64,000 nucleotides of DNA. It comes from a virus. Both the position numbers and the translations under genes were made by a program. Within the stretch, counting starts at the first letter, position 1, and the number at the start of each line of letters is the position of its first letter. The notes under the pieces were generated by a model. It worked only from the letters and a program-made list of their open reading frames with translations, made no database searches and was not told the DNA's origin. Location: IMG/VR virus record IMGVR_UViG_3300031758_000040, positions 1 to 64,000 of that record; one strand, written 5' to 3'. Positions 1 to 64,000 of the stretch are shown here, one piece after another.

Positions 1-839
1 ATGAATGGTATGATGGTAAAAATCACTATGATGAAGAATCAAAAACAATAGACCAAATAGCAAACCTAATCCGTGACCTTAAAACAAACCCAGACTCAAG
101 ACGACTAATGGTTAATGCTTGGAATGTCGGTGAATTAGATCAAATGACGCTTACACCTTGTCATTATGGATTTCAAGTTTATACGAGAGAGTTGAGTGAG
201 CTTGAAAGAATGGAAATAGGTAAAAGTCAGGGAATGTGGAAAGAATTCCAATTTGGTAATATCCATCAACCATGTGACGAAAAAAATATCCCTCGTAGAG
301 CAATCTCTTTAATGTGGAATCAACGAAGTGTAGATACATTCTTAGGTTTACCATTCAACATTGCATCTTATGGCTTACTACTCGAGATCATTGCAAAGGC
401 AGTGAACATGGTTCCTGATGAATTGATAGGAAACTTAGGTGATGTACATTTATATTCCAATCATATTGAACAAGCAAAAGAACAGATTGGTAGAGATTTA
501 ACGTGTGATGAAAGAATTGAATTAGCATCAAAAGATACACAATTTGATCCTTTCGATTTTGGGATAGGACTTAACGCTTCTGACGAATCTATTCACAAAG
601 TGTGTGATTTATATAAAGTGTCAAAACGAACAAGAGAACCATACCCATTACCAACCTTAAACATCAACACAGAGTGGTGGCCAACTGAATCAGGTGAAAG
701 CGGAGTCGGGCCAATTGACGCGACAGCAGTGTTTGCTAACTTCAATGACGACAATTTTTGCAAGTGTCTTTTAGAGGAAGATCTTCAATTGTCAAATTAT
801 CAAGCTCATCCTCACATTAAAGCATCTCTGTCAAATTAA
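1..839 (+). CDS. thyA: Thymidylate synthase, 5'-truncated by window
   Basis: Thymidylate synthase methylates dUMP to dTMP using methylenetetrahydrofolate and supplies phage DNA synthesis. The frame is open from base 3, so the true start lies outside the window; about 278 residues are visible. Family motifs are clear: [13 protein letters not shown], the nucleophile cysteine in [22 protein letters not shown], and GDVHLYSNH for dUMP binding. Between the cysteine segment and the WNQRS segment there are roughly 40 residues more than in the bacterial enzyme, and the usual LYQRSCD reads MWNQRSVD. The stop is followed one base later by the next start, which suggests one transcript. Confidence 0.95.
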
Positions 840-840
840 A

Positions 841-1092
841 ATGAAAAAATACTTAATAATAGCAGTATCTGCTTTTATCTTAGAGACAGCATCCACAATG
901 TACATTGCAACAGTAGCAAATAGAGACGTATCGATGATATTTTGGGGATTTATCGGACCGTTTTTAGGTTTACCCTTTATTGGTTATATGGTTGAATCTA
1001 AAACCTGGAGAGATAGAATCAAAATGGCAGTCGCTTCAGGCATGGGCTATGCATTGGGATCAACTGTAGTATACTTATATTCAGTTAAATAA
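841..1092 (+). CDS. Small membrane protein, unknown
   Basis: The 83-residue product has three likely membrane helices (about residues 4-26, 33-52 and 61-80) with the charged stretch ESKTWRDRIK before the last. No family is recognised. It starts one base after thymidylate synthase and so is probably translated from the same message. Confidence 0.75.
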   Translation: MKKYLIIAVSAFILETASTMYIATVANRDVSMIFWGFIGPFLGLPFIGYMVESKTWRDRIKMAVASGMGYALGSTVVYLYSVK

Positions 1093-1099
1093 ACAAATC

Positions 1100-1651
1100 A
1101 TGAAAACACAAGAAATCACAAAAGAAAAGATCCAAGAGATCGAGAGATTGACTGGAGGAAAGATCGGAACTCACAAGTTCGGTCAAGATGGGGAGCATGT
1201 TCTTGAAAACTCTTTCCTGACTCTAGATGGACAATACATTGGCAACTTTGAAACTGCCGAGTGGTACGTTAAGAACAGCATGATGGTGGACGAGGAGTAT
1301 CCACACGGAGTTGCGGCAGTGATAACTAAAGAGAGTTACGGAACCGACTCGCCTCAGATCGAGGGAATGTACGGTTACACTCACCGTGGAGGCCAACTGT
1401 TTAGGATAGGTGATCGGTTGTTTGATGCAGAGTATGAGCCTAAAAAGGAGGACTACTCTCCAGAAGAGTGGGAAACATACGAGAGCGAGTTCAAAAAGCT
1501 GTATGAGGAAGGAGACGAGCTTGATAGAAAGTGGATGGACGACTCAGGAATATCATACGTCATTCCATTTAGGCTTAGAGGATCCAAAATTATAGAAACC
1601 ATGAGAGAGGCATTCATCGCTGCTCAAAACATTTCAAAAGACTTAAGCTAA
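1100..1651 (+). CDS. Hypothetical soluble protein, 183 aa
   Basis: I do not recognise the family. The protein is acidic, with no signal peptide or membrane segment, and ends in an amphipathic helix. Its stop overlaps the start of the next gene by one base, indicating translational coupling. Confidence 0.75.
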   Translation: MKTQEITKEKIQEIERLTGGKIGTHKFGQDGEHVLENSFLTLDGQYIGNFETAEWYVKNSMMVDEEYPHGVAAVITKESYGTDSPQIEGMYGYTHRGGQLFRIGDRLFDAEYEPKKEDYSPEEWETYESEFKKLYEEGDELDRKWMDDSGISYVIPFRLRGSKIIETMREAFIAAQNISKDLS

Positions 1652-1923
1652 TGAATTACACAAGACCAGACGATCCTGACTACGAAGATCAACCGGAAGA
1701 TTGGTTGAACTCATCACTCATCTTTGCAAGAACGTTAAGTTTAATCTTGCAAGAGAATGAGGGCATGATAGTTTATTTGCAAGGAGACATGAACTTCTTT
1801 AATGACAAGTCAGTGCAAAAAGTCATCGTATACAAGAATCAGGGCAAGATCAGGGTTATCGAATGTGATGATGATTTACCAGAAGGACAGTTCGTGATAG
1901 TGCATGACATAAATCCTAATTAA
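1651..1923 (+). CDS. Hypothetical protein, 90 aa
   Basis: A small acidic protein (N terminus MNYTRPDDPDYEDQPEDW) of unknown function, coupled to its upstream neighbour by a one-base overlap. Confidence 0.65.
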   Translation: MNYTRPDDPDYEDQPEDWLNSSLIFARTLSLILQENEGMIVYLQGDMNFFNDKSVQKVIVYKNQGKIRVIECDDDLPEGQFVIVHDINPN

Positions 1924-1925
1924 AA

Positions 1926-2351
1926 ATGGAATTATTAAATACTCACCCAATCAAAAAATCAGACCTTGGATTTCATGGGAATCTATTCGGTGGAAAGTTG
2001 TTAGCCTGGGTCGATGCCGCAGCCGCTGCATACTCAATGCAGCTTTGTGACACTCCACGTATGGTGACAGTCTCAATCGAAAAGTGTTTCTTTGAAAAAC
2101 CTGCAAAAGAGGGTCAGTTAGTAAAAGTTTACAGTAAACCTACATCTATCGGTCACACTAGCGTGACTCTATACATGGAAGTAAGGGCTCACAACGTCTA
2201 TACGGGTAAACAGCTTGTAGTTCTTAGGACTCACATTAAGTTCGTACACATTGACGAGGAGGGCAACCCTATTCCCATCGGAGAGAAAGGAAAAAGAAGA
2301 GTACGAGCGTTAATTGGTGAGGAACCGTCAACCGATGATTTTAATGTTTAG
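1926..2351 (+). CDS. Hotdog-fold acyl-CoA thioesterase (YciA/BACH-like)
   Basis: The 141-residue protein has the hallmarks of the acyl-CoA thioesterase hotdog family: FHGNLFGGKLLAWVDAAAAAYS near residues 16-37, with the catalytic-type Asn and Asp, a VTVSIEKCFFEKPAKEGQLV strand region and a terminal strand LRTHIKFVHID. Family members hydrolyse acyl-CoA to free acid and CoA in the cytosol. It follows its neighbour by two bases. The enzyme is unusual in a phage; whether the substrate is acyl-CoA or acyl-ACP cannot be read from sequence. Confidence 0.85.
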   Translation: MELLNTHPIKKSDLGFHGNLFGGKLLAWVDAAAAAYSMQLCDTPRMVTVSIEKCFFEKPAKEGQLVKVYSKPTSIGHTSVTLYMEVRAHNVYTGKQLVVLRTHIKFVHIDEEGNPIPIGEKGKRRVRALIGEEPSTDDFNV

Positions 2352-2391
2352 TAAAAAAGGAGTATCTTAGTTAAAACCAAACATTAAAATC

Positions 2392-2634
2392 ATGGATTTA
2401 CAAACTTACATCATTGGTGTTGAGAGCGTTGGGCTAACCTCTCACAAGGAATCAGCGACAGACGGCTTGCTTAAAATGGAAGCTCGAGACGTTGAACACG
2501 TATTAGAAACCCTTAAGGTCGAATACGAATGGGGAGAATATGAACGCGGAGGATTTGATTCCGACAAGTGGTTTTTTCCGCTAGACGAGACACTCGTATG
2601 CATCGAACTCGTAGAAGACATTAACGAACTGTAA
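2392..2634 (+). CDS. Hypothetical acidic protein, 80 aa
   Basis: An acidic soluble protein with no recognised family. It lies 40 bases after the thioesterase gene, separated by an A-rich leader, and is the last gene before the tRNA cluster. Confidence 0.6.
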   Translation: MDLQTYIIGVESVGLTSHKESATDGLLKMEARDVEHVLETLKVEYEWGEYERGGFDSDKWFFPLDETLVCIELVEDINEL

Positions 2635-2735
2635 GAACTAAAGAGTTCTTTGAAATACATTGCGAAAAGCTTGACGGACTCAGTAAAGACCCAGGGCACA
2701 AATCCGTGTGAGGGAAACCGGTGAGAGAAGAGCCT

Positions 2736-2833
2736 GTCACAGAATAATGTGCGTACACGTACGACTAGAAAAGTCCTAGATAAAAGGCAAAGGAGTCGGA
2801 AAACACCGGTTAAATTCGACTTTATTCTGTGAC
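2736..2833 (+). ncRNA. Candidate structured non-coding RNA
   Basis: The 12-base sequence GTCACAGAATAA at 2736-2747 pairs perfectly with TTATTCTGTGAC at 2822-2833. Between them lie smaller hairpins such as GACTAGAAAAGTC. The element ends 11 bases before tRNA-Arg and contains no credible gene. It may be a stable RNA of the tRNA cluster, like the two non-tRNA stable RNAs of T4, or a processing structure. Confidence 0.45.
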
Positions 2834-2844
2834 TAGCAGTACTT

Positions 2845-2921
<77 letters not shown>

Positions 2922-3002
2922 AGTGTCAGTATTCCCTGAAGTCGTAATACGCCCCCAAAGTACTGGTCTCGGCAGGCAGTTCGCGACTGGTCCTGCCCAA
3001 AT

Positions 3003-3084
3003 GCACAAGTGATGGAATTGGTAGACATGCTAGACTTAGGATCTAGTGCCGAGAGGCGTGAGGGTTCGAGTCTCTCCTTGTGTA
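3003..3084 (+). tRNA. tRNA-Leu (UAG)
   Basis: Class II cloverleaf: acceptor GCACAAG with CTTGTGT, Leu-type D arm GATGGAATTGGTAGACATGC, anticodon stem-loop CTAGA-CTTAGGA-TCTAG with anticodon TAG, long variable arm and T arm GAGGG-TTCGAGT-CTCTC. No CCA is encoded. A GC hairpin at 2971-2997 (GGCAGG..CCTGCC) separates it from tRNA-Arg and may be a processing signal. Confidence 0.9.
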
Positions 3085-3111
3085 CTCCAGGTAGTTTTGT
3101 ACCTTCGTCGA

Positions 3112-3120
3112 GATAAATAA
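3112..3120 (+). promoter_or_regulatory. Late promoter GATAAATAA
   Basis: Exact GATAAATAA, 18 bases before the GIY-YIG gene start. Confidence 0.6.
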
Positions 3121-3138
3121 TCAAAACGAAGGTACATT

Positions 3139-3771
3139 ATGCCTAGAAAAGAAAATATCTATCACTATATCTACAGGGTAACGTGTTTGATAAGTAAAAA
3201 ATATTACATCGGAATGCATTCAACTTCTAATTTAGAAGATGGATATTTTGGGAGTGGAAAGGTTCTAAAGAGATCCTTAAACAAATACGGAAAGGTAAAC
3301 CACACAATTGAAATATTGGAATGGCTGCCTGATCGAAGTTCTTTGAAATTAAGAGAAAAAGAGATAGTGAATGAAAGTTTGCTTAGAGATGAAATGTGTA
3401 TGAACTTGCAACTTGGTGGAGGTGGAGGATTTTGTAATGACGAACACAGAAAAAAGGCACTAAAATCTAGTAGAAAATCATATATCAACAGATTAAAAAA
3501 CGATAAAGATTTTTTTAAAAAAATATCTGATTCTAAAATTTCAAATAATTTAGGTAATCAATATGCAATTGGTAATAAATCATTTTCAGGTAAATTTCAT
3601 TCAGAAGAAACAAAAAGAAAAATAGGAGAATCTAATTCTTCTAAACAAAAAGGCTTCAATAACTCTCAATATGGAACGTGTTGGATAACTAATGAAATTG
3701 AATCTAAGAAAATCAATAAAGGTGATACTATACCTGAAGGATGGAGATTAGGTAGAAAGATTAAGTATTAG
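3139..3771 (+). CDS. GIY-YIG homing endonuclease (Seg-like)
   Basis: The 210-residue protein begins with a GIY-YIG nuclease domain: YIYRVT near residue 10, KKYYIG near residue 20 and the glutamate-bearing helix LREKEIVNESLL. Its C-terminal half has a NUMOD-like DNA-binding segment (GKFHSEETKRKIGES) and a terminal GTCWITNEIESKKI motif. Free-standing members cut unmodified relatives and spread by gene conversion; T4 carries such genes among its tRNAs. The gene is clearly more AT-rich than its surroundings, which agrees with recent mobility. Confidence 0.9.
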   Translation: MPRKENIYHYIYRVTCLISKKYYIGMHSTSNLEDGYFGSGKVLKRSLNKYGKVNHTIEILEWLPDRSSLKLREKEIVNESLLRDEMCMNLQLGGGGGFCNDEHRKKALKSSRKSYINRLKNDKDFFKKISDSKISNNLGNQYAIGNKSFSGKFHSEETKRKIGESNSSKQKGFNNSQYGTCWITNEIESKKINKGDTIPEGWRLGRKIKY

Positions 3772-3813
3772 TATCTGGCTAGCCTAAGAGAGATTGAAAA
3801 AAAGCCCGTACAT

Positions 3814-3905
3814 AGTCAGGTTGGATACAAGGTCGGTTCGAGTCCGATGGCAGACATGGAAGTTGGGTAGCTCCCTGTATCAAGGTTCGATTCCTTGACT
3901 GACTA
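3814..3905 (+). ncRNA. tRNA-like element A
   Basis: The 5' AGTCAGG can pair with ACTGACT at the end, and a proper T arm (CAAGG-TTCGATT-CCTTG, 3881-3897) precedes it. The core is not canonical: GATACAAGG pairs with CCCTGTATC and encloses a second T-arm-like hairpin TCGG-TTCGAGT-CCGA. No anticodon arm is evident. It shares TTGGGTAGCTCCC with element C. Confidence 0.45.
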
Positions 3906-3987
3906 CTAAAGAGGTGGATACTTTGTATGTAGATGATTTCGTAAGACCTCGTCGTTGTGCACCGTTGACGAAGCCTCTTTTTAACAT

Positions 3988-4099
3988 AGTCAGGTGGCGG
4001 AATGGTAGACGCACGTGCGATGAGAGCTAGGCCAGCTCGCCTGTAAAACCAGTAAGTCGTTCGGTGGTATAAATACAGGTTCGAGTCCTGTCCTGACTA
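3988..4099 (+). tRNA. tRNA-like element B, isotype unclear
   Basis: The acceptor AGTCAGG pairs perfectly with CCTGACT, the D arm GCGGAATGGTAGACGC is Leu/Tyr-like, and the T arm is ACAGG-TTCGAGT-CCTGT. The 62 bases in between hold a GAGCT-AGGCC-AGCTC hairpin and a CTGTAAA stretch that would read as a Tyr anticodon loop, but no regular anticodon stem forms. It could be a tRNA with an insertion, a decayed tRNA or a stable non-tRNA RNA. Confidence 0.5.
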
Positions 4100-4162
4100 C
4101 TAAAATCCTGACACCGCTGCTTACTACAGCTTGAGGTTGACTGCTTGGAAAGACAAGCATAT

Positions 4163-4314
4163 GGCTCCATAATTGTTTTTGGGTAGCTCCCAATGCAGTG
4201 AGTGGGTAAATGATGACACTGAGTTTCACACTCCAAAATGCGCATTAGGAGATAAAAAAGGGTGAAGGTTTGTGTAAGTAATTTGCAAGGTGGGTTCGAT
4301 TCCCACTGGAGCCA
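4163..4314 (+). ncRNA. tRNA-like element C, oversized core
   Basis: The acceptor GGCTCCA pairs perfectly with TGGAGCC and the T arm is GTGGG-TTCGATT-CCCAC, but about 120 bases separate position 8 from the T arm. They include hairpins TTGGG-TAGCT-CCCAA and CAGTG..CACTG and no clear anticodon arm. Confidence 0.45.
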
Positions 4315-4334
4315 CTTATTTATATTTTTAAAGT

Positions 4335-4709
4335 ATGTTTATAGCAGTAGACTTTGACGGGACCTGTGTGACCCATGAATATCCACAGGTTGGAAAGAAT
4401 ATAGGAGCTGTTCCAGTATTACGAGCATTAGTCGAAAAGGGTCACCAGTTGATCCTATGGACAATGCGTTCCGATGAGGGACTCGCAGATGCAGTAGAGT
4501 GGTTTAGATCGAATGGAATCCAACTCTATCACGCGCAACGAAATCCTACTCAAGACCAGTGGACAAGCTCTCCTAAGTGTTATGCCCATGTCTACATTGA
4601 CGATGCTGCGTTGGGGTGCCCTCTTCGATTTGAGCCAAACTATTCAGACCGACCGTTCGTTGATTGGACTGAAGTTGAGGCTCAGCTTGTCTCTAGAGGA
4701 ATACTTTAA
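4335..4709 (+). CDS. HAD-superfamily phosphatase
   Basis: The 124-residue protein has the HAD signature DFDGTC near residues 6-11, with both catalytic aspartates, a threonine motif LWTMRS, and a late acidic motif YIDDAALGCPL. Small stand-alone HAD hydrolases of this size are common in phages; substrates are usually nucleotides or sugar phosphates but are unknown here. The gene lies between tRNA-like elements. Confidence 0.85.
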   Translation: MFIAVDFDGTCVTHEYPQVGKNIGAVPVLRALVEKGHQLILWTMRSDEGLADAVEWFRSNGIQLYHAQRNPTQDQWTSSPKCYAHVYIDDAALGCPLRFEPNYSDRPFVDWTEVEAQLVSRGIL

Positions 4710-4716
4710 ATATCTT

Positions 4717-4796
4717 AGTCGGGTAATGCGTAATGGGAAAGCGGTATCTCACCCTTAATGGTCGCATCGTCGCGGGTTCGAATCCCGCTCCGACTA
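4717..4796 (+). tRNA. tRNA-like element D, isotype unclear
   Basis: The acceptor AGTCGGG pairs with TCCGACT and the T arm GCGGG-TTCGAAT-CCCGC is perfect. At 80 bases the length suits a tRNA, but the only hairpin at the anticodon position is ACC-CTTAAT-GGT, too short and without a standard 7-base loop. TAA (Leu) is the nearest reading. Confidence 0.5.
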
Positions 4797-4858
4797 CGCA
4801 AAAAACACTGGACCGAGTTTCCTTACCTCATTTGAGATGGGTTTTACAAGTCCAATCG

Positions 4859-4932
4859 GGTCCTATAGCTCAGTAGGTTAGAGCAACTGACTCATAATCA
4901 GTAGGTCACAGGTTCGAGCCCTGTTGGGACCA
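4859..4932 (+). tRNA. tRNA-Met (CAU)
   Basis: Complete cloverleaf: GGTCCTA with TGGGACC, D arm GCTCAGTAGGTTAGAGC, anticodon stem-loop CTGA-CTCATAA-TCAG with CAT, and T arm ACAGG-TTCGAGC-CCTGT. Elongator Met and lysidine-modified Ile cannot be told apart here. The 5' boundary may be off by one base. Confidence 0.9.
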
Positions 4933-4937
4933 CACAA

Positions 4938-5017
4938 TTTATGGCTCACGCAACAGCTCCTTGTGGCTCACGTGAGATCTTCCTTGAGCCATAAATCAGG
5001 ATCTCGTGAGCCATAAA
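4938..5017. repeat. Inverted repeat, GAGCCATAAA family
   Basis: TTTATGGCTCACG at 4938 is the exact reverse complement of CGTGAGCCATAAA ending at 5017. A second GAGCCATAAA copy lies at 4986-4995 and GTGGCTCACGTGAG lies between. It separates the tRNA cluster from the late genes and could be a terminator or RNA-processing structure. Confidence 0.6.
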
Positions 5018-5070
5018 CTAGCGTATATGAATAAATCAGTTGCACTCGATTAACCAAAGGAAAATACTAA

Positions 5071-5079
5071 AATAAATAA
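5071..5079 (+). promoter_or_regulatory. Late promoter AATAAATAA
   Basis: One-base variant of GATAAATAA, 7 bases before the tagged gene at 5087. Confidence 0.45.
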
Positions 5080-5086
5080 TCTTAAG

Positions 5087-5428
5087 ATGAAATACATTAA
5101 GATTTTTGAAGAGTTTGTGACCTCCACTAAAAGAGTAGTGGAAGCGGCTACTGCGTTCAGTAAACAGACTGATACTATGAGTCTTTCTTTAAAACCGACT
5201 TACCTGACCAAGATGAAAGAAAAGCTAGGAATAGGAACAGACGACGATGTTTCTGCAGAAAAGATAAAGCAGTTTCAAAAGGAGAATAATATAGATGAGA
5301 CGGGAATCCTAAATCACACGACAGTTCTCACCGCGATGAAAGGTGATGTGCCAGTCGACGAACCTTCTACTGAGATCACTGACGATGCTCCATTAGGAGA
5401 GAACCCAATATCTGAACCTGCAACATGA
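5087..5428 (+). CDS. Tagged cargo protein with peptidoglycan-binding-like repeat
   Basis: The 113-residue protein opens with the tag-like MKYIKIFEEFVTS. Residues about 58-90 (VSAEKIKQFQKENNIDETGI) resemble the helical peptidoglycan-binding domain, in which a short helix pair ends in a G-I/V turn. The C-terminal 25 residues are acidic and proline-rich. The stop overlaps the next start by four bases (ATGA). Confidence 0.7.
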   Translation: MKYIKIFEEFVTSTKRVVEAATAFSKQTDTMSLSLKPTYLTKMKEKLGIGTDDDVSAEKIKQFQKENNIDETGILNHTTVLTAMKGDVPVDEPSTEITDDAPLGENPISEPAT

Positions 5429-6081
5429 AAAAGAAACTGACACACATAAACGAGGACACATACACTGATTACCTTTCAGTCTATTCGTCTCAAAAGAAGA
5501 GCACAATCAAGTTCCTTAACGCTGGACTCGAGAAAGTTGTTCCATATGCTAACTCTGCGCTAGACACAGCTCTTGCCGGATATATGAAAGAGTGCTATGA
5601 AGTAGATTACCTTTTGAGCACTAGTACCTATTGTTTTTATTTTTGGGGAGACATCAATCTCTACACTATTAAGATAACTGACGCAACGTTCAGTGTCCCA
5701 ACGGATTATACGAATACTGGTTGGGTCAAGGCCAGTGTGTCAGGAAGCGTGACCGGTAAAGTGACGCTAGGATGTAAGGATTATGGTAGCTTGGGAGTTG
5801 ATGTATCTGCGTCCTTTACTCAGACTATTTGGCTCTATAAGTTTTCAAAGTTACAGATATTTCCACCCACTGTGAAGATAAGCACTGAGACTTTGGACTT
5901 GGGAATAGTTTGGATTTGGGTAAAGGATAATGTGCTTAAGATCAATAATTCTATAATAGGGACTTATAAATGGCCGTTAAGCATTCAAAGCGAAATAAAC
6001 AAGTGTTTTGATGCGGATGGTGGACCTTATCGAAAGGATATTTCTCTAACTGAACTTAAAAAGTATCTCACGATCGCATAA
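5425..6081 (+). CDS. Hypothetical late protein, 218 aa
   Basis: The N terminus MKKKLTHINED contains a short version of the tag ending in INE. The rest is rich in beta-strand patterns (repeated V/S/T alternation at about residues 85-150) and aromatic residues; no family is recognised. It is coupled to the preceding tagged gene. Confidence 0.7.
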   Translation: MKKKLTHINEDTYTDYLSVYSSQKKSTIKFLNAGLEKVVPYANSALDTALAGYMKECYEVDYLLSTSTYCFYFWGDINLYTIKITDATFSVPTDYTNTGWVKASVSGSVTGKVTLGCKDYGSLGVDVSASFTQTIWLYKFSKLQIFPPTVKISTETLDLGIVWIWVKDNVLKINNSIIGTYKWPLSIQSEINKCFDADGGPYRKDISLTELKKYLTIA

Positions 6082-6114
6082 GACTTTCATGCTTTCTTTT
6101 AAGAGTTCAATCCA

Positions 6115-6123
6115 GATAAATAA
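6115..6123 (+). promoter_or_regulatory. Late promoter GATAAATAA
   Basis: Exact match, 17 bases before the TTG start of the first histidine kinase. Confidence 0.6.
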
Positions 6124-6140
6124 TAAAAAATCTTACTGGA

Positions 6141-7784
6141 TTGGATTCGTTTCACAGGTTTGCATCATGGCTTGAGAGCAAGCTCTCGGATTTCAAAGTA
6201 TCTGGAACCATTGCTGCAATTATCATGGTATCATTCTTTACTTCAAAGACTTTAACTATTCTTGGAGTAATCAACAGTTCATATAACATAAGCGTATTTG
6301 AGTATTCATGTTTTATACTTTTCTGCTTGCCGGGATACTTTATTATAAAAAAATTCCTAGACACTCGAGAGTCCGTCGGTAAACATGCGTTAGAGGAATT
6401 TAGGTCTTTTGTAAACACCGCTGCACTAGTATCGATAACAGACTCAAAAGGAAAGATAACTTATGTGAATGACAAGTTCATCAAGGTTTCTGGATGGAGT
6501 CTAGAAGAAGCGACTGGTAAGGATCACTCGATAGTAAACTCAGGAGAGCAACCGGATGGGTATTGGGGAGAAATGTACAAGCAAGTACTTTCAGGAAAGA
6601 TATGGAACGACGTCGTTGCAAATAAAGCGAAGGACGGGTCGATATACTATGTCGATACTTATATTAAAGCTCTATTTGATCACGACGGAACTCTTGACGG
6701 ATTCATGTCTATTAGACAAGATGTGACTGAGCTCAAGAAAAGAGAGGTGGAAATTAGCAATAGAATGAATGCTATAAATAAGTCCAATGCGGTCATAGAG
6801 TTTGATTTAACTGGAAAAGTCATTTATGCTAATAATTTGTTTGTAGAAACAATGGGTTATTCTTCTCAAGAAGAGATTATTGGAAAACACCATAGAATTT
6901 TTATAGATGAAGATTATGCTAAAAGCGAAGAATATCGTCTTTTTTGGGAAAACTTAAAAAACAATGTCCTCTTTTCAGGAGATATTGTTAGAATTAAAAA
7001 GGACGGGTCACTAGTTCATTTACAAGCCACATATAATCCTGTCGTTGAGCTAGACGGAAGAGTATATCGTATCATGAAGATTGCAACTGATGTTACTCAT
7101 AACTATGAGCAGCAGAAAGAGATTGAAAAGAAGAACACATATCTTGAACATGCCGCTAAGATCCTTCGTCATGACATGCACAGCGGTATTAACACTTACA
7201 TGCCTCGCGGCTTAAGTTCACTTGAAAGACGAATGTCTGATGAACAAGCAAAAGAGCTTAAGATTGATGCACCATTGAGAATGATTAAGGAAGGTCTTCG
7301 GCACACCCAAAAAGTGTATAAAGGTGTTTATGAGTTTACTAATCTAGTAAAGAAAGACGTTGTTCTCAATCGCACTGAGTGTAATCTCAAGGCTATACTC
7401 GAAGACTATTTGTCTGCAACTGCATATCGACCTCAAGTAATCATCGAAGACTTAGAAACGGCGTCAGTAAATGAAGCTCTTTTCTGTACAGCGATAGATA
7501 ACATGATTCGCAACGGTCTTAAGTACAATGATAGTGATTCTAAAGTAGTTAAGATCTATCGCAAAGAAAACCAAATCTTTGTAGAAGATAACGGTAGGGG
7601 ATTAAGCTCAGAAGAGTTTAAGTATCTTTCACAACCATACACGCGTAAGGCTGGACAAAAAGAATCAGGAACGGGATTGGGACTAAACATTTGTATCGCA
7701 ATCCTAGAAGAGCATAAGTTTTCTGTGACTTGTGACAAAATGATAGAGGGCGGAACTCAACTAAAAATATCTCTTAATGAATGA
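6141..7784 (+). CDS. Membrane sensor histidine kinase, PAS-PAS-DHp-HATPase
   Basis: A 547-residue hybrid of sensing and kinase modules. Two membrane helices (about 22-45 and 52-70) have almost no periplasmic loop; PAS domains follow at about 90-200 and 205-325; a dimerisation helix carries RHDMH with the likely phospho-accepting His344; the ATPase domain has N box DNMIRNGLKYND, G1 box VEDNGRG and G2 box GTGLGLN. It should autophosphorylate in response to an intracellular PAS ligand and pass phosphate to the regulator three genes on. The start is TTG, chosen because it lies 17 bases after a late promoter and gives the tag-like DSFHRFASWLES. It overlaps the next gene by four bases. Confidence 0.93.
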   Translation: MDSFHRFASWLESKLSDFKVSGTIAAIIMVSFFTSKTLTILGVINSSYNISVFEYSCFILFCLPGYFIIKKFLDTRESVGKHALEEFRSFVNTAALVSITDSKGKITYVNDKFIKVSGWSLEEATGKDHSIVNSGEQPDGYWGEMYKQVLSGKIWNDVVANKAKDGSIYYVDTYIKALFDHDGTLDGFMSIRQDVTELKKREVEISNRMNAINKSNAVIEFDLTGKVIYANNLFVETMGYSSQEEIIGKHHRIFIDEDYAKSEEYRLFWENLKNNVLFSGDIVRIKKDGSLVHLQATYNPVVELDGRVYRIMKIATDVTHNYEQQKEIEKKNTYLEHAAKILRHDMHSGINTYMPRGLSSLERRMSDEQAKELKIDAPLRMIKEGLRHTQKVYKGVYEFTNLVKKDVVLNRTECNLKAILEDYLSATAYRPQVIIEDLETASVNEALFCTAIDNMIRNGLKYNDSDSKVVKIYRKENQIFVEDNGRGLSSEEFKYLSQPYTRKAGQKESGTGLGLNICIAILEEHKFSVTCDKMIEGGTQLKISLNE

Positions 7785-9142
7785 GACATCTTATTACTAT
7801 ATTAGTTGTATTTACTGCTCTAGTTTCATATGCACAGCCACCTGATAGTGTTACGATTGAGCTGGCTGATACTCTTGTTCTTAAAAGTGAGTCTAACTTT
7901 GGAGAAAAAGTCGGTCGATTTTTAGGAATAGACAATGACGAAGAAATCAAAAATCTTAAAGAGACAGTTGGCTACCAACAAGAATTGATTGAACAGCTTT
8001 CTTCGATGGCAACAGAGCCGGTAGTAATCATAAAAACTGTTCCTAATCTAGACGAAGCTGCTGCTGCTTCTCTTAAAAAGGACGCTGCATTCTTAGATAA
8101 TCTTCCAAGCACATATAATAGTTTGTCAAAGGGTGATTTAGCGAAGATCACAAAAGAGATAGACGACAAGATTATCGAATTGACTAAACATCGGGATTCT
8201 TTATTAAAAAATAAGGGATCTAATGAACTCATATCTGCAAAGAACAATGTGATTAACTCATTAGAAAGAGAGAAAAAAGTCATAAAGTTGTCCGGCGATG
8301 CAATTGACCTAGAAAACGAAAACGGCTCCTTAAATAGTAAAAACACTGAGTTAAAGGCGCAAGAAGACAGACTCAGAAAATACTTATATACTGCGTTAAT
8401 TTTTCTTACTCTTCTTATTCTTCTTATATCAGTTATTCTTCAGAGAAGAGCTATTAAGTCTAAAGACGGAACCATTGAAGAGCAGTTTGCAAACATCAAT
8501 AAAAAGAACACGTATCTTGAGTATGCAGCTAGACTTATTCGTCATGATATGCACAGCGGTATCAATACATATATGCCTAGAGGAATTAACGGATTAGAAA
8601 AAAGAATATCTCAAGAAGAAATGAAACAGGCTAAGCTTGATACTTCATTTAAGATGTTAAAAGAGGGCTTAGCTCACACCCAGAGAGTCTACACCAGCGT
8701 TTATGAGTTTACTAATATCGTAAAGAAGAATGTTATTCTAGAAAGGAAAAAAATAGACTTGACTGAACTAATAAATACTTTTGTGTCGACTACTTCTTAC
8801 TCTTCCCAAGTCGAGGTTGAGAAACTCATAGAAGCAGAAGTCAATTCAACTCTTTTCTGTAATGCAGTAGATAACTTAATCAAAAATGGGTTAAAGTACA
8901 ACGATAGTCAAGAAAAGAACGTTAGAATTTATATGAAAGGCAACGACCTGATTATACAAGACAACGGTCGAGGGTTGGATAGTAAAGAATTTGACAAGAT
9001 TAAATTAGCACACGCAGTTGGCGAAGATGCAGGACTAGGCATTAATATAAGTATTGCGATCTTAGAAGAACACGGTTTCAAGGTTTCTTGTGAGAAGGTT
9101 GAAACCGGAACAAAAATAAAAATAAGTATTAAAAATGATTGA
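7781..9142 (+). CDS. Second sensor histidine kinase with signal peptide
   Basis: 453 residues. A signal peptide (LITILVVFTALVSYAQ) leads to a periplasmic region of about 180 residues rich in coiled-coil heptads, then a membrane helix at about 202-220. The DHp helix RHDMHSGINTYMPRG (His255) is nearly identical to that of the upstream kinase. The ATPase domain has DNLIKNGLKYND and IQDNGRG; the last glycine box reads GEDAGLGIN instead of GTGLGLN. The two kinases are paralogues with exchanged sensor modules, one looking outward and one inward. The gene overlaps the regulator gene by eight bases. Confidence 0.93.
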   Translation: MRHLITILVVFTALVSYAQPPDSVTIELADTLVLKSESNFGEKVGRFLGIDNDEEIKNLKETVGYQQELIEQLSSMATEPVVIIKTVPNLDEAAAASLKKDAAFLDNLPSTYNSLSKGDLAKITKEIDDKIIELTKHRDSLLKNKGSNELISAKNNVINSLEREKKVIKLSGDAIDLENENGSLNSKNTELKAQEDRLRKYLYTALIFLTLLILLISVILQRRAIKSKDGTIEEQFANINKKNTYLEYAARLIRHDMHSGINTYMPRGINGLEKRISQEEMKQAKLDTSFKMLKEGLAHTQRVYTSVYEFTNIVKKNVILERKKIDLTELINTFVSTTSYSSQVEVEKLIEAEVNSTLFCNAVDNLIKNGLKYNDSQEKNVRIYMKGNDLIIQDNGRGLDSKEFDKIKLAHAVGEDAGLGINISIAILEEHGFKVSCEKVETGTKIKISIKND

Positions 9143-9566
9143 CTCGATTTTACTGGTGGATGACGAAAGCTTATTCCACCTAGTTTTTGAAGACGCCTGT
9201 AGTCTTCTAGACATCTCTCTTTCTCTTGAGAGTATTGACAGTGCTGACCAGGCAGCTAAGATGGCAGAAAACTGGCAAAAGGGAACACTACCTAAACCTG
9301 AGTGTGTTTTCGTAGACTTAAACATTATCGGTTCTTCTTATGATGGTATTGAGCTTATTCGCAAGATCAACTTTGAATACGGGGATGGAGTAGTGATTGG
9401 AATCATTTCATCTTCAAACGAACCTGAAGAACAGGCAAAAGCTCTAAAGGCCGGTGCTCAATTCTGGATCATCAAATCCGATGATATCGAGCCGCGTCTT
9501 GAAGAATTTAAAAAAGATTTTGAAGGTTATAAAAATAGAACAACATCATTCAAAATCTACAAATAA
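9135..9566 (+). CDS. Stand-alone response regulator (REC domain)
   Basis: The 143-residue receiver domain has the acidic pair D9/D10 in LLVDDES, phospho-acceptor D61 in CVFVDLN, a serine at the switch position (GIISSS) and K114 in WIIKSD. There is no DNA-binding output domain, so it must act by protein contact. Tight coupling to both kinases makes it their likely partner. Confidence 0.93.
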   Translation: MIDSILLVDDESLFHLVFEDACSLLDISLSLESIDSADQAAKMAENWQKGTLPKPECVFVDLNIIGSSYDGIELIRKINFEYGDGVVIGIISSSNEPEEQAKALKAGAQFWIIKSDDIEPRLEEFKKDFEGYKNRTTSFKIYK

Positions 9567-9569
9567 CTT

Positions 9570-10148
9570 ATGGAATTAAACAAACTGACTCGCGACTGGT
9601 TACTGGACTTGCACCACACTAAGAGGCTTACTCTAGAGGGAAACATACTTAAAGTTATTCAAGCTGCTGAGGGTGATGAAGAATTTAAGAAATATTTATC
9701 GGATGCATTAGAAAAGGACAAAGAAAATAGACGTAAGCGACTCGAGATTACTAAACAGGTTCAAGAAAGAAATCGCGAATTATCTGCATCTGGGGAAGAG
9801 ATCAAACGAATTAATGATGAGCTAAAAGAAGCTCTTGAAGAAGCGGAAGAAGCAAAACATGAAGCGTTACAAGCAAAAGATGAAGCGCTAAATGATTTAG
9901 ACTTGATGCAAAAACGATCGCAATTTGAACTAATAGGAACGATTGTTAGAGTTGCGCTCTTTATCGTTCTAGGAGTCGGAATCGTTACTACTATTATGTA
10001 TGCAATTGCAATGTGGACCGGAAAGGATACGCAGATCATAGGCTCTACATGGAGTAACATGTTTGGAATCTTGCTAACTAATGCATTCTCTATAATCGGA
10101 ACGATCATGGGAGTAAAATACGCTAGTGAGAAACCAAAATCAGAATAA
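9570..10148 (+). CDS. Coiled-coil membrane protein
   Basis: Residues about 50-115 form a long charged coiled coil (KEALEEAEEAKHEALQAKDE), followed by two membrane helices at about 122-148 and 160-183. The protein has no enzymatic motif. Starting three bases after the regulator gene, it is a candidate output component, for example a membrane effector contacted by the phosphorylated regulator. Confidence 0.8.
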   Translation: MELNKLTRDWLLDLHHTKRLTLEGNILKVIQAAEGDEEFKKYLSDALEKDKENRRKRLEITKQVQERNRELSASGEEIKRINDELKEALEEAEEAKHEALQAKDEALNDLDLMQKRSQFELIGTIVRVALFIVLGVGIVTTIMYAIAMWTGKDTQIIGSTWSNMFGILLTNAFSIIGTIMGVKYASEKPKSE

Positions 10149-10166
10149 AAAAATAATCAATCTAAA

Positions 10167-10469
10167 ATGGAAGCAGAAAAGAAAAAATATTTTTTCGGTT
10201 GGGAAAACTTAAGGTGGGGAATCAAGGAATTGATTAACATGTACTCCGCTAAAAAATCTTACTTTTCAAAGAAAAGAATCGAATCAGGAGTCGCTTTCTT
10301 AGTGGCACAATGGGGAATGGTTTTCTTCTTATTAGAAAAACACGCGGACCTTTCTATGACTGACATGTTGATGTGGGCAGGTGCTGAATTTGCGATTTCA
10401 GGTTACATGTTGTCTCAAATACAGAAAGAAAAAAAGGAGAATGCCTCTATATCTGAAGAAGAGTCATGA
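10167..10469 (+). CDS. Small membrane protein, possible holin
   Basis: The 100-residue protein has two hydrophobic segments (about 39-56 and 65-83) between a basic N terminus and an acidic C-terminal tail. The arrangement suits a holin or a regulator of lysis, but no family signature decides it. It is the fifth gene of the signalling operon. Confidence 0.7.
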   Translation: MEAEKKKYFFGWENLRWGIKELINMYSAKKSYFSKKRIESGVAFLVAQWGMVFFLLEKHADLSMTDMLMWAGAEFAISGYMLSQIQKEKKENASISEEES

Positions 10470-10693
10470 CATTTGTGAAGGGAGATCGATTCATCCACTA
10501 TGGAAGTAGACAGACAGTCACTGGAATAGTTGAGAAGGTGAACCAAAAGTTCGCCTTCGATCTCATTCATGGAGTAAAGATAGTAAAATTAGAAATAGTT
10601 TCTGAGAAGGGAGAGAAATTCGATTCCAATCAGTGTAGAAAGATAGAAAGAGATCTCCTACCTAAATTCATAAGAAGACTTAAAAACTTGTGA
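10466..10693 (+). CDS. Small basic protein, 75 aa
   Basis: Starts inside the stop of the previous gene (ATGA). The N-terminal strands VKGDRFIHYGSRQTVTGIVEKV suggest a small beta-barrel and the C terminus is basic. Function unknown. Confidence 0.65.
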   Translation: MTFVKGDRFIHYGSRQTVTGIVEKVNQKFAFDLIHGVKIVKLEIVSEKGEKFDSNQCRKIERDLLPKFIRRLKNL

Positions 10694-11599
10694 CTACTTA
10701 ACGGAAGCTAAGAGTCTTTTTATTCCGTTCGTAGAATCATGGTTTTCTATCAGGGCTCCCATTAGCTTGGAGAGTAGATAAGCGTTTTGAGTAGAGTTAG
10801 GTCGCCCGCTCTGAGAACTAATTATTAGGCTCTTAAGAACCTTTTGCATGGAGGCAACTTCTTCTTTTTCTGGAGAAACTGATCTTGCTATCTCTATAGC
10901 CGAGTCAACTACATCATTGGGGATCTCAGTCTTTGCTAAGGGTTCGATTGAATCTTCTAAGAAATCCAGTAAAGTCTCGTATCGCGCGATCGACTCAACA
11001 AGATCAGCAAACTCACGTACTTTCTCTTTATTTTCACCGCCTGTCATAAAGAGCTCATATACTTGTGCGGAACTAAAGTCTGTTAGTTGCTGACGTGTGA
11101 TATCACTATTAGTTCTACCTAATAATAAAGCTGCGTCCTGTGTTGCCTTAGGCAAAAGAGTAGGATCGACTGAGAAACTTATTTTTGTGACGTAAGTATT
11201 GATTCTACTGTCAATAAAAGTCTTGGGAACGCTCTTACTTTCATAGTACTTTAGGCTAGAAAAAGTATCGAATATGGAGCTAGGGCTTACTCGTTTTTTC
11301 GCGGCAGTCATCGAACTCGTCGGTATCAGGACTTTAATGCTTATCTTGTCTTGGGAAACGACATCCGATAAGAAATCATTTGGGCTAATCCTTATCGTGA
11401 CATCAATGTCCCGATTACCGTTTATTTTTATCTCATGTAGAAAAGGAGATATTCTCTCCTCTAAGATTTCTTTTAGTTTTTTCTCAAATCTTGAGTTTAT
11501 GTCTTGATTGAAGGTTTCCTGAGAATCAAACTCTATCGAGTAGTACTCTAATTGCGACTCATTAAGTCTGGTAAAATCCCTGAATCCTGCTACTTCCAT
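10694..11599 (-). CDS. Tagged cargo protein, 301 aa
   Basis: The N terminus MEVAGFRDFTRLNES carries the tag with cleavage-type LNE. The remaining 285 residues are mixed alpha/beta with no recognised family. It is last in a leftward run starting at 14110; one base separates it from the upstream gene. Confidence 0.75.
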   Translation of the reverse strand: MEVAGFRDFTRLNESQLEYYSIEFDSQETFNQDINSRFEKKLKEILEERISPFLHEIKINGNRDIDVTIRISPNDFLSDVVSQDKISIKVLIPTSSMTAAKKRVSPSSIFDTFSSLKYYESKSVPKTFIDSRINTYVTKISFSVDPTLLPKATQDAALLLGRTNSDITRQQLTDFSSAQVYELFMTGGENKEKVREFADLVESIARYETLLDFLEDSIEPLAKTEIPNDVVDSAIEIARSVSPEKEEVASMQKVLKSLIISSQSGRPNSTQNAYLLSKLMGALIENHDSTNGIKRLLASVK

Positions 11600-11600
11600 C

Positions 11601-11981
11601 TTAAAACATTAAAAAATCGAGACCGCTATTCATCGCAAGATCAAAGAAGCCTTGAGCAGAGTCTCGATACATCTCTTGTGGAACTTCGCCCCTACCTGTC
11701 TTTGCGTAAACTGTGACAGTATCATCATCCAAGTTGAGCTCCATAAAGTAAGAGTGAGGGCCATACTGAAACCTAAAAACTATTGGGTCCTCGTGGTAAT
11801 CACCAACCCTTACTCTCGTCGCTCCAGCGTCCTCCAGAAACTCTCTTATCTGATTTATTTGGTCCACCATCTCAGAAGCATAAAGGTCACTCTGAGTGAA
11901 CTCTAGATCCTGAAGCCGCCCTTCCTGATCTATGTATGCCTCATTTATGAATTCTCCATATGATAGCACCAATCGATTCAT
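11601..11981 (-). CDS. Tagged cargo protein, 126 aa
   Basis: The N terminus MNRLVLSYGEFINEAY is a very clear copy of the tag. The body is acidic, with strand-rich segments around residues 55-100 (VRVGDYHEDPIVFRFQYG). It shares one base with the upstream gene's stop. Confidence 0.8.
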   Translation of the reverse strand: MNRLVLSYGEFINEAYIDQEGRLQDLEFTQSDLYASEMVDQINQIREFLEDAGATRVRVGDYHEDPIVFRFQYGPHSYFMELNLDDDTVTVYAKTGRGEVPQEMYRDSAQGFFDLAMNSGLDFLMF

Positions 11982-14110
11982 TAGAAATCAGTATCAATTG
12001 ATATTCTTTTAACAGCTGACCCAGCTAAGAGTAATTTTAGATCATAAGTATCGTACCCAGTCGCACCATAAAACTTGTTGCGGAATGTCTCATCGGACAT
12101 ATAAGAATCATCAGTAAACATTGCTCTAAGCGTATCAATGCTTGTTCGATATCTTTTCTTATCAGTTTCCTTAATGGCTGTGCTGTTTTTTACTTTAGTT
12201 GAAATGCCATCGATTGTTTTCTTCCAATTATTATCATATTCCGGCTTAAGAACCTCGTCCCATGCGTTACCTTCATCGTCATTCCAGCCTTTGTATGCTG
12301 AAAAAGTATCAGAACTCTCAACGAAGGTCTTGATAGCGGTTCCAACCGCAATTAACGCTTTATCGATTTCAGCAGTAGTTGCGCCAGTTCCTGAGCTTGC
12401 GACGGTGGCTGAACCTTCGTTGTAGGCAAACGGATTGCCAGTTCCATAAAAAGCCTGAAGCTTCGTAGTTGTTGCGGGAATAGTTGCTTCCCAAGCATTA
12501 TTGAGCCACACCTTCCATTTTCCGTCAAGCCATCGATAACCGTAACCATCATTGGCTAATTTCCATTTTTTGTCCGATCCTTTTACATATAAATCAAATG
12601 TTACCTTTTTCCCAGCTGCATTTGCTTTAGTTGCAACTGCTTTGATTGATGCAGCATTACTCCCTTTAAAAAATGTACCACTACTTCCTTTTTTTCTAGT
12701 ATGGACACGTTCACTAACTAACTTATATTCCCATTCTGGCATGGTCTGTAAGTAGTAAATTTCTGAGCTAGCTGCAGTAGACCCTCCGCCTCCTCCACTA
12801 GACTTCTTCTTTTTCTTTACAGCAACTGTGCCTGTCCCAGCGACAGCCGTTCCTGCAGCAACGTCAAACCCTTCTAATATTAGGAAGGATCCGTCAAGGC
12901 TTATATAAGTCTTAGATTCAGTGACCTGACCGAATTCCTTAAGCAGTCGATTCACAAAGTCAGATTTAATGACTTGCGCGTCATTATCTGGATATTTAGG
13001 ATCAATTAGGCCGGCTTTAAGAAACTGGATTAGAGCTTTAGTCTTGTCTCCATAGTCGCCTACCATAGGTACAGCGGCAACGAAATTCTTTACGTGACCA
13101 ACATTAGCTAGGGCTCCGCTAGAATAAGTAGGTAGATATTTAACTAGGATTTCTTGAAACTTCTTAAACTCGGCGTCTCCTCTCAATCCATACTTGAATC
13201 CCTCAGCTGGAACTTTAATGCCTCCAGTATCAAGCTCAGCTTCTGCTTGTGCTCTAGTGATCTCAGCATTAAACTTATCAGGATCAAATCCGACTACAGT
13301 TGTTGAGAGTTCCTCAACAAGTCGATGACCGCTTACTCCAATGTAAAAGGATGACTCCAATACAGCTGGGGTCATTGCGACTTTATCCAAAAGCTTTTGA
13401 GTGATTCCAGTCTCAAGGTCCTCACCAGACCAGTCATAGATTCCATAACCTCCATTTAGTCCCATCACAAAGATCGGCGAGTCGTTTCCTAGCTTGTTTG
13501 CACCGAGCTCTTTCTTTATCTTAGCCATGATTGGGTTTGCGGCGGCGATGGGATCCTTCATGATCTTACGGTAAGTCTCCTTCATCCAAGTGATTAACTT
13601 AGAATCTGCTGAATCCTTGATTGAAGAAGAAGCGACTGGCACTGTGAAAGTAGCCTTTGATGTTGCTGCTTGGATTGCAGCAGTCTCTCCAGTGTTTAGG
13701 ATCGCGCCAGTCTTAGCCAGCTCTAACTCATCTTGACGAACATACTTTACCGCAGAGTTGATTCCTCCAATCTCGGCCTTGCTTCCGATTGTAAATGTGA
13801 TTAACTGTTTACGAGAACTGTCTTGTGAGACTGTATACACAACTAAGTTAGTTGTTAAGTCATTTAATCCAGGATAATTATTGATAACTGATGGCTGCTG
13901 CTTAATAAAGTTCACAATCGCAGTGAACCCAGAAGGAGTTAGTTTCTGATCAGCAGTCAAAACGTCTGCATCGTTTACTATCTTTATGTCTAAAGTTCGT
14001 GAATCCTTTGGGATAAGAACGACTTTATGACCCATTCCGGCCTTTACTCTTACTTTATCAGACTCTACGATTCTTGTCCATTTGCCTAAGCGAGATGTGC
14101 TATTCTTCAT
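11981..14110 (-). CDS. Large tagged late protein, 709 aa
   Basis: The start region MKNSTSRLGKWTRIVESDK is a longer, diverged tag ending in IVES. Residues about 20-430 form one mixed domain; a KKKKKSSGGGGGS linker follows near 435; the next 110 residues are rich in W, Y and G and resemble a repeat of beta hairpins; the C terminus (about 580-709) is helical. No family is recognised. Its size and promoter make it a candidate abundant internal virion protein. Confidence 0.8.
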   Translation of the reverse strand: MKNSTSRLGKWTRIVESDKVRVKAGMGHKVVLIPKDSRTLDIKIVNDADVLTADQKLTPSGFTAIVNFIKQQPSVINNYPGLNDLTTNLVVYTVSQDSSRKQLITFTIGSKAEIGGINSAVKYVRQDELELAKTGAILNTGETAAIQAATSKATFTVPVASSSIKDSADSKLITWMKETYRKIMKDPIAAANPIMAKIKKELGANKLGNDSPIFVMGLNGGYGIYDWSGEDLETGITQKLLDKVAMTPAVLESSFYIGVSGHRLVEELSTTVVGFDPDKFNAEITRAQAEAELDTGGIKVPAEGFKYGLRGDAEFKKFQEILVKYLPTYSSGALANVGHVKNFVAAVPMVGDYGDKTKALIQFLKAGLIDPKYPDNDAQVIKSDFVNRLLKEFGQVTESKTYISLDGSFLILEGFDVAAGTAVAGTGTVAVKKKKKSSGGGGGSTAASSEIYYLQTMPEWEYKLVSERVHTRKKGSSGTFFKGSNAASIKAVATKANAAGKKVTFDLYVKGSDKKWKLANDGYGYRWLDGKWKVWLNNAWEATIPATTTKLQAFYGTGNPFAYNEGSATVASSGTGATTAEIDKALIAVGTAIKTFVESSDTFSAYKGWNDDEGNAWDEVLKPEYDNNWKKTIDGISTKVKNSTAIKETDKKRYRTSIDTLRAMFTDDSYMSDETFRNKFYGATGYDTYDLKLLLAGSAVKRISIDTDF

Positions 14111-14132
14111 GCCAAGTTGTCTATTTATTTTT

Positions 14133-14141
14133 ATTATTTAT
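14133..14141 (-). promoter_or_regulatory. Late promoter (leftward)
   Basis: Reads GATAAATAA on the minus strand, upstream of the gene starting at 14110. Confidence 0.55.
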
Positions 14142-14469
14142 CCTGCTCGTTAGCTAGCTTTTCCCAGTATTCCTTATTTGATTTTTCCAGATATTCCTTT
14201 TCCTGCTTATTTAGAGGACGTTCAAGTCTCTGCCAAAGGTCTATCACTAGTTCCTGTAGGTAGGGGGGCAGGAAGTGCCAGTTAACAGCGTCAAGCCCGT
14301 TCTCATCTAGCATCTTCTCAAAGCTGATAGCGTGATCGCAAAAATCTCGAAGGCTTGGATATTTTTCTTTGCTCACATGTTGGGTCACCAAGGTAAACCA
14401 TGTTGAATCGTGTATTGAAATTTCCCACTTTTCCAAGAAATCCATTCTTTCTTTGTCAGTATAAGTCAT
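14134..14469 (-). CDS. Hypothetical protein, 111 aa
   Basis: I place the start at the internal ATG at 14469 (MTYTDKERMDFLEKWE); the frame stays open further upstream, but that stretch reads through the AT-rich divergent promoter region. The product is a charged helical protein of unknown function, divergent from the sigma factor gene. Confidence 0.7.
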   Translation of the reverse strand: MTYTDKERMDFLEKWEISIHDSTWFTLVTQHVSKEKYPSLRDFCDHAISFEKMLDENGLDAVNWHFLPPYLQELVIDLWQRLERPLNKQEKEYLEKSNKEYWEKLANEQDK

Positions 14470-14541
14470 AATAGTCGCTTTTTTATTTAAACTATTCAAT
14501 TTTTTTAAGTTTTTTATTAACAATACTATTTTAAACAATTA
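14470..14541. promoter_or_regulatory. Divergent AT-rich intergenic promoter region
   Basis: The 72 bases between the leftward gene at 14469 and the sigma gene are almost pure A/T, including TTTTTTAAG and TACTATTTTAAAC. They must carry both promoters, but no clean -33/-7 pair stands out. Confidence 0.4.
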
Positions 14542-15417
14542 ATGGCAAAATTACGAGACTTAAAGATCTCAAGCGAAAGGCTTACCAATAGAACTGACAA
14601 CACTAACCGGTACTTTAACGAGATTGAAAAGATTAAGATGCTTTCTCCAGATGAGGAGTTCAAGGTTGCTACTAGGGCACAGGAAGGAGATAGAGAGGCG
14701 ATTGATCGATTAGTTAGAGCAAACTTAAGATTTGTGGTTTCTGTTGCCAAACAGTACTCAAACTCCGAGACTTCTCTTGATGATCTGATCTGTCAGGGAA
14801 ACGTTGGACTAATCTATGCAGCGGAAACCTTTGATCCGACTCGAGGATTCAAATTCATCTCTTATGCTGTATGGCACATACGCCGAGAGATACTACACTA
14901 TTTTACCGTTAATTCTAGGACAGTAAAACTTCCTCAAAGCATAGTTACAGTGTTAAGTCATATCAAGAGAATCGACGAGACTGTGTTACAAGCAGAAGGT
15001 CGAACTGCAACGGTTGAGGAGATACAGGAAGAACTTGCAAAAAACGGAAAGATATTTAGTGAGACCCAGATAAAAGGGATACTTTCAGCTGAGTCAAGAG
15101 TCTCTGCATTAGAGTCCAGTGATTTTGAGGAAGGCATCTCTCCTATTGAGTGGATATCTTCTGGTTCTAGTGCAGCAGAAGGAGTGAAAAAGATGGACTT
15201 AGATGTCGTTACTGACCGTATGCTATCTACTCTTAAACCCATCCAAAAGGAGGTCGTTTCAAGAAGATTAGGAATCGGTTTAGCTGAACCTGAAACGCTA
15301 GCGAATATCGCTGATAGCTTTGATCGAACGCCGGAATGGGCTCGACAAGTGTACGATCAAGCGATAAGAAAACTAAAAGCTCGATTCATCACTAGAGCAA
15401 GTTACATGAACCTTTAG
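14542..15417 (+). CDS. RpoD-like sigma-70 factor
   Basis: The 291-residue protein has the size and layout of Bacteroidota primary sigma factors: a short N terminus (LRDLKISSERLTNRTDNTNRY), region 1.2, region 2 with ANLRFVVSVAKQY, DDLICQGNVGLI and GFKFISYAVWHIRREI, region 3, and a region 4 helix-turn-helix near 240-285. Region 2.4 (AVWHIRREILHYF) differs from the host-type AVWWIRQSI, which suggests changed -10 recognition. Likely it redirects host RNA polymerase to a phage promoter class. Confidence 0.93.
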   Translation: MAKLRDLKISSERLTNRTDNTNRYFNEIEKIKMLSPDEEFKVATRAQEGDREAIDRLVRANLRFVVSVAKQYSNSETSLDDLICQGNVGLIYAAETFDPTRGFKFISYAVWHIRREILHYFTVNSRTVKLPQSIVTVLSHIKRIDETVLQAEGRTATVEEIQEELAKNGKIFSETQIKGILSAESRVSALESSDFEEGISPIEWISSGSSAAEGVKKMDLDVVTDRMLSTLKPIQKEVVSRRLGIGLAEPETLANIADSFDRTPEWARQVYDQAIRKLKARFITRASYMNL

Positions 15418-16001
15418 TCTAGACCTTCCAAGTAACCTCTACGAGTCCTGGTCTTTACTGGAAAATATGGAGAATTACTGTAATAGTTCTTCTCTGTAAA
15501 GTCTAGGTGGTCTAGCGACCATCGCATGGCTTTACGATAGAAATCTAAATCGTCCCTGAAAGATCCCTCTGGAAATTGTTTTATCCTCTGATCCATCTCA
15601 CCGACTGTTCTGAACATTTGACCCATTGAGATTTTTTGAGGAGTGAGTCGTTTGATCCTAAAGCCTGCCGGATAGAAGCCTATCGCAAACTGATTCCTAG
15701 AAGTGTATCCTGGATAGCCTATTACTAGCGTACGGTTTGATAACTGCACAGGTGAAGAAACTATTTCAAGACCCAGTGCTTTAAGGTCTTCTAGTTCAGG
15801 CGACTCAAGTATTCCTGAGTAGATCTCATCGGTTGACAGCATCGCAGCTGTTCCTTGTTTTCTAAGAGCTGCCTTTATCTCAGACTGTGGAATTAAACCA
15901 AGGTCAACGAGTCTACGTAGGTGTTTTAATTTCGTATCAAAATCTTCCTCGTTCTCATTTATCCTAGAGAAGGAACTAAAGTTTGCAACGAATCTTTTCA
16001 T
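15414..16001 (-). CDS. Tagged cargo protein, LGLI family
   Basis: The tag MKRFVANFSSFSRINENEED is followed by TKLKHLRRLVDLGLIPQSE, a module also present in the tagged proteins at 19188 and 47580. The rest (about 120 residues) is unique. The gene converges on the sigma factor and overlaps its 3' end by four bases. Confidence 0.8.
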   Translation of the reverse strand: MKRFVANFSSFSRINENEEDFDTKLKHLRRLVDLGLIPQSEIKAALRKQGTAAMLSTDEIYSGILESPELEDLKALGLEIVSSPVQLSNRTLVIGYPGYTSRNQFAIGFYPAGFRIKRLTPQKISMGQMFRTVGEMDQRIKQFPEGSFRDDLDFYRKAMRWSLDHLDFTEKNYYSNSPYFPVKTRTRRGYLEGLD

Positions 16002-16002
16002 C

Positions 16003-16419
16003 TTACATCAAACCGTATTTTCTCTGTAGTTCTTCTGCTCTAGAGATCTTTGCAGTGTCTTCCTTAGTCACGTTAGTGAATCGAGACTTGATCTTAGCTG
16101 CGTGTCTAGCGTTAGCGCTCCCTTGAGGATATTGAGCGACCTCCTTCATCATCGGGTGCAACACCTTTAAGTTCTGATTGATGAATGCTTTTGCCTTACT
16201 CATGATCGCTCCCTTCATCTGGGTGCTATCGATTATGTCACAAACAGTATCGATCCACTTAAGAAAGCTAAAACCGTCTGCCGTGCCTGCACTTACCTCT
16301 GCCATGAGAGCCTCAGTGCTTTGTTTGTATAGATCTTCCAACCTGGACTCCTCAGAAGGGTCTTCTAAGTTCTCATAGATCCTGCTAAACCTTGAAAAAG
16401 AGTGTACGTGATTCTTCAC
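16003..16419 (-). CDS. Tagged cargo protein, 138 aa
   Basis: Begins MKNHVHSFSRFSRIYENLED, closely related in tag to the next gene leftward. The body is helical, with a basic C-terminal third. Function unknown. Confidence 0.78.
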   Translation of the reverse strand: MKNHVHSFSRFSRIYENLEDPSEESRLEDLYKQSTEALMAEVSAGTADGFSFLKWIDTVCDIIDSTQMKGAIMSKAKAFINQNLKVLHPMMKEVAQYPQGSANARHAAKIKSRFTNVTKEDTAKISRAEELQRKYGLM

Positions 16420-16422
16420 CTT

Positions 16423-16596
16423 TTAGGATTTTTTATTATTTATCTTTTCGGTATCGTCTTTGTCGACAGAGTTTGATTGATCAGAACTACCTGAGTGTAC
16501 TCCACATAATGGGCAGACGCTTGGCTTGGGCTTTTTCCTTATTCCTAGGGCCTTTTCATACATGGCGACCTCTTCAGAAAGGGTGTACTTTCGCAT
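16423..16596 (-). CDS. Small CxxC protein, 57 aa
   Basis: Translates from ATG at 16596 as a basic helix followed by CPLCGVH and an acidic tail, a possible half zinc knuckle. Its 3' end overlaps the late promoter of the next gene. Confidence 0.5.
   Translation of the reverse strand: MRKYTLSEEVAMYEKALGIRKKPKPSVCPLCGVHSGSSDQSNSVDKDDTEKINNKKS
16436..16444 (-). promoter_or_regulatory. Late promoter (leftward)
   Basis: GATAAATAA on the minus strand, 16 bases before the gene starting at 16419. Confidence 0.6.
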
Positions 16597-16600
16597 TACC

Positions 16601-16711
16601 CTACTTGGTAGACTTTTCTAGTTTCGAGATGGCCTCTCGATTCTTCTCTATTAGAGAAAGGTGCTTCTTAAGATTACGACGGTTTCTGGGTTTGGTCTCG
16701 TGTTTCTTCAT
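16601..16711 (-). CDS. Very small basic protein, 36 aa
   Basis: MKKHETKPRNRRNLKKHL and a short helix, strongly basic. It lies four bases upstream of the CxxC gene and follows the 328-residue tagged gene, in the same operon direction. It may bind nucleic acid; small size limits confidence. Confidence 0.45.
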   Translation of the reverse strand: MKKHETKPRNRRNLKKHLSLIEKNREAISKLEKSTK

Positions 16712-16722
16712 GGCGTGGGTTT

Positions 16723-17709
16723 TTATCTCTTGTTCTTCATGAACTGATTGAAGTTCCAAACGACTGATTCGTTTGCAAGCTTTCCTTGAAGCTTTTCTTT
16801 CTTCTTCTCAAGACGATCTACCTTTTTCTCTGCTCTTTTTTCCTGGCGAAGATCCTTGACCTCCTGTTTTAGGGAGGATACTTTGTCCTTGGCACTAGGA
16901 GCAGCGGCTTTAGTTGCCGTAGTAGTTGAAGCAGTTCCAGTCTGAGCAGCCTCCTTAAAGTTCTGTTTAAGGTAGGTGGTCAAGTCATTCGCTGTGGTGA
17001 AAGACTTTGATGAGATCATGTCAGATAGGCTCTTTATGTATGCCTTGATTCCCTCAGCAGTTGTCGCAGCTGACTTTGCAACTCCCAACTTTGCAGATAA
17101 CTGGTCAGCTATCTTTCTCAGGTCGTCCACTGATGTGATCGATTCGCTCTGGGTCGCCACTGTCGATGCGATAGTCTTTAGAGAATTAAGGCTTGTTGCG
17201 TCCACCGCACTGATGTTTGAGATGATCGTTGCGGGCTCGACCTTGGCTGCCTCTGCCTTCTTCCCAGTTACAGTGACTTCCGGTCCAGTTGTGGATCCCT
17301 TGACAGGTTCCTCAAAGGTCGCATTTGCCTTGATGAAATCGATGGAAGGTTTTTCCTTAGCCTCGATAAAATCCTTGTCGTCCTTGCCCTTATAATAGTA
17401 CTTGCCTCCCTCCATCTTAAACTCGTAGTTCGGGTCCTTGGACTTGCCGATCACCGCGCCGGTTGCTGTAGCGGGAGTTGTTGTAGTAGACGGTGTAGCT
17501 GAGAAAGTCACTTGGTCCTTGATTGCCTTGATGGCAGTGTCCTTTACTGCAGGGGTCCAGTTAGCGTCCCCAGGTTTCTTAAAGAAGTACTTGTCTCCCT
17601 CCTTTTTGTATTCGTATGTATCCTTAGGATTCTTGGTGTTCTTTCCCGTCTGGGCCTCGTCAGCCTCGTTAAGTCGTAACCAATACTTGTTAAAGTCTAT
17701 GTAACTCAT
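16723..17709 (-). CDS. Tagged protein with tag-like motif at both ends
   Basis: N terminus DFNKYWLRLNEAD, C terminus LANESVVWNFNQFMKNKR, both resembling the tag. In between lie two copies of a short strand-rich motif (YEYKKEGDKYFFKK and YEFKMEGGKYYYKG), T/A-rich linkers, a helical domain and a strong coiled coil (about 275-315). It is a paralogue of the gene at 18071. Repeats, linkers and coiled coil suggest a structural or scaffold-like internal protein. Confidence 0.8.
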   Translation of the reverse strand: MSYIDFNKYWLRLNEADEAQTGKNTKNPKDTYEYKKEGDKYFFKKPGDANWTPAVKDTAIKAIKDQVTFSATPSTTTTPATATGAVIGKSKDPNYEFKMEGGKYYYKGKDDKDFIEAKEKPSIDFIKANATFEEPVKGSTTGPEVTVTGKKAEAAKVEPATIISNISAVDATSLNSLKTIASTVATQSESITSVDDLRKIADQLSAKLGVAKSAATTAEGIKAYIKSLSDMISSKSFTTANDLTTYLKQNFKEAAQTGTASTTTATKAAAPSAKDKVSSLKQEVKDLRQEKRAEKKVDRLEKKKEKLQGKLANESVVWNFNQFMKNKR

Positions 17710-17721
17710 CTCTTCCTGTTT

Positions 17722-18066
17722 TTAATCTTCTTCGCCCTCGACTCTTCCCCAGACGTCTCCGTAGGTCGGGTTGCGAGTGTATTCAAATTCCGAGCGTGCC
17801 TCGTACTTTAGGTCCTTAATATAGTCTTCCAAGTATTGGATCACCTGCTCTATTCGAGCGATTCTCTGCTTGGGACTCACCTTGCGACTTAACCTGTGCT
17901 CCTGTGAAAGATAGCCACGTTCGTTCCTGTCACTGGTCGCCTCTCGCTCATCATTACCGAAGAGCATCTCGTCCAGTTCTCGACGCAGGTTAGAAAGTTC
18001 CTTCTGACCTAGACCCATCTCCCTCTCATTGAGAAAACCGACATATGACTTTACTTGATTCTTCAT
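17722..18066 (-). CDS. Tagged cargo protein, 114 aa
   Basis: The tag MKNQVKSYVGFLNERE is followed by highly charged helices. Two arginine-rich stretches (about 45-70) suggest nucleic-acid contact. It sits between the two paralogous double-tag genes. Confidence 0.75.
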   Translation of the reverse strand: MKNQVKSYVGFLNEREMGLGQKELSNLRRELDEMLFGNDEREATSDRNERGYLSQEHRLSRKVSPKQRIARIEQVIQYLEDYIKDLKYEARSEFEYTRNPTYGDVWGRVEGEED

Positions 18067-18070
18067 CTTA

Positions 18071-18880
18071 TTAAAACTTATTTTTAAACTTAACGAACTG
18101 TGCGAAAGAGTACACGCTAGATTCAGAGGTCATCTTGCCCTCAAGTCGTTCTTTTCTCTTCTCAAGCCTTTCTAACTTCTTCTCTACTCGAGCGTCCTTT
18201 CTAGCGGACCTTAGTTCTTCTTTGGCGGCCTGTATCTCCTTTTTCAACTGATCTACCTCCTGTTTGGGAGTAGTAGGTGTAGTCGCCGTAGTAGTCGCAG
18301 TGGAGTCAGGTGTCGTAGTAACAGCGGCAGTTGTCGTCGCAGTCGTTGAGGTAGTCATGGTGGCTGCTCCCTTCCAGAAAGGATTGTCTAACACGCCAGC
18401 GGGTTTTGCTGCCGGGTCAAAGTCAAAGCCCGTCGAAAAGTTAGGGTCATCTTCCTGTGAGTAGTTGAACATCGTCTTGCCCATCACGTCCTCAGAGTAC
18501 CTCAGCTTTCCCTTGTCGTCAAGGAAATAGTTATTGTATTGGTCTACCATCGCGAAAGGATACTCAGAGATGAGCACCTTTACCCACTCAGGTCGAGTGA
18601 CTGCCAGCCTGTTCTTAGCGACATCGCCGGTAAGAAACTCCTCAGTTGGGGTAACATCAGCCGCCTTAAACTCTATCTGGCTCTCGATGGAACTGATCAT
18701 TCCAGAGTCTGTCACCTGGATCCAGTTCTCGCTTCCCTTCTTGCGAGTATAATAGGCCCAACTACCCTCCGCTCCCTCTCTCTTGTACTCGTAGGGGTCG
18801 GTCGGGTTCACCGTGTTCGTACCAGTCTCCTCGGCCTCATTGAGACCGAACCAGTACCTATTAAAATCAGGATAGTCCAT
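18071..18880 (-). CDS. Tagged protein, paralogue of the 16723 gene
   Basis: N terminus DFNRYWFGLNEAEE, a single YEYKREG motif, T-rich low-complexity linker (about 180-205), coiled coil (about 210-250) and C-terminal SVYSFAQFVKFKNKF, which mirrors the tag. The same order of parts as its neighbour shows tandem duplication and divergence. Confidence 0.8.
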   Translation of the reverse strand: MDYPDFNRYWFGLNEAEETGTNTVNPTDPYEYKREGAEGSWAYYTRKKGSENWIQVTDSGMISSIESQIEFKAADVTPTEEFLTGDVAKNRLAVTRPEWVKVLISEYPFAMVDQYNNYFLDDKGKLRYSEDVMGKTMFNYSQEDDPNFSTGFDFDPAAKPAGVLDNPFWKGAATMTTSTTATTTAAVTTTPDSTATTTATTPTTPKQEVDQLKKEIQAAKEELRSARKDARVEKKLERLEKRKERLEGKMTSESSVYSFAQFVKFKNKF

Positions 18881-18901
18881 TTTCTGTGATCTTATTTTTT
18901 T

Positions 18902-18910
18902 TTATTTATC
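18902..18910 (-). promoter_or_regulatory. Late promoter (leftward)
   Basis: GATAAATAA on the minus strand, 21 bases before the gene starting at 18880; it probably drives the 16423-18880 run. Confidence 0.6.
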
Positions 18911-18944
18911 ACAGAGGAAATGAGTAATCGCCCAGTAGAGAGGA

Positions 18945-19163
18945 TCAGAGATCGCAGAGCCTAAAGAACTCTTCATAGTCGAACTGGATCCCGTCCCGCC
19001 TAAAGTCTTTGACCTGCTTCTCCGCAAGCTCCCTCCTGTTCCCCAGGTCCCGGACTCCTCTCAGGATCTCAGCAATGCCCTCCACCATGGGTATCTCTTC
19101 CTGGGGATCAAGGCTTGAGATGGGTCTTGAGATCTCCGAAAAACGCTTAAAGCTTGGAATCAT
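18945..19163 (-). CDS. Tagged cargo protein, 72 aa
   Basis: MIPSFKRFSEISRP is a short tag variant. The rest is a charged helical protein with no known family. Confidence 0.7.
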   Translation of the reverse strand: MIPSFKRFSEISRPISSLDPQEEIPMVEGIAEILRGVRDLGNRRELAEKQVKDFRRDGIQFDYEEFFRLCDL

Positions 19164-19178
19164 GGTGCACTTTTCTTA

Positions 19179-19187
19179 TTATTTATC
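19179..19187 (-). promoter_or_regulatory. Late promoter (leftward)
   Basis: GATAAATAA on the minus strand, 15 bases before the gene starting at 19163, in the gap after the next gene's stop. Confidence 0.6.
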
Positions 19188-19721
19188 TTAATAAGAGAGC
19201 TCGACAGTTGCCCAGAGCAGCGAGTGCATGTACTGTTCCCAGTCGTCGTGCACGTCGTAGAATTCGTCAGTGAGCCGGAGCCACACTTTCTCCGAGAGAG
19301 ACCACTCGCGACCACCATCTCGGATCGTGTTCCAGTCGGGACCCCACACGTCACGGTCACCCCAATAGAAGTGCACCCGTGCCCCACTAGAGAGCACCAG
19401 GTCCAGGTCAAATCCTTCCTCTTCAAGCTTGCCGGTTGCCATGATTATCCGTTCTCCCTTGCGACCCTGCCAGTCCAGCAGCCACTCCTTGGCGGGATCT
19501 AGCTGATCGTCGTCCAGGTATTCATCAGGGGTTATGTCAAAAAGGATATCGCCGGGTTCTAAAAGCTCTAAGGGATCGCGGCCCTCCTCCTTGGCCATGG
19601 TGACCAGGTCCTGCAAGTATTCATCGTGACCTATGAGGCCCAGCTCCCTAAGCCGCTTGAGCTTGGTCAGGAACTCTGGCTGCTCGTTCTCGTTGATGAA
19701 TTGAGTAAATGACTTTATCAT
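19188..19721 (-). CDS. Tagged cargo protein, LGLI family
   Basis: The tag MIKSFTQFINENEQ leads into TKLKRLRELGLIGHDEYL, the module shared with 15414 and 47580. The remaining 130 residues are acidic and tryptophan-rich (WYWGDRDVWGPDW-like stretch near 115-128). Function unknown. Confidence 0.8.
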   Translation of the reverse strand: MIKSFTQFINENEQPEFLTKLKRLRELGLIGHDEYLQDLVTMAKEEGRDPLELLEPGDILFDITPDEYLDDDQLDPAKEWLLDWQGRKGERIIMATGKLEEEGFDLDLVLSSGARVHFYWGDRDVWGPDWNTIRDGGREWSLSEKVWLRLTDEFYDVHDDWEQYMHSLLWATVELSY

Positions 19722-19724
19722 GGC

Positions 19725-20294
19725 CTAGCCGTAGAAATTAAAAATGGTTGAGTCCTGATCCCAGTCGTGGTAAGTCTGGTGCTGATAAGGATCTGAGTTT
19801 ACTCTAATCTTAGTCAAGGTGCCGATCGTTGGAAAAACGGCAGTGACTCCGTTCATGAAGAAATCCTCACTGTCGTCTTCCGGATAGTTTGGATTCTGTT
19901 GCTCATAGCTCCATACTTCTATCCACTGATCCGTGTCCTGGTCGTAAAGCTCTATGCTATAGGTACAGGACGTGTCATCGCCGTGAACGTGACCGTTAGC
20001 TGACCCTGAACTTATCGTGAGCTTGCTTACACCAGAGATGGGTGCAAATTCTTCGGTCTCCCAAAACTCAAAGGAACTATAATCGTCTCCTTCAGAGCCG
20101 AGCCCTTCGGGTGCGACCACTAGCCAGTCAACCGAGCCTACCAGAGTAAGAGGGCTCGATATGCTCCCGCCACCGACTCCTCCCTGAGACTGCATCTTGA
20201 TTCTTACGGCCTGTTCAAATAGAGCATCCTGTTCCAGTCGAGCCCTAATTGCCTTTTGTTCGGAGGTCTCCTCTCCCCAGTTAATGAATGACAT
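19725..20294 (-). CDS. MSFINWG-family virion protein, 189 aa
   Basis: The first 40 residues (MSFINWGEETSEQ..EQDALFEQAVRIKMQSQGG) are nearly identical to the N termini at 49912 and 61315. A glycine hinge follows, then about 140 residues of beta-sandwich character. A shared anchor with exchangeable beta-rich ends is typical of adhesion or decoration proteins. Confidence 0.8.
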   Translation of the reverse strand: MSFINWGEETSEQKAIRARLEQDALFEQAVRIKMQSQGGVGGGSISSPLTLVGSVDWLVVAPEGLGSEGDDYSSFEFWETEEFAPISGVSKLTISSGSANGHVHGDDTSCTYSIELYDQDTDQWIEVWSYEQQNPNYPEDDSEDFFMNGVTAVFPTIGTLTKIRVNSDPYQHQTYHDWDQDSTIFNFYG

Positions 20295-20312
20295 GTCTTA
20301 AAGTTATTTTAG

Positions 20313-20321
20313 TTATTTATT
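20313..20321 (-). promoter_or_regulatory. Late promoter (leftward)
   Basis: Reads AATAAATAA, 18 bases before the gene starting at 20294. Confidence 0.55.
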
Positions 20322-20531
20322 AGAAAATACCATTAGAGAGAGCCCTTTTTTCTGGGGGATTTTTTCCAGGTGCAGAGGGGGACCTTTTACTAGGGGGAGA
20401 GAGCCCGTACACACAGAGAAAAAAGAAGGGTGCCCGAGACCCTTAAACTCAAGCACCCTAATAAAATGAAAACGTAGATCTCAATGTCATTCGTAATCTA
20501 CTTAGCTATGATACACAATCCTCGTGAAAGA

Positions 20532-20807
20532 TTAAAACTCGCCAAAATTATCCCTAAGCCAGGTGTTTATTTTCTCCCTAAGACACTTATCCACCTCTTC
20601 AAGGTTAGGAAAGGGTCTTGCATATATTCCAGGAAGCTGATTCCTTAGAAACTGAGAGTAGTCTTTGCCGTATGGTGTGTGTTCCCTACCCATCTTCTTT
20701 TGGGACTCAAGAGCGACTAGTAATTTCTGCCACGATCGGTCACAGATTTCCTGTATAGAATTGGACTCGTTAACCCATTGGCTAAAACCTTTTACTCTAT
20801 TCTTCAT
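20532..20807 (-). CDS. Tagged cargo protein, 91 aa
   Basis: The tag MKNRVKGFSQWVNESNS is clear. The body is a small helical domain with several aromatic residues. The 237 bases downstream (20295-20531) hold no gene; they contain T/G-rich blocks but no clear hairpin terminator. Confidence 0.75.
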   Translation of the reverse strand: MKNRVKGFSQWVNESNSIQEICDRSWQKLLVALESQKKMGREHTPYGKDYSQFLRNQLPGIYARPFPNLEEVDKCLREKINTWLRDNFGEF

Positions 20808-20822
20808 GATCGTAATTTATTA

Positions 20823-20831
20823 TTATTTATA
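20823..20831 (-). promoter_or_regulatory. Late promoter (leftward)
   Basis: Reads TATAAATAA on the minus strand, the exact T4 late-promoter core, 15 bases before the gene starting at 20807. Confidence 0.6.
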
Positions 20832-21410
20832 TAAAATACCAGGAGGATGCTTAAACTTTCCTGGGGGATTTTTTTCTAGAGAAGAGGGAGGTTTTTTCTG
20901 GAGGAGTACTATATAGAATCTACCCGCACGTATACACGGGGAGAGACACTGGGAAAGGCTGGGAGAGAGCACCTAGGCCATGGGGGAGTTTCGGGCCCCG
21001 GAGAGGGGACCGGTTTTCCAGGCCAGGTGAGCCTATAGTCACAAAATTTAACTTGATTTTGCTAGCTAGTCTATCTAGCCATATCTAGCCTATCCAGCAG
21101 GCGCTCGGCCAGGCGCTCCAGGGGGCCTCCAGGGGCAGTTTTTTAGCTCCAGGGGCTAGTCTGGGGCCAGCCACTTGGGCTGACCTGTACCAGGCGTTCG
21201 TTTTACTGCTCCTGGCAGGCTTTTAGTTAAGAAAAAAGAGTCTCTTGAATGGCCAGCTTTCACTAGGCTAGGAAATGTCTGTAGAAAAGAGTCTCCCAAC
21301 CACTAGAAGACCTGTCTTGCAAGAAGAAGACCTGTCTTAAAGCGTCTCCCGACGGCTGGAGTCCAGTGTTTTCGCCAAGCTAGGCTGTGCTAAAGAGTCT
21401 CCTGGAACAA
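20832..21410. other. GC-richer non-coding region with short repeats
   Basis: About 580 bases without a credible gene, visibly richer in G and C than the flanks. It contains repeated CCAGGGG/CCTCCAGG, AGGCGCTC (twice), CTAG clusters around 21060-21090 and two copies of AGACCTGTCTT (21310-21340). Candidate roles are a replication origin, a packaging or recombination site, or non-coding RNA; sequence alone does not decide. Confidence 0.5.
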
Positions 21411-21440
21411 GAACCTTTTTCGGAGACTGGATATAATAGC
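21411..21440 (+). promoter_or_regulatory. Promoter of AACCTTTTT-GGAGA class
   Basis: AACCTTTTTCGGAGA followed by ATATAATA. The same two-part motif occurs at 23264 and 26577. It lies just upstream of the oxygenase start. Confidence 0.55.
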
Positions 21441-21443
21441 ATC

Positions 21444-22034
21444 ATGGAATTCGACGTGGAACTAACGCTACCGGTTGGGGTGGCAAGAGAGATAGTCAGG
21501 CTCGTGGAAGAGGACGGGCCGAAGTTTAAGAGGAGACGCTTTACTGAGCAGGATCTTGCCAAGAGGTCAAGTGCCGAGATCCAGTCATGGTCAGCTCGAC
21601 GACTCTGCGTGCTGGATGCAAGCGACTCTGGTCTGGGCAGCACGGTTGCCGAGTTCGCGGTCGAGTGCTTTGCTAAGCTAGGCTTGAGCTGGTCTCAGGA
21701 AAGGGTGTTTGGTAACTTCATAGGGGTACAGTATCCTGGAGCTTGGGTACAGGCGCATACTGATCCCGTCAGTGATTTGGGTTGGTGGCACCTAAGGCTT
21801 AACTTTCTGGTGCAGAAGCCCGACGCTGGAGGTGAGGTCAGGCTTGGAGACTTTGTGATCGAGCCTGAGGAGGGAGCATGGTGGCTTAACTTTGCTTCGA
21901 GTCGGGTGCATGCCTGCTCTCCAGTCTTGGGAGATCGGGCAAGAGTCATCCTTAGCTTGGGCACCTACGTGGAACCGGAGGTTGGGGCTCGCCTGCTCCG
22001 GGATTACGAGTCTGTGCTGAGCGGCTCCATGTGA
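21444..22034 (+). CDS. 2-oxoglutarate/Fe(II) oxygenase-like protein
   Basis: The 196-residue protein shows the double-stranded beta-helix metal triad: H105-T-D107, H156 in SRVHAC, and R167 in DRARVILS as 2-oxoglutarate ligand. Such enzymes hydroxylate proteins, nucleic acids or metabolites. I start at ATG 21444 because it follows a promoter-like TATAATA by a few bases; an in-frame GTG at 21387 is less likely. It uses more G and C than its neighbours. Confidence 0.8.
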   Translation: MEFDVELTLPVGVAREIVRLVEEDGPKFKRRRFTEQDLAKRSSAEIQSWSARRLCVLDASDSGLGSTVAEFAVECFAKLGLSWSQERVFGNFIGVQYPGAWVQAHTDPVSDLGWWHLRLNFLVQKPDAGGEVRLGDFVIEPEEGAWWLNFASSRVHACSPVLGDRARVILSLGTYVEPEVGARLLRDYESVLSGSM

Positions 22035-22071
22035 GAAGATAGTCTGTCTTAAGGAGTCTCCCAAGTTCTTA

Positions 22072-22103
22072 TTGTCACCTGTAGCGGGAAATGGTTATAT
22101 TAG
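22072..22103 (+). promoter_or_regulatory. Early promoter, antisense to 22100 gene
   Basis: TTG at 22072 and TATATTAG at 22096, 21 bases apart, preceded by GTCTCCC. No rightward gene follows; the transcript would run antisense into the leftward tagged gene. Confidence 0.55.
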
Positions 22104-22327
22104 AATCTTCGCATGTCAGCAACGTGTCCGTAATAGTCTTTTGCTATGCGATTGACTATTCTCATGAATTCGTCCTCGCTCATCATGTCGTCAGACTCGT
22201 CAGAATTGATCAGTGCCAAGAGACCGCTTTCTATTTTCTTTTGAGCTGTGCTGTCAACTCCTTGTCGTCGTGACTCGTTTACTTCTTCCTTAATAAAGCT
22301 GTTGAAGTTTCTGACTCTATTTTTCAT
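22100..22327 (-). CDS. Tagged cargo protein, 75 aa
   Basis: MKNRVRNFNSFIKEEVNES carries a tag with a second E-rich cut site. The body is a small acidic helical domain. Unknown function. Confidence 0.72.
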   Translation of the reverse strand: MKNRVRNFNSFIKEEVNESRRQGVDSTAQKKIESGLLALINSDESDDMMSEDEFMRIVNRIAKDYYGHVADMRRF

Positions 22328-22342
22328 GGTTAACCTTTTTGG

Positions 22343-22351
22343 TTATTTATC
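22343..22351 (-). promoter_or_regulatory. Late promoter (leftward)
   Basis: GATAAATAA on the minus strand, 15 bases before the gene starting at 22327. Confidence 0.6.
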
Positions 22352-22383
22352 CTAGTCTTAGACAAGAGTCTCTCGGCTTTGGA

Positions 22384-22415
22384 TTGTCACCGGTCAGGAA
22401 GATTGGTTATATTAG
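22384..22415 (+). promoter_or_regulatory. Early promoter without a following gene
   Basis: TTG 22384, TATATTAG 22408, spacing 21. Only about 75 bases follow before the next promoter, so the product would be a short RNA. Confidence 0.5.
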
Positions 22416-22488
22416 AATCAGGCTTCGCTCGGGGGAGGGTGAGCCAGAAACTTAGGCTAAAATAAAGAAGTACTCTCCCGAATCCTTA

Positions 22489-22520
22489 TTGTCCAGGTTG
22501 GCGGATAATGGTTATATTTA
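22489..22520 (+). promoter_or_regulatory. Early promoter
   Basis: TTG 22489, TATATTTA 22513, spacing 21, leader ATAACTTAAAA before the gene at 22545. Confidence 0.75.
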
Positions 22521-22544
22521 ACCATAACTTAAAAGCTAAAAGAG

Positions 22545-22706
22545 ATGAAAGGAACAATTGTGTTTATCGTGTCAGTGATTGGAATGGTGCTCCTAGCGGG
22601 AGGCAATGACTGGGGAATGGTTGGAATCTTTCCAGCGTTGTGGTACCTGTTGAAGGAGGACTTTAGAGAAGTAGATGCTAAGAAGGGCGGGTCTCCTAGG
22701 TTTTAA
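22545..22706 (+). CDS. Small membrane protein, 53 aa
   Basis: One strong helix with WGMVGIFPALWYLL as a second hydrophobic segment and a charged C terminus. It directly follows an early promoter leader. Its 3' end overlaps the GTCTCC element of the next promoter. Confidence 0.65.
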   Translation: MKGTIVFIVSVIGMVLLAGGNDWGMVGIFPALWYLLKEDFREVDAKKGGSPRF

Positions 22707-22738
22707 TTGTCCAGATTGAAAAAAGATTATTATATTTA
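22707..22738 (+). promoter_or_regulatory. Early promoter
   Basis: TTG 22707, TATATTTA 22731, spacing 21. Confidence 0.75.
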
Positions 22739-22761
22739 CTTATAACTTAAAAACAAAAAGG

Positions 22762-22905
22762 ATGAAGACTTTAGAATTAGTGACTTTAAGAGCTTTACAG
22801 GTGGCAAGCTTTGTGTTGGGTACGATGGTGATAGTTGCAATAGGCTACGCTGCCTTTCAGATAGCGACAGGTAACGTGCACGGCACTGCAAGCTTCGAGT
22901 TCTAA
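22762..22905 (+). CDS. Small membrane protein, 47 aa
   Basis: A single hydrophobic helix (about residues 12-35) with short ends. It stands alone between an early promoter and a strong terminator. Function unknown; such early single-helix proteins often modify the host envelope. Confidence 0.65.
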   Translation: MKTLELVTLRALQVASFVLGTMVIVAIGYAAFQIATGNVHGTASFEF

Positions 22906-22936
22906 GCAAGATACTCCGTTTATTGGTTAATCGGTG

Positions 22937-22966
22937 ACGGGTCCCAAAAGGACCCGTATTTTTTTG
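22937..22966 (+). terminator. Rho-independent terminator
   Basis: ACGGGTCC-caaaa-GGACCCGT followed by a T run. Confidence 0.85.
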
Positions 22967-23008
22967 TCCACTTGCCTGTGCCGATCGGATGGGTCTCCTG
23001 ACTTTTAA

Positions 23009-23040
23009 TTGTCAGGTTTGGAAAGAAATGATTATATTTA
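23009..23040 (+). promoter_or_regulatory. Early promoter
   Basis: TTG 23009, TATATTTA 23033, spacing 21; GTCTCCTGACTTTT upstream. Confidence 0.78.
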
Positions 23041-23064
23041 TACTATAACTTAAAAACAAACAAG

Positions 23065-23199
23065 ATGAAAAAAAGATCAGCAATCGTTGAAACAGTGGCA
23101 GCAGCATGGATGGTAACAGTAATCGGCACGGCGTTCATAGGCTTAGCCATCGCGATCGTTAACCTCATAATCGGCAACTACATCTACCCTTACTTCTAA
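23065..23199 (+). CDS. Small membrane protein, 44 aa
   Basis: Basic N terminus (MKKRSAIVET) then about 30 hydrophobic residues ending NYIYPYF. A stand-alone early transcription unit. Confidence 0.65.
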   Translation: MKKRSAIVETVAAAWMVTVIGTAFIGLAIAIVNLIIGNYIYPYF

Positions 23200-23229
23200 G
23201 GGGTAGAGCCCTTCCTGAATCCCAAACTA

Positions 23230-23259
23230 ACGGAGCTCCAAAGGCTCCGTATTTTTTTG
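23230..23259 (+). terminator. Rho-independent terminator
   Basis: ACGGAGC..GCTCCGT stem followed by seven T. Confidence 0.85.
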
Positions 23260-23263
23260 TTAA

Positions 23264-23290
23264 AACCTTTTCCGGAGACGAGATATAAGA
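23264..23290 (+). promoter_or_regulatory. Promoter of AACCTTTT-GGAGA class
   Basis: AACCTTTTCCGGAGA with ATATAAG downstream; no gene follows, only a hairpin and T-rich stretch near 23310-23360. Confidence 0.45.
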
Positions 23291-23360
23291 AGACATCTAC
23301 AGGTCAAAGGTTGAGCTCGGAAAAAACTACCTCTTTTTCTGGACTCAGCCTTTTTCTTTG
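23291..23360 (+). ncRNA. Candidate small RNA
   Basis: The segment lies between the promoter-like element at 23264 and a stem GGTTGAG..CTCAGCC followed by CTTTTTCTTT. No credible gene is present. Confidence 0.35.
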
Positions 23361-23390
23361 CTCTGTTATACAGGGTCTCCCCAATTTTAG

Positions 23391-23422
23391 TTTTCAAGTT
23401 TGAAAAATAATAGTTATATTTA
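23391..23422 (+). promoter_or_regulatory. Early promoter (TTT at -33)
   Basis: TTT replaces TTG at 23391; TATATTTA at 23415, same 21-base spacing. Confidence 0.65.
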
Positions 23423-23445
23423 CTTATAACTTAAAAACAAACAAG

Positions 23446-23625
23446 ATGAACACATCACAAATCAGAGCAGAGATCGTGGAGTTAATAAACTCAGGAATGT
23501 TAAACGTTCCCAAGATAGTAAAATACTTTCGTGAGTATCGACCTGATGCAAGCCTAGAGACGGTTAGAGAGGAGGCAAAGGAGCTTGTTGCACAGGCGAG
23601 AGAGACCATCAAGCGCGGCTACTAA
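23446..23625 (+). CDS. Hypothetical protein, 59 aa
   Basis: A helical protein; residues 8-35 (EIVELINSGMLNVPKIVKYFRE) look like a small helix-turn-helix. Possible DNA-binding early protein, family unknown. Confidence 0.65.
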   Translation: MNTSQIRAEIVELINSGMLNVPKIVKYFREYRPDASLETVREEAKELVAQARETIKRGY

Positions 23626-23643
23626 GAACGGCCGTTTCTTTTG

Positions 23644-23667
23644 GACCCGAGCAATCGGGTCTTTTTT
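23644..23667 (+). terminator. Rho-independent terminator
   Basis: GACCCGA-gcaa-TCGGGTC followed by T run. Confidence 0.85.
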
Positions 23668-23699
23668 GATCCTGTTATACAGGGTCTCTCGGCTTTTAA

Positions 23700-23731
23700 T
23701 TGTCAGGATTAGGAGAAAATTATTATATTTA
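23700..23731 (+). promoter_or_regulatory. Early promoter
   Basis: TTG 23700, TATATTTA 23724, spacing 21; preceded by CTGTTATACAG hairpin and GTCTCTCGGCTTTT. Confidence 0.78.
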
Positions 23732-23757
23732 TAGTATAACTTAAAAACATAAAAGAT

Positions 23758-23913
23758 ATGTGGAGCTTAAAATGTGATTATTACTTGAAGGAATTCTCAA
23801 CGCTTTCGGAACTCCTAGATGACATCCTCTTCTCGGGAATGGATCCAAACTACGAGATTACTAGGGACGGCAGGGGGACGGGAGAGGATGCGTGGAGCTA
23901 CTTCCAAGAGTAG
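23758..23913 (+). CDS. MWSLKCDY-family protein, 51 aa
   Basis: Paralogue of the gene at 26866: both start MWSLKCDY and share SGMDPNYE(I/V)TRDG(R/K)G near residues 27-40. Acidic, soluble, unknown function. Confidence 0.7.
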   Translation: MWSLKCDYYLKEFSTLSELLDDILFSGMDPNYEITRDGRGTGEDAWSYFQE

Positions 23914-23935
23914 CCGAACCTGTAGAAACAAGAGA

Positions 23936-23959
23936 GGGAGCCCAAAAGCTCCCTTTTTC
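23936..23959 (+). terminator. Rho-independent terminator
   Basis: GGGAGC..GCTCCC followed by CTTTTTC. Confidence 0.75.
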
Positions 23960-23979
23960 TTTTTACTCCGTAGTGTAGA

Positions 23980-24570
23980 TTATCCGAAATACCTGTCCTC
24001 GAAAACCAGGAGATCCAGCTTAGAGCTGACATCAATCAGTTGTAAGGCGTTTAGTAGGTCTGAATACTCGGAGACTTCTCCTACCTGGATGTCAACATAC
24101 TCTTGAATAAAGTTGAACGTTGCGGGATGGTCTCTGAAGATCTCCTTCTGGTCATTGGAATACTTTTGCAGGAGATTCCATTCTAGCTCGTAAGCCTGGT
24201 TGATCAGGTCGACTAGGCCAAGAAAGGCTCTCCCGGTCTCGACCGCGGGAATGTCTGGATATAGGTTCCATTGGGTAAGATAATCCTGAATCTTGAGAGC
24301 GTGCTCCAACTCTCCCGCTGCCTCCTTCTCAAAGAAAGCTGCCGCCTTTGGATAATTGACTCCCTTACACCAGTTAGCAGCGTTACGATAGAAGTAGTAA
24401 GCTGTGTACTCGTCTCCCAGTCTGGAGTTAAGAGTAAGCTCAATCTCTTTGGGTAAAGCCTTAGGCATGATCGGCTCAATGACCTTCTCGATCAGGGTCT
24501 CCATTGCTTTTGCGATCGGAGACTCTTCCTTATCGTTATCAAAAGACTTAAAGGTAATAAAATCTTCCAT
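23980..24570 (-). CDS. Ferritin-like protein with N-terminal tag
   Basis: A 196-residue four-helix ferritin: E54 in LGDEYTAYYFY, E87..H90 in GELEHALK, E128/E130 in YELEWN, and QEYVDIQVGE near 156-165 in place of the usual EQ-EE helix. Ferritins oxidise Fe(II) and store or detoxify iron. An extra N-terminal segment MEDFITFKSFDNDKEES resembles the cargo tag. The gene is the only leftward one in the early array and has its own late promoter, so it is made late. Confidence 0.88.
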   Translation of the reverse strand: MEDFITFKSFDNDKEESPIAKAMETLIEKVIEPIMPKALPKEIELTLNSRLGDEYTAYYFYRNAANWCKGVNYPKAAAFFEKEAAGELEHALKIQDYLTQWNLYPDIPAVETGRAFLGLVDLINQAYELEWNLLQKYSNDQKEIFRDHPATFNFIQEYVDIQVGEVSEYSDLLNALQLIDVSSKLDLLVFEDRYFG

Positions 24571-24591
24571 TTAATTTCTTGTTTATTTAAG

Positions 24592-24600
24592 TTATTTATC
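24592..24600 (-). promoter_or_regulatory. Late promoter (leftward)
   Basis: GATAAATAA on the minus strand, 21 bases before the ferritin-like gene. Confidence 0.6.
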
Positions 24601-24635
24601 GATGAATCTTTGGGGTCGCGTCTCCTGACTTTTAA

Positions 24636-24667
24636 TTGTCAGGTTTGGAAAGAAATGCTTATATTTA
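24636..24667 (+). promoter_or_regulatory. Early promoter
   Basis: TTG 24636, TATATTTA 24660, spacing 21. Confidence 0.78.
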
Positions 24668-24693
24668 TATTATAACTTAAAAACAAAAAGAGT

Positions 24694-24882
24694 ATGAAAA
24701 AGTTTTGTGTATTGTTTCTTTCACGAGAAGATTGGGATGAGCCTGAAGTAGTTTTCGTTGATGCTGAGAGCGAAGATGATGCGTATATGCTCGGCCTTGA
24801 AAAGGTAGGATATACTGAGGAGGAGGTTGAAGAGATGCTAGATTATGGAAGCTATTCCATCGAAATCAAGGAGGTGGAGTAA
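24694..24882 (+). CDS. Small acidic protein, paralogue of 40830
   Basis: 62 residues. MKKFCVLFLSRE, GYTEEEVEEMLDYGSYSIE and the overall length match the protein at 40830, so the two are probable paralogues. Unknown function. Confidence 0.7.
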   Translation: MKKFCVLFLSREDWDEPEVVFVDAESEDDAYMLGLEKVGYTEEEVEEMLDYGSYSIEIKEVE

Positions 24883-24903
24883 CATTCCAATTACTCTTTC
24901 AAG

Positions 24904-24929
24904 TGGGGACTTTTTAGTCCCCACTTTTG
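24904..24929 (+). terminator. Rho-independent terminator
   Basis: GTGGGGACT-ttt-AGTCCCCAC followed by TTTT. Confidence 0.85.
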
Positions 24930-24962
24930 GGTCTTGTTCAGGCGTGTCTCCCGACTTTTTCG

Positions 24963-24994
24963 CATACAACTTATTAAAAAAATTATTATATTTA
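24963..24994 (+). promoter_or_regulatory. Early promoter (weak -33)
   Basis: TATATTTA at 24987 with the standard leader, but no TTG or TTT at the expected position. Confidence 0.5.
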
Positions 24995-25018
24995 ACTATA
25001 ACTTAAAAACAAAACAAA

Positions 25019-25225
25019 ATGGTAAACGTAAAGCAAATCATGGAGAGCGCGAAAGCGGCATTGGTAAAAGGAGAAAGAGAAGCGGCAGCTGACTTCTTAA
25101 ACAAGGGAATCGGTCTACTCGGCAACCTCACCCAGAAAGGAGTTGAAAAGGTTGACGGAGCGAGCATCGATCGTTGGAAGGAAAGGTTCTGGTTTCAACT
25201 AGAAGATAACCAATTACTTGAGTGA
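25019..25225 (+). CDS. Small helical protein, 68 aa
   Basis: Mainly charged helices with a glycine-rich turn (NKGIGLLGNLTQKG). Stand-alone early unit, unknown function. Confidence 0.65.
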   Translation: MVNVKQIMESAKAALVKGEREAAADFLNKGIGLLGNLTQKGVEKVDGASIDRWKERFWFQLEDNQLLE

Positions 25226-25250
25226 TTGGCGACGACCGCTTGGGTGAACG

Positions 25251-25275
25251 GAAGGGCGAGAGCCCTTCTTTTTTT
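25251..25275 (+). terminator. Rho-independent terminator
   Basis: GAAGGGC-gaga-GCCCTTC followed by T run. Confidence 0.8.
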
Positions 25276-25296
25276 GAACCCATCTCAAGAATAGAG

Positions 25297-25305
25297 TATA
25301 AATAA
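25297..25305 (+). promoter_or_regulatory. Late-type promoter TATAAATAA
   Basis: The only late-type promoter seen driving rightward genes inside the early array; 15 bases before the gene at 25321. Confidence 0.5.
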
Positions 25306-25320
25306 ATTAAAGAGACTCCA

Positions 25321-25512
25321 ATGGAAGAAGCAATAGACCGAGTAATCAGACTTTTCTACAACGGTAACTCACCTAAGATAAAAGATGTACAGGTGTTGAA
25401 CTGGTCTCCGGAAACGGAGTTCATCACCGTTCGCTGGAAGGAAGGAGACTCTTGCATCACTGTCAAGAGTTTTGACTACGGAGTGAAAAAAGTAATCACA
25501 AGATTAAGATGA
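25321..25512 (+). CDS. Hypothetical protein, 63 aa
   Basis: A small strand-rich protein (VLNWSPETEFITVRWKEGDS) overlapping the next start by four bases. Unknown. Confidence 0.6.
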   Translation: MEEAIDRVIRLFYNGNSPKIKDVQVLNWSPETEFITVRWKEGDSCITVKSFDYGVKKVITRLR

Positions 25513-25823
25513 TAAAGACTCTTTACAAAACGTTTGAAGACTGGGCGGAGTCTCTGCACAAGGAGATAGGCAGAGACGAGGACGCGATGGTCTTCTTTCA
25601 CTGGGCGCTAGAAGACGAGTATGAGGCGAGACTTAGCGAGGCGATGGAATACTTCTCAGGCAGGCCTGACTACTTGGAGCAGGAGTGTATAAACCATCTC
25701 CTGGAACTGGAGACGCTGGAGCTAAGATTCATCGAGCTTGAAGAATTCGAGAAATGCGCAGTAATAAGAGACCTAAGAGCCGAGCTCAAGCAACGCTATG
25801 ACCAGATGCTTGCTTTATGCTAG
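25509..25823 (+). CDS. Protein with UVR-like C-terminal motif, 104 aa
   Basis: The C-terminal helix pair EEFEKCAVIRDLRAELKQR resembles the UVR motif of UvrB, UvrC and Clp adaptors, in which E-(x)-A-x-x-R-D is conserved. A second protein with this motif is at 37599. It may contact a host Clp or repair complex; that is inference. Confidence 0.65.
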   Translation: MIKTLYKTFEDWAESLHKEIGRDEDAMVFFHWALEDEYEARLSEAMEYFSGRPDYLEQECINHLLELETLELRFIELEEFEKCAVIRDLRAELKQRYDQMLALC

Positions 25824-25852
25824 CCGGTCTCCCAAAAATTGTAGCACAAAAG

Positions 25853-25884
25853 TTTTTAAGTTTAGAAAAAAATAGTTATATTTA
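25853..25884 (+). promoter_or_regulatory. Early promoter (TTT at -33)
   Basis: TTT 25853, TATATTTA 25877, spacing 21. Confidence 0.65.
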
Positions 25885-25908
25885 CTTATAACTTAAAAAC
25901 AAAACAAA

Positions 25909-26118
25909 ATGGAAAAGCTTAGCACACAAGAATTGGTAGAAAACGCTAGACCCTACCTTGAATTACAGAGTGACCTCCTGAACAACATCGCGACGGGGAT
26001 GAGAAAGCTAATCGCGGACGCAGACGTTACAGCAGCGGACATGAGTGACCTCATCAGGATAGCGACGTACAGGGCACAGATCATTGACATCGAACGTGAG
26101 TTGATACAACGAAACTAG
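25909..26118 (+). CDS. Small helical protein, 69 aa
   Basis: Predicted all-helical and acidic. Followed three bases later by the 26122 gene. Unknown. Confidence 0.65.
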   Translation: MEKLSTQELVENARPYLELQSDLLNNIATGMRKLIADADVTAADMSDLIRIATYRAQIIDIERELIQRN

Positions 26119-26121
26119 GCC

Positions 26122-26271
26122 ATGGAAAAGAAGATGCAAAAGATTAGGCTAGCAGCCAGCCGTGTCTCCCAAAAGGAGCAGGGCTTCTTCGACGGGAGAT
26201 TCGTTGCCCGAGCCGAGGAGTCTAAGAAGATTTATAAACGTAAACCCAAACACCCAAGCAGACATGATTAA
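26122..26271 (+). CDS. Small basic protein, 49 aa
   Basis: Basic at both ends (KKMQKIRLAASR and KKIYKRKPKHPSRHD). Its coding sequence contains a GTCTCCC element. It overlaps the next gene by eight bases, so the two are likely coupled. Confidence 0.5.
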   Translation: MEKKMQKIRLAASRVSQKEQGFFDGRFVARAEESKKIYKRKPKHPSRHD

Positions 26272-26503
26272 GAGAGAACCACAATGGGCAAAAGAGAACC
26301 TGGACGGAACTACCACAGTGAGTGGCAAGTGCGTCTTTACGGGAGAGGAGTATTCGTGCACAGTGCCGACCGAGGGGTTGAGACGCTTCCTTGACGGGGA
26401 GCACGCGCAGACCGCACTGTCGACGGTCCCTGCAGACGACAGAGAGTTCCTGATTTCAGGAATCTCGCCAAAGGGTTGGTCGAATTCTTTCGGCCGCTCC
26501 TAG
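26264..26503 (+). CDS. Hypothetical phage protein, 79 aa
   Basis: Start chosen at ATG 26264 inside the end of the previous gene; a longer frame reaches back to 26162. Features are a C-x(8)-C-like pattern (SGKCVFTGEEYSCTVP) and the ending DREFLISGISPKGW, which I recall as a recurring pattern in small phage proteins. Function unknown. Confidence 0.65.
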   Translation: MIKREPQWAKENLDGTTTVSGKCVFTGEEYSCTVPTEGLRRFLDGEHAQTALSTVPADDREFLISGISPKGWSNSFGRS

Positions 26504-26529
26504 TTTTTAAGTTATATAGGTTAGGTGAA

Positions 26530-26556
26530 GGGAGCTCAGGGGCTCCCTTTGTTGTT
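26530..26556 (+). terminator. Rho-independent terminator
   Basis: GGGAGCTC-agg-GGCTCCC followed by TTTGTTGTTT. Confidence 0.7.
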
Positions 26557-26576
26557 TACTAACGTTTACTCCGTAG

Positions 26577-26605
26577 AAACCTTTTTAGGAGATAGAGTAT
26601 AATAG
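26577..26605 (+). promoter_or_regulatory. Promoter of AACCTTTTT-GGAGA class
   Basis: AACCTTTTTAGGAGA followed by GTATAATAG; third copy of the class. Confidence 0.5.
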
Positions 26606-26690
26606 GGTACATGGCGGTCGAGAGATCGTATAGGTTTAGTGGTTAGTGGTTAGGTCAAGAGGAGAGCGCAAGTTCTCCTCTTGTTGTCTG
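26606..26690 (+). ncRNA. Candidate small RNA
   Basis: The transcript expected from the promoter at 26577 ends at the hairpin CAAGAGGAGA..TCTCCTCTTG (26656-26683). The only open frame is 11 codons (MAVERSYRFSG). About 85 bases, more likely RNA than protein. Confidence 0.4.
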
Positions 26691-26808
26691 TGCTAAAGCG
26701 TCTCCCGATTGGGGAGACCTGATGCATAGCGGTAGACGTTAGGAATTCTCACTATATCAACACTATTGAAAACGTCTTTCTAGTCTCCCGACTTTTCGCT
26801 TAATAAGA

Positions 26809-26840
26809 TTTTAAAGTTTAGAAAAAAATAGTTATATTTA
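26809..26840 (+). promoter_or_regulatory. Early promoter (TTT at -33)
   Basis: TTT 26809, TATATTTA 26833, spacing 21. Confidence 0.65.
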
Positions 26841-26865
26841 CTTATAACTTAAAAACAAAGAAGAT

Positions 26866-27021
26866 ATGTGGAGCTTAAAATGTGACTATTTTACTAAAGA
26901 GTTTGAGACTCTTAATGAATTAATTGACTATGTGATGTCAAGTGGAATGGACCCCAACTATGAGGTAACGAGAGACGGTAAGGGAATCGGCGAAGAGGCT
27001 GTTGATTTTATCGTGTACTAA
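26866..27021 (+). CDS. MWSLKCDY-family protein, 51 aa
   Basis: Paralogue of 23758 with the same length, start and central MDPNYEVTRDGKG motif. First of a three-gene unit. Confidence 0.7.
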   Translation: MWSLKCDYFTKEFETLNELIDYVMSSGMDPNYEVTRDGKGIGEEAVDFIVY

Positions 27022-27023
27022 TT

Positions 27024-27224
27024 ATGGAGACGACACTACTCAGCATGTTCCACGAGTTGAATTCGTTCGTGACATGCGCTCAGCACTTTGACGCTGCAGC
27101 TAAATCCGGAATTACTGTCAGTAATAACAAGACGTTTGCGAGTCTCGTAAGGGAGTGGTCCAATGGAGACTATGATGAATGTCCAGAATTATTAGTACAA
27201 GGTTTAACCAACTTAATCCATTAA
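27024..27224 (+). CDS. Hypothetical protein, 66 aa
   Basis: Two bases after the previous gene. Helical, one cysteine, acidic. Unknown. Confidence 0.65.
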   Translation: METTLLSMFHELNSFVTCAQHFDAAAKSGITVSNNKTFASLVREWSNGDYDECPELLVQGLTNLIH

Positions 27225-27227
27225 GCT

Positions 27228-27392
27228 ATGACAATTAGAAGAGGAGAAAAAATAGAGATCGCCGCAGGAACCCGAGTAGAGTTCACAGTAGGAGATGAAG
27301 TATTAAGTGATACAATAACCTTTATTGGAGATGGAGTGATTGAAGGAGAAAAATTCGATCTTACTCATGTTCGATTCAGAGTCGTGGAGTAA
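27228..27392 (+). CDS. Hypothetical protein, 54 aa
   Basis: MTIRRGEKIEIAAGTRVEF and alternating strands suggest a small beta barrel. Third gene of the unit, three bases after its neighbour. Confidence 0.6.
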   Translation: MTIRRGEKIEIAAGTRVEFTVGDEVLSDTITFIGDGVIEGEKFDLTHVRFRVVE

Positions 27393-27417
27393 AGGTATCG
27401 TCGAGAAGAGACGGGAC

Positions 27418-27446
27418 AGGGGTCGGCTAAAGCCGGCCCTTTGTTG
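27418..27446 (+). terminator. Rho-independent terminator
   Basis: GGGTCGGC-taaa-GCCGGCCC followed by TTTGTTGTTT; ACTCCGTAG follows directly. Confidence 0.75.
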
Positions 27447-27512
27447 TTTACTCCGTAGTAAGTTGGATCAATGCTGGATCCAACGGGTCTCCCAATTTTT
27501 ATTAGGCCAGGA

Positions 27513-27544
27513 TTTTAAAGTAAAGATTATTATTGTTATATTTA
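27513..27544 (+). promoter_or_regulatory. Early promoter (TTT at -33)
   Basis: TTT 27513, TATATTTA 27537, spacing 21; GTTGGATC hairpin and GTCTCCC upstream. Confidence 0.65.
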
Positions 27545-27568
27545 CTTATAACTTAAAAACTTAAAGAC

Positions 27569-27799
27569 ATGAATCTAACTGATCTTAAGAAGGAGCACTC
27601 AAGCGCTCACGATTCTCTAATCGACATGTGGGCGGAATTATCCAGAATCTCAATCGCCTCTGCCAAGAGAGACATCAAGGAGGACCTAGGCATTCGCTAC
27701 GTGATAGAGAAGAAGGGAACCTCACTAGTGTTCAAGGACGGACATGCCGGAGACATCTTTGTCTACGACGCGACACAGGATATTTGGAATTTACTTTAA
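27569..27799 (+). CDS. Hypothetical protein, 76 aa
   Basis: N-terminal helices, then strands (YVIEKKGTSLVFKDGHAGDIFVYD). No known family. Confidence 0.65.
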   Translation: MNLTDLKKEHSSAHDSLIDMWAELSRISIASAKRDIKEDLGIRYVIEKKGTSLVFKDGHAGDIFVYDATQDIWNLL

Positions 27800-27815
27800 C
27801 CTAAAAACAAAAGAG

Positions 27816-27992
27816 ATGAAATGTTCAATCTGTAAAGAGTCAATTCAAGAGAATCGGTCAAACAATGCTGAGCCCGTAAACTCGGGTCGATGTTGTGACT
27901 CATGTAACATGACGGTGGTGATTCCCGCTAGGCTAGCCATGTTCCTGTCTCCTGATTTTAATCAAGACAATATTGTCAAGACTGAAGAATAA
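27816..27992 (+). CDS. Small zinc-finger protein, 58 aa
   Basis: CSIC at the N terminus and CCDSC near residue 27 form a treble-clef-like metal site. The start at 27816 is preceded by the leader-like CCTAAAAACAAAAGAG, so translation but not transcription starts anew here. Confidence 0.65.
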   Translation: MKCSICKESIQENRSNNAEPVNSGRCCDSCNMTVVIPARLAMFLSPDFNQDNIVKTEE

Positions 27993-28004
27993 TGGTTATA
28001 TTTA
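27973..28004 (+). promoter_or_regulatory. Early promoter
   Basis: TTG 27973, TATATTTA 27997, spacing 21; overlaps the end of the zinc-finger gene. Confidence 0.75.
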
Positions 28005-28027
28005 ACTATAACTTAAAAACAAACAAC

Positions 28028-28288
28028 ATGGAAATGGAAATCGGTTTTAATTGCACCGGAACGATCACTGATGATTTTACTAAGATGGTAGTCTATTATG
28101 AGTCGAGTGAGTGGGACAGTCGTAAGAGATGGAGGCTAGACTTAGAAGCCGCTGCTGAGAACGCTAACGATTGTGTTAACGAACCGGTCTTAGATGCTTT
28201 GGAAAAGATGGGGTACACCCTCTCAGATGAGAATCATGAGTTCGACGAGGATAATGAGTGTATCACTTATAAGATAGTCAAGTCATAA
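28028..28288 (+). CDS. Hypothetical acidic protein, 86 aa
   Basis: Start placed after the promoter leader at 28028. The protein is acidic, with a strand-rich first half. Unknown. Confidence 0.65.
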   Translation: MEMEIGFNCTGTITDDFTKMVVYYESSEWDSRKRWRLDLEAAAENANDCVNEPVLDALEKMGYTLSDENHEFDEDNECITYKIVKS

Positions 28289-28308
28289 TCAGTCACAGTT
28301 TAATGGAG

Positions 28309-28331
28309 AGCCAGCTTACGCTGGCTTTTTT
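28309..28331 (+). terminator. Rho-independent terminator
   Basis: AGCCAGC-ttac-GCTGGCT followed by T run. Confidence 0.82.
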
Positions 28332-28386
28332 TGTTTGGTAATCTTGGCTCGATCGGGCGTGTCTCCCGACTTTATCGTAAAGAAGA

Positions 28387-28418
28387 TTGTACTTATTCAA
28401 GTATAATGGTTATATTTA
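28387..28418 (+). promoter_or_regulatory. Early promoter
   Basis: TTG 28387, TATATTTA 28411, spacing 21. Confidence 0.78.
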
Positions 28419-28441
28419 TACATAACTTAAAAACAAGAAGA

Positions 28442-28729
28442 ATGAAGAGAGTAAACCTTAAAGAGGTAAGATTTTCAGTTGAAACAGGGATTATCAAAGT
28501 TTCAGAAAAGGATGTCCAGTTTGATACCCAGTACGAGGTAGTCTCAGCCAAGACTGGTAACTCAATGGTATTTAACTTTTCCCACTCAACCGGGCCAGAG
28601 TTCGATCCCACGACCGAGTGGGTGTACACCAGCCAAGAAGGTATTGAGTTTCGAGTATGCAATGACGCTCACATTACTGCTCAAAACGCGAGGGCTTACG
28701 TTAAAGCCAAGCACGGCCGGGTCTCCTGA
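28442..28729 (+). CDS. Hypothetical protein, 95 aa
   Basis: The frame is open upstream through the promoter; I start at 28442 after the leader. Strand-rich, no family recognised. Confidence 0.65.
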   Translation: MKRVNLKEVRFSVETGIIKVSEKDVQFDTQYEVVSAKTGNSMVFNFSHSTGPEFDPTTEWVYTSQEGIEFRVCNDAHITAQNARAYVKAKHGRVS

Positions 28730-28756
28730 TTTTAGGCGAAAAATTTTTACACAGGA

Positions 28757-28788
28757 TTTTTACTTTTAACGAATAATGGTTATATTTA
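28757..28788 (+). promoter_or_regulatory. Early promoter (TTT at -33)
   Basis: TTT 28757, TATATTTA 28781, spacing 21. Confidence 0.65.
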
Positions 28789-28813
28789 ACTATAACTTAA
28801 AAACATAAAAGAC

Positions 28814-29068
28814 ATGGTATTAGAGCCGATTTCACCAGAAGTATTGCGTCAGAGATTGAGAAGCGGAGCAGTGCAGTTCGCATTCAAGAAACTAGACGGG
28901 ACCTTGCGTACCGCGGTAGGTACGACCAACCTTACCACCATTCCTAGCGACCACCACCCTAAGGGAGTGCGAGAGAGCTCTCCTCGGCAGGTCACCTTCT
29001 TCGATCTTGAGAAACAGTCGTGGAGAAGCGTTTCAGTGAACCAGGAAATCTTCCTCTCAAACCTATAG
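28814..29068 (+). CDS. WYL_2/SH3-barrel-like phage protein, 84 aa
   Basis: The layout LRSGAVQFAFKKLDGTLRTAVGT, IPSD..HPKG and VTFFDLEKQSWRSVSV matches the small SH3-barrel proteins often found in Bacteroidota phages (WYL_2 type, from memory). The role in those phages is unknown to me. Confidence 0.7.
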   Translation: MVLEPISPEVLRQRLRSGAVQFAFKKLDGTLRTAVGTTNLTTIPSDHHPKGVRESSPRQVTFFDLEKQSWRSVSVNQEIFLSNL

Positions 29069-29072
29069 AGTC

Positions 29073-29177
29073 ATGAGAAGAGGAAGCGAGTTATTCGAGC
29101 AAATCATGTGGGCGATCCTGATCCTATTGGGATCGTTCATCATTATCGGAAACATAATCAGATTCATATTGAGTTAG
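29073..29177 (+). CDS. Tiny membrane protein, 34 aa
   Basis: One hydrophobic helix (IMWAILILLGSFIIIGNII) after a short charged N terminus. It lies four bases after the previous gene. Confidence 0.5.
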   Translation: MRRGSELFEQIMWAILILLGSFIIIGNIIRFILS

Positions 29178-29183
29178 AGACTG

Positions 29184-29210
29184 GGGTCAGCGGGAGCTGA
29201 CCCTTTGTCG
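29184..29210 (+). terminator. Rho-independent terminator
   Basis: GGGTCAGC-ggga-GCTGACCC then TTTGTCG; ACTCCGTAG follows. Confidence 0.72.
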
Positions 29211-29265
29211 TTTACTCCGTAGTAGAAGAATGGGAGCAGGTCTCCCGACTTTATCCGATGCAGGA

Positions 29266-29297
29266 TTGTCAAGATTAGAAAGAAATGATTATATTTA
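29266..29297 (+). promoter_or_regulatory. Early promoter
   Basis: TTG 29266, TATATTTA 29290, spacing 21. Confidence 0.78.
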
Positions 29298-29322
29298 ACT
29301 ATAACTTAAAAACTAAAAGAGT

Positions 29323-29715
29323 ATGAAAGCAGGCAAGTATTATGTTGGAGACCTATGCTATGTTTTGGGAGACCGTTGGACTGAGGTGTGTGACCTCATC
29401 ATCGTGGACCACAACTGTTTGGACGGAGAGTTTGAGCTTAAGGATGGGACCAAGTTCGCGATCTATGGGACCGCTTACGGAGACGGAGTGTATCCCGATC
29501 AGCACGGTAACGGGTATCCAGTAGATTCGGGATCGATCGGTTGTGTGCTAGTCGATGATATAACAGAGGGACACTTGGAAATTACGTTAGGAAACACCTT
29601 TGATTTTGAGGAGGACTTTGAAACTAGCGAGGAAGACGGAATAATCCGGATCGGTGAGATAGAGATTGATACGAAAGGAGAAGAAGAGGACTACGACGAG
29701 GAAGAGGAATATTAA
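29323..29715 (+). CDS. Acidic phage protein, 130 aa
   Basis: Begins MKAGKYYVGDLCYVLGDRW, a pattern I know from other small phage proteins, followed by glycine-rich strands (AYGDGVYPDQHGNGYPVDSG) and a very acidic C-terminal tail. Function unknown. Confidence 0.7.
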   Translation: MKAGKYYVGDLCYVLGDRWTEVCDLIIVDHNCLDGEFELKDGTKFAIYGTAYGDGVYPDQHGNGYPVDSGSIGCVLVDDITEGHLEITLGNTFDFEEDFETSEEDGIIRIGEIEIDTKGEEEDYDEEEEY

Positions 29716-29741
29716 GAAGTTGTTTTAGGTTAGAGACGAGG

Positions 29742-29768
29742 GGTCAGCGAGAGCTGGCCCTTTGTCGT
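29742..29768 (+). terminator. Probable terminator
   Basis: GGGTCAGC-gaga-GCTGGCCC, related to the hairpin at 29184, then TTTGTCG and ACTCCGTAG. Confidence 0.65.
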
Positions 29769-29786
29769 TTACTCCGTAGAGCCGAG

Positions 29787-29841
29787 CCCCTGCCCGCTGA
29801 GACTCCGAGAGAGCCCATGTGCCATGGCGCCCCGAGCTCAA
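29787..29841 (+). repeat. Non-coding repeat, copy 1
   Basis: CCCCTGCCCGCTGAGACT..GAGCCC..CCATGGCGC..GAGCTCAA, closely matched by 45314-45367. Both copies lie beside ACTCCGTAG and GTCTCCC elements. Confidence 0.6.
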
Positions 29842-29898
29842 AGTAGGGAAGCCGAATTCCTGTAGCAGACGAGTCTCCCAGTTTTTCTGCAACTAGGA

Positions 29899-29930
29899 TT
29901 GTACTTATCCAAAGATAATGGTTATATTTA
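29899..29930 (+). promoter_or_regulatory. Early promoter
   Basis: TTG 29899, TATATTTA 29923, spacing 21. Confidence 0.78.
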
Positions 29931-29953
29931 ACCATAACTTAAAAACAAAAAAG

Positions 29954-30478
29954 ATGGAAACAGTAAACATGGAACCGTTTAAAAGATTGCTTTATGGATT
30001 TACCGGAGTCTGCTTTGGACTCATCATCTCGCTGTCGTTCTTAAAGAAACCTGAAGTATCGGGTCTCAAGTTAGAGAGAGTCGCTCGAGTAGAACCCGTA
30101 AAACCAGTCGATCCGAGCTTCAGCAAGGAAAAGCTTCTAGAGACCCTGAAGGAGATGAGAGTCAAGTACTATGACATCGTCTACGCTCAAGCAATAGTCG
30201 AGACTGGGCGATTCACCTCTAACATCTTTAGGAACGGTAATAACCTCTTCGGCATGAAGGTGGCAAGGCAGCGACCCACGACCGCGATAGGAGAATACAA
30301 GGGTCACGCAAAGTACGAGTCGTGGCAGCATAGCGTCATGGACTACGCGCTCTTCCAGGCTGCCTACACGAAAAAGTGTAAGACGAGAGAAGAATACTTG
30401 CAGTACCTCAAAAAGAATTACGCAGGGGATCCCGATTACGTCAACAAGGTGAGGCAGATAGCGAGCAAGATAGGATAG
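29954..30478 (+). CDS. Membrane-anchored glucosaminidase-type muramidase
   Basis: 174 residues. A membrane helix (about 11-26) is followed by a FlgJ/LytG-type glucosaminidase domain: YAQAIVETGRFTS with the catalytic glutamate, NNLFGMK, YKGHAKYESWQHSVMDYALF and DPDYVNKVRQI. It should cleave peptidoglycan glycan strands. Single N-terminal helix anchoring suggests a signal-arrest-release endolysin or envelope remodeller. The early promoter is unexpected for a pure lysis enzyme. Confidence 0.88.
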   Translation: METVNMEPFKRLLYGFTGVCFGLIISLSFLKKPEVSGLKLERVARVEPVKPVDPSFSKEKLLETLKEMRVKYYDIVYAQAIVETGRFTSNIFRNGNNLFGMKVARQRPTTAIGEYKGHAKYESWQHSVMDYALFQAAYTKKCKTREEYLQYLKKNYAGDPDYVNKVRQIASKIG

Positions 30479-30483
30479 TCGAG

Positions 30484-30506
30484 GCGGAGAGAAATCTCCG
30501 CTTTTT
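30484..30506 (+). terminator. Rho-independent terminator
   Basis: GCGGAGA-gaaa-TCTCCGC followed by TTTTTC. Confidence 0.82.
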
Positions 30507-30564
30507 CGTTTCAACTCCTTTCAACTTCAAGCCTGAGTGTCTCCCAAATTTGCTGAGCACAGGA

Positions 30565-30596
30565 TTGTACTTATTTGAAAGCATTTGTTATATTTA
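30565..30596 (+). promoter_or_regulatory. Early promoter
   Basis: TTG 30565, TATATTTA 30589, spacing 21. Confidence 0.78.
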
Positions 30597-30620
30597 CTTA
30601 TAACTTAAAACTTAAACACT

Positions 30621-31010
30621 ATGACAAATCAAAGGTTTCTTAACGACAATGAGGTAGAGAAGATCGACAGTGCACTGTACGTTGCCATCACCAATCATGT
30701 CAATAGCTTCATTGCCAATTGGGAAGAGCAGTGCGAGAGTGATGCTGAGGCTGAAGCACTAGAGTTCGTTCTTAATAGTCACTATCCTGCATGGAGGGTA
30801 CGCGAGGATGGGACCATCGATGTGGTGGTGCATGGAGATTCTAGAGACTTCTTCAACTTCGAGTGGGAGGACGAGGAAGGAGTGGAGATGGAATCAAACG
30901 CTCTCGACCTCTTAGCGGGATGTGTTAGTCACGAGTTCGATGACGATTGTAATAATGATATCGCGTTCGATCGTGAGCTTGAGAATAAGATAATTGCACT
31001 CTTTAAATAA
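30621..31010 (+). CDS. Hypothetical acidic protein, 129 aa
   Basis: Strongly acidic with an N-terminal helix and a central strand region. No recognised family. Confidence 0.7.
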   Translation: MTNQRFLNDNEVEKIDSALYVAITNHVNSFIANWEEQCESDAEAEALEFVLNSHYPAWRVREDGTIDVVVHGDSRDFFNFEWEDEEGVEMESNALDLLAGCVSHEFDDDCNNDIAFDRELENKIIALFK

Positions 31011-31018
31011 TAGAACCC

Positions 31019-31213
31019 ATGGAAAAATCAGCAAACGAATCAACACGAAACGACGTCCTTGGAGAAATCCTAGTAGGAATGGTAGACTCAGGAGAACATG
31101 GGCTAACCGTTGCCGACATCCTAGTTTCCTTCGCCAACAACAGAATGTTAGAGGAGGAGAGAGAAATGATCGTTGAACTCTTGAAAAAGGAATACGACAA
31201 AGGCGAATATTAA
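31019..31213 (+). CDS. Hypothetical protein, 64 aa
   Basis: Acidic helices; the pattern resembles a small winged-helix core (GLTVADILVSFANNRM). Follows its neighbour by eight bases. Confidence 0.65.
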   Translation: MEKSANESTRNDVLGEILVGMVDSGEHGLTVADILVSFANNRMLEEEREMIVELLKKEYDKGEY

Positions 31214-31234
31214 GAAGTTGTTTTAGGTTAGAGA

Positions 31235-31264
31235 CTGGGGTCAGCGGGAGCTGACCCTTTGTCG
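31235..31264 (+). terminator. Rho-independent terminator
   Basis: Same hairpin as at 29184 (GGGTCAGC-ggga-GCTGACCC), then ACTCCGTAG and a GTTGGATC..GGATCCAAC hairpin. Confidence 0.72.
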
Positions 31265-31330
31265 TTTACTCCGTAGTACGTTGGATCAAGACTGGATCCA
31301 ACTGGTCTCCTGAATTTACCCATCACAGGA

Positions 31331-31362
31331 TTGTACTTATTCAGGGATCGTAGTTATATTTA
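31331..31362 (+). promoter_or_regulatory. Early promoter
   Basis: TTG 31331, TATATTTA 31355, spacing 21. Confidence 0.78.
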
Positions 31363-31385
31363 CTTATAACTTAAAACCTACCACC

Positions 31386-31916
31386 ATGTTAAAAGAAAAA
31401 GTATTTGAGATAATTAGACTTCACGTTGAGGAGTATGCAGTGTGCGCTGAGATCGACGAGAACACGAGCCTAATGGACGATCTTAGAATGGATGCATTGG
31501 ACATCGTCGAGGTAATCATAAAGCTCGAGAAAAAGTTTGGAGTAAAGATTCCTGAAGAATTAGAGGACGTCGAGAAAGTAGGTGATCTTCTCAATTTCCT
31601 TGAGGGAGCTGAAGTTCCTACCGTTCCTGATGAGACGGAGACTTTCTCAGTTGCGATACTGGCAAACCGCTACTCTAGCCTGCCCCTAGGCACCGCATCG
31701 ATGGTGACGACCGTTGAGTCCCTTAATGAGGAGCAAGCTAGGCTAGATGCAGCTCTCAAGTTTCTTAAGGTGAGCGGGTTCCAGGTTCCAAATGAAGCTA
31801 GTCCTGAGACAATATCTTCTGTTTGTGAGGAGATGGGGTTCGACCTCGAGGAGCTTGAGGTAAAGCTTGGAGAACATTCCTTTCCTTACACCAATTGCAC
31901 GCTCTTTGTGAAATAG
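31386..31916 (+). CDS. Acyl-carrier-protein-like domain without the serine
   Basis: Residues 1-75 match acyl carrier protein: helix I, NTSLMDDLRMDALDIVEV at the helix II entry, LEKKFGVKIPEE and a final VGDLLNFL helix. The conserved D-S-L-D that receives phosphopantetheine reads D36-A37-L38-D39, so the domain cannot be loaded. About 100 further residues of unknown fold follow. It may mimic host ACP to bind an ACP partner. The ACP call is strong; the decoy role is inference. Confidence 0.82.
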   Translation: MLKEKVFEIIRLHVEEYAVCAEIDENTSLMDDLRMDALDIVEVIIKLEKKFGVKIPEELEDVEKVGDLLNFLEGAEVPTVPDETETFSVAILANRYSSLPLGTASMVTTVESLNEEQARLDAALKFLKVSGFQVPNEASPETISSVCEEMGFDLEELEVKLGEHSFPYTNCTLFVK

Positions 31917-31950
31917 ATCTACAGGTCTCCCAAAAGTCTTTCGGCCAGGA

Positions 31951-31982
31951 TTGTACATTACTCGTTATTATTGTTATATTTA
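31951..31982 (+). promoter_or_regulatory. Early promoter
   Basis: TTG 31951, TATATTTA 31975, spacing 21. Confidence 0.78.
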
Positions 31983-32007
31983 TACATAACTTAAAAGCTT
32001 AAAAGCT

Positions 32008-32499
32008 ATGCAAGAAAACATGAGCGTCTTAGACCAAATTAAAAAAATCAAAAGAGATCGTACATTGACCTCGATCGACAAGGGTGTACGGTTAAGCACC
32101 ATCGCGGAGACGACATCCGACCCAATGGCATTGGAGTCATTGAGCTCGACCACTTTCAAGGATATCGTTGCCAAAAACCGAACGTGTCCAAGCGACGTCT
32201 TACGAAAGCTTTCGAAGGATCGAAGCAGTGTGATTCGATCAAGAGTCGCAGGAAATCCGTCGACTCCAGCGGACGTCCTAGCCAATCTCATTAACGATCG
32301 GCCCGACGTCAAACGTATGCTCGCAAAAAATGAGGAGATCCCAGAGAACCTTCTTGAGATCCTAAGCCATGAGAAGAACGATGCGATTCGCTATTACGTG
32401 CTAAACAATCCAAAATGTACTCAAGAGATTCGAGATCGACTTGGTCCTTGTGAAACATATCAACGAGGTAGATGGTGGTTCGGAGGTCCGCCATTATAA
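32008..32499 (+). CDS. LRV/HEAT-like repeat protein, 163 aa
   Basis: Repeats of the form VAGNPSTPADVLANLINDR and AKNEEIPENLLEILSHE, about 24 residues each, resemble leucine-rich repeat variants: short helical solenoids used for protein binding. A longer relative is at 38344. Confidence 0.7.
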   Translation: MQENMSVLDQIKKIKRDRTLTSIDKGVRLSTIAETTSDPMALESLSSTTFKDIVAKNRTCPSDVLRKLSKDRSSVIRSRVAGNPSTPADVLANLINDRPDVKRMLAKNEEIPENLLEILSHEKNDAIRYYVLNNPKCTQEIRDRLGPCETYQRGRWWFGGPPL

Positions 32500-32509
32500 G
32501 ACTCAATTT

Positions 32510-32536
32510 GATCCCGAGAAATCGGGATCTTTTTTT
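32510..32536 (+). terminator. Rho-independent terminator
   Basis: GATCCCGA-gaaa-TCGGGATC followed by T run. Confidence 0.85.
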
Positions 32537-32577
32537 GCCCAGTATCCCAGCGTCTCTCGGCTTTTAGGGCCGACTAA

Positions 32578-32609
32578 TTGTACATTATCAGTTATTATTA
32601 TTACATTTA
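32578..32609 (+). promoter_or_regulatory. Early promoter
   Basis: TTG 32578, TACATTTA 32602, spacing 21. Confidence 0.75.
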
Positions 32610-32632
32610 CTTATAACTTAAAAACAAGCACA

Positions 32633-32995
32633 ATGAATTTACAGGTAACATCAATTGAACCTCAAACAAAGGACTATCACCGTGCACTGGAGATGGACTT
32701 CTACAAACACGGCATGCGAAACTGGTTTTATGGTAATGGCTCGCCTATCCAGAGTCTAGCTGAGAAGCAGTCTAAGCTCATCAAAGACCCCGTTAAATTG
32801 GTACGAAGAGCCAAGGCAGTCGTTGCCGTATGGGGCACGAGAGATTATCATGGATATGCAAGCGGCGTACCACACAAAGAGAACGTATGGGTACCATTTA
32901 AGCAGGCTCTAATAGGAATGGGGTTTGACGGTCTCCAGATTGCAGAGATAGAACTCCACAGAGTCGACAAAGATTTCTTAAAGAGTTTACGCTAG
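32633..32995 (+). CDS. Hypothetical protein, 120 aa
   Basis: Start set after the leader at 32633. Mixed alpha/beta with KLVRRAKAVVAVWGTRD near the middle. No family recognised. Confidence 0.7.
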   Translation: MNLQVTSIEPQTKDYHRALEMDFYKHGMRNWFYGNGSPIQSLAEKQSKLIKDPVKLVRRAKAVVAVWGTRDYHGYASGVPHKENVWVPFKQALIGMGFDGLQIAEIELHRVDKDFLKSLR

Positions 32996-32997
32996 GA

Positions 32998-33029
32998 TTG
33001 TACAAGCACTAGAGAATTTAGTATATTTA
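32998..33029 (+). promoter_or_regulatory. Early promoter
   Basis: TTG 32998, TATATTTA 33022, spacing 21, directly after the previous stop; no GTCTCCC element here. Confidence 0.75.
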
Positions 33030-33052
33030 CTATATAACTTAAAACAAAAAAG

Positions 33053-33367
33053 ATGGCAGCATACACTGAAGGACAAGAGGAGAGAATAGCAGAGGTCGTT
33101 TCCAAGCGAATCGATGAGTATTACTCGTGGGGACACGACCTCGCATTTGGACAGGCGATAGCGTTCAACGAAAGTAGAGAACACGTCACTAGGATCGGCG
33201 TCTCCATACTGAGCACCAAGTGGGGAGTGGGATTTCCAGGCGGAAGCTTTGTGCAGGCGATAGTCGATAACAACTTGATGGAGACAGTGGGAAGAGCCGA
33301 CTCAATCAATTTAAACGCCATCCGATTTTATGTATACTTAGTCTATAACCAAGGATACGTAGCATGA
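33053..33367 (+). CDS. Hypothetical protein, 104 aa
   Basis: Helical, no family recognised. Its stop overlaps the next start by four bases. Confidence 0.68.
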   Translation: MAAYTEGQEERIAEVVSKRIDEYYSWGHDLAFGQAIAFNESREHVTRIGVSILSTKWGVGFPGGSFVQAIVDNNLMETVGRADSINLNAIRFYVYLVYNQGYVA

Positions 33368-33615
33368 GAGTGGACAAAGCGATAAACCTGATCAAGGTCG
33401 GGGCACAGGACACGGTAAGACAGTACCTCAAGAGACTGAGTCTAAAGGAGAGGTTACCCGTCCTGCACGAGATGGTGCCCTACGTGAACGACACTCCGGA
33501 GAATCTAAAATTCTTTAGGACCAATTTCTCCCAGGAGATAGGAGCACTAATAGCTGCTGAGTACGATTATACAAAGGCAGAGAAGATATACAACGGGGCA
33601 AAGGGACTTAAATAG
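33364..33615 (+). CDS. Hypothetical protein, 83 aa
   Basis: Basic helical protein coupled to the upstream gene. Unknown. Confidence 0.65.
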   Translation: MRVDKAINLIKVGAQDTVRQYLKRLSLKERLPVLHEMVPYVNDTPENLKFFRTNFSQEIGALIAAEYDYTKAEKIYNGAKGLK

Positions 33616-33658
33616 TTTACTCCGTAGTAACAAAGAAGTTGTTTTAAGTTGTAGGAAC

Positions 33659-33685
33659 GGGGATCGAGAAATCGGTCCCTTTTTC
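33659..33685 (+). terminator. Rho-independent terminator
   Basis: GGGaTCGA-gaaa-TCGGtCCC, an imperfect stem, followed by TTTTTC. Confidence 0.65.
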
Positions 33686-33740
33686 TTTGTGCTCTGTCAA
33701 GACCTGTCAAAAGAGTCTCCCGACTTTTCCCAAACCAGGA

Positions 33741-33772
33741 TTTTATAGATTGGAGAATAGTTGTTATATTTA
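33741..33772 (+). promoter_or_regulatory. Early promoter (TTT at -33)
   Basis: TTT 33741, TATATTTA 33765, spacing 21. Confidence 0.65.
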
Positions 33773-33794
33773 ACTATAACTTAAAAACAAAAAG

Positions 33795-34139
33795 ATGCAA
33801 GAAGTAAAAGAAAAAGTAGAAGAATTATTTGGAATCAAGCTCGTTCAAACCTTTGATTCTAGGGAGGATGAGGGATGTGAGAACGAGGAGTTTGGCCACT
33901 TTACTTGTTACGAACCCATTATCGATTTTCCTGACGAAGCGTGTCCGCCGATAATCAGCATCTATGAGGAAGGGCTCATTCAGTTCTTTTGGGATGCTAC
34001 GCCTTTCCCAGTCGCTGCGAATACTGAGGAAGAAGCTCGTCTAATGATGCAAGCCTTGATCGAGGCTCCCGTCTCCTTTGATGACCTAGAGAAAGACGAC
34101 TTTCAAAAATTCATCGACCTCGTCCTAGATCAAGTCTGA
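33795..34139 (+). CDS. Hypothetical acidic protein, 114 aa
   Basis: Very acidic with a helix-rich C terminus; overall charge and size recall DNA-mimic inhibitors, but no specific family is seen. Confidence 0.68.
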   Translation: MQEVKEKVEELFGIKLVQTFDSREDEGCENEEFGHFTCYEPIIDFPDEACPPIISIYEEGLIQFFWDATPFPVAANTEEEARLMMQALIEAPVSFDDLEKDDFQKFIDLVLDQV

Positions 34140-34182
34140 TCCGGTCTGGGCGACGCGTCTCCCTACTTTTGTCGCCGCCCAA

Positions 34183-34214
34183 TTTTCACGACTCAAAGAT
34201 TAGTATTATATTTA
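34183..34214 (+). promoter_or_regulatory. Early promoter (TTT at -33)
   Basis: TTT 34183, TATATTTA 34207, spacing 21. Confidence 0.65.
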
Positions 34215-34238
34215 ACTATAACTTAAAAACTTAAAAGC

Positions 34239-34484
34239 ATGAAAACACAAGACTTTGAAGAAGGGGACGACGTAGTATTCATGTTCTTAGGAGACACTCT
34301 CATTGAGGTCTTTGAGAACGAGGATATCGAGCTACACAAACCGGTCGAGGAGGCCTTCGCGAAAGGAGACGAGATCGACGTGACCGTCTGTTCAGCCGAC
34401 GAACACACAATCGGCATCCAGTTCGGAGACGGATCGATTGCGTTCATCCATACAGGATCAGTAGAATTTTTAAGATTTTCATAA
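34239..34484 (+). CDS. Hypothetical acidic protein, 81 aa
   Basis: Strand-rich and acidic, with GDDVVFMFLGDTLIEVFE near the start. Unknown. Confidence 0.66.
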   Translation: MKTQDFEEGDDVVFMFLGDTLIEVFENEDIELHKPVEEAFAKGDEIDVTVCSADEHTIGIQFGDGSIAFIHTGSVEFLRFS

Positions 34485-34500
34485 CCTAAAACAAGAAGAA

Positions 34501-34890
34501 ATGGAAGCAGTATTTAACAGACACAAAAGAGACTTTCACTGTGACTTCACCATTGAGTTCGACGTGAAGTTTCCTACTTTGCCCCTAACTGAAGCTCATG
34601 AGGAACTCCTACAATACGAGTGGGAGGACGGGTTCTATACTAACTATCACTCAGAACAGTGTTTCGAGAAGATAATGGAGAGTGACTATCCGTTCATTAC
34701 TGATTGGAGCTTTGCCGGTCGCAGTAACGGGTGGTGGGTGCTTGTCTGCGAAGGAGACGAGTCAAAGGTCAGAGCGAGTTCTCTCCGTCGTATAGAACGA
34801 ATCGTTGAAGAGTACTTTAAAAGCTACGGCCAGTTCCTATTAGTCAACTTCGATAACTACTTGAAGGAAGAGGCGGAACATGTCTCTTAA
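34501..34890 (+). CDS. Hypothetical protein, 129 aa
   Basis: Preceded by the leader-like CCTAAAACAAGAAGAA without its own promoter. Aromatic-rich mixed fold; no family recognised. Confidence 0.68.
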   Translation: MEAVFNRHKRDFHCDFTIEFDVKFPTLPLTEAHEELLQYEWEDGFYTNYHSEQCFEKIMESDYPFITDWSFAGRSNGWWVLVCEGDESKVRASSLRRIERIVEEYFKSYGQFLLVNFDNYLKEEAEHVS

Positions 34891-34907
34891 AAGTTTTCGC
34901 TACCGGA

Positions 34908-34939
34908 TTGTTAAGATTCAGACTTAATGATTATATTTA
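34908..34939 (+). promoter_or_regulatory. Early promoter
   Basis: TTG 34908, TATATTTA 34932, spacing 21. Confidence 0.78.
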
Positions 34940-34964
34940 ACTATAACTTAAAAACGAAAGCAGC

Positions 34965-35432
34965 ATGAAAACAACACACAGCATCTGGAGCCTGCTCGAT
35001 GGAGACGGCCCGCTTAAAGGAATTAAGATGGACTTTGGTAATAACTGCATGTTATTCGAAATATCTCAGGATACTGATGATGGTACTTATCCAACCGTGG
35101 CATCCTACACGAGAGACGCGAATGCACTGGATGAGGAGGGAGCAAGCCACTGGATTAACCGTCTCACCAGAAAAAAGGACAAGACTCAAATCGAGTTTTA
35201 CGATGGAGTAAAGATTATCCGAGAGAACAGGTGGAGTCATGAGGCAGTGCTTGAGTTTAAGGAGCCAGTCGAAGTAGTCTTGGGATACCTTGATGAGACA
35301 CCGTTCGTGATCGACGTTAAGAAGATCAAGGGCGAGTTCATTCACGACTGGTTCTGGACCCGAAACGGTCGACAGGACAGGATCGCAAACGGCTACGAGA
35401 TCTGGTTCAAGATTGAATCTTATCACGGATAA
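34965..35432 (+). CDS. Hypothetical protein, 155 aa
   Basis: Strand-rich soluble protein with a tryptophan-containing C-terminal segment (HDWFWTRNGRQDR). No family recognised. Confidence 0.7.
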   Translation: MKTTHSIWSLLDGDGPLKGIKMDFGNNCMLFEISQDTDDGTYPTVASYTRDANALDEEGASHWINRLTRKKDKTQIEFYDGVKIIRENRWSHEAVLEFKEPVEVVLGYLDETPFVIDVKKIKGEFIHDWFWTRNGRQDRIANGYEIWFKIESYHG

Positions 35433-35439
35433 GAAACAC

Positions 35440-35462
35440 GGCTCCCAAGCGGAGCCTTTTCT
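35440..35462 (+). terminator. Rho-independent terminator
   Basis: GGCTCC-caagc-GGAGCC followed by TTTTCTTT. Confidence 0.7.
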
Positions 35463-35505
35463 TTGTGCTGTTATACAGGGTCTCCCGATTTTTATCGCAC
35501 CAGGA

Positions 35506-35537
35506 TTGTACTTATTGCAGAATAATAATTATATTTA
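35506..35537 (+). promoter_or_regulatory. Early promoter
   Basis: TTG 35506, TATATTTA 35530, spacing 21. Confidence 0.78.
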
Positions 35538-35561
35538 CTTATAACTTAAAAACAAAGCAAA

Positions 35562-35687
35562 ATGGAAAATTCAAAAGAAAAGCAGGTAGAAAAACCTAAG
35601 TGCGAGCACAAGAGAACCTATGTGGCAGTACGACACGTATCGGGAATACAGCTAGTGAGATGCAGTGATTGTGGAGCTAAAGTATGA
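35562..35687 (+). CDS. Zinc-ribbon-like micro-protein, 41 aa
   Basis: C14-x-H16 and CSDC near residue 34 form a compact C-H-C-C metal site. It overlaps the next gene by four bases. Confidence 0.6.
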   Translation: MENSKEKQVEKPKCEHKRTYVAVRHVSGIQLVRCSDCGAKV

Positions 35688-35917
35688 TTGCGATGAAGAC
35701 GATAACGACAGAATATGAGGGGATCTATACTCAGGTCGAGCTCGAAGAGATCCTAGACTTTCTCCACACGATGTTTGAGATCGCAATTGATTCTGACGAC
35801 TTCGTACGTAAGGTCACCTATGGAATCACCGACGAGACGAGTCGACTAAGCGGTGAGGATCACGCGACGCTGACTAATTGGTACTTTACTGAATACTCAA
35901 AAACCTCCCACATATGA
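35684..35917 (+). CDS. Hypothetical protein, 77 aa
   Basis: Helical acidic protein between two overlapping neighbours. Unknown. Confidence 0.65.
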   Translation: MIAMKTITTEYEGIYTQVELEEILDFLHTMFEIAIDSDDFVRKVTYGITDETSRLSGEDHATLTNWYFTEYSKTSHI

Positions 35918-36150
35918 AGTGGGGACCAGTCAGAGACAGGATAGTCGAGGGTCAACAGGACAAGGTCCGATGTTGGATCCTAATGAACCGCGAAGAGAAG
36001 GTGCTCTCGATCTACATCCGGATCGATGAGGTCTCCAAGTTCCTACCTGCAGATGAGTGGGAGGAGACCCTAGAGGGAGCCAAGCTCAGAGCCGAGATAG
36101 AGCTAGAACGATTTGAAAAGGCTAAACTTAAGCCAAAAAACAGAGTATAA
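35914..36150 (+). CDS. Hypothetical protein, 78 aa
   Basis: Charged protein with a long C-terminal helix. Overlaps the previous gene by four bases. Unknown. Confidence 0.65.
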   Translation: MKWGPVRDRIVEGQQDKVRCWILMNREEKVLSIYIRIDEVSKFLPADEWEETLEGAKLRAEIELERFEKAKLKPKNRV

Positions 36151-36174
36151 TATAAAAAGAAAAAAGCAGAAAAG

Positions 36175-36384
36175 ATGAAGAATTTAAGCAAGACATTTAA
36201 GCAGTTAGCGTGTAAGAGATGCGGTAACATCGTACCTAAGGTGGACATCAATTCAGAGGCAGTGACCTGTTCAGACTGCGTGCAACTCGATCTACTCGGT
36301 GGAGTTCGGATCACGGAAGAGCAGTATTGGTCTCTGGTAAAAAGCGGAAAATTAAACGAACAGGATTGTACAGAATCAGAGTAA
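36175..36384 (+). CDS. Zinc-ribbon protein, 69 aa
   Basis: CKRCGN at residues 14-17 and CSDC near 31 form a classic zinc ribbon. A stretch AGTATAATATAA just upstream could be an extra promoter. It lies immediately before the sigma factor gene; a role with RNA polymerase is possible but unproven. Confidence 0.7.
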   Translation: MKNLSKTFKQLACKRCGNIVPKVDINSEAVTCSDCVQLDLLGGVRITEEQYWSLVKSGKLNEQDCTESE

Positions 36385-36397
36385 TTTGTTAAATTTA
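36366..36397 (+). promoter_or_regulatory. Early promoter for second sigma factor
   Basis: TTG 36366, TAAATTTA 36390, spacing 21; overlaps the end of the zinc-ribbon gene. Confidence 0.72.
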
Positions 36398-36423
36398 CTA
36401 TATAACTTAAAAACATAAAGAAC

Positions 36424-37137
36424 ATGAGATTTGAAACTTCAGAAAACTTGCCAAAGTACTTTCGTACTATTCAAAAGAGCACGCCAGTGACGCACGATCG
36501 TGAGATCGAACTGGTAAAACTAATCCAAGAGGGAGATCGTATGGCACTTAACGAGCTCGTACAGGCCAACCTAAAATTCGTGGTGAAGCTTGCAAACCGC
36601 CACATAGGTCAAGGAGTGCCCATCGACGACCTCATCCAAGAGGGCAACATCGGCTTGATGGAAGCCGCAAAGAACTTCAAGCCCAAAGAGGGTCAGAGAT
36701 TCATTTCATACGCGAGCCTATGGATTCGTAAACGACTTAACGAAGCAGTCGCTAAGACGGGCCGGATAGTGAGACTGCCTCACAACCAGGAATACGAGAT
36801 CTACAAGGCCAAGATGAATCATGAGGAGGTCGAAGAACCCAAGCGTGCCTACATCGACGATCGAGTAGGAGAAGAAGGCGGCACGTCTCTAGGCGACCTC
36901 ATCCTACACTCTCCATCCCAAACTGAGTCTGAGATCGAGATCGACGACATCAAGTTCAAGGTAAAGAAGGTCTTAAGCTCCCTAAAGGAACGTGACCGCC
37001 TGATCGTGATGGACTACTTCGGCATAGACCGAGAGTATGAGATGCCGACTGATGCGATCGCTGAGCGCTACGACATGTCAAACGTTCGTGTCAGCCAGAT
37101 CGTGAAGGCATCGCTAGAAAAAATGCGAATCAATTGA
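36424..37137 (+). CDS. Second sigma-70 family factor
   Basis: 237 residues. Region 2 is well conserved (ANLKFVVKLANRH, DDLIQEGNIGLMEAA, RFISYASLWIRKRL), region 3 is shortened, and region 4 (about 180-235) ends with a helix-turn-helix AIAERYDMSNVRVSQIVKASL. Its own promoter is of the early type, so it is made early and probably directs a later class. Which of the two sigma factors reads GATAAATAA is unknown. Confidence 0.92.
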   Translation: MRFETSENLPKYFRTIQKSTPVTHDREIELVKLIQEGDRMALNELVQANLKFVVKLANRHIGQGVPIDDLIQEGNIGLMEAAKNFKPKEGQRFISYASLWIRKRLNEAVAKTGRIVRLPHNQEYEIYKAKMNHEEVEEPKRAYIDDRVGEEGGTSLGDLILHSPSQTESEIEIDDIKFKVKKVLSSLKERDRLIVMDYFGIDREYEMPTDAIAERYDMSNVRVSQIVKASLEKMRIN

Positions 37138-37295
37138 TAACAACCATAATCATAATACTAAGCCTGCTGCTCTGGACCGCAGCAGGCTTTACCACTCTAC
37201 TCTACCTAAGTAACAAGGGATATGAGATGAACGGTCCGATACAGACGCTGGCGATATTGATTCTCTGGCCGATTTACTTACTTTTTACTCCGTAG
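37134..37295 (+). CDS. Small membrane protein ending at ACTCCGTAG
   Basis: A TTG start within the sigma stop gives 53 residues with two hydrophobic segments (ITTIIIILSLLLWTAAGF and LAILILWPIYLLF). The last codons, ACT CCG TAG, coincide with the dispersed 9-mer. The overlap with sigma and the good hydrophobic pattern support it; the TTG start lowers confidence. Confidence 0.45.
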   Translation: MITTIIIILSLLLWTAAGFTTLLYLSNKGYEMNGPIQTLAILILWPIYLLFTP

Positions 37296-37297
37296 TC

Positions 37298-37615
37298 ATG
37301 AACACACAATTTATAGTTTTTTACGAAGATGAGGAGCACTACCTGGAAGAACAGGGTCTCCGAGACTTCTTTAAGAGGAGCTCACGCCAACTGGCAGAAG
37401 CTTTCCAATCAACTGCGATCTACCTCGACCTGGCTAAGGAGCTAGGAAAAGGGACGCCCCTTCCCTTCTTTACCAGCAAGATAGAGGGTGCACAATCGGC
37501 ATACGATCGTCTCAAGCTTGAGCTCTCAGAGAGAGTAGGCGAGGAGAAGGTATTAGAGATCGAGGAACAAGTACTAACCGCCATAAAGAAGGAGAGGGAT
37601 GAATCCGCAGGATGA
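37298..37615 (+). CDS. Hypothetical helical protein, 105 aa
   Basis: Starts two bases after the 9-mer. Helical, charged, no known family. Overlaps the next gene by 17 bases. Confidence 0.66.
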   Translation: MNTQFIVFYEDEEHYLEEQGLRDFFKRSSRQLAEAFQSTAIYLDLAKELGKGTPLPFFTSKIEGAQSAYDRLKLELSERVGEEKVLEIEEQVLTAIKKERDESAG

Positions 37616-37874
37616 AGAGTTCTTGGCATCTCTATTGGAGATACGAGAGCGGGACCCATCACTCTTCATGCAGCTGGTGCTGGAGTCTCTAAAAAGGTTT
37701 CCCGACCTGGCAGTAGAGGACGGTCACCAAGTCTCACAAAAGATCTCAGCTCTAAAGACGATGTTAAGACACTTTGAGAGCGAAGAAAAGTATGAGGACT
37801 GTGCTTTCATTAGGGACCTACAAAAAAAGATAGAGGATGAAGAGAAGAGAGGTTTACTTGGTAATGAGCAATAG
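37599..37874 (+). CDS. Protein with UVR-like C-terminal motif, 91 aa
   Basis: EEKYEDCAFIRDLQKKIEDEE near residues 60-80 is a second UVR-like motif, similar to that at 25509. The N-terminal half is helical. Confidence 0.65.
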   Translation: MNPQDEEFLASLLEIRERDPSLFMQLVLESLKRFPDLAVEDGHQVSQKISALKTMLRHFESEEKYEDCAFIRDLQKKIEDEEKRGLLGNEQ

Positions 37875-38094
37875 GGAGACCGGTCTCCAGTGGGAGCAAG
37901 AACTCGTGGAGACGCTTGCCGTCTGCTCCAACCTGAAGAAGGCATATGAAGTCGGCATGTTCTTGGGAAGAGTGGCTGATCCTGACTCTAGCTATCGCAA
38001 GGTGCTAGAGACGATTAAGGTAAAGGGTGCTTATACCCTTAAGAGCCTGAAGGGAGAACAACAAGTAACGATAGTAAAGATCAAATATTATTAG
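37864..38094 (+). CDS. Hypothetical protein, 76 aa
   Basis: Start chosen at ATG 37864 to limit overlap with the previous gene; an in-frame ATG at 37837 would add nine residues. Mixed fold, basic C terminus. Confidence 0.58.
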   Translation: MSNRETGLQWEQELVETLAVCSNLKKAYEVGMFLGRVADPDSSYRKVLETIKVKGAYTLKSLKGEQQVTIVKIKYY

Positions 38095-38095
38095 G

Positions 38096-38260
38096 ATGAA
38101 CGATAAAGAAAGATTACAAGCAGTGAGAGACTTTATTACGGGCAGAAAGCTTGCATATGGAGAGGAGCTGAAAGGCGCCGAGACCGAGGTGGAAGAGTTC
38201 GTCTTTTCTCAGATGATTGCGCTGCTCGATGAGGTGAGCTCCATTGCAGAGCAGGAGTAA
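38096..38260 (+). CDS. Hypothetical helical protein, 54 aa
   Basis: Two bases after the previous stop. Acidic helices only. Unknown. Confidence 0.55.
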   Translation: MNDKERLQAVRDFITGRKLAYGEELKGAETEVEEFVFSQMIALLDEVSSIAEQE

Positions 38261-38289
38261 AGCGTCTCCCGATTTTACCCACGCCAGGA

Positions 38290-38321
38290 TTGTACAAATG
38301 CCTGATTCTTGGTTATATTTA
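38290..38321 (+). promoter_or_regulatory. Early promoter
   Basis: TTG 38290, TATATTTA 38314, spacing 21. Confidence 0.78.
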
Positions 38322-38343
38322 CTTATAACTTAAAAACAGAAGT

Positions 38344-39261
38344 ATGAAAAGGTATCGCGTACAATTTAAGAGAACATCGAGCGCACAACGACGCCCGTCC
38401 TTTATGCCAACTAAGACTTTCATGGTTCATGGAGAAAGCCAAGAGGATGCCGAGAAAGTGGCCAATCAAAAGATCCATGAATACATGTGTAACGTGATCG
38501 ACTCATACGGAAGAGATTCACGGTCGATGTCCATTGGAACCTATGAGATCGAATCAATCGAGGTCTCGACTAAGGAGGAGAAGTTTGACCCTAACGTGAA
38601 GTCACTTGCGACAAGGAAGAAATACGTGAGCTCCCCTTTCTGTCCAGCTGAAATTCTTTCTAAGTTTGCAAAGGAGGAGCCGGATCTACAATCCGAAATA
38701 CTTCGTCACCAAAACACTCTTGACTCCACTCGGCTCGAGATATTGGAGAGATTTTCCAAATCTTTTAATTGGGTTGAGAGATGCCGAGCGGCTAAACATG
38801 AAATGACACCGAAGGATCTTCTAGTCAAGTTATGCGTGGATGAGGACTTCATGGTAAGAAAAGATGCACTCGCTAATCTTAAAGAATCTTTTGGTGTTGA
38901 CGACGAACTAATTGACGTGATCGATGTGGAATACGGGAAAAAGGATCCATATGGAAAGATCCAGGTCAAGGAGCTATTGGAGTCCGTCTTTGAGATCAAA
39001 GAAGAGGTATTCCTAAAAAGCAATGGTCGTCCATGGCATTTCTTTTTCGGGACAACCTTTTGCTCAACTACTTCTAGACTGATTAGGATTTTACAAGAAG
39101 ATGAGCTGTCCCCTTTTATCATAAGAGTAGTCGACCCTGCCAGTGAATCTACTCAATATGGAGGGAGACCCATCAAACTAAGCACGTTAGTAATGGAGAG
39201 ACTAGGAATCGAGTTTGAGGAATTTCTTAAGTACGCTAGCGGATTTCAAATAAACGAATAA
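38344..39261 (+). CDS. LRV-like repeat protein, 305 aa
   Basis: The N-terminal 80 residues form a separate strand-rich domain. Residues about 85-215 contain helical repeats similar to 32008 (SSPFCPAEILSKFAKEEPD, AKHEMTPKDLLVKLCVDED). A third, unrelated C-terminal domain completes it. The largest early gene of unknown function in the array; solenoid repeats suggest a binding role. Confidence 0.72.
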   Translation: MKRYRVQFKRTSSAQRRPSFMPTKTFMVHGESQEDAEKVANQKIHEYMCNVIDSYGRDSRSMSIGTYEIESIEVSTKEEKFDPNVKSLATRKKYVSSPFCPAEILSKFAKEEPDLQSEILRHQNTLDSTRLEILERFSKSFNWVERCRAAKHEMTPKDLLVKLCVDEDFMVRKDALANLKESFGVDDELIDVIDVEYGKKDPYGKIQVKELLESVFEIKEEVFLKSNGRPWHFFFGTTFCSTTSRLIRILQEDELSPFIIRVVDPASESTQYGGRPIKLSTLVMERLGIEFEEFLKYASGFQINE

Positions 39262-39274
39262 TCTTTCAACAGGA

Positions 39275-39306
39275 TTGTACAAATGCTCAAGCGTTTATTA
39301 TATTTA
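39275..39306 (+). promoter_or_regulatory. Early promoter
   Basis: TTG 39275, TATATTTA 39299, spacing 21. Confidence 0.78.
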
Positions 39307-39330
39307 CTTATAACTTAAAAACAAAAGCAG

Positions 39331-39627
39331 ATGAATACCGCAACAACAACGATTGATGGACTCTTTGATTGGTACATGGGATCGAATTGGATGGAGAACT
39401 GGCAAGTAACGAATACTATGTTAGTTGATGGAGTCCATGCCCAAAGTATAGGAGCCGACGATTATGGAACTAGCACCCTTGAGAAATTAGTAGAGCTAAT
39501 GGAAACAGAGGTAGAGCTAACCGGCAGAAAGAATCACTTTGATGATATCTGGGAAATCTCATTTATGCTTGAAGGAAAGTCATATAGCATAACGGCAACC
39601 GCGTTTTTTGGAGAAGAGGGTTACTGA
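39331..39627 (+). CDS. Hypothetical protein, 98 aa
   Basis: Mixed alpha/beta, acidic. No family recognised. Confidence 0.68.
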   Translation: MNTATTTIDGLFDWYMGSNWMENWQVTNTMLVDGVHAQSIGADDYGTSTLEKLVELMETEVELTGRKNHFDDIWEISFMLEGKSYSITATAFFGEEGY

Positions 39628-39669
39628 GCCGACTTGGCACCGAGTCTCCTGAATTTACCCATCATAGGA

Positions 39670-39701
39670 TTGTACTCATACCCAAGTTTTTATTATATTT
39701 A
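39670..39701 (+). promoter_or_regulatory. Early promoter
   Basis: TTG 39670, TATATTTA 39694, spacing 21. Confidence 0.78.
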
Positions 39702-39725
39702 CTTATAACTTAAAAACAAAAGCAG

Positions 39726-39968
39726 ATGACTAAAGAAGAATTCAAAGCCGGTGTTCTATTCCTACTCAAGGTAAAGAACGATTTCCAACTCAATCCTAAT
39801 AGCTCAGGTTATTTGGGCTTCCTAAACTGTGGAGAGGATATTACCGACGATCCTGGATTCATGGTCCTGGTCAAGAATCAGGAAGAGTTTGAGCCCATCA
39901 TGGAAGGACTTGGACTGGACACAGAAGAGGGCATCCACGAGGAAGAGACAGTATTCATTCTAAAGTAG
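39726..39968 (+). CDS. Hypothetical acidic protein, 80 aa
   Basis: Acidic with an N-terminal helix and short strands. First of three closely spaced genes. Confidence 0.66.
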   Translation: MTKEEFKAGVLFLLKVKNDFQLNPNSSGYLGFLNCGEDITDDPGFMVLVKNQEEFEPIMEGLGLDTEEGIHEEETVFILK

Positions 39969-39973
39969 TGGCG

Positions 39974-40177
39974 ATGACTAGACAGGAGATATTAGACCTC
40001 ATCCAAAAGATCGACGCAAGGATAGAGTTCCTAAAGAACGATAAGACTGTTTGGACCATGGCATGGGAAGGCAGCACCTACAATCACGGTCCCTACCTAC
40101 GTAGGCTCGAGACCAAGAGACTCAAGGGCAGGCTAAAGACCCTAAACAAGAAGTTAACCCGATTAGAAAACCAATAA
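39974..40177 (+). CDS. Small basic helical protein, 67 aa
   Basis: Helix-rich, C-terminal half strongly basic (RRLETKRLKGRLKTLNKK). Start at ATG 39974 preferred over an overlapping GTG at 39968. Possible nucleic-acid binding. Confidence 0.64.
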   Translation: MTRQEILDLIQKIDARIEFLKNDKTVWTMAWEGSTYNHGPYLRRLETKRLKGRLKTLNKKLTRLENQ

Positions 40178-40186
40178 GCAGGAAAG

Positions 40187-40456
40187 ATGGAACAGAAACA
40201 CGCAGAGACGATAGGACAGATCATCGATAGATTCGATTTTCAAAAGGTGCACGACTACATGGTACAGGTTGATTGGAAATGGAGAGGTGAGATGCCGACG
40301 ATAGATGATTTAAAAAGAACTGCGGCGATTCTTCTAGTCAACGCAATGCAGAATTCAGAAGAGACTATGTCTACAGGGACAGGTGGGTTCAGAGCCTATA
40401 AGTTTCCGTGGGGCGTGGAGCTCGTCTTCGCGATGGAGACTAAGGCAACCTTCTAG
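40187..40456 (+). CDS. Hypothetical protein, 89 aa
   Basis: Helical N terminus and a strand-rich end (GTGGFRAYKFPWGVELVFAM). No family recognised. Confidence 0.67.
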   Translation: MEQKHAETIGQIIDRFDFQKVHDYMVQVDWKWRGEMPTIDDLKRTAAILLVNAMQNSEETMSTGTGGFRAYKFPWGVELVFAMETKATF

Positions 40457-40486
40457 CCAGGTCTCCCGAAAGTTTACTCCGTAGAA

Positions 40487-40518
40487 GTGTACAATACTAA
40501 TTAGTCTTTGTATATTTA
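40487..40518 (+). promoter_or_regulatory. Early promoter (GTG at -33)
   Basis: GTGTAC at 40487 and TATATTTA at 40511 keep the 21-base spacing; ACTCCGTAG lies immediately upstream. Confidence 0.6.
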
Positions 40519-40539
40519 CTTATAACTTAAATCAAACCC

Positions 40540-40746
40540 ATGAAAGCATTCAGCATTTTTGTAGACCCAGAAAAGGTGGACTCAGTAATACACGAGCTAG
40601 AGTACGAAGGATTGGAGTGGACTCATCTTGGCGCAGGAGGCCCATCCGCAATCGTCTACTTTAAGGGAGAGCAGCCCGCACTCAACTCTTTTTTAGAGAA
40701 CAACTCTTTCGAGATCGAGGCTCACCATGTAACGGAAGAGGAATAG
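40540..40746 (+). CDS. Hypothetical protein, 68 aa
   Basis: A ferredoxin-like alpha/beta pattern (AFSIFVDPEKVDSVIHELEYEGLEW). The last 20 bases are part of a duplicated segment found again at 41049. Confidence 0.65.
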   Translation: MKAFSIFVDPEKVDSVIHELEYEGLEWTHLGAGGPSAIVYFKGEQPALNSFLENNSFEIEAHHVTEEE

Positions 40747-40805
40747 CGTCTCTTGATTTCTGCCACGGCAGGATTGTACAAGTCACAAGAATCTTAGTAT
40801 ATTTA
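40725..40805 (+). repeat. Duplicated gene-end plus promoter cassette, copy 1
   Basis: About 80 bases (gene end, GTCTCTTGATTTC element and promoter) are repeated nearly identically at 41049-41129. Confidence 0.8.
40774..40805 (+). promoter_or_regulatory. Early promoter
   Basis: TTG 40774, TATATTTA 40798, spacing 21. Confidence 0.78.
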
Positions 40806-40829
40806 TACTATAACTTAAAAGCAGAAACC

Positions 40830-41045
40830 ATGAAGAAATTATTTTGCGTAGTAGTATCAGATGAGGGATACTCAGTTGGGCTAGATAGCCCGGTTATCTT
40901 TCATATCAAATGCAAAGAGTCCGAGCAGGCCGAAGATGAGGTTAAAAAGATGATGGCAGATGAATACGGATATGACGAGGAAGTGATTGATGAGCTTGAT
41001 ATATTTTCGTTTGAAGTAACTGATGTTGATATTATTGAAATTTAG
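40830..41045 (+). CDS. Small acidic protein, paralogue of 24694
   Basis: 71 residues with MKKLFCVVVSDE and GYDEEVIDELDIFSFEV matching the 24694 protein. It sits between the two copies of the duplicated promoter cassette, as if inserted there. Confidence 0.7.
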   Translation: MKKLFCVVVSDEGYSVGLDSPVIFHIKCKESEQAEDEVKKMMADEYGYDEEVIDELDIFSFEVTDVDIIEI

Positions 41046-41048
41046 AAA

Positions 41049-41129
41049 CCATGTAACGGAAGAGGAATAACGTCTCTTGATTTCTGTCACGGCAGGATTG
41101 TACAAGTCACAAGAATCTTAGTATATTTA
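41049..41129 (+). repeat. Duplicated gene-end plus promoter cassette, copy 2
   Basis: Repeats 40725-40805 with a handful of substitutions, including the non-functional remnant of the 40540 gene end. Confidence 0.8.
41098..41129 (+). promoter_or_regulatory. Early promoter
   Basis: TTG 41098, TATATTTA 41122, spacing 21. Confidence 0.78.
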
Positions 41130-41153
41130 CTTATAACTTAAAAACAAAAGCAG

Positions 41154-41387
41154 ATGAAAACACCAAGATTTGAATTGCTCAAGCAAGAAGAAAAGAACCC
41201 AGTAATCGTACGTGAATACATATTAAACGACGAGGAAGAGGAGATCACGATTGTCTACACCGAGATCTTGACTCAGGAAGAAGCTGTCATCGATACCTTC
41301 ATGACTGACCAGTATGGAGACACCTTCAGTGAGGACGAGTATCCGGGTCTACTCAAAGAAGTGCAGGACTTTCTCTTCCCGCAGTAG
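41154..41387 (+). CDS. Hypothetical acidic protein, 77 aa
   Basis: Strongly acidic, strand then helix. Unknown. Confidence 0.66.
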   Translation: MKTPRFELLKQEEKNPVIVREYILNDEEEEITIVYTEILTQEEAVIDTFMTDQYGDTFSEDEYPGLLKEVQDFLFPQ

Positions 41388-41421
41388 GCGGCACCGTCTC
41401 CCGACTTTTAGGTCCACTGGA

Positions 41422-41453
41422 TTGTACAAGTCACAAGAATCTTAGTATATTTA
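41422..41453 (+). promoter_or_regulatory. Early promoter
   Basis: TTG 41422, TATATTTA 41446, spacing 21; the whole spacer equals that of the promoters at 40774 and 41098. Confidence 0.78.
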
Positions 41454-41480
41454 CTATATAAACTTAAAAACAAAAGCAGC

Positions 41481-41912
41481 ATGGCAACAAGATCAAGAAT
41501 CGCAATGGAGCAAGAGGACGGCTCAGTTCTCTCAGTATACTGTCACAGTGACGGTTACATCGAATACAACGGGTTCATCCTACACACCCACTATCAAGAC
41601 CCAGAGAAGGTGAAGGACCTCATCGCTCTAGGAGACCTATCGCTACTGGGCAAGAAGGTGCACCCAACCGGCCCACACGGCTTCGACTATGACCAGCGGG
41701 AGAAGGGAGTCACAGTCGCATACGGCAGAGACCGAGGTGAGGACGACACTGATCCACGTAAGGACGAGTCAGTCTCTTCATTCTTTAAGTCAGACATCGA
41801 GGAGTATGGATACCTGTTCACTCAGGAGGGAGAGTGGCTCGTGAAGACCTCTCACAATGATGAGGACCCTGTTCCACTCAATCTAGTAATCTCAGGAGTA
41901 ATCGAATTTTAG
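41481..41912 (+). CDS. MATRSRIA-family phage protein, 143 aa
   Basis: The opening MATRSRIAMEQEDGSVLSVY, CHSDGYIEYNG and the LIALGDLSLLG segment form a pattern I recall from many large myoviruses. Function unknown there too, as far as I know. Confidence 0.78.
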   Translation: MATRSRIAMEQEDGSVLSVYCHSDGYIEYNGFILHTHYQDPEKVKDLIALGDLSLLGKKVHPTGPHGFDYDQREKGVTVAYGRDRGEDDTDPRKDESVSSFFKSDIEEYGYLFTQEGEWLVKTSHNDEDPVPLNLVISGVIEF

Positions 41913-41917
41913 GAGAC

Positions 41918-42103
41918 ATGTGGTACGAGATAAACGTAAGCAAGGATGGGAAGCATTACTTCTCCACTGATAAGAGATCGATAACTACGGTTGCCAGAGC
42001 GCTTGATGTCAGAGAGAGATTAAAGATGGCCATGCCCGAAGAGGAAGGCTTTGAGTACACCATAACACAGTGGCAGACTGTTGGAGTTCAGATAAGTAAT
42101 TAG
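41918..42103 (+). CDS. Hypothetical protein, 61 aa
   Basis: Small alpha/beta protein five bases after its neighbour. Unknown. Confidence 0.6.
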   Translation: MWYEINVSKDGKHYFSTDKRSITTVARALDVRERLKMAMPEEEGFEYTITQWQTVGVQISN

Positions 42104-42129
42104 ACCTAGGTTCCTGCTTTTCCGGGTCG

Positions 42130-42157
42130 GCCAGCTTCGCAAGAGGCTGGCTTTTTT
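42130..42157 (+). terminator. Rho-independent terminator
   Basis: GCCAGC..GCTGGC followed by six T; ACTCCGTAG follows. Confidence 0.75.
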
Positions 42158-42223
42158 GTTTTACTCCGTAGTAATGGAGCTAGTCCAGGCAGGTCGCGTC
42201 TCCCGAATTTACTCACGCCAGGA

Positions 42224-42255
42224 TTGTACATTTGGGTTCTTTAGTAGTATATTTA
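42224..42255 (+). promoter_or_regulatory. Early promoter
   Basis: TTG 42224, TATATTTA 42248, spacing 21; the last of the array. Confidence 0.78.
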
Positions 42256-42281
42256 CTATATAAACTTAAAAACAAAAGCAG

Positions 42282-42707
42282 ATGAAAAAAGTATTTTTAA
42301 TCAGGTTCGGAATGCCAATTCCAACTCAAGGTGACCAACAAGCAATCGAACGTATCGGGTGTAGAGAGACCTCTGTGGGAGCAGGTTCTCCGTTTGGTGT
42401 CATATCAATCATCGGTACTGACAAGAGTCCCGCACAGATCGTGCAGATCTTTAAGGAGGTTGAGGCCGAAATGGAGGATCAGTTACCAATCATCGTGTGG
42501 GTCGAGGGCGATCAGGCCTCTGCCAACCTAAGTGAGGGTTTCTTTGAGCACTTCAAACCCATGAGCGCGGAGTGGGACAGGGAATTCGGTAACGTCAAGA
42601 AGAAGTGTACCATGAGTCTCGACGAGTTGCTAGACTTGGTGCAAGCTAAAGGACTTCAGAACTTCACAGCGGAAGAACTTCAGAGACTGAAAGATTTATC
42701 GCAATAA
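42282..42707 (+). CDS. Hypothetical protein, 141 aa
   Basis: Alpha/beta domain followed by a helical C terminus (SLDELLDLVQAKGLQNFTAEELQRL). No family recognised. Confidence 0.7.
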   Translation: MKKVFLIRFGMPIPTQGDQQAIERIGCRETSVGAGSPFGVISIIGTDKSPAQIVQIFKEVEAEMEDQLPIIVWVEGDQASANLSEGFFEHFKPMSAEWDREFGNVKKKCTMSLDELLDLVQAKGLQNFTAEELQRLKDLSQ

Positions 42708-42709
42708 GT

Positions 42710-42741
42710 TTTAAAGTTTACCGGAAATTTAGTACTATAAT
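42710..42741 (+). promoter_or_regulatory. Promoter of TTTTAAAG class, copy 1
   Basis: TTTTAAAGTTTACCGGAAA then TTAGTACTATAAT. The same design recurs at 43903, upstream of the next replication-type gene, and differs from the early array. Confidence 0.55.
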
Positions 42742-42772
42742 CTTAAGTCAAACCAATAAAAAAAGCAGAATT

Positions 42773-43891
42773 ATGATTGAAATCACAGGAGGAAAGAAGG
42801 AGCAAATCGTTAGACAGTGGTTTAATGACGCTTACGAAGGAGTCGTGCCGACTCGCTCAAAGGTACTGGACCTGTTCCAGGAATTCGACGCGGGTGAAAG
42901 GCCCGAGGAGATCTCATACGGGCTCTTCAATGGAGTCATCAAGAAGATCGTGGCCGAGGGTCACTACGAACGCAGCGAACATACTGCATCAGTTCACTCC
43001 GTAGTAGAGCCTCAGATAGTAAGGGTGGAGGACATGGAGTTCCCTAACTTCGGTCTCTTCCGTACAGGCAAAAAGATCGACGATCTCTTCTCAGACCATG
43101 AGGAAGGTGGCGGTATCTACGGCGGTACTGTGAACATCGTCATCGGCGAGTCAGGCGTCGGTAAGTCAACTGTCATGCTGGATCTCTTGGCATCTGTCGT
43201 GGACCAAAACCCCGAGGCAAGGATCCTATACATCTCCAGCGAGATGACCAGAAACGACATCATGTTCTACTATCGTAAGACCCCTGCCATCGGTCGCGTG
43301 CCCACACTCTTGCTCATGGATTACGTGAAGTCTAATCAGCTTGCACCCGTCCTCGAGAAGACCTTCAACGGCGACTACGACATCATCCTCTTAGACTCTT
43401 ATCAGGACGTGTTAGTAAAGCTCAAGGAAGTACATGGTTGGAAGTCAACTAAAGCCGAGTCGTGGATGACTAACATGATGATCGATGCGGCAGAGAAGAA
43501 CGGCTGTGCAGTGTTGGCCATCCAGCACATGACGAAGGGAGGGCAGTACGTTGGTTCTACATATCTTAAGCATGCAACTACGGCAATGGTTGAGATCCGT
43601 TTCGACTCGACTGGCCTACGCTACCTAGAGTTCTCAAAGAACCGTCGAGGCGGCAGCGGTACGGGCAAACGTCTCTACTACAAGCTGAACGAGGAAGGTC
43701 AGGTGGTGTACGACGTTACACGCTATGCTGAGACCGAGGAGCTACGCTCAATGGAGAACGTCGAGACCTTGCGTCAGCAGGACTTGAGCCTACGCTTTGA
43801 GCAGGTCTTCTTGGGCAGAACGTTCGACGATCACTCCGTAGAAGAGGAGGATCAGGACCTAGTAGAAATCGAAGGGGACGACGAAAATTAA
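42773..43891 (+). CDS. RadA/DnaB-like RecA-fold ATPase
   Basis: 372 residues. An N-terminal region of about 110 residues precedes a RecA-fold core with Walker A GESGVGKST (125-133), Walker B YDIILLDS (about 202-209), a SSEMT segment and a KNRRGG motif at 289-294 that resembles the RadA KNRFG motif. Such ATPases drive branch migration or unwinding in DNA replication and recombination. Two copies of the ACTCCGTAG 9-mer lie within the coding sequence. Confidence 0.87.
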   Translation: MIEITGGKKEQIVRQWFNDAYEGVVPTRSKVLDLFQEFDAGERPEEISYGLFNGVIKKIVAEGHYERSEHTASVHSVVEPQIVRVEDMEFPNFGLFRTGKKIDDLFSDHEEGGGIYGGTVNIVIGESGVGKSTVMLDLLASVVDQNPEARILYISSEMTRNDIMFYYRKTPAIGRVPTLLLMDYVKSNQLAPVLEKTFNGDYDIILLDSYQDVLVKLKEVHGWKSTKAESWMTNMMIDAAEKNGCAVLAIQHMTKGGQYVGSTYLKHATTAMVEIRFDSTGLRYLEFSKNRRGGSGTGKRLYYKLNEEGQVVYDVTRYAETEELRSMENVETLRQQDLSLRFEQVFLGRTFDDHSVEEEDQDLVEIEGDDEN

Positions 43892-43899
43892 TCGTCCCC
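43874..43899 (+). terminator. Rho-independent terminator
   Basis: GGGGACGA..TCGTCCCC overlapping the gene end, then AAATTTT. Confidence 0.6.
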
Positions 43900-43902
43900 A
43901 AA

Positions 43903-43936
43903 TTTTAAAGTAGACCAGAAAATTAGTATAATATAA
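43903..43936 (+). promoter_or_regulatory. Promoter of TTTTAAAG class, copy 2
   Basis: TTTTAAAGTAGACCAGAAA then TTAGTATAATATAA, followed by AGTCAAATCAA as in copy 1 (AGTCAAACCAA). Confidence 0.55.
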
Positions 43937-43967
43937 ATAAGTCAAATCAACTAAAAACAAAGAGACA

Positions 43968-45143
43968 ATGAGAGAAGTAACACAATCACAATTCGATGCC
44001 ATTCGCGAGGCGATGGTGTCCAACGAGTTTGCTACTAAAGAGGTGCCTACCTCAGCGATCAAGCTCAGCGACCAATCGTTCCTTAAGGGTCAGATAGAGG
44101 TGTCAGGCCAGCCAGTCAAGGTGGCTCAGAACTTCTTTATCAAGCTAGCGAGCATGATGAAGATGAACGCCTCCCTTACTCGAGAGTTCATCAAGAACGA
44201 GGACGGCAAGGTTGCTGCAGCACTGATGAACGCACTAAACGATTATCGTCAGCGTCAGGGCGGAGCTTCAGTCCTGCTAATAGCGAACGTTAGCACTCGC
44301 GAGATCGTCGACGTCTGCGATCCTAAGCGTTACCGTCGAGTGACCACCGACTCGCTCTTCGATATCACGAGCAAGATCATGAACGAGCACCCTTCCCTGA
44401 TGATAGAGACCATCGACCACAACCCTTACTCCGGCTCGGTCGAGATCAACTTCTTAAATCAAAACGAGGTAGGTTTCCCAGGAGCAGGCAAGGACGAGTT
44501 CTTTAAGTTCGGCTTCTCCATCATGCAGACCACTCGTGACACCATCATTGAGACCTACAACCAGAGATTAGTATGCTCCAATGGGTTACGAGTAAGCCTA
44601 GGAAGCGGAGCCATCGGTGGAAACCGTGACCTAAACTTCGCAGAGAAGTTTCGTCTAGGAGGCACAGATGCCGAGGACATTCGTACCTTCCTTAACAACA
44701 TAGAAGCGATGAAGAAGGCGGACTTTGTTCCATTAGGCTTTCAACAGTCATTGGAACGTGCGGTCTCCACTAAAGCGAGTCTTACTGAAGTTGAGCAGGC
44801 AATGCTAAGCGTGCAGCGCAAGGTGAAGGAGGACGACCCACAGTTCAAGAAGAACTTCATCGATGCGGTGCAACGCAACTACTTCGACGGCTACAACAAT
44901 ACCATGGCCAGAATAGTGCAAAAGGGTCAGGACCCAATGAAGCTGAACGATCGCCAGAAGAGCTTCATCCGAACGGGCATGTCGATCTGGGATGTCGTGA
45001 ACTCCTTGACCTACTTGGGATCCAACAACTCGGGAATTGAATTAGAGAACAAATACGAATTAAAGGCAGCTGCTGGCCAGCTCTTCGCAAAAGGAGCTAA
45101 CAGCGGATATGACTTACAGTTCGCAGACTACGCGACCTTGTAA
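43968..45143 (+). CDS. DUF932-like protein, 391 aa
   Basis: The central segment around RLVCSNGLRVS, with preceding strands, resembles the DUF932 family of phage and plasmid proteins, whose function is not established. It shares its promoter class with the RadA-like ATPase and is followed by a strong terminator, so it may belong to DNA metabolism. Confidence 0.75.
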   Translation: MREVTQSQFDAIREAMVSNEFATKEVPTSAIKLSDQSFLKGQIEVSGQPVKVAQNFFIKLASMMKMNASLTREFIKNEDGKVAAALMNALNDYRQRQGGASVLLIANVSTREIVDVCDPKRYRRVTTDSLFDITSKIMNEHPSLMIETIDHNPYSGSVEINFLNQNEVGFPGAGKDEFFKFGFSIMQTTRDTIIETYNQRLVCSNGLRVSLGSGAIGGNRDLNFAEKFRLGGTDAEDIRTFLNNIEAMKKADFVPLGFQQSLERAVSTKASLTEVEQAMLSVQRKVKEDDPQFKKNFIDAVQRNYFDGYNNTMARIVQKGQDPMKLNDRQKSFIRTGMSIWDVVNSLTYLGSNNSGIELENKYELKAAAGQLFAKGANSGYDLQFADYATL

Positions 45144-45164
45144 GGTTGGTTTGACTTGAGAAGA

Positions 45165-45188
45165 GGGAGCTTAACGGCTCCCTTTTTT
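45165..45188 (+). terminator. Rho-independent terminator
   Basis: GGGAGC-ttaacg-GCTCCC followed by six T. Confidence 0.85.
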
Positions 45189-45313
45189 GGCTCATACTTT
45201 TACTCCGTAGTAGGGAGTCTCTGGTATCGCGCGTCGTAACCCGCCTGCGGGTGCCCGTACACGGGAGACCCGAGGAGTCTCCCGATTTCTACCGCTAGCC
45301 GGGTCTCCCGGTT

Positions 45314-45367
45314 CCCCTGCCCGCCGAGACTTCTGGGAGCCCTGGCTACCATGGCGCGCGGAGCTCA
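45314..45367 (+). repeat. Non-coding repeat, copy 2
   Basis: Matches 29787-29841 (CCCCTGCCCGCCGAGACT..CCATGGCGCG..GAGCTCAA). The surrounding 45211-45483 holds no other gene-like signal apart from GTCTCCC elements at about 45276 and 45303. Confidence 0.6.
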
Positions 45368-45483
45368 ACCAAGAGGGACACCGTTTCCCTGGACGAGGCT
45401 CGTTAATCTGACCGGTAGATACTAATGAGATGCAAGAAAGGGCCTCCCTAAGAGACCCTTCTAGACTGTAGAACTGTTGTCTG

Positions 45484-45627
45484 TTACCGACCCTGTCCGC
45501 GATAGGGCTTCTTCCAGTTCTTGCTCTTCTTAGAGGCGCTACGTTTGCACTTCGCGTGTACTCCAGGCCGCTTGGTCTTGGCTCTTGGATTCCACACGGC
45601 AACGCTAGCCCCTTTCGCCTTTGCCAT
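45484..45627 (-). CDS. Small highly basic protein, 47 aa
   Basis: MAKAKGASVAVWNPRAKTKR..YRGQGR: almost a third of the residues are Lys or Arg. A late promoter lies 18 bases upstream. Short basic proteins ending KPYRGQGR recur, from memory, in Bacteroidota phages; DNA or RNA binding is likely. Confidence 0.7.
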   Translation of the reverse strand: MAKAKGASVAVWNPRAKTKRPGVHAKCKRSASKKSKNWKKPYRGQGR

Positions 45628-45645
45628 GCCTCCTCGATTTTTTAG

Positions 45646-45654
45646 TTATTTATA
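45646..45654 (-). promoter_or_regulatory. Late promoter (leftward)
   Basis: Reads TATAAATAA on the minus strand upstream of the gene starting at 45627. Confidence 0.55.
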
Positions 45655-45994
45655 GGCGGAATCCCCACTCCTTTATGAGCTCCAATTCCCGAAGGAAACC
45701 GTCTCCCACCATGAACCAGGTAAAGTCCTTCCTGGGATCCTCCTCCCCTATCCACTCGTCCAGCGAGTAGAAGAGCGCGACCGCGACGGGTTCCTCCAGG
45801 ATCCTTACTCGCTGCACTGCTGTCACGGTGAAGCTAGTCTTCTCTATCGCGACCGGTTTGGGAGACTCGTCCTTTACCCTAAGCCAGAGCTCATACATGA
45901 GCTCCCAGTCAGGGGAGTCGTTGCCGACCGTGTTGATGGGACGCTGGCCGATCCACTCGACGCCGGCGCCATACAGGCTTAATTCTTCTTCCAT
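45650..45994 (-). CDS. Hypothetical late protein, 114 aa
   Basis: Acidic, tryptophan-rich protein of unknown family. Confidence 0.65.
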   Translation of the reverse strand: MEEELSLYGAGVEWIGQRPINTVGNDSPDWELMYELWLRVKDESPKPVAIEKTSFTVTAVQRVRILEEPVAVALFYSLDEWIGEEDPRKDFTWFMVGDGFLRELELIKEWGFRL

Positions 45995-45998
45995 ACTA

Positions 45999-46007
45999 AT
46001 ATTTATC
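45999..46007 (-). promoter_or_regulatory. Late promoter (leftward)
   Basis: Reads GATAAATAT, only four bases from the start at 45994, so the message may be nearly leaderless. Confidence 0.4.
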
Positions 46008-46699
46008 TACATGAGGTCTGACAGGTCTCGATCTGATGGGGTCTCTGGCTTGTCCTCCCAGTCAGGGGTGATCTTGCCCGGGTGCTTGCGCCTCTCCCGC
46101 TTTCTGGGTACCGGTAGGCTCTCAGCTCCTAGCTTATCCAGCCTGTCCACGCCCGCCTTTAACAAGAGATTCGTGAGATCCCTCTCCTGCTCCTGCTGAT
46201 ACTCTGGCACCACTATAGCACTGTTGATGACTATTACCTCCACCCCATAATACTTGAACCAGGAGGGAAAGATCTCCCAACCGACTCGAGCCAGCCTGTC
46301 CGGGGTCTCCACCACGATCACGCTTATCTTTTTCTTTATGACATCCTGTATGAGCTCATGTAACCCGGGTCTCCCGTCCATGGAGAAGTCAGTAGACGGG
46401 CACCAGTCGTCGTAGAGCTTTTCTAGAGACACTCCACGCTTGGCACACCACTCCCGGATCAGTTGCTGCTGGCGGAGCATGAGTCTCCGGTCGGACTCCG
46501 TAGTCCCCGGTACCCTACAGTAGGCGACCGACCAGTTCTCCTTCTGGATCTTCTTGCCCAGTAGGGCGTAGACGTCGTCGTCCCAGTACATCACCTTGCC
46601 GTTGGGCATCTTGGTGGTCCTTAGCTTACCCTCGTTCCTCCACTTGCGGCAGGCGTTATAGCTGCATTGCAAGGTTGCCATTACCTCCTTTACGTACAT
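46007..46699 (-). CDS. Degenerate IS607-type serine recombinase
   Basis: 230 residues with the layout of IS607 TnpA: a MerR-like helix-turn-helix (residues 1-45, ending DDDVYALLGKK) and a resolvase-type domain with AYCRVPG, RQQQLIREWCAKRG, GRPGLHELIQDV and ETPDRLARVGWEIF. The catalytic serine expected at the fifth position of YxRVSS is proline (P64), so strand cleavage should not work. No TnpB or element ends are seen nearby, and the gene has a late promoter. It looks domesticated, perhaps as a DNA-binding protein. Confidence 0.82.
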   Translation of the reverse strand: MYVKEVMATLQCSYNACRKWRNEGKLRTTKMPNGKVMYWDDDVYALLGKKIQKENWSVAYCRVPGTTESDRRLMLRQQQLIREWCAKRGVSLEKLYDDWCPSTDFSMDGRPGLHELIQDVIKKKISVIVVETPDRLARVGWEIFPSWFKYYGVEVIVINSAIVVPEYQQEQERDLTNLLLKAGVDRLDKLGAESLPVPRKRERRKHPGKITPDWEDKPETPSDRDLSDLM

Positions 46700-46713
46700 G
46701 TTACCCTTTCTTA

Positions 46714-46722
46714 TTATTTATC
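46714..46722 (-). promoter_or_regulatory. Late promoter (leftward)
   Basis: GATAAATAA on the minus strand, 14 bases before the recombinase-like gene. Confidence 0.58.
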
Positions 46723-47058
46723 ACACCTGGGCTTGCCATAAGGGGTTCACACTGAAAGTAGCATGGCAAACGTAGCAAGCGTGGCAACAAGGGTGGCACC
46801 CATGGAGTTTCCCGTATGGGACTCCGTAGACCCAGTCGGCAGTGGTTCCCACATTACGTCTCACTAAAGGGCTACCTGGGTGCGACTGTAGCTGGGCTCC
46901 TTTGGCTGGTCTGGCGGTAGGTCGTTGGTATCGTGTCTGGTCTCTAGGATCTACGCTCCTGGCCATGGGCTATCTATGATGTTGGGTCTCCTGTCTAGAG
47001 ACTCTCTTCCCATTTCTCTTTGTCCTGGTTTCTGGGTATCTTGGTCACTGGTGGCCGG
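46723..47058. other. Non-coding stretch
   Basis: About 340 bases without a convincing gene. It holds repeated TGGCAA/GTGGCA words near 46763-46800 and two copies of ACTCCGTAG (46821 and, at its edge, 47059). A leftward open frame of 81 codons exists but looks non-coding. Confidence 0.5.
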
Positions 47059-47067
47059 ACTCCGTAG

Positions 47068-47075
47068 TATAAATA
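47068..47075 (+). promoter_or_regulatory. Late promoter TATAAATA
   Basis: Directly after an ACTCCGTAG copy, 22 bases before the gene at 47098. Confidence 0.58.
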
Positions 47076-47097
47076 TAACTAAAGAACTAACTATAGC

Positions 47098-47565
47098 ATG
47101 AAGCACATAGTATCATATTCATTATTTGAGAACAGATCGAAGGTTTCAATGGTCTGGATACACGGTCTACCTGGTTCGGGTAAGAGTCATCTCATACGTG
47201 AGATCATTAGTGATAGCGATCTTGAGTGGAGAGTCTTCGACGATTCTGCTAGCGTTGAAGAGATAGTATCAGCCTTGCAGAGTGGAGAGCACGTGATCTT
47301 GGCCTCTCCCTACTTTGAGGATTATACTCTTATCGGTCTAGGGGAGAAGCTTAGGCAGGGTCTAGCTGAGTTGGAAGGAGTCGATTTAAGAGAGATCTGG
47401 TTTAGCAATGATCCGGAACAGTGCATAGAGAACGTGCTCTCCAGGAAGGGTCACAGCATTGACGCTAGGTCCATCGTGCATGAGCTGCCCCATTTTTCTA
47501 AACGTTATAGGATACCCGATGGAGTTGAAAACGTGCCAGTATGGAGACCTGATAAATATAACTAA
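47098..47565 (+). CDS. Tagged P-loop ATPase/kinase
   Basis: After the tag MKHIVSYSLFENRSK comes a P-loop domain: strand MVWIHGLPGSGKSHLI with Walker A GLPGSGKS, then HVILASPYFED as a likely Walker B strand and a C-terminal RKGHS segment. At 155 residues it is close to small nucleoside or RNA-end kinases, but the acceptor cannot be inferred. Late promoter and tag suggest it is packaged. Confidence 0.82.
   Translation: MKHIVSYSLFENRSKVSMVWIHGLPGSGKSHLIREIISDSDLEWRVFDDSASVEEIVSALQSGEHVILASPYFEDYTLIGLGEKLRQGLAELEGVDLREIWFSNDPEQCIENVLSRKGHSIDARSIVHELPHFSKRYRIPDGVENVPVWRPDKYN
47551..47559 (+). promoter_or_regulatory. Late promoter GATAAATAT
   Basis: Inside the 3' end of the kinase-like gene, 20 bases before 47580; the following AACTAAAGAACTA is shared with the previous promoter. 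Confidence 0.55.
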
Positions 47566-47579
47566 AGAACTAGCGTGGC

Positions 47580-48155
47580 ATGAAGTATATCAAATCATCT
47601 AGAGTATGGGAGAGCGAGGACTCTCAACAGAGCGGAGAAAAGACCGAACGTCACCTTAATCGACTGTTAGGGCTCGGGCTAATTAGCCAGCAAGAGTTTG
47701 AAAAGGGGATCAAGGAGATTGACCTACAGGGTTGGGCCGACGAGTTTTATTCTCAGCTTGAGGCTCTGTGTAATTCCGAGCCCGATAAGTATCTTGGGGT
47801 GAAGAAGACGAGATATGCTAGCTTTGAGGCCGCTGAGCTGACTGTTGCGCCGGGTCTTCTAGACCTGCCTGAAACTCACTATAACGACTGGTCGTATCAG
47901 GTCGTTGATGATGAGCCTGCTCTGATAGTCATTGGACTTGGTGTGGAGAGCACGGTCGAGATCAGGGCGCTATATGCGAATCATGAGGACGCGGCTTATG
48001 ACGATGATGACGATGGCTACTTTGATTATGACGGCACGTGGATCTATAACGGCGAGATCAACATATTCACTGTCGACGACCTGGTACAGGTGCTCAAGTC
48101 ATTTGATTCAGAGGTGGCCCTGGGCGACGAGGAAGGTGATTGGTACCGCGATTGA
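47580..48155 (+). CDS. Tagged cargo protein, LGLI family
   Basis: Tag MKYIKSSRVWESEDS, then RHLNRLLGLGLISQQEF, the module shared with 15414 and 19188. The C-terminal half is very acidic (a run of six D near residue 140). Function unknown. Confidence 0.78.
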   Translation: MKYIKSSRVWESEDSQQSGEKTERHLNRLLGLGLISQQEFEKGIKEIDLQGWADEFYSQLEALCNSEPDKYLGVKKTRYASFEAAELTVAPGLLDLPETHYNDWSYQVVDDEPALIVIGLGVESTVEIRALYANHEDAAYDDDDDGYFDYDGTWIYNGEINIFTVDDLVQVLKSFDSEVALGDEEGDWYRD

Positions 48156-48191
48156 TCGGGTGCTGGACTCCGTAGTAGAACAGCGTTAGTA

Positions 48192-48200
48192 GATAAATAA
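48192..48200 (+). promoter_or_regulatory. Late promoter GATAAATAA
   Basis: 19 bases before the gene at 48220; an ACTCCGTAG copy lies 16 bases upstream. Confidence 0.6.
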
Positions 48201-48219
48201 AGAAAAATAGAAGAGAGTC

Positions 48220-48684
48220 ATGAAGAAGCATATCAAGACGTTTGAATCCTTTTCGCAATCTAGGTTGGACGAGAGCTGGTTCGGTTGGAAAAAAAGCAGA
48301 CAGCAGGAGCCGGAAAAACCGTCGAGCGCATATCTGTGGTACCTCAAACGCCTGGATTCACCGACTAAAGAAGACTTTTTAAAGGTCGATATTTCACAGT
48401 ACAGTGAGGATGAGATCCTGGACGCGTTTAAGGATGCGTGGTATGCCGGTAAAGTAGAAGGAACTAGGGAAAACCTACTTGAGCTATTGGAGACTGAGCC
48501 CTACTCTAATCTAACCGGTTTTGTTCAAGGAGCCAATGATTTCGTTGAAAACTATTTTAGAGAGGTTAAAGCGGATTGGGAGAGAATGCCAAAAATGCGC
48601 TCTTCAGGCTCAAGAAGCCAGTCTCTAGACACTAGCGGCGGCTATAGCAGCAGCGGCATATCAAGGTTTAGCGGTTCTTTTTAA
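48220..48684 (+). CDS. Tagged cargo protein, 154 aa
   Basis: MKKHIKTFESFSQSRLDES is a long form of the tag. The central part is helical and acidic; the last 35 residues are serine/glycine-rich and probably disordered. Confidence 0.75.
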   Translation: MKKHIKTFESFSQSRLDESWFGWKKSRQQEPEKPSSAYLWYLKRLDSPTKEDFLKVDISQYSEDEILDAFKDAWYAGKVEGTRENLLELLETEPYSNLTGFVQGANDFVENYFREVKADWERMPKMRSSGSRSQSLDTSGGYSSSGISRFSGSF

Positions 48685-48768
48685 AGGGTTTGGGTCTCTG
48701 TCGCCTACCAATCTTTTCTTTTATCTTTATCTCTAGTTATTTAGTATTAGTAGCTGGACTCCGTAGTA

Positions 48769-48777
48769 GATAAATAA
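48769..48777 (+). promoter_or_regulatory. Late promoter GATAAATAA
   Basis: Directly after ACTCCGTAGTA, 18 bases before 48796. Confidence 0.6.
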
Positions 48778-48795
48778 AAAAAATAAAGAACCATC

Positions 48796-49170
48796 ATGAA
48801 GAATTACGTAAAAGGATTTGAAAATCACCTGAACGAGAGTCGAATCAACGAGACATATAAGGACCTATTACATTCAATGGAAGTCTTTCAGGAACCACTA
48901 AACGATCTTTCTGCTCTAGTAGATCACCTAAGAGCTCTAAGGATTGAGGGAGTCGACTCTAGATATATCAATGAGAACTATGCTGAGCCTGCAAACCAGC
49001 TCTTATTGGAATTGGACAGACTAAAGAGGAGTTTTATGGATGATGAAAGCCTGTGGCAGAGAAAGGGTAGATTCAGAGAGGACTCTGAAAGAAGAACAGA
49101 GGAGATGTGGAAGCGCATGGCTGACGTCCAGGCTGAGAACGAGCGCAGATATAGAGGGGAAAGATATTAA
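48796..49170 (+). CDS. Tagged cargo protein, 124 aa
   Basis: MKNYVKGFENHLNESRINE carries two successive cut-type sites (LNE, INE). The body is helical; the last 40 residues are rich in Arg and Glu. Confidence 0.76.
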   Translation: MKNYVKGFENHLNESRINETYKDLLHSMEVFQEPLNDLSALVDHLRALRIEGVDSRYINENYAEPANQLLLELDRLKRSFMDDESLWQRKGRFREDSERRTEEMWKRMADVQAENERRYRGERY

Positions 49171-49283
49171 TAAGAGTTTGATCTCAACCTCGACGTCTGA
49201 ATGGGTTCGATGCGGCCAAGGAGTGGTCCTTGCCTGGAGCCCAAAGTCTGCTGTGTACTTTTGCATGGCGGTGATGTTCTAAT

Positions 49284-49718
49284 TTAGAAAGGTTCTCCGT
49301 GTTTCCACTTCTTCCAGTTATCGAAGTCCTTGAGCAGCTCGTCCCTTTCCCGTTCCATCCGTTTGGCCTTTTCGTAGATCTCGATCCGGGTGAAGTGCCA
49401 GGTCTGGGGATCCAGTATCTCATTGAGCTTCTTGAGTTCCTCAATGAACCACTCCACTGGGCTGAGTTCCTGATAGATTCCGGACGCCTCGTCCTCCCGC
49501 ATCATCCTGATCATTGCCTCTTCCCTCTCATCGTACTCGACAGCGTCGGGAAAGAAGTAACCTGAGTGGATCGCGTCGCCGGTGAGAGGTTCCTCTGCCT
49601 GCCAGTGGTAGACCTCGTTCTCCTCGTCTATCTCAGTGATCGTCACCCACGTGAGGTCGTAGTTCTCTCGATCGAACTCATTGGCTCGCAGCCTGTCTCC
49701 CACTCTAAACTTATTCAT
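49284..49718 (-). CDS. Hypothetical late protein, 144 aa
   Basis: An N-terminal barrel-like region (FRVGDRLRANEFD, WVTITEIDEENEVYHW) followed by a long charged helix. No tag. Unknown function. The 113 bases to the convergent 48796 gene show nothing notable. Confidence 0.68.
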   Translation of the reverse strand: MNKFRVGDRLRANEFDRENYDLTWVTITEIDEENEVYHWQAEEPLTGDAIHSGYFFPDAVEYDEREEAMIRMMREDEASGIYQELSPVEWFIEELKKLNEILDPQTWHFTRIEIYEKAKRMERERDELLKDFDNWKKWKHGEPF

Positions 49719-49725
49719 CTCTTCG

Positions 49726-49733
49726 TATTTATA
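49726..49733 (-). promoter_or_regulatory. Late promoter (leftward)
   Basis: Reads TATAAATA on the minus strand, seven bases before the start at 49718. Confidence 0.5.
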
Positions 49734-49883
49734 GGGTTAAAAATAATGCAATAATAAGCCAGCCCCAACCCTCCATTCCTTGGGAGGCAAGGTGGACTAT
49801 TCCGACAATAAGCGAAAATTGAACCAATAATCGGTAAATATTTTGATTTTTCATGTAGCTATTATACTAAAGATCTCCGAAAA

Positions 49884-49892
49884 GATAAATAA
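49884..49892 (+). promoter_or_regulatory. Late promoter GATAAATAA
   Basis: 19 bases before the MSFINWG start at 49912. Confidence 0.6.
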
Positions 49893-49911
49893 AACAAATA
49901 AACTTGATACC

Positions 49912-51564
49912 ATGTCATTCATCAATTGGGGAGGTGAATCGCCGGAGCAGAGAGCTCTTCGTGCAAAATTTGAGCAAGATGCCCTGTTAGAGCAGGCAGC
50001 TAGGCTAAGTCAGGCAAGAAACCGTGGAACAAATACCATGTTTGGCGGGGCCGCCGGCGGAGGGAGTGTGCCGCCAACCGGCTTACAATTTGTAGTAAAT
50101 ACAACACAAGAACTTGACTTTAGAATTGAATTTACTTCTACAAATGAACCAATCGAATTTACTATTGATTGGGGCGACGGTAATACATATGAAGGTTCAG
50201 GCTCTGGAGGATTCTATTCAGAAGAACATACATATGATGAAGGTGGAGAGTACACAGTTAAAGTTACATTTGATGATCCTCTTAAAGTATTACAGTTGGA
50301 TTTTCCAGGTTGGGATGATAATTATTCATCTTTAGTATCAATAACTGGTTTACAAACCCTTGCCAATTTACAAGAATTTAGAGCAGACTACAATTCATTA
50401 GTAAGCGTAGATTTTTCAGGAATGACTAATCTTACATATATTGATATTAGTGATTGTGATGATCTTGATACAGAGGCGCCATCATTAACAAGTGTTAATG
50501 TTTCAGGTTGTACTTCATTAGAATTTCTTTATCTTGATGACAGTGATTTTTCTGCTGGAACTCCAGATTTGACTGGTTTAAATGACCTTCAGTATATAGA
50601 TTTTGATGATTGCAATATTACTAGTATTGACTTATCAATGTTGCCTTCTTTACGAGGGTTTGATCTAAGTAATAACGATGATATCACAAATGTAATTATA
50701 TCAAATACCCAGCCTCTTGGTGATGGTGAATCTGTGGATGTGGATGATGGGGCTCTAACGGAAGAAGCTGTAGATAACATCTTAGTTGCTTTAAGTACTA
50801 ACGGGGTATCGAATGGATATGTTGATTTATCTGGAGTTACTAATGCTGCGCCGAGTGAAATTGGTCTTGCGGCCAAAGAAGTTCTAGAAGGAAATGGGTG
50901 GACGGTAGACGTTAATATTCTGGTGTCGGACCTTAGTATTCCAGCAAGCATAGACTTCGATATCACGGGTGATTTTACGATCGAGATGTTTGTTAATTTT
51001 AATCAACTAGACGTCTTCGGCACCTCCCCTCGTCCGTATAGTTTTGGTGCCTTTCCGACTGCTGCCAATGCTATATCTTTTCAAACTAATCAAATCATTT
51101 TCTGGGCAAACGGTGATCAGAGGTCGGTTGGGTCATTTACACCTACACTAGGACAATGGTATCATATATGCGCAATGAGAACAAGTGGTAATATTGATCT
51201 CTTTATCGATGGTATAAATGTTGCATCAAATCCGTACCCCGACCCAATACCGAGTCAAGGCTTGCCTTTAGCAATAGGATACGGTAACGAGCCTAATTCT
51301 TCGCTCGACGGATTCATAAGTAACTTTAGATGGTCAGACACCGCGCAGTATTCAACAGCTGGATTCACGTCACCTGCTGCACCATTCACCGTCCCAACTT
51401 TACCGACTGTTAAACTTCTATTGTTTCAAGGAACAACAGAAAGCGCTCTATTGAATGACAACAGCGGAAATGGTAACTCCGCATCAGGAACGCAGGGATT
51501 CGCTTATAGCACAAACGATCCATTTAGCTCAGCTCAAGGATCTTTACAAGTAGGAACAGTTTAA
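49912..51564 (+). CDS. MSFINWG-family protein with PKD, LRR and LamG-like domains
   Basis: 550 residues. The 45-residue MSFINWG anchor is followed by a glycine hinge, a PKD-like segment (FTIDWGDGNTY..HTYDEGGEYTVKV, about 65-125), leucine-rich repeats (about 135-285, such as LTYIDISDCDDL) and a concanavalin/LamG-like domain (about 345-510, with FTIEMFVNF and GQWYHICAMR). All are surface-binding modules, so a receptor-binding or decoration protein is likely. Bases 50090-50870 are noticeably more AT-rich than the ends, pointing to an acquired middle section. Start fixed by homology to the two relatives. Confidence 0.85.
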   Translation: MSFINWGGESPEQRALRAKFEQDALLEQAARLSQARNRGTNTMFGGAAGGGSVPPTGLQFVVNTTQELDFRIEFTSTNEPIEFTIDWGDGNTYEGSGSGGFYSEEHTYDEGGEYTVKVTFDDPLKVLQLDFPGWDDNYSSLVSITGLQTLANLQEFRADYNSLVSVDFSGMTNLTYIDISDCDDLDTEAPSLTSVNVSGCTSLEFLYLDDSDFSAGTPDLTGLNDLQYIDFDDCNITSIDLSMLPSLRGFDLSNNDDITNVIISNTQPLGDGESVDVDDGALTEEAVDNILVALSTNGVSNGYVDLSGVTNAAPSEIGLAAKEVLEGNGWTVDVNILVSDLSIPASIDFDITGDFTIEMFVNFNQLDVFGTSPRPYSFGAFPTAANAISFQTNQIIFWANGDQRSVGSFTPTLGQWYHICAMRTSGNIDLFIDGINVASNPYPDPIPSQGLPLAIGYGNEPNSSLDGFISNFRWSDTAQYSTAGFTSPAAPFTVPTLPTVKLLLFQGTTESALLNDNSGNGNSASGTQGFAYSTNDPFSSAQGSLQVGTV

Positions 51565-51567
51565 AAT

Positions 51568-52293
51568 CTAGTCGTTCCTAAGTATAGGAATCACCACCTC
51601 TTCCACGAATTCCTGCATGTCCTTGGTGCAGATCGTATCTAGTGTGTCTCGACTTGAGTGACAGTTCCAGAGCATGCTAAAGTCTAGCTCTCCATCAACT
51701 ATAGGCAAGGGATTGATCACAACTGAGTCGATGCCGTTTCTCCTAAAGATGACCGAGTCGTTGAAAGGGGTTGACTCTATCTGACACTCAAACATTCCAC
51801 CGATACGATCGCTCAGCGGACCTGGATAGTTGCCGATAAAAAAGTTCTTGCCACCTCGGCCAGTAAGTTCTAAGTTCAGCACCCACTCGATCTCTCCGAA
51901 CTCGCCAGCCTTGATCTGTTCAGAACATCGTTGGGATCCCAAGCCGCCCACCTCCTCACCGTCTAGGAGGACTACGTGAACCTCAGGTAGTTTCTTCTTT
52001 ATCGCGATTGCATTGATCACTGAGGCCGAGTTGTCGTTGGCGTTATCGATGTTGGGATTCACGATGTCATGGTGAGCGGTCACCATTCTTGAACTGGAAC
52101 CCCTAAGTATGATGTTATAGCATTGAGCGCTATTGACTTTAAACTTGTCTAACTCATAAGGAATCCCCTCCTTGTCCAAGAGGTCAAGGATGAACTTTAC
52201 CCTTGGTGTGGGCTCGTCACCATTCATAAATACCGTGCCCAGGTTTCTGACCTTGCAGAAGTCGTAAATGCTCTCGTAAATGCTATCTTTCAT
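51568..52293 (-). CDS. M28-family zinc aminopeptidase-like protein
   Basis: 241 residues with the M28 metal ligands in order: H75 in VTAHHD, D87 in NANDNSAS, E113-E114 in LDGEEVGGLGSQ, E142 in LNLELTG, and H212 in CHSSRDTLDT. These enzymes remove N-terminal amino acids or dipeptides. No signal peptide and no tag, so it acts in the infected cell. It is unusual for a phage. It has its own upstream element (GTACAATAGT) shared with the 55275 gene. Confidence 0.88.
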   Translation of the reverse strand: MKDSIYESIYDFCKVRNLGTVFMNGDEPTPRVKFILDLLDKEGIPYELDKFKVNSAQCYNIILRGSSSRMVTAHHDIVNPNIDNANDNSASVINAIAIKKKLPEVHVVLLDGEEVGGLGSQRCSEQIKAGEFGEIEWVLNLELTGRGGKNFFIGNYPGPLSDRIGGMFECQIESTPFNDSVIFRRNGIDSVVINPLPIVDGELDFSMLWNCHSSRDTLDTICTKDMQEFVEEVVIPILRND

Positions 52294-52321
52294 CTTATCA
52301 CTATTGTACTAAAATCCTGTA

Positions 52322-52330
52322 GATAAATAA
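52322..52330 (+). promoter_or_regulatory. Late promoter GATAAATAA
   Basis: 18 bases before the gene at 52349, in the divergent gap with the peptidase. Confidence 0.6.
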
Positions 52331-52348
52331 AATAAAATCTCACAATCC

Positions 52349-52948
52349 ATGACCTTTGAACTACTCCAATCTCTTGTTAATTCTCCATATGGATTTTCTC
52401 CAACATATCGTACTTTTACAACTAGAAGAGATCCGCGAGCATGGTCACTAAACATTGAGTCCTTGCTCTTGGAAAGCCTACAAGAGGCATACTCTGAGAC
52501 TTTCATCGATTCACCTGAGTTAGCTTTTTCGCCAGGAAGCGAGACTCTTGCTGAAGCATATTTTCCAATAGGCCGTCGAGTCCCAGCAGGTGAAAGATTC
52601 TTTGCAGTGGGTAGAAAAAGAGTGATCTCGAGCCTAGGAAGAAGGGTCAATCTTCTCTTCGATAACAGCACTTATGATGGAGGAATAGGTGAGCCACGCG
52701 GACCACGTTTTTATGCTTTAGATCAGGATACATCCTCCATATTAGAAGATAGGGCAGTCGCTATTGATTCAGCATATGTTAGAAGAGTCGGGCTTCAAGA
52801 AATCGTTACTTATAGTGAAAGAGACTATCAGGTCTTGACCGTAAGCTTTGTGCCTCAAGTGAATTATACAGCAACCGTCGCAATATTAGTAGATGAGCTC
52901 GCGGATGGGATAGCTCAGCTTGTTTCAGGAGGAAACCGTTTTGCATAA
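52349..52948 (+). CDS. Hypothetical late virion-type protein, 199 aa
   Basis: Arg- and aromatic-rich, strand-dominated protein without tag (YRTFTTRRDPRAWSLN, GEPRGPRFYALD). Promoter and composition suggest a structural component; no family recognised. Confidence 0.7.
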   Translation: MTFELLQSLVNSPYGFSPTYRTFTTRRDPRAWSLNIESLLLESLQEAYSETFIDSPELAFSPGSETLAEAYFPIGRRVPAGERFFAVGRKRVISSLGRRVNLLFDNSTYDGGIGEPRGPRFYALDQDTSSILEDRAVAIDSAYVRRVGLQEIVTYSERDYQVLTVSFVPQVNYTATVAILVDELADGIAQLVSGGNRFA

Positions 52949-52959
52949 ATAAACTAACG

Positions 52960-53106
52960 TCACTTCATCAAGAGCATTGCGATCGCGATACCACAAAAGA
53001 TCCCAATTATTGTCCCTCTTAAAAAGATCTTCCAGTATTTCTCATTCTCAATTATCTCAAGAGAAAAAAGATTATTCTTCTTTTTGTCGTTTAGTGACTC
53101 TTTCAT
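52960..53106 (-). CDS. Small membrane protein, 48 aa
   Basis: Start taken at 53106 (MKESLNDKKKNN), overlapping the upstream stop by four bases. A single C-terminal helix GTIIGIFCGIAIAMLL anchors it. Confidence 0.62.
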   Translation of the reverse strand: MKESLNDKKKNNLFSLEIIENEKYWKIFLRGTIIGIFCGIAIAMLLMK

Positions 53107-53513
53107 TTGTCTATTTTGTTTGTGATTAACGTGGGATTTCCCGTTCTTTGCAAGTACCACTCCTTTTCCAGAGCACTTAGGCTTTCCCAAGAGTATTCAG
53201 GCTCTTCTAGCATCTCATCCTCAGTTTCATAGTAGGGCTCGTTCTTGTGACCGAGCCTCTCTATCACGATTGACGGGCAGTTCTTAGAGAATCCCCAGCA
53301 AAATTCCTTGAAGATATTAGCTATTACTCGATAATCGACACCATATCCCTCAGCTATCCTGGAGATCCTGGTGCCCCTCATGATCTTTGCTCTAATGTGC
53401 AGTATCTCTCGAACGGTAAAGACTCGTCTAGTGTGCTCTAAATACTTTCCCATGACCTGATAGTCTTGACTCTTCTTTACTCTAGATCCATCCGATTGGC
53501 GTTCCTTGTCCAT
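53103..53513 (-). CDS. HTH-containing protein, 136 aa
   Basis: Residues about 33-75 (FTVREILHIRAKIMRGTRISRIAEGYGVDYRVIANIFKEFCW) read as a resolvase-type helix-turn-helix. The N-terminal end overlaps its neighbour by 37 bases; an ATG at 53453 would avoid this. Possible phage transcription regulator. Confidence 0.68.
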   Translation of the reverse strand: MDKERQSDGSRVKKSQDYQVMGKYLEHTRRVFTVREILHIRAKIMRGTRISRIAEGYGVDYRVIANIFKEFCWGFSKNCPSIVIERLGHKNEPYYETEDEMLEEPEYSWESLSALEKEWYLQRTGNPTLITNKIDK

Positions 53514-53776
53514 TCCTCCTTTAGTTTTTCTATTAGTTCTTCAAAGCTATCGCTCACCCACTCTGCTTCCACTGAGTCTCCCCAGTCATCGCCCTTTGGA
53601 GTCTTTACCCAGTAGTCGATGCTGATGTCATTCGTCTTATCGTCCTGGTATATGGTGACTGACCGCACTATTGCAGGATAGACTGCGCAATGATCTGTGT
53701 CTCCATTGGACGCTCTATATCTAGATATCGCCCACACCTGTGAACCCACCGCATATACCTCGTATTTAGTCTTCAT
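53477..53776 (-). CDS. Hypothetical protein, 99 aa
   Basis: Strand-rich small protein (YEVYAVGSQVWAISRYR) with a helical C terminus. Overlaps the upstream gene by 11 bases. Confidence 0.65.
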   Translation of the reverse strand: MKTKYEVYAVGSQVWAISRYRASNGDTDHCAVYPAIVRSVTIYQDDKTNDISIDYWVKTPKGDDWGDSVEAEWVSDSFEELIEKLKEEWTRNANRMDLE

Positions 53777-54062
53777 CTCTTTCTTTTGGGTGCACTCCGT
53801 TCCACCATTCGTACTCTGAGTTCTTTGTCCTGAACCTAAGGTAGTCCACTTGTTCTGTTCTGATCTCTTCCAAGATCTCCTCGACCTGAGTCGTGATCCA
53901 GATATCGTTGGATCTAATGGGTCCGACTAGGATTGACTTGCCGACCTCAGGCTCATGACCGTGAATCTTTCCGATCTCTGACTCCTCGTCCCACGCAATA
54001 GCCTCGCTTCTTAAACCTGACCAACTGCGCCTGTCTGATATTCTACGTAGATGAAACGGCAT
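53766..54062 (-). CDS. Hypothetical protein, 98 aa
   Basis: Mixed fold, basic N terminus and tryptophan-rich end. Overlaps both neighbours slightly. Unknown. Confidence 0.64.
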   Translation of the reverse strand: MPFHLRRISDRRSWSGLRSEAIAWDEESEIGKIHGHEPEVGKSILVGPIRSNDIWITTQVEEILEEIRTEQVDYLRFRTKNSEYEWWNGVHPKERDED

Positions 54063-54645
54063 CCTTATCTGATTTTTTTAGTCTGATCAACCTGCATATA
54101 TCGGCTCTCATCTTTTTTTCAAGATAAGGCCTATTTGAGCTTCCCTTTGGATGCACAGGATACCACTTTGTTGTCTTGCCCGGCATGAAGCTTGTCTCAA
54201 ATATATTCTCCTCTTTAAATAAGATTCTTTCAATTATCCAATCACTGATGAATTCAGAGATTTCCCTTTCGAGTTCAGGATTCTTTTTGAGTGCAGGTCT
54301 CTTTCTCCTCTTACGACACCACCACTCAGCGAAAGCTGAGATTCCTTCAAATGCGTTCTCAAGCCTATCCTGCTTGAAATCAGCATCAACTATAAAGTTT
54401 TCCGGAAATGATGCATCTCTTCTGTAGATCTGACATGAGTACTTATCGAGATACACTCTAAATCCAAGTTCTTCGATCTTATCGACAACTGGCATGAGCC
54501 AGTCCCAAGAGGAGTGATACTGAGCTTCCTCAATCTTATACTCCTTGTTCTTACGAATGTAATACGAAGGCTCTAGTCCAGTATCATAGAAATCTTTCAT
54601 GAATACTGCAATGTGATGATTGCCCTTACGAATGTATTCTTCCAT
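54043..54645 (-). CDS. Hypothetical protein, 200 aa
   Basis: Basic protein with several aromatic and KRRKRP-type stretches. No family recognised. Confidence 0.7.
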   Translation of the reverse strand: MEEYIRKGNHHIAVFMKDFYDTGLEPSYYIRKNKEYKIEEAQYHSSWDWLMPVVDKIEELGFRVYLDKYSCQIYRRDASFPENFIVDADFKQDRLENAFEGISAFAEWWCRKRRKRPALKKNPELEREISEFISDWIIERILFKEENIFETSFMPGKTTKWYPVHPKGSSNRPYLEKKMRADICRLIRLKKSDKDAVSST

Positions 54646-54669
54646 GTTATTTTTACTATTAGTCAGTGA

Positions 54670-55275
54670 TTAGTTTTGATCTAGAGAATCCGGATAGTAG
54701 AGAAGAGTTGGATTCTTTTTCTGTATGTCTATGTCAGGGAACTTCTCCTTGAAGGATTTTGCATCAAACTTTGCAGTGATCAGGTGATATCCGTTCTTCG
54801 TGGGAACAACTACTTCGCACTTAGGTCCAGCTGGATCCAAGCGATTGATGACCTTTGCGAGCTCGTTAACTGCATGGTAGTCGTGAGTGTCGATATCGAC
54901 GATCCATCTCTTTTCTTGAGTCTTGATCTGACCGACTACTGAGTCAAAGAGACCCTTCTGGTTTTGAACACCGTCTCTTATCCTTTCAGCAAGTGAGACC
55001 ATCATGTTCAAGGAAACGTCCCGATGATTCTGTTTCTGCACATGGATGTAGGCTCTGGCCCTGAATACTTCACAGAGTTGCTTGATCTCGTCCCACCTTC
55101 TCTCCAGGTGATCCATGCTCTCAATGCAATAAGTTTTAATGGTTCGCACCGACTGGTGATTGTCTCGTTCCCCTTCAGGCTGATCCTTCTTTCTTTTAAA
55201 CACATAGAGCATGTAAAAGTCTCCAGGTTCAGAGAATTTTAAGAGAGGCTTAATGGTTTCTAAATTGTCTATCAT
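54670..55275 (-). CDS. Possible primase/PrimPol-like protein, 201 aa
   Basis: The segment RWIVDIDTHD (about 118-127) and the later VPTKNGYHLI (about 153-162) recall archaeo-eukaryotic primase motifs with an acidic D-x-D pair and a G-Y-H motif. A third acidic motif is not clear. The assignment is tentative. First gene of the leftward 52960-55275 cluster. Confidence 0.55.
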   Translation of the reverse strand: MIDNLETIKPLLKFSEPGDFYMLYVFKRKKDQPEGERDNHQSVRTIKTYCIESMDHLERRWDEIKQLCEVFRARAYIHVQKQNHRDVSLNMMVSLAERIRDGVQNQKGLFDSVVGQIKTQEKRWIVDIDTHDYHAVNELAKVINRLDPAGPKCEVVVPTKNGYHLITAKFDAKSFKEKFPDIDIQKKNPTLLYYPDSLDQN

Positions 55276-55300
55276 AGTACTATTGTACTTAAAAATAAAA

Positions 55301-55309
55301 GATAAATAA
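55301..55309 (+). promoter_or_regulatory. Late promoter GATAAATAA
   Basis: Only five bases before the gene at 55315, so that message is predicted to be leaderless or nearly so. Confidence 0.5.
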
Positions 55310-55314
55310 AGTAT

Positions 55315-55869
55315 ATGAAGTACTTAAAACTTTACGAACAGTTTTCTCTACAGAAAAAGAGAGTTGTGAAGGGAGAGTTCTCACCACCTAGGGGAGACTA
55401 TGATGCCATGCATTCCTTTCAGTCCAGAAAGAAGGATGGCTTCGGCGGCAAGATGAACACTCTCGTGAATGAAGCACTGGCAAAGTTTTACAAGGAGCTT
55501 GGAGCAAATCCAGAGATCACCTCAATTAAGATCAACATGGACGATACTAATTGGAAGGTTTCTTGGGAAGTCACCATTGAGGAGAGCAAGGATGGTAAGG
55601 CCTGGGTGGGTCTGACTAGTAGAGGAGGAGCTGGTCGTAAGGATGGAATAAACGGATCAGTTCAACGTGCTGAAAGACAAGCAGTTAAAAAGATCTCTAA
55701 CCTTGCGGCAGAGGTCGGCGACCTTGGTTTAGAATCCAAACGAGTGCTTGACTTTACTTTTCAAGGAAAGGGTGCATTCATTAGACAGATCTTTATAGCT
55801 TACACCCATCCAAAGAAGTTTCCACCGATCAAAAAGACTCAAGGAGAAATAGAGGGTTATCTTTCTTGA
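55315..55869 (+). CDS. Tagged cargo protein, 184 aa
   Basis: MKYLKLYEQFSLQKK is a tag without the final NE. The body is alpha/beta, with a glycine-rich central loop (GLTSRGGAGRKDGINGSV). No family recognised. It converges on the next gene with a short overlap. Confidence 0.72.
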   Translation: MKYLKLYEQFSLQKKRVVKGEFSPPRGDYDAMHSFQSRKKDGFGGKMNTLVNEALAKFYKELGANPEITSIKINMDDTNWKVSWEVTIEESKDGKAWVGLTSRGGAGRKDGINGSVQRAERQAVKKISNLAAEVGDLGLESKRVLDFTFQGKGAFIRQIFIAYTHPKKFPPIKKTQGEIEGYLS

Positions 55870-57377
55870 GAATCTCTCTCAATCGATTCGCCTCTCTCAA
55901 GTATGTCTAGGATCTCTTGTTTTCTCTTCACTGCTCCGGCTACTGCAGGATATTTTGAAGCTCCGAAATAAACGAGGATCTCTTCAAGATCTCCAAAGAT
56001 CTCCTTCGCTCTACTCACTATCCTATTTCTAAAATCAGTAGAAAGGTCGGGAAAGAGCAGGTTGAATAGCTTCGCTGAAAAAGGAGATAACCATCCCTTT
56101 TCCATGAAGAGAGACTGTGTTTCCTGTGGCGAGATGTTTCCTGAAACACGTTCATCGATTATCTCAAGTATCGGACCGATCACTGACTTATCCTCTTCAA
56201 GATTCATTCGAGGATCGTAGCTCGCAAACACTATCGTCTTTAATAGATCTCTAGGAGAGCTTGCGTCCATGTTGAACCCAGTAACGATATCTTTGATGAG
56301 TCCCTCCCGCATGATGGAAGAGTCAACTGCTGTCGCAAGTTCCTCAGGATAACCTAGACCCAAGAGGTGCTGTCTGAAATCATTTGATTTTATGATGCTT
56401 AAGTCGTTCTTATCGTGTGAATGGGTGACTCTCTTGTCCTTAGTCACTGTAGTACCAGTGATGTGTAGAGGATCTGTCGGTTTCTTGTTGAAGTTAAAGA
56501 TGTTTATTTGTAAACGATCCTTTTGACCACCGTACGATCCCCAAGATCCACGGTTGATACACCAGTTAGCGATGGAACAAAGATCCTTTTGAGCCTTTTC
56601 AGTACGAATTCCTAGAACCATGTACCCATTCTTTAGGTAGAGTAGTCCAGCTTCAGGTATGAGATCCTTTAGCTGTTCCATCTTTGATACAACATCTGAT
56701 GAGGCGACTCCATCCGCAAAGCTCTCCACCCATTCTAAATATTCTTCAGCTGATTTATCTGCGAATGACTTTACTTTCTTAAGAAGACTGATCTTATTAT
56801 TCGTCTCTCTGCCAGTCTCCTCATCAATGAAGTTTCCGACTTTAGCATCGATATCGTCAATGATCTTTGCAGACTTTATCAGTCTGTCCTGGTCACGGTC
56901 ACTCAACATTCTTAATCGGCGACGCAGGTCTCCTGGAGTGTCGTCAATGATCCATCGGCTCCTTTTCTTTACTTCTATTGAGTCAAATGCGTCCATCAGT
57001 GCCTCGAAACTATCTACTCCGTTTACTTGAGCCTGTTTCGCATACTCTTCGATCGGCATCGGCAGAGTATTTAACACAGCAGAATACTGCTTGATCTTCT
57101 CTAGAAGGTTAGCCAACTGATTCATTCGAACGTTATGCTCAAACCTAAAAAGAACAAAGGGATATACGTATCCGTCCTTGCCCTTTAGCATCGTTAGGAT
57201 CGCTTGATAGTCTTTATTATTACGTAAGATCTCTCCCTGCTCCTCTTTGGGAATCTCAGAGATGGGAACGTTCATCTTGTCAGAATAACTTTTAAGAAGA
57301 TATCCCTTCGCTGCCTGGATGTTTTCGTCCATTCTAGGTTGGTCTGTAAAAGAATTAAATGAAAGTAAGTGACTCAT
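55857..57377 (-). CDS. Large tagged late protein, 506 aa
   Basis: The tag region MSHLLSFNSFTDQPRMDEN precedes a long helical protein. Residues about 265-340 (WCINRGSWGSYGGQ..THSHDKNDLSI) form a distinct Cys/Trp/His-containing domain that also appears, from memory, in other large-phage virion proteins. Enzymatic function is possible but not identified. Confidence 0.76.
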   Translation of the reverse strand: MSHLLSFNSFTDQPRMDENIQAAKGYLLKSYSDKMNVPISEIPKEEQGEILRNNKDYQAILTMLKGKDGYVYPFVLFRFEHNVRMNQLANLLEKIKQYSAVLNTLPMPIEEYAKQAQVNGVDSFEALMDAFDSIEVKKRSRWIIDDTPGDLRRRLRMLSDRDQDRLIKSAKIIDDIDAKVGNFIDEETGRETNNKISLLKKVKSFADKSAEEYLEWVESFADGVASSDVVSKMEQLKDLIPEAGLLYLKNGYMVLGIRTEKAQKDLCSIANWCINRGSWGSYGGQKDRLQINIFNFNKKPTDPLHITGTTVTKDKRVTHSHDKNDLSIIKSNDFRQHLLGLGYPEELATAVDSSIMREGLIKDIVTGFNMDASSPRDLLKTIVFASYDPRMNLEEDKSVIGPILEIIDERVSGNISPQETQSLFMEKGWLSPFSAKLFNLLFPDLSTDFRNRIVSRAKEIFGDLEEILVYFGASKYPAVAGAVKRKQEILDILERGESIERDSQER

Positions 57378-57403
57378 CTTTTATTGATCGTATTTTTATA
57401 GAT

Positions 57404-57412
57404 TTATTTATC
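57404..57412 (-). promoter_or_regulatory. Late promoter (leftward)
   Basis: GATAAATAA on the minus strand, 26 bases before the 57377 start; back to back with the rightward promoter at 57428. Confidence 0.58.
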
Positions 57413-57427
57413 TTTACCTAATATAAG

Positions 57428-57436
57428 AATAAATAA
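57428..57436 (+). promoter_or_regulatory. Late promoter AATAAATAA
   Basis: 22 bases before the gene at 57459. Confidence 0.55.
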
Positions 57437-57458
57437 CTAAAATAACTTTGTTCTCATC

Positions 57459-57731
57459 ATGAGGAAGTACATCAAATCAATCAACGAAAGGTTAGCGATG
57501 GCAGAACCTGCGATCAAGCCTAAGACTCCTACTGCACCACCGGATGAAGAGAAGGGAAAGAGACCATGGAGGCCTATTCCTACTAAGAGACCTAGCGAAA
57601 GAGAGAAAACCAAGCCTCAGTTCGCATACGAAGAGATGATTGACATGTTCTTTAACGAGCTTAACGCAATAAAGGACACTCCAGAAGGAATGAAAATGAT
57701 TCAAAAACTACACGACAAATATGTTAAATAA
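57459..57731 (+). CDS. Tagged cargo protein, 90 aa
   Basis: MRKYIKSINERLAMAEP carries a short tag with INE. A basic, proline-rich linker (about 20-55) joins it to a C-terminal helical segment. Overlaps the next gene by 11 bases. Confidence 0.74.
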   Translation: MRKYIKSINERLAMAEPAIKPKTPTAPPDEEKGKRPWRPIPTKRPSEREKTKPQFAYEEMIDMFFNELNAIKDTPEGMKMIQKLHDKYVK

Positions 57732-59187
57732 TTTCGAAGACTATATCAATGAGGCTTCCCTTAGAGGAAACATCGGAATTCCAGGAGAAGGAGAGTCCAA
57801 TGATCCTTCATGGTTAGCGAAGGTCAAAGCGGAAAAGGATCCTAAAATGGCAAGATTTGCCATGGAAAATCGTGAAGACCTTAGTAATTTCATGGGGCTT
57901 ATTGGCAAATCAAAAGCACTTCAATCAGGGCACGAGGACGCGTTATCTGACCTGACTGTTTCTTCATTTAGATTCATATTCAAGGGTCTGCTTGATGATG
58001 TTGAATTCGATTTTAAGATAGGTGATGAGGCACGATCAATGGGATCAATGACTCCAGAGGAACCTGAACAGCCTAACGTCGAGGAAATCGTTAATCGTAA
58101 GATAATTAATGAGATCCACAAGAGAAAGATCTTAAAGACGCTTCAGCAGGGAATGGGATTGAATTCTAAAGCGATTCTAAATCTACCTATGTTCAAGTCT
58201 GGAATCAAGACAATACTAGGAAAAACCGACGGTGAAGAATATCTTAAGCTCTTGAATAAGATCTCAGCAGTGGCTCAATTCAATGATTGGAGATTACCAG
58301 ATAACCAGATAAAGACCTACTTGAAGATGTCTGGAGCTGGGGTCAATATGATTGATTTTGGAGATAAAAAGCCAGACGAAGACGCAGCTAAGAAGATGTT
58401 AGACGATCTTGAAAAAGGAAAGGACTTTACTGAAAGCGACTCAGCTGAAGAGTTAATGGCAGACCTTGAGATGAAGATATTTGCTAGGGGAGTTGATCTC
58501 TCAGTTCTTATCCATGAAGCGATCAAAGCAGTCTACGTTCTTCCAGTACAGCTAAGCACTGAGCACCTTTCAGAAGATGAGGCAGAACAGGTGATAATGA
58601 ACACTGATACTCTACTTGATGAAGCTGAAGAGTTTAAGTACGGCACTGACATGCAGAACGATTTTCGTAAAGCAATCAACTCTCATCCGGAAGTTGAAGA
58701 GAGGTTTTCTAGCTATCGACGCGAAATGGACCGAGAAACAGGAGAGAATGTCGATTCGATATGGAATGACCTCGCGGCAGAGGAACAACGTCTCTATTGG
58801 ATGGTATTTGGAATGCTTGCAACGACTGGTAAAGATGACCCTAAGGAAATGCTTAAGATTGTATATGCAATCTTGATGAATGATAAATCAGGTATCGAAA
58901 GATTATTTTATCCCATAATTGAAGAAGCACTAGCCAACCTTGAAGCACAGTCTAAATATGGTGACCAATCTAAAGAGGAGGAACCTCGATACGAGATGCC
59001 GACTCAAGAGGTTGAGCCGGATGTTGAGCCGGATGTTGAAAGCGAGATGAGCCAGGACGAGATACAAGATGCGATCATTGATGCCTATTTGAAAGGAGAC
59101 ATTGATAAAGCTGATCGATTACGTAAGAAGTACTTGGGAGAGGGACTAAACGTGTCCTTTAGCGCTTGGCTTAGACTCAATAGCTAA
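57721..59187 (+). CDS. Large tagged late protein, 488 aa
   Basis: MLNNFEDYINEASLRGN is a clear tag copy. The protein is mostly acidic helices, with tandem VEPDVEPDVES near residue 430. Coupled to the preceding small tagged gene. Likely an abundant internal or scaffold-like protein; no family recognised. Confidence 0.78.
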   Translation: MLNNFEDYINEASLRGNIGIPGEGESNDPSWLAKVKAEKDPKMARFAMENREDLSNFMGLIGKSKALQSGHEDALSDLTVSSFRFIFKGLLDDVEFDFKIGDEARSMGSMTPEEPEQPNVEEIVNRKIINEIHKRKILKTLQQGMGLNSKAILNLPMFKSGIKTILGKTDGEEYLKLLNKISAVAQFNDWRLPDNQIKTYLKMSGAGVNMIDFGDKKPDEDAAKKMLDDLEKGKDFTESDSAEELMADLEMKIFARGVDLSVLIHEAIKAVYVLPVQLSTEHLSEDEAEQVIMNTDTLLDEAEEFKYGTDMQNDFRKAINSHPEVEERFSSYRREMDRETGENVDSIWNDLAAEEQRLYWMVFGMLATTGKDDPKEMLKIVYAILMNDKSGIERLFYPIIEEALANLEAQSKYGDQSKEEEPRYEMPTQEVEPDVEPDVESEMSQDEIQDAIIDAYLKGDIDKADRLRKKYLGEGLNVSFSAWLRLNS

Positions 59188-59327
59188 CAATGCCAACTTT
59201 AAAGAAGCTAGGAAGGACTCATAAGCTTGGACCTAGGGATCAGAAATAGCAGATAAACTAGAGAGCAGTAACCTCCTAACCCAAAAACTTTTACCTAAAT
59301 TAGAGTAAATATCAATAGAGCCTGACA

Positions 59328-59402
59328 CTCCAGTCGGCATCAAGTCCTAGTGGCTTTTGAGTGGGTTGACCCACGATGATGTCGGCTTTAAAAAAACAGG
59401 TA
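59328..59402 (+). promoter_or_regulatory. Structured 5' leader
   Basis: CGGCATCA pairs with TGATGTCG (one G-U) around a nested GTGGG-TTGA-CCCAC hairpin, ending in TTTAAAAAAA just before the 59407 start. The 219-base gap 59188-59406 shows no late promoter; this structure may mark RNA processing or translational control. Confidence 0.4.
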
Positions 59403-59406
59403 AATT

Positions 59407-60165
59407 ATGAATTACACATCAATTAAAGGGGACTCACTGTCTCCTACTGCACACATTGCAGTGAACAGAAATCGTATGAAACAATACGATAACAAAGTCT
59501 ATCTTAAAGACGGGACTCACTTTGAGATAGAGCTTTACAATCCCAAAAAATCAAAGGTGCTTGCCAAGATCTACATCGATGAAAAACTTATTTCATCGAC
59601 TGGAATCGTGGTGAAACCTGGCCAGAGAGTCTTTTTAGAAAGATGGATCGATGAGCCAAAAAAGTTTATCTTTGAGACTTATGAAGTCGAGAACTCAGCT
59701 GAATCGAAGGAGGCAACTAGAGAAAACGGTAGAGTAAAAATAGAGTTTTATGATGAATTCATCAAGCTGACAGGTGGGTTCAATACTACTTGGACGCATG
59801 ACTCATATCCTCCATTCGGCGGATCAACAGTCAACACAGTCTACTATTCTAATTCTAATCCTACTTTAGGTTTTTCACTGAACGATGTCATTGGGGCAAA
59901 CTCGTCAATGGTCACCTCTTCAATGCCGATCGCAGGATCCCTTGAGACTGGCCGAACTGAGAAGGGAGAGTCTTCTGACCAAGAATTCGGTCAGGACAAC
60001 TCAGAATATAATTTCTGGGCAAGCAATTCAGTCTTTATCAGGATCTTGCCAGAGTCCAAAAAACCAGTCGATCTTAAAGAGATTAGAAACTACTGCACTG
60101 ATTGCGGCTCGCGTCTTAAAAAATCCAGCTGGAAGTTCTGCCCTAACTGCGGAACTAAAGTATAA
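59407..60165 (+). CDS. Zinc-ribbon-ended protein, 252 aa
   Basis: The N-terminal 200 residues are strand-rich with a poorly ordered S/G/N stretch. The end is a double-CxxC zinc ribbon: YCTDCGSRLKKSS..FCPNCGTKV. Function unknown. Confidence 0.75.
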   Translation: MNYTSIKGDSLSPTAHIAVNRNRMKQYDNKVYLKDGTHFEIELYNPKKSKVLAKIYIDEKLISSTGIVVKPGQRVFLERWIDEPKKFIFETYEVENSAESKEATRENGRVKIEFYDEFIKLTGGFNTTWTHDSYPPFGGSTVNTVYYSNSNPTLGFSLNDVIGANSSMVTSSMPIAGSLETGRTEKGESSDQEFGQDNSEYNFWASNSVFIRILPESKKPVDLKEIRNYCTDCGSRLKKSSWKFCPNCGTKV

Positions 60166-60187
60166 ATTTTGCCCGTCAGGCTCTAGG

Positions 60188-60215
60188 AAAAGGACTCTTG
60201 CTGAGTCCTTTTTTA
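60188..60215 (+). terminator. Rho-independent terminator
   Basis: AAGGACTC-ttgct-GAGTCCTT followed by T run. Confidence 0.85.
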
Positions 60216-60226
60216 TTTTAGTTTAA

Positions 60227-60235
60227 GATAAATAA
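60227..60235 (+). promoter_or_regulatory. Late promoter GATAAATAA
   Basis: 15 bases before the gene at 60251. Confidence 0.6.
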
Positions 60236-60250
60236 TAAAAAACTTTCAAA

Positions 60251-60577
60251 ATGGCAAAATTTAATACTATCCATGTTTTTGGATTTGGGGATGTTCAGCT
60301 TATCGGAGAGAAAAAAGGTACAATAAAAGCTGACACCATGACTAAACTTACTGCTCTAGTTGACCATGTCAAGACTTTTAAACCTGAAGATGTGACTCTT
60401 ACTGACTATCATGTTATCCACATCTTTAATGGAGAGTCAGTTCGATATTTAGGAGTTAGAGCAGAGGATACTACTGCTGAGACTTCATTTTTAGTTAAGA
60501 TCTCAGAAGTGGACGCAACGATTCTTGAGGAATTCATAGCAGAACTGGAAGCAGCTATCCCAGTAGAAGCACAATAA
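60251..60577 (+). CDS. Small late protein, 108 aa
   Basis: Strand-helix protein without tag (AKFNTIHVFGFGDVQLIGE). It has its own promoter and strong terminator, as expected for an abundant structural or decoration protein. Unknown family. Confidence 0.72.
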   Translation: MAKFNTIHVFGFGDVQLIGEKKGTIKADTMTKLTALVDHVKTFKPEDVTLTDYHVIHIFNGESVRYLGVRAEDTTAETSFLVKISEVDATILEEFIAELEAAIPVEAQ

Positions 60578-60603
60578 TTTTACAATTACAAATAAATTTA
60601 ATG

Positions 60604-60632
60604 AAAAAGGATCTCCAATGAGATCCTTTTTG
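60604..60632 (+). terminator. Rho-independent terminator
   Basis: AAAAAGGATCTC-caat-GAGATCCTTTTT. Confidence 0.85.
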
Positions 60633-60636
60633 CTTT

Positions 60637-60645
60637 TATAAATAA
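60637..60645 (+). promoter_or_regulatory. Late promoter TATAAATAA
   Basis: 22 bases before the gene at 60668. Confidence 0.58.
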
Positions 60646-60667
60646 AAGTAGATAACACGCTTTTATT

Positions 60668-61294
60668 ATGTCGAATCACCTATTACACAAAGGATTCCTA
60701 GCTCAGAGACAAAGGAATCAGATCCTAAACTTCGTTAATTCTTTAAGGTCTGATGGAGACTTAACTAATCCTCATCTTAAAGAGCTCATAGGAAAGCTAA
60801 ATGGCTTTTCTTGCATGTTTGACCTGAGTCAGAATGAGATCTCGGGCAAGATCTCCCAATACCAAGCTGGGGGTGCAGTCGTCCAGACAGAGATACCTAA
60901 TGTTTTTCGCGACATCGCTGAGAGTGTCTGCAAAGAAGTAGGGATTCCAAACAAGAATTCCTTCTTGCAGATAGTTGACATGGACGAGGGAGGAACTATT
61001 GGAGCGCACTATGATGCCGGCTTTGACGGACTCATAAACTATAAGTGTAACGTGAGTGTGCTCTCAGGACCCTACGAGTTCGCAATAGAGAAGGAGATAG
61101 TAAACGTTGAAGAGACTGATCTCTATTGTTTTGAAGCCAGTCTATACAAGCACTGGACACCAAATCCTTTTAAGAGTAGAAGAGTGCTGCTTAGTTTTGG
61201 ATTCATGTTAGAGTACGAGGAGTTGGGACGAAGTAAGTCGGATCCTAGAATTAGGCTAAGCGAACGAATACAGCGACACTTTCAGGATAAATAA
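60668..61294 (+). CDS. 2-oxoglutarate/Fe(II) oxygenase-like protein
   Basis: 208 residues with H114-Y-D116 in IGAHYD, H162 in YKHWTPN and R172 in SRRVLLSFGF, the ordered metal and co-substrate residues of the superfamily. No tag. It is distinct from the oxygenase at 21444 but probably from the same broad family. Late expression suggests a virion or late nucleic-acid substrate. Confidence 0.8.
   Translation: MSNHLLHKGFLAQRQRNQILNFVNSLRSDGDLTNPHLKELIGKLNGFSCMFDLSQNEISGKISQYQAGGAVVQTEIPNVFRDIAESVCKEVGIPNKNSFLQIVDMDEGGTIGAHYDAGFDGLINYKCNVSVLSGPYEFAIEKEIVNVEETDLYCFEASLYKHWTPNPFKSRRVLLSFGFMLEYEELGRSKSDPRIRLSERIQRHFQDK
61286..61294 (+). promoter_or_regulatory. Late promoter GATAAATAA
   Basis: Overlaps the stop codon of the previous gene, 20 bases before 61315. 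Confidence 0.6.
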
Positions 61295-61314
61295 CTAAAA
61301 TAAACTTAGATAGA

Positions 61315-62238
61315 ATGTCATTCATCAATTGGGGAAACGAGACGCCCGAACAAAGAGCTCTTCGCGCAAAGCTAGAACAGGATGCTCTATTTGAGCAAGC
61401 AATAAGAATCAAGATGCAGTCACAAGGCGGAGTTGGCGCAGCAGGTAGCGGCGGCGGATATGATCCATTGGAGGGACTATTTGGAGTCTCATTCGATGGT
61501 CTAATATACACAGTAGACCGAACTGAAGCCAATTGGCCATTCAACTTCGAGAATTTTCCTGATCTGACCGTAATCACCCTAAACACAGACGATGATCGTT
61601 TATACGCAGCGGTTGATTTTGGTGGAGAAGTATATTTCATACGAATCGACAAGGAGACCAGAGAGTTTACCTTCTTTGATAATAACATCAACGATTATGC
61701 GACAAAGGGAGCAAGCTCTCTGTATTATGAAGGTAATGGGAGTTTTATCTATCTAGATAACGGTTTCAAGAAGACTGGAGTGTCTAGCATCATTAGAGTG
61801 ACACTGAACGAATTAGCCGAAACGGTCGATGTGACTGAAGTATCTGAAGTCGATGACGGCGTGACAGGTTACCTACTTAGAAACCTCTTTCTGTATGATG
61901 GAACTCCATGGGCGATAGCGTATGCTGGGCCAGATATAATCATAGGGCCTTTTGATATAGATGCAGGCGACTTTATCTATTCTAACATACTCGTTCCTTC
62001 TCCTAGTGAGACTAGAGTGGAGTTGATACTTGGAGTATTCAGCACAGTCGAGCACAGAGGCACAGTTTACTCTGCGATAGTGTTTGCAGACTCTGAACTA
62101 GATGGAGATCCTAACCTTGGACTCTTTAAGGTGGATACTGAGACGGGCGGAGCTCTTGCGCCGTATTATGTCTCATACATAAAGAACCTGAACCTTGAGA
62201 GTCAAGGTACATCGATACTATCGCTATTTAGCTACTAA
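61315..62238 (+). CDS. MSFINWG-family protein, propeller-like C terminus
   Basis: 307 residues: the MSFINWG anchor (about 1-45, almost identical to 19725), a glycine hinge and some 250 residues of repeated four-strand patterns (GVSFDGLIYTVDRTEA, LYAAVDFGGEVYFIRID, FKVDTETGG) typical of a beta-propeller. Likely surface-exposed binding protein. Confidence 0.8.
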   Translation: MSFINWGNETPEQRALRAKLEQDALFEQAIRIKMQSQGGVGAAGSGGGYDPLEGLFGVSFDGLIYTVDRTEANWPFNFENFPDLTVITLNTDDDRLYAAVDFGGEVYFIRIDKETREFTFFDNNINDYATKGASSLYYEGNGSFIYLDNGFKKTGVSSIIRVTLNELAETVDVTEVSEVDDGVTGYLLRNLFLYDGTPWAIAYAGPDIIIGPFDIDAGDFIYSNILVPSPSETRVELILGVFSTVEHRGTVYSAIVFADSELDGDPNLGLFKVDTETGGALAPYYVSYIKNLNLESQGTSILSLFSY

Positions 62239-62254
62239 AAAAAATATTAAGTAT

Positions 62255-62584
62255 ATGAGACTATGCATACTATGTGAAAATGAGAATGTAGTTGAAGCTA
62301 GAAAGAGATCAGCTGGTGTCTTGCCTAAACGCGAATCAGCAGACCGCATCATTGAGTTGAAGAAAAAGAAAGACCCTGAGTTTTCAGTAGACCATTTAAC
62401 TATTCCCTTGTCTGAGACAGGAGAGCTTCCTGCGACTCACTGGTTCTGCTTTGTTAATGTAAACGAGACCACTTATCAAGAAATGCTAGCATCACAGTTA
62501 CACACAATCATCGAAGAGGCAGTTCCTTCTGAGTTTTTAGAGAGACACGGTCTCAAGAAGATAAAAACATTTGGGCCCAAATAA
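62255..62584 (+). CDS. Hypothetical late protein, 109 aa
   Basis: N-terminal CILCENENVV gives a possible CxxC; the rest is alpha/beta. Start set at 62255, 16 bases after the MSFINWG stop. Confidence 0.65.
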   Translation: MRLCILCENENVVEARKRSAGVLPKRESADRIIELKKKKDPEFSVDHLTIPLSETGELPATHWFCFVNVNETTYQEMLASQLHTIIEEAVPSEFLERHGLKKIKTFGPK

Positions 62585-62587
62585 GAC

Positions 62588-63289
62588 ATGAAATACTTAG
62601 TATCTTATCCTATCTGGGAGAGCATTGACTCTCTAAAGAAACTTGAAGAGAAGGAGCAGGCGATCCTGTTCACTGACGTTAAGTCAAGCTCTAAGCTTTG
62701 GAAGCTACATCAGTCTGGCATGTTCAATGCTCTTGAAGAGCACAATAAGCGAATGACAAAGGTGGTCACAAAGTTCAAGGGCATGATCGTAAAGACTATC
62801 GGTGATAGTTACATGGTCAGCTTCGAGGGCAAGGACTCCTTACTAAGAGCGGTAGAGGCAGGCATGGAGATACAGGAGGACCTTAAGAATAACCCTATCA
62901 AGATTAAGGATAAGAACATGACGATTCGACTTGGGATCTGCTGGGGACCTCTATATAAAAAGCAGACAGACATCCAAGGTAAAAAACTATGGGACTTCTT
63001 CGGTAACACGGTAAACACTGCTTCTCGAATGGAGTCGACTGTTTCTGAACCTGGAAACGTGACCTTTAGCTTTACTGAAGCTCTACCTAAAGAGGAGGAG
63101 AAAAGGATAGAGGATCTAGTTTCTAAGAAGAGTCGTAAATTAGAGATCATTGACTATCAGCAGAGATGTTATGAGGGTAAACGTAGAAGAAGCGGTAGAC
63201 TTCTTTCAGAATTACAGTTACACTCTTGCGAACCTCTAAGAAACCTAAAGGGAGTGGCAAAAACGACTGCATATAAAATAAAGATTTAA
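62588..63289 (+). CDS. Tagged class III nucleotidyl cyclase
   Basis: After the tag MKYLVSYPIWESID comes a complete class III catalytic domain: first metal aspartate D30 in FTDVKSSSKL, second D73 in KTIGDSYMVSFE, and transition-state residues N143 and R147 in GNTVNTASRM. The purine-selecting pair is K69 and D136, as in adenylyl cyclases, not the E/C pair of guanylyl cyclases, so ATP to cAMP is predicted. A C-terminal basic tail of about 40 residues is unique. The tag suggests delivery with the virion. Confidence 0.9.
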   Translation: MKYLVSYPIWESIDSLKKLEEKEQAILFTDVKSSSKLWKLHQSGMFNALEEHNKRMTKVVTKFKGMIVKTIGDSYMVSFEGKDSLLRAVEAGMEIQEDLKNNPIKIKDKNMTIRLGICWGPLYKKQTDIQGKKLWDFFGNTVNTASRMESTVSEPGNVTFSFTEALPKEEEKRIEDLVSKKSRKLEIIDYQQRCYEGKRRRSGRLLSELQLHSCEPLRNLKGVAKTTAYKIKI

Positions 63290-63291
63290 TA

Positions 63292-63612
63292 GTGAAACAC
63301 GTTGTGCTATACGAAAGCTGGATGAGAGAAGAAGTCATAGTCCTTACATCGAGACAGGGAAGAACTATTACAATTAAGATGACTCACGGAAAGATTGAGG
63401 AAATTGATAACGAGTCTGGAGTAAGGTTTCCCTTTGTGACAGGTCAACCCTTTACCATATTCATGAAGAATTGGGCATGTCGCAACGGATTCAAGTGGAA
63501 TGGTGAGAATGCTTGTGATCCAGGAGAGGACAAGATCTTTGGAGTCAAGAAGAAATTCATACCGAAGGGTCATGAATGGAGACAGATCTTTCCAGGAAAG
63601 TTTAGAGACTAG
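63292..63612 (+). CDS. Tagged cargo protein, 106 aa
   Basis: GTG start two bases after the cyclase stop gives MKHVVLYESWMREE, a tag variant. The body is a small strand-rich domain with two cysteines. Its coupling to the cyclase makes it a candidate partner. Confidence 0.72.
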   Translation: MKHVVLYESWMREEVIVLTSRQGRTITIKMTHGKIEEIDNESGVRFPFVTGQPFTIFMKNWACRNGFKWNGENACDPGEDKIFGVKKKFIPKGHEWRQIFPGKFRD

Positions 63613-63614
63613 TC

Positions 63615-64000
63615 TTATCTAGCCATGAGTCCCATAAAACCTGTGGCAATGCCGCTTCTTTCTCCAGTCAAGTAATCGATCGCTTTTGAATTTAGATCAG
63701 TAAAAACGAAGAACTTGTAGTCAGTCGGATATGTTCCATCAGCTTGCTTTTCAGTTGGATCAAGTATAGTTTCAGGAATAATTTTGTCAATGTCTATTTC
63801 CGAATCAGTGTTTATTTTAGTCAGTTCCCAAACCATTTCTATCACCGTCCTTGCCTCTTTTGAATATTTGGCCTTCTTGTTTTTTCTAGTACTTGTGTCT
63901 AGATACATTTTCTTGATCTGTTCTCTAAGCTTAGGGTTGTCATTACCTCCTTGCAATCTTGTGAAAAGCTCGGGATACTTAAGCGAGCCGTCTGGATTAC
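63615..64000 (-). CDS. Hypothetical protein, 5' end outside window
   Basis: The frame stays open to the window edge, so the start is not seen; about 128 residues are visible. Basic stretch (STRKNKKAKYSKEA), then strands (YKFFVFTDLN). Convergent with the previous gene. No family recognised. Confidence 0.7.
   Translation of the reverse strand, partial: NPDGSLKYPELFTRLQGGNDNPKLREQIKKMYLDTSTRKNKKAKYSKEARTVIEMVWELTKINTDSEIDIDKIIPETILDPTEKQADGTYPTDYKFFVFTDLNSKAIDYLTGERSGIATGFMGLMAR

Follow-up and report, generated by a model that had tools for sequence, protein, structure and literature searches.

Four tRNA-like elements, A–D, found in the tRNA cluster of a virus are phage RNA genes built on the end domain of a tRNA. 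B and D each represent a large family of their own; A and C are solitary. We have good confidence in the anatomy of these elements and families, in the exchange of B-family cores as cassettes and in the inability of the elements to decode. Together, they suggest an unrecognised, fast-evolving class of phage RNA.

The tRNA cluster and its four elements

The window, i.e., the whole stretch of 64,000 nucleotides that was analysed, comes from an IMG/VR virus record of 80 kb. Besides the elements A–D, the tRNA cluster of the window (2845-4933, + strand) contains three ordinary tRNAs and two ORFs, one for a homing endonuclease and a small HAD-like one, as follows.

2845..2921, +: tRNA-Arg(UCU), ordinary, control (ARAGORN; Rfam 68.2 bits)
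3003..3085, +: tRNA-Leu(UAG), ordinary, control (ARAGORN; Rfam 51.5 bits)
3139..3771, +: GIY-YIG-type homing endonuclease ORF within the cluster (PHROG 314 homing endonuclease, 5e-36)
3814..3905, +: element A, 92 nt; acceptor 3814-3819/3899-3904 (6 bp), T arm 3881-3897, D arm and anticodon arm absent
3988..4099, +: element B, 112 nt; acceptor 3988-3994/4092-4098, Leu-like D arm 3995-4012, T arm 4075-4091
4139..4158, +: hairpin GACA-GCTTG-GAAAGA-CAAGC (stem-loop GCTTG-GAAAGA-CAAGC, 4143..4158), also seen in other phages shortly before such elements
4163..4314, +: element C, 152 nt; acceptor 4163-4169/4307-4313, T arm 4290-4306, structured core of 120 nt
4335..4709, +: HAD-like/phosphoheptose-isomerase-type ORF between C and D (PHROG 1238 match)
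4717..4796, +: element D, 80 nt; acceptor 4717-4723/4789-4795, T arm 4772-4788, member of a conserved-core family
4859..4933, +: tRNA with a CAU anticodon, ordinary, closing the cluster, control (ARAGORN; Rfam 75.1 bits)

The GIY-YIG-type ORF lies inside the tRNA cluster as SegB does in T4. Within the cluster, ARAGORN called only the Arg, Leu and Met tRNAs and rejected all four elements. These are not an assembly slip, since the virus is represented by a second contig (L001/L015), in which A–D have the identical sequence, with 99.98% identity over 14 kb. Two other regions of the window deserve mention. Upstream of tRNA-Arg, about 200 non-coding bases (2640-2840) exhibit long-range complementarity (CACAGAATA / TATTCTGTG) and are possibly another structured RNA. 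Two adjacent ORFs with histidine-kinase-like ends (6141-9142), one of them with PAS-like repeats, present ~72% DNA identity across 240 bp, which is unusual for a phage.

A first-pass annotation of the window had credited all four elements with a matching acceptor stem and a perfect T arm. The T arm is indeed a perfect 5-bp stem with a TTCGANT loop in A–D and the acceptor is paired at 7/7 positions in B, C and D, but that of A has 6 bp followed by a G/A mismatch. The 80-152 bases then given for the cores are the lengths of whole elements. The ends common to A and B, CATAGTCAGG...TGACTACTAAA, and the TTGGGTAGCTCCC common to A and C proved exact, and the reported lack of a normal anticodon arm was borne out by the ARAGORN rejections and by the Rfam tRNA covariance model, which recovered no conventional cloverleaf. 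This model matched B only with the anticodon arm skipped (39.9 bits), scored D just below the cut-off of 29 (27.8 bits) and gave no match to A or C. ARAGORN and Rfam together thus rule out conventional cloverleaf tRNAs. As candidate tmRNAs, A–D were also rejected: Rfam matched only the T arm of C (15.5 bits) and ARAGORN found none.

Inside A, a helix GATACA/TGTATC (3824-3829/3876-3881) overlaps the first T-stem base. The element also has a second, internal T-arm-like hairpin (3832-3848) and the hairpin GGGTAGCTCCC (3865-3875), which is common to A and C; the hairpin TTGGGTAGCTCCCAA of C (4179-4193) occurs in A as well. The hypervariable core of B lies at 4013-4073, inside a constant frame. The core of D is formed by a closing stem (4726-4730/4763-4767), an inner hairpin (4734-4737/4748-4751) and a CC/GG pair (4753-4754/4760-4761). 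Single-sequence folding of A–D gave uninformative z values of -0.4 to -1.4. A chance origin is excluded: across related loci totalling 1.32 Mb, a generic detector of T arm plus acceptor found 405 elements, versus 0.67 in shuffled sequence; 220 of the 405 are not ARAGORN tRNAs. No relatives of A or C were found in IMG/VR, where both are known from this phage alone, and none of the core of B, which is particular to this phage.

A tRNA-type signature at the 3' end

In all seven tRNA-type genes of the window, a C directly follows the discriminator, and each of A–D also has a U at position -1. Ordinary tRNAs of the related loci present this C in 111/111 cases, mostly with no further CCA, and a U at -1 in 71%. 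Among elements with the frame of B that were not selected for these features, the C is found in 124/127 and the U in 105/127. As the C follows the discriminator in elements and ordinary tRNAs alike, tRNA-type 3' maturation is likely, and the elements likely enter the tRNA maturation path, for which this signature is the strongest indication from sequence.

The B family: a constant frame around a hypervariable centre

A scan of IMG/VR with a pattern made of both ends of B and a free centre of 60-90 nt retrieved at least 119 stretches sharing the frame. In a GTDB-based collection of 84,980 species genomes, the pattern occurred in only two contigs, both from Bacteroidota MAGs, so that it is nearly absent from bacterial genomes. 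Based on these two contigs and on cultured Tenacibaculum phages, the hosts of the phages carrying the B and D families probably belong to Bacteroidota. Among the matches listed, 199 distinct elements form ~152 core clusters, 119 of them single, and up to nine frame elements are found per contig, amid ordinary tRNAs. The orientation of the elements mostly matches that of neighbouring genes (641 vs 120). They are spread across phages with differing gene neighbourhoods and have no common neighbour gene, the commonest gene family adjoining only 13 loci.

The constant frame consists of the AGTCAGG acceptor, the Leu-like D arm and the T arm. Information content amounts to 1.4-2 bits in acceptor and T arm and to 0.8-1.9 bits for most of the first 18 positions, against 0.01-0.2 bits in the centre; this frame conservation is only partly free of selection, since the scan pattern fixed some frame positions, leaving D-arm positions 14-18 and T-stem positions -26 to -23 free, and not the acceptor. 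Conservation stops at the mature tRNA ends, falling off within a few bases outside the RNA, and on the inner side of the D and T arms it falls at once to background level. Several frame elements have compensated acceptors (AGTGCAG/CTGCACT, AGTTAAG/CTTAACT, AGTTAGG/CCTAACT, GACCGGG/CCCGGTC, TGTAGTG/CACTACA). Some frame elements carry a D-loop insertion of 20-35 nt, in some cases capable of hairpin formation, although their core occurs elsewhere without it (L044 1581-1694(-); L059 8408-8534(-); L052 7138-7260; L078 9976-10089).

The B-family cores fold slightly better than their shuffled counterparts (mean z -0.68 +/- 0.08) and present longer helices adjoining the T arm. The best subfamily, A2, comprises five sequences whose core forms an H-type pseudoknot. 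Of its cells, 99.3% are paired, versus 29-43% in slid controls, and five pairs show two-sided changes. Similar compensatory changes were noticed by eye, unscored, in the clusters L058/L033, L106/L075 and L103/L132. Over the whole set of cores, pseudoknots are genuinely but modestly enriched (mean z 0.54; 18% at p<=0.05), so that a single common core fold is unsupported and folds may differ between cores. Antisense matches of the cores to their own contig are not enriched and yielded no target; an excess of sense 12-mers in the same comparison might be due to related elements that share the locus. One core of 118 nt compared with 295 genomes of the host class gave nothing beyond one chance-level 26-nt match.

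The D family: a conserved core with variable ends

Relatives of D were found on 32 IMG/VR contigs. The 21 distinct sequences share one fold, in which the acceptor and the T arm are combined with a 5-bp closing stem that encloses a small hairpin and the CC/GG pair. All cells are paired (483/483, compared with 31-43% in slid controls), with two-sided changes in 10 pairs and 57 cells. These changes are mostly located in the acceptor and T stem; inside the core, one pair of the inner hairpin shows covariation, with next to no variation in the closing stem. The core is thus conserved and the ends vary, the reverse of the B family. A covariance model of the family gives 83-96 bits to its members and at most 35.5 to ordinary tRNAs of 295 Bacteroidota-class genomes. 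No family member was found in these genomes, the best score of 35.5 bits being in the range of ordinary tRNAs.

Exchange of cores between phages

Elements of the B family are exchangeable RNA cassettes, whose core is replaced in place among near-identical phages. Between loci L029 and L133, the upstream flank is identical over 20/20 nt and the downstream flank at 93%, whereas the cores are unrelated; the same in-place swaps are seen in L020/L103 and in L146/L154/L168. Cores identical at 95-100% are also found between unrelated flanks (L037/L082, L051/L127 and L020/L044), the element of L044 having an extra D-loop hairpin. In a complete 60.9-kb podovirus, the core of L129/L133 sits in a frame with the acceptor changed to AGTGCAG/CTGCACT. 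In about 200 further element pairs, flank homology ends at the element on one side.

The number of cassettes varies as well. In five phages with the same downstream gene, the gap between the D element and this gene is devoid of B-type units in L155 and L158, has one in L146 and in L154 and has two in L168. Each unit follows the GACAGCTTGGAAAGACAAGC hairpin or a version one base pair shorter; L168 also harbors a leftover T arm next to its D element. In its general form, GACA-GCYTG-GAAAGA-CARGC, this hairpin exhibits compensatory stem changes and a constant loop, and many tRNA-like elements, as well as some genes or tRNAs, have it immediately upstream (L146 711; L168 8344; L108 982; L046 5133(-); L037 2144; L082 9483). 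It is possible that it acts as a processing or transcription signal.

Known systems and other odd tRNA-like genes

Compared with canonical tRNAs (RF00005), and class II tRNA-Leu in particular, the elements have the same acceptor (7 bp, 6 bp in A), D arm, 5-bp T arm, ends and encoded C after the discriminator, but have no anticodon arm and instead a hypervariable core of 25-120 nt that is often pseudoknotted. tmRNA (RF00023) similarly combines a tRNA-like end domain devoid of anticodon arm with pseudoknots; unlike tmRNA, the elements have no coding tag and a third of the length, and B possesses a D arm. A phage-encoded tmRNA (Rfam 73.1 bits) was observed beside tRNA-like elements at L083 5148-5525. 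YrlA and bacterial Y RNAs (RF02553) are non-coding RNAs with tRNA-like T-arm and D-arm modules, but their T arm precedes the D arm and they have a Ro-binding stem, whereas the order in B is acceptor-D-core-T; a weak Rfam Y RNA match in the window spans two genes. In phage phiTE, pseudo-ToxI is a pseudoknotted RNA that evolves through expansion and recombination (PMC3475682). A pseudoknotted unit was found here in one B subfamily; pseudo-ToxI differs by its tandem 36-nt repeats and the absence of a tRNA frame.

The parallel drawn earlier with two stable RNAs of the T4 tRNA cluster is apt for one of them, species 1 RNA (RNAC), but not for RNAD, which is without an obvious T arm. RNAC, listed without known function (PMC9697503), is a small stable non-tRNA RNA in a phage tRNA cluster holding a GIY-YIG homing endonuclease. 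It carries at its end a perfect T arm, CCGGGTTCGAATCCCGG (CCGGG-TTCGAAT-CCCGG), has an imperfect acceptor (5/7) and forms no cloverleaf. On the other hand, it is one RNA in one phage group, for which a hypervariable core or cassette arrays are undescribed, and its middle is unrelated to A–D. Across the T4 region, the D-family model hit ordinary tRNAs only (at most 21.6 bits) and no homologue of the family.

Among cultured phages, Tenacibaculum phage pT24 has a tRNA-Sup and two tRNA-Undet genes. The latter (L172 6033-6111 and 6400-6478) are nearly identical and have an extended anticodon arm, TTCG/CGAA plus GGGT/ACCC with the loop ATATT. In Tenacibaculum phage Gundel_1, a gene labelled tRNA-OTHER is accompanied by a 110-nt one labelled tRNA-Tyr, which has two T arms, as does element A. 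Other unusual genes were noticed in the related loci. A further family of 155-168 nt has tRNA ends, a 5/7/5 hairpin with the loop TCGTCT(A/C) and a conserved GGGTTGACCACAAAGCCGGC within a giant variable arm (L021 5302-5469(-); L027 836-992; L083 4646-4801; L111 11116-11270(-)), and a third conserved non-cloverleaf family of 104-105 nt is marked by CCATTCTTAGTGTTATGTGG... (L017 841-945(-); L113 2724-2828; L085 5882-5985(-)). In the 735-kb phage LR756501, a 118-nt tRNA-like gene (L174 4864-4981) has good D and T arms and, close to the anticodon arm, ~45 additional bases; it resembles an interrupted tRNA.

Alternative explanations

Of the three readings put forward in the first-pass annotation, that of tRNA-mimic RNAs is supported and extends to large families. 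Interrupted or intron-containing tRNAs, whose decoding would be restored once the core is removed, would account for the tRNA-like ends, and tRNA introns can occur in phages. Yet the exon halves of an anticodon arm are not kept next to the D or T arm, because conservation collapses immediately inside both, and potential anticodon-stem pairs, like complete 5/7/5 arms (5-bp stem, 7-nt loop) in B-family cores, are no commoner than in shuffled sequence. With cores that are unrelated, 25-120 nt long and in many cases far too short for a group I intron, this reading is extremely improbable. The third, decoys for tRNA-cleaving defences, is divided: elements without an anticodon loop are unlikely decoys for anticodon nucleases, whereas decoys for another RNA-binding or RNA-cutting defence are possible. 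Decaying tRNA pseudogenes might be expected where phage tRNA clusters gain and lose tRNAs, and the leftover T arm of L168 would fit; however, compensatory changes in acceptor, T stem and core, conserved ends, the same core in distant phages and systematic multiplication in arrays make decay very improbable.

It is also unlikely that the tRNA frame is kept mainly as a short repeat for exchanging neighbouring DNA, with the cores as by-products. The ~200 pairs whose flank homology ends at the element and the several frame copies per genome speak for such recombination handles, but plain repeats would need neither compensated acceptors nor tRNA 3' ends nor covarying pseudoknots, and the D family preserves its fold and not the frame sequence. 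A link with translation appears doubtful too. Bacterial LeuRS recognises the discriminator and tertiary core and can dispense with the anticodon, so that elements with a Leu-like D arm, a T arm and an A at the discriminator (92%) might be charged and, by titration or modulation, act on aminoacyl-tRNA, EF-Tu or tRNA-modifying enzymes; this leaves hypervariable, swapped cores unexplained, and the D family and A are without the Leu-like D arm. We give similarly little weight to antitoxin mimicry, in which core pseudoknots would neutralise type III toxin-antitoxin or abortive-infection nucleases of the host, as does the pseudo-ToxI of phiTE. The covarying H-type pseudoknots of 30-60 nt in one B subfamily and the precedent of an RNA evolving by expansion and recombination (PMC3475682) are in its favor, but there are no tandem repeats of one unit, no toxin gene was found nearby, and the 118-nt core had only its chance-level match in the host-class genomes.

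Proposed role and significance

Our preferred reading of A–D and their families is that the tRNA end domain (acceptor and T arm, in B also the tRNA-Leu-like D arm) serves as a base on which another structured module replaces the anticodon arm. Transcription would probably be shared with the phage tRNAs, and tRNA-maturation enzymes would probably trim the elements at either end, yielding stable RNAs unable to decode. In the B family, the hypervariable module passes between phages as a cassette, the constant frame possibly serving both as processing signal and as short handle for recombination, and the variable module may meet a variable partner from the host or a rival phage. A role in conflict is suggested because hypervariable modules swapped in place usually mark conflict, and by the phiTE precedent. 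As the most likely role, we tentatively propose that of stable RNA decoys, inhibitors or regulators with a variable module. With the same reserve, phages probably of Bacteroidota may hold a mobile repertoire of tRNA-framed cassettes, the constant shell providing maturation and stability and the interchangeable pseudoknotted core specificity against a changing partner from the host or a rival phage.

No description of such elements was found in the literature searched, which consisted of open-access PMC papers. Standard annotation overlooks these genes, related odd ones being apparently labelled tRNA-Undet, Sup, OTHER or long tRNA in some cases. Since pT24 and Gundel_1 are cultured and carry related odd genes, expression is directly testable. 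The class gives a frame for the long-unexplained species 1 RNA of T4 and represents a natural use of the tRNA shell as a scaffold for exchangeable RNA modules. Given that variable modules swapped in place usually mark conflict, it would be a source of candidate anti-defence RNAs and, if the reading as a cassette repertoire is true, a phage lineage could retarget by swapping 30-60 nt.
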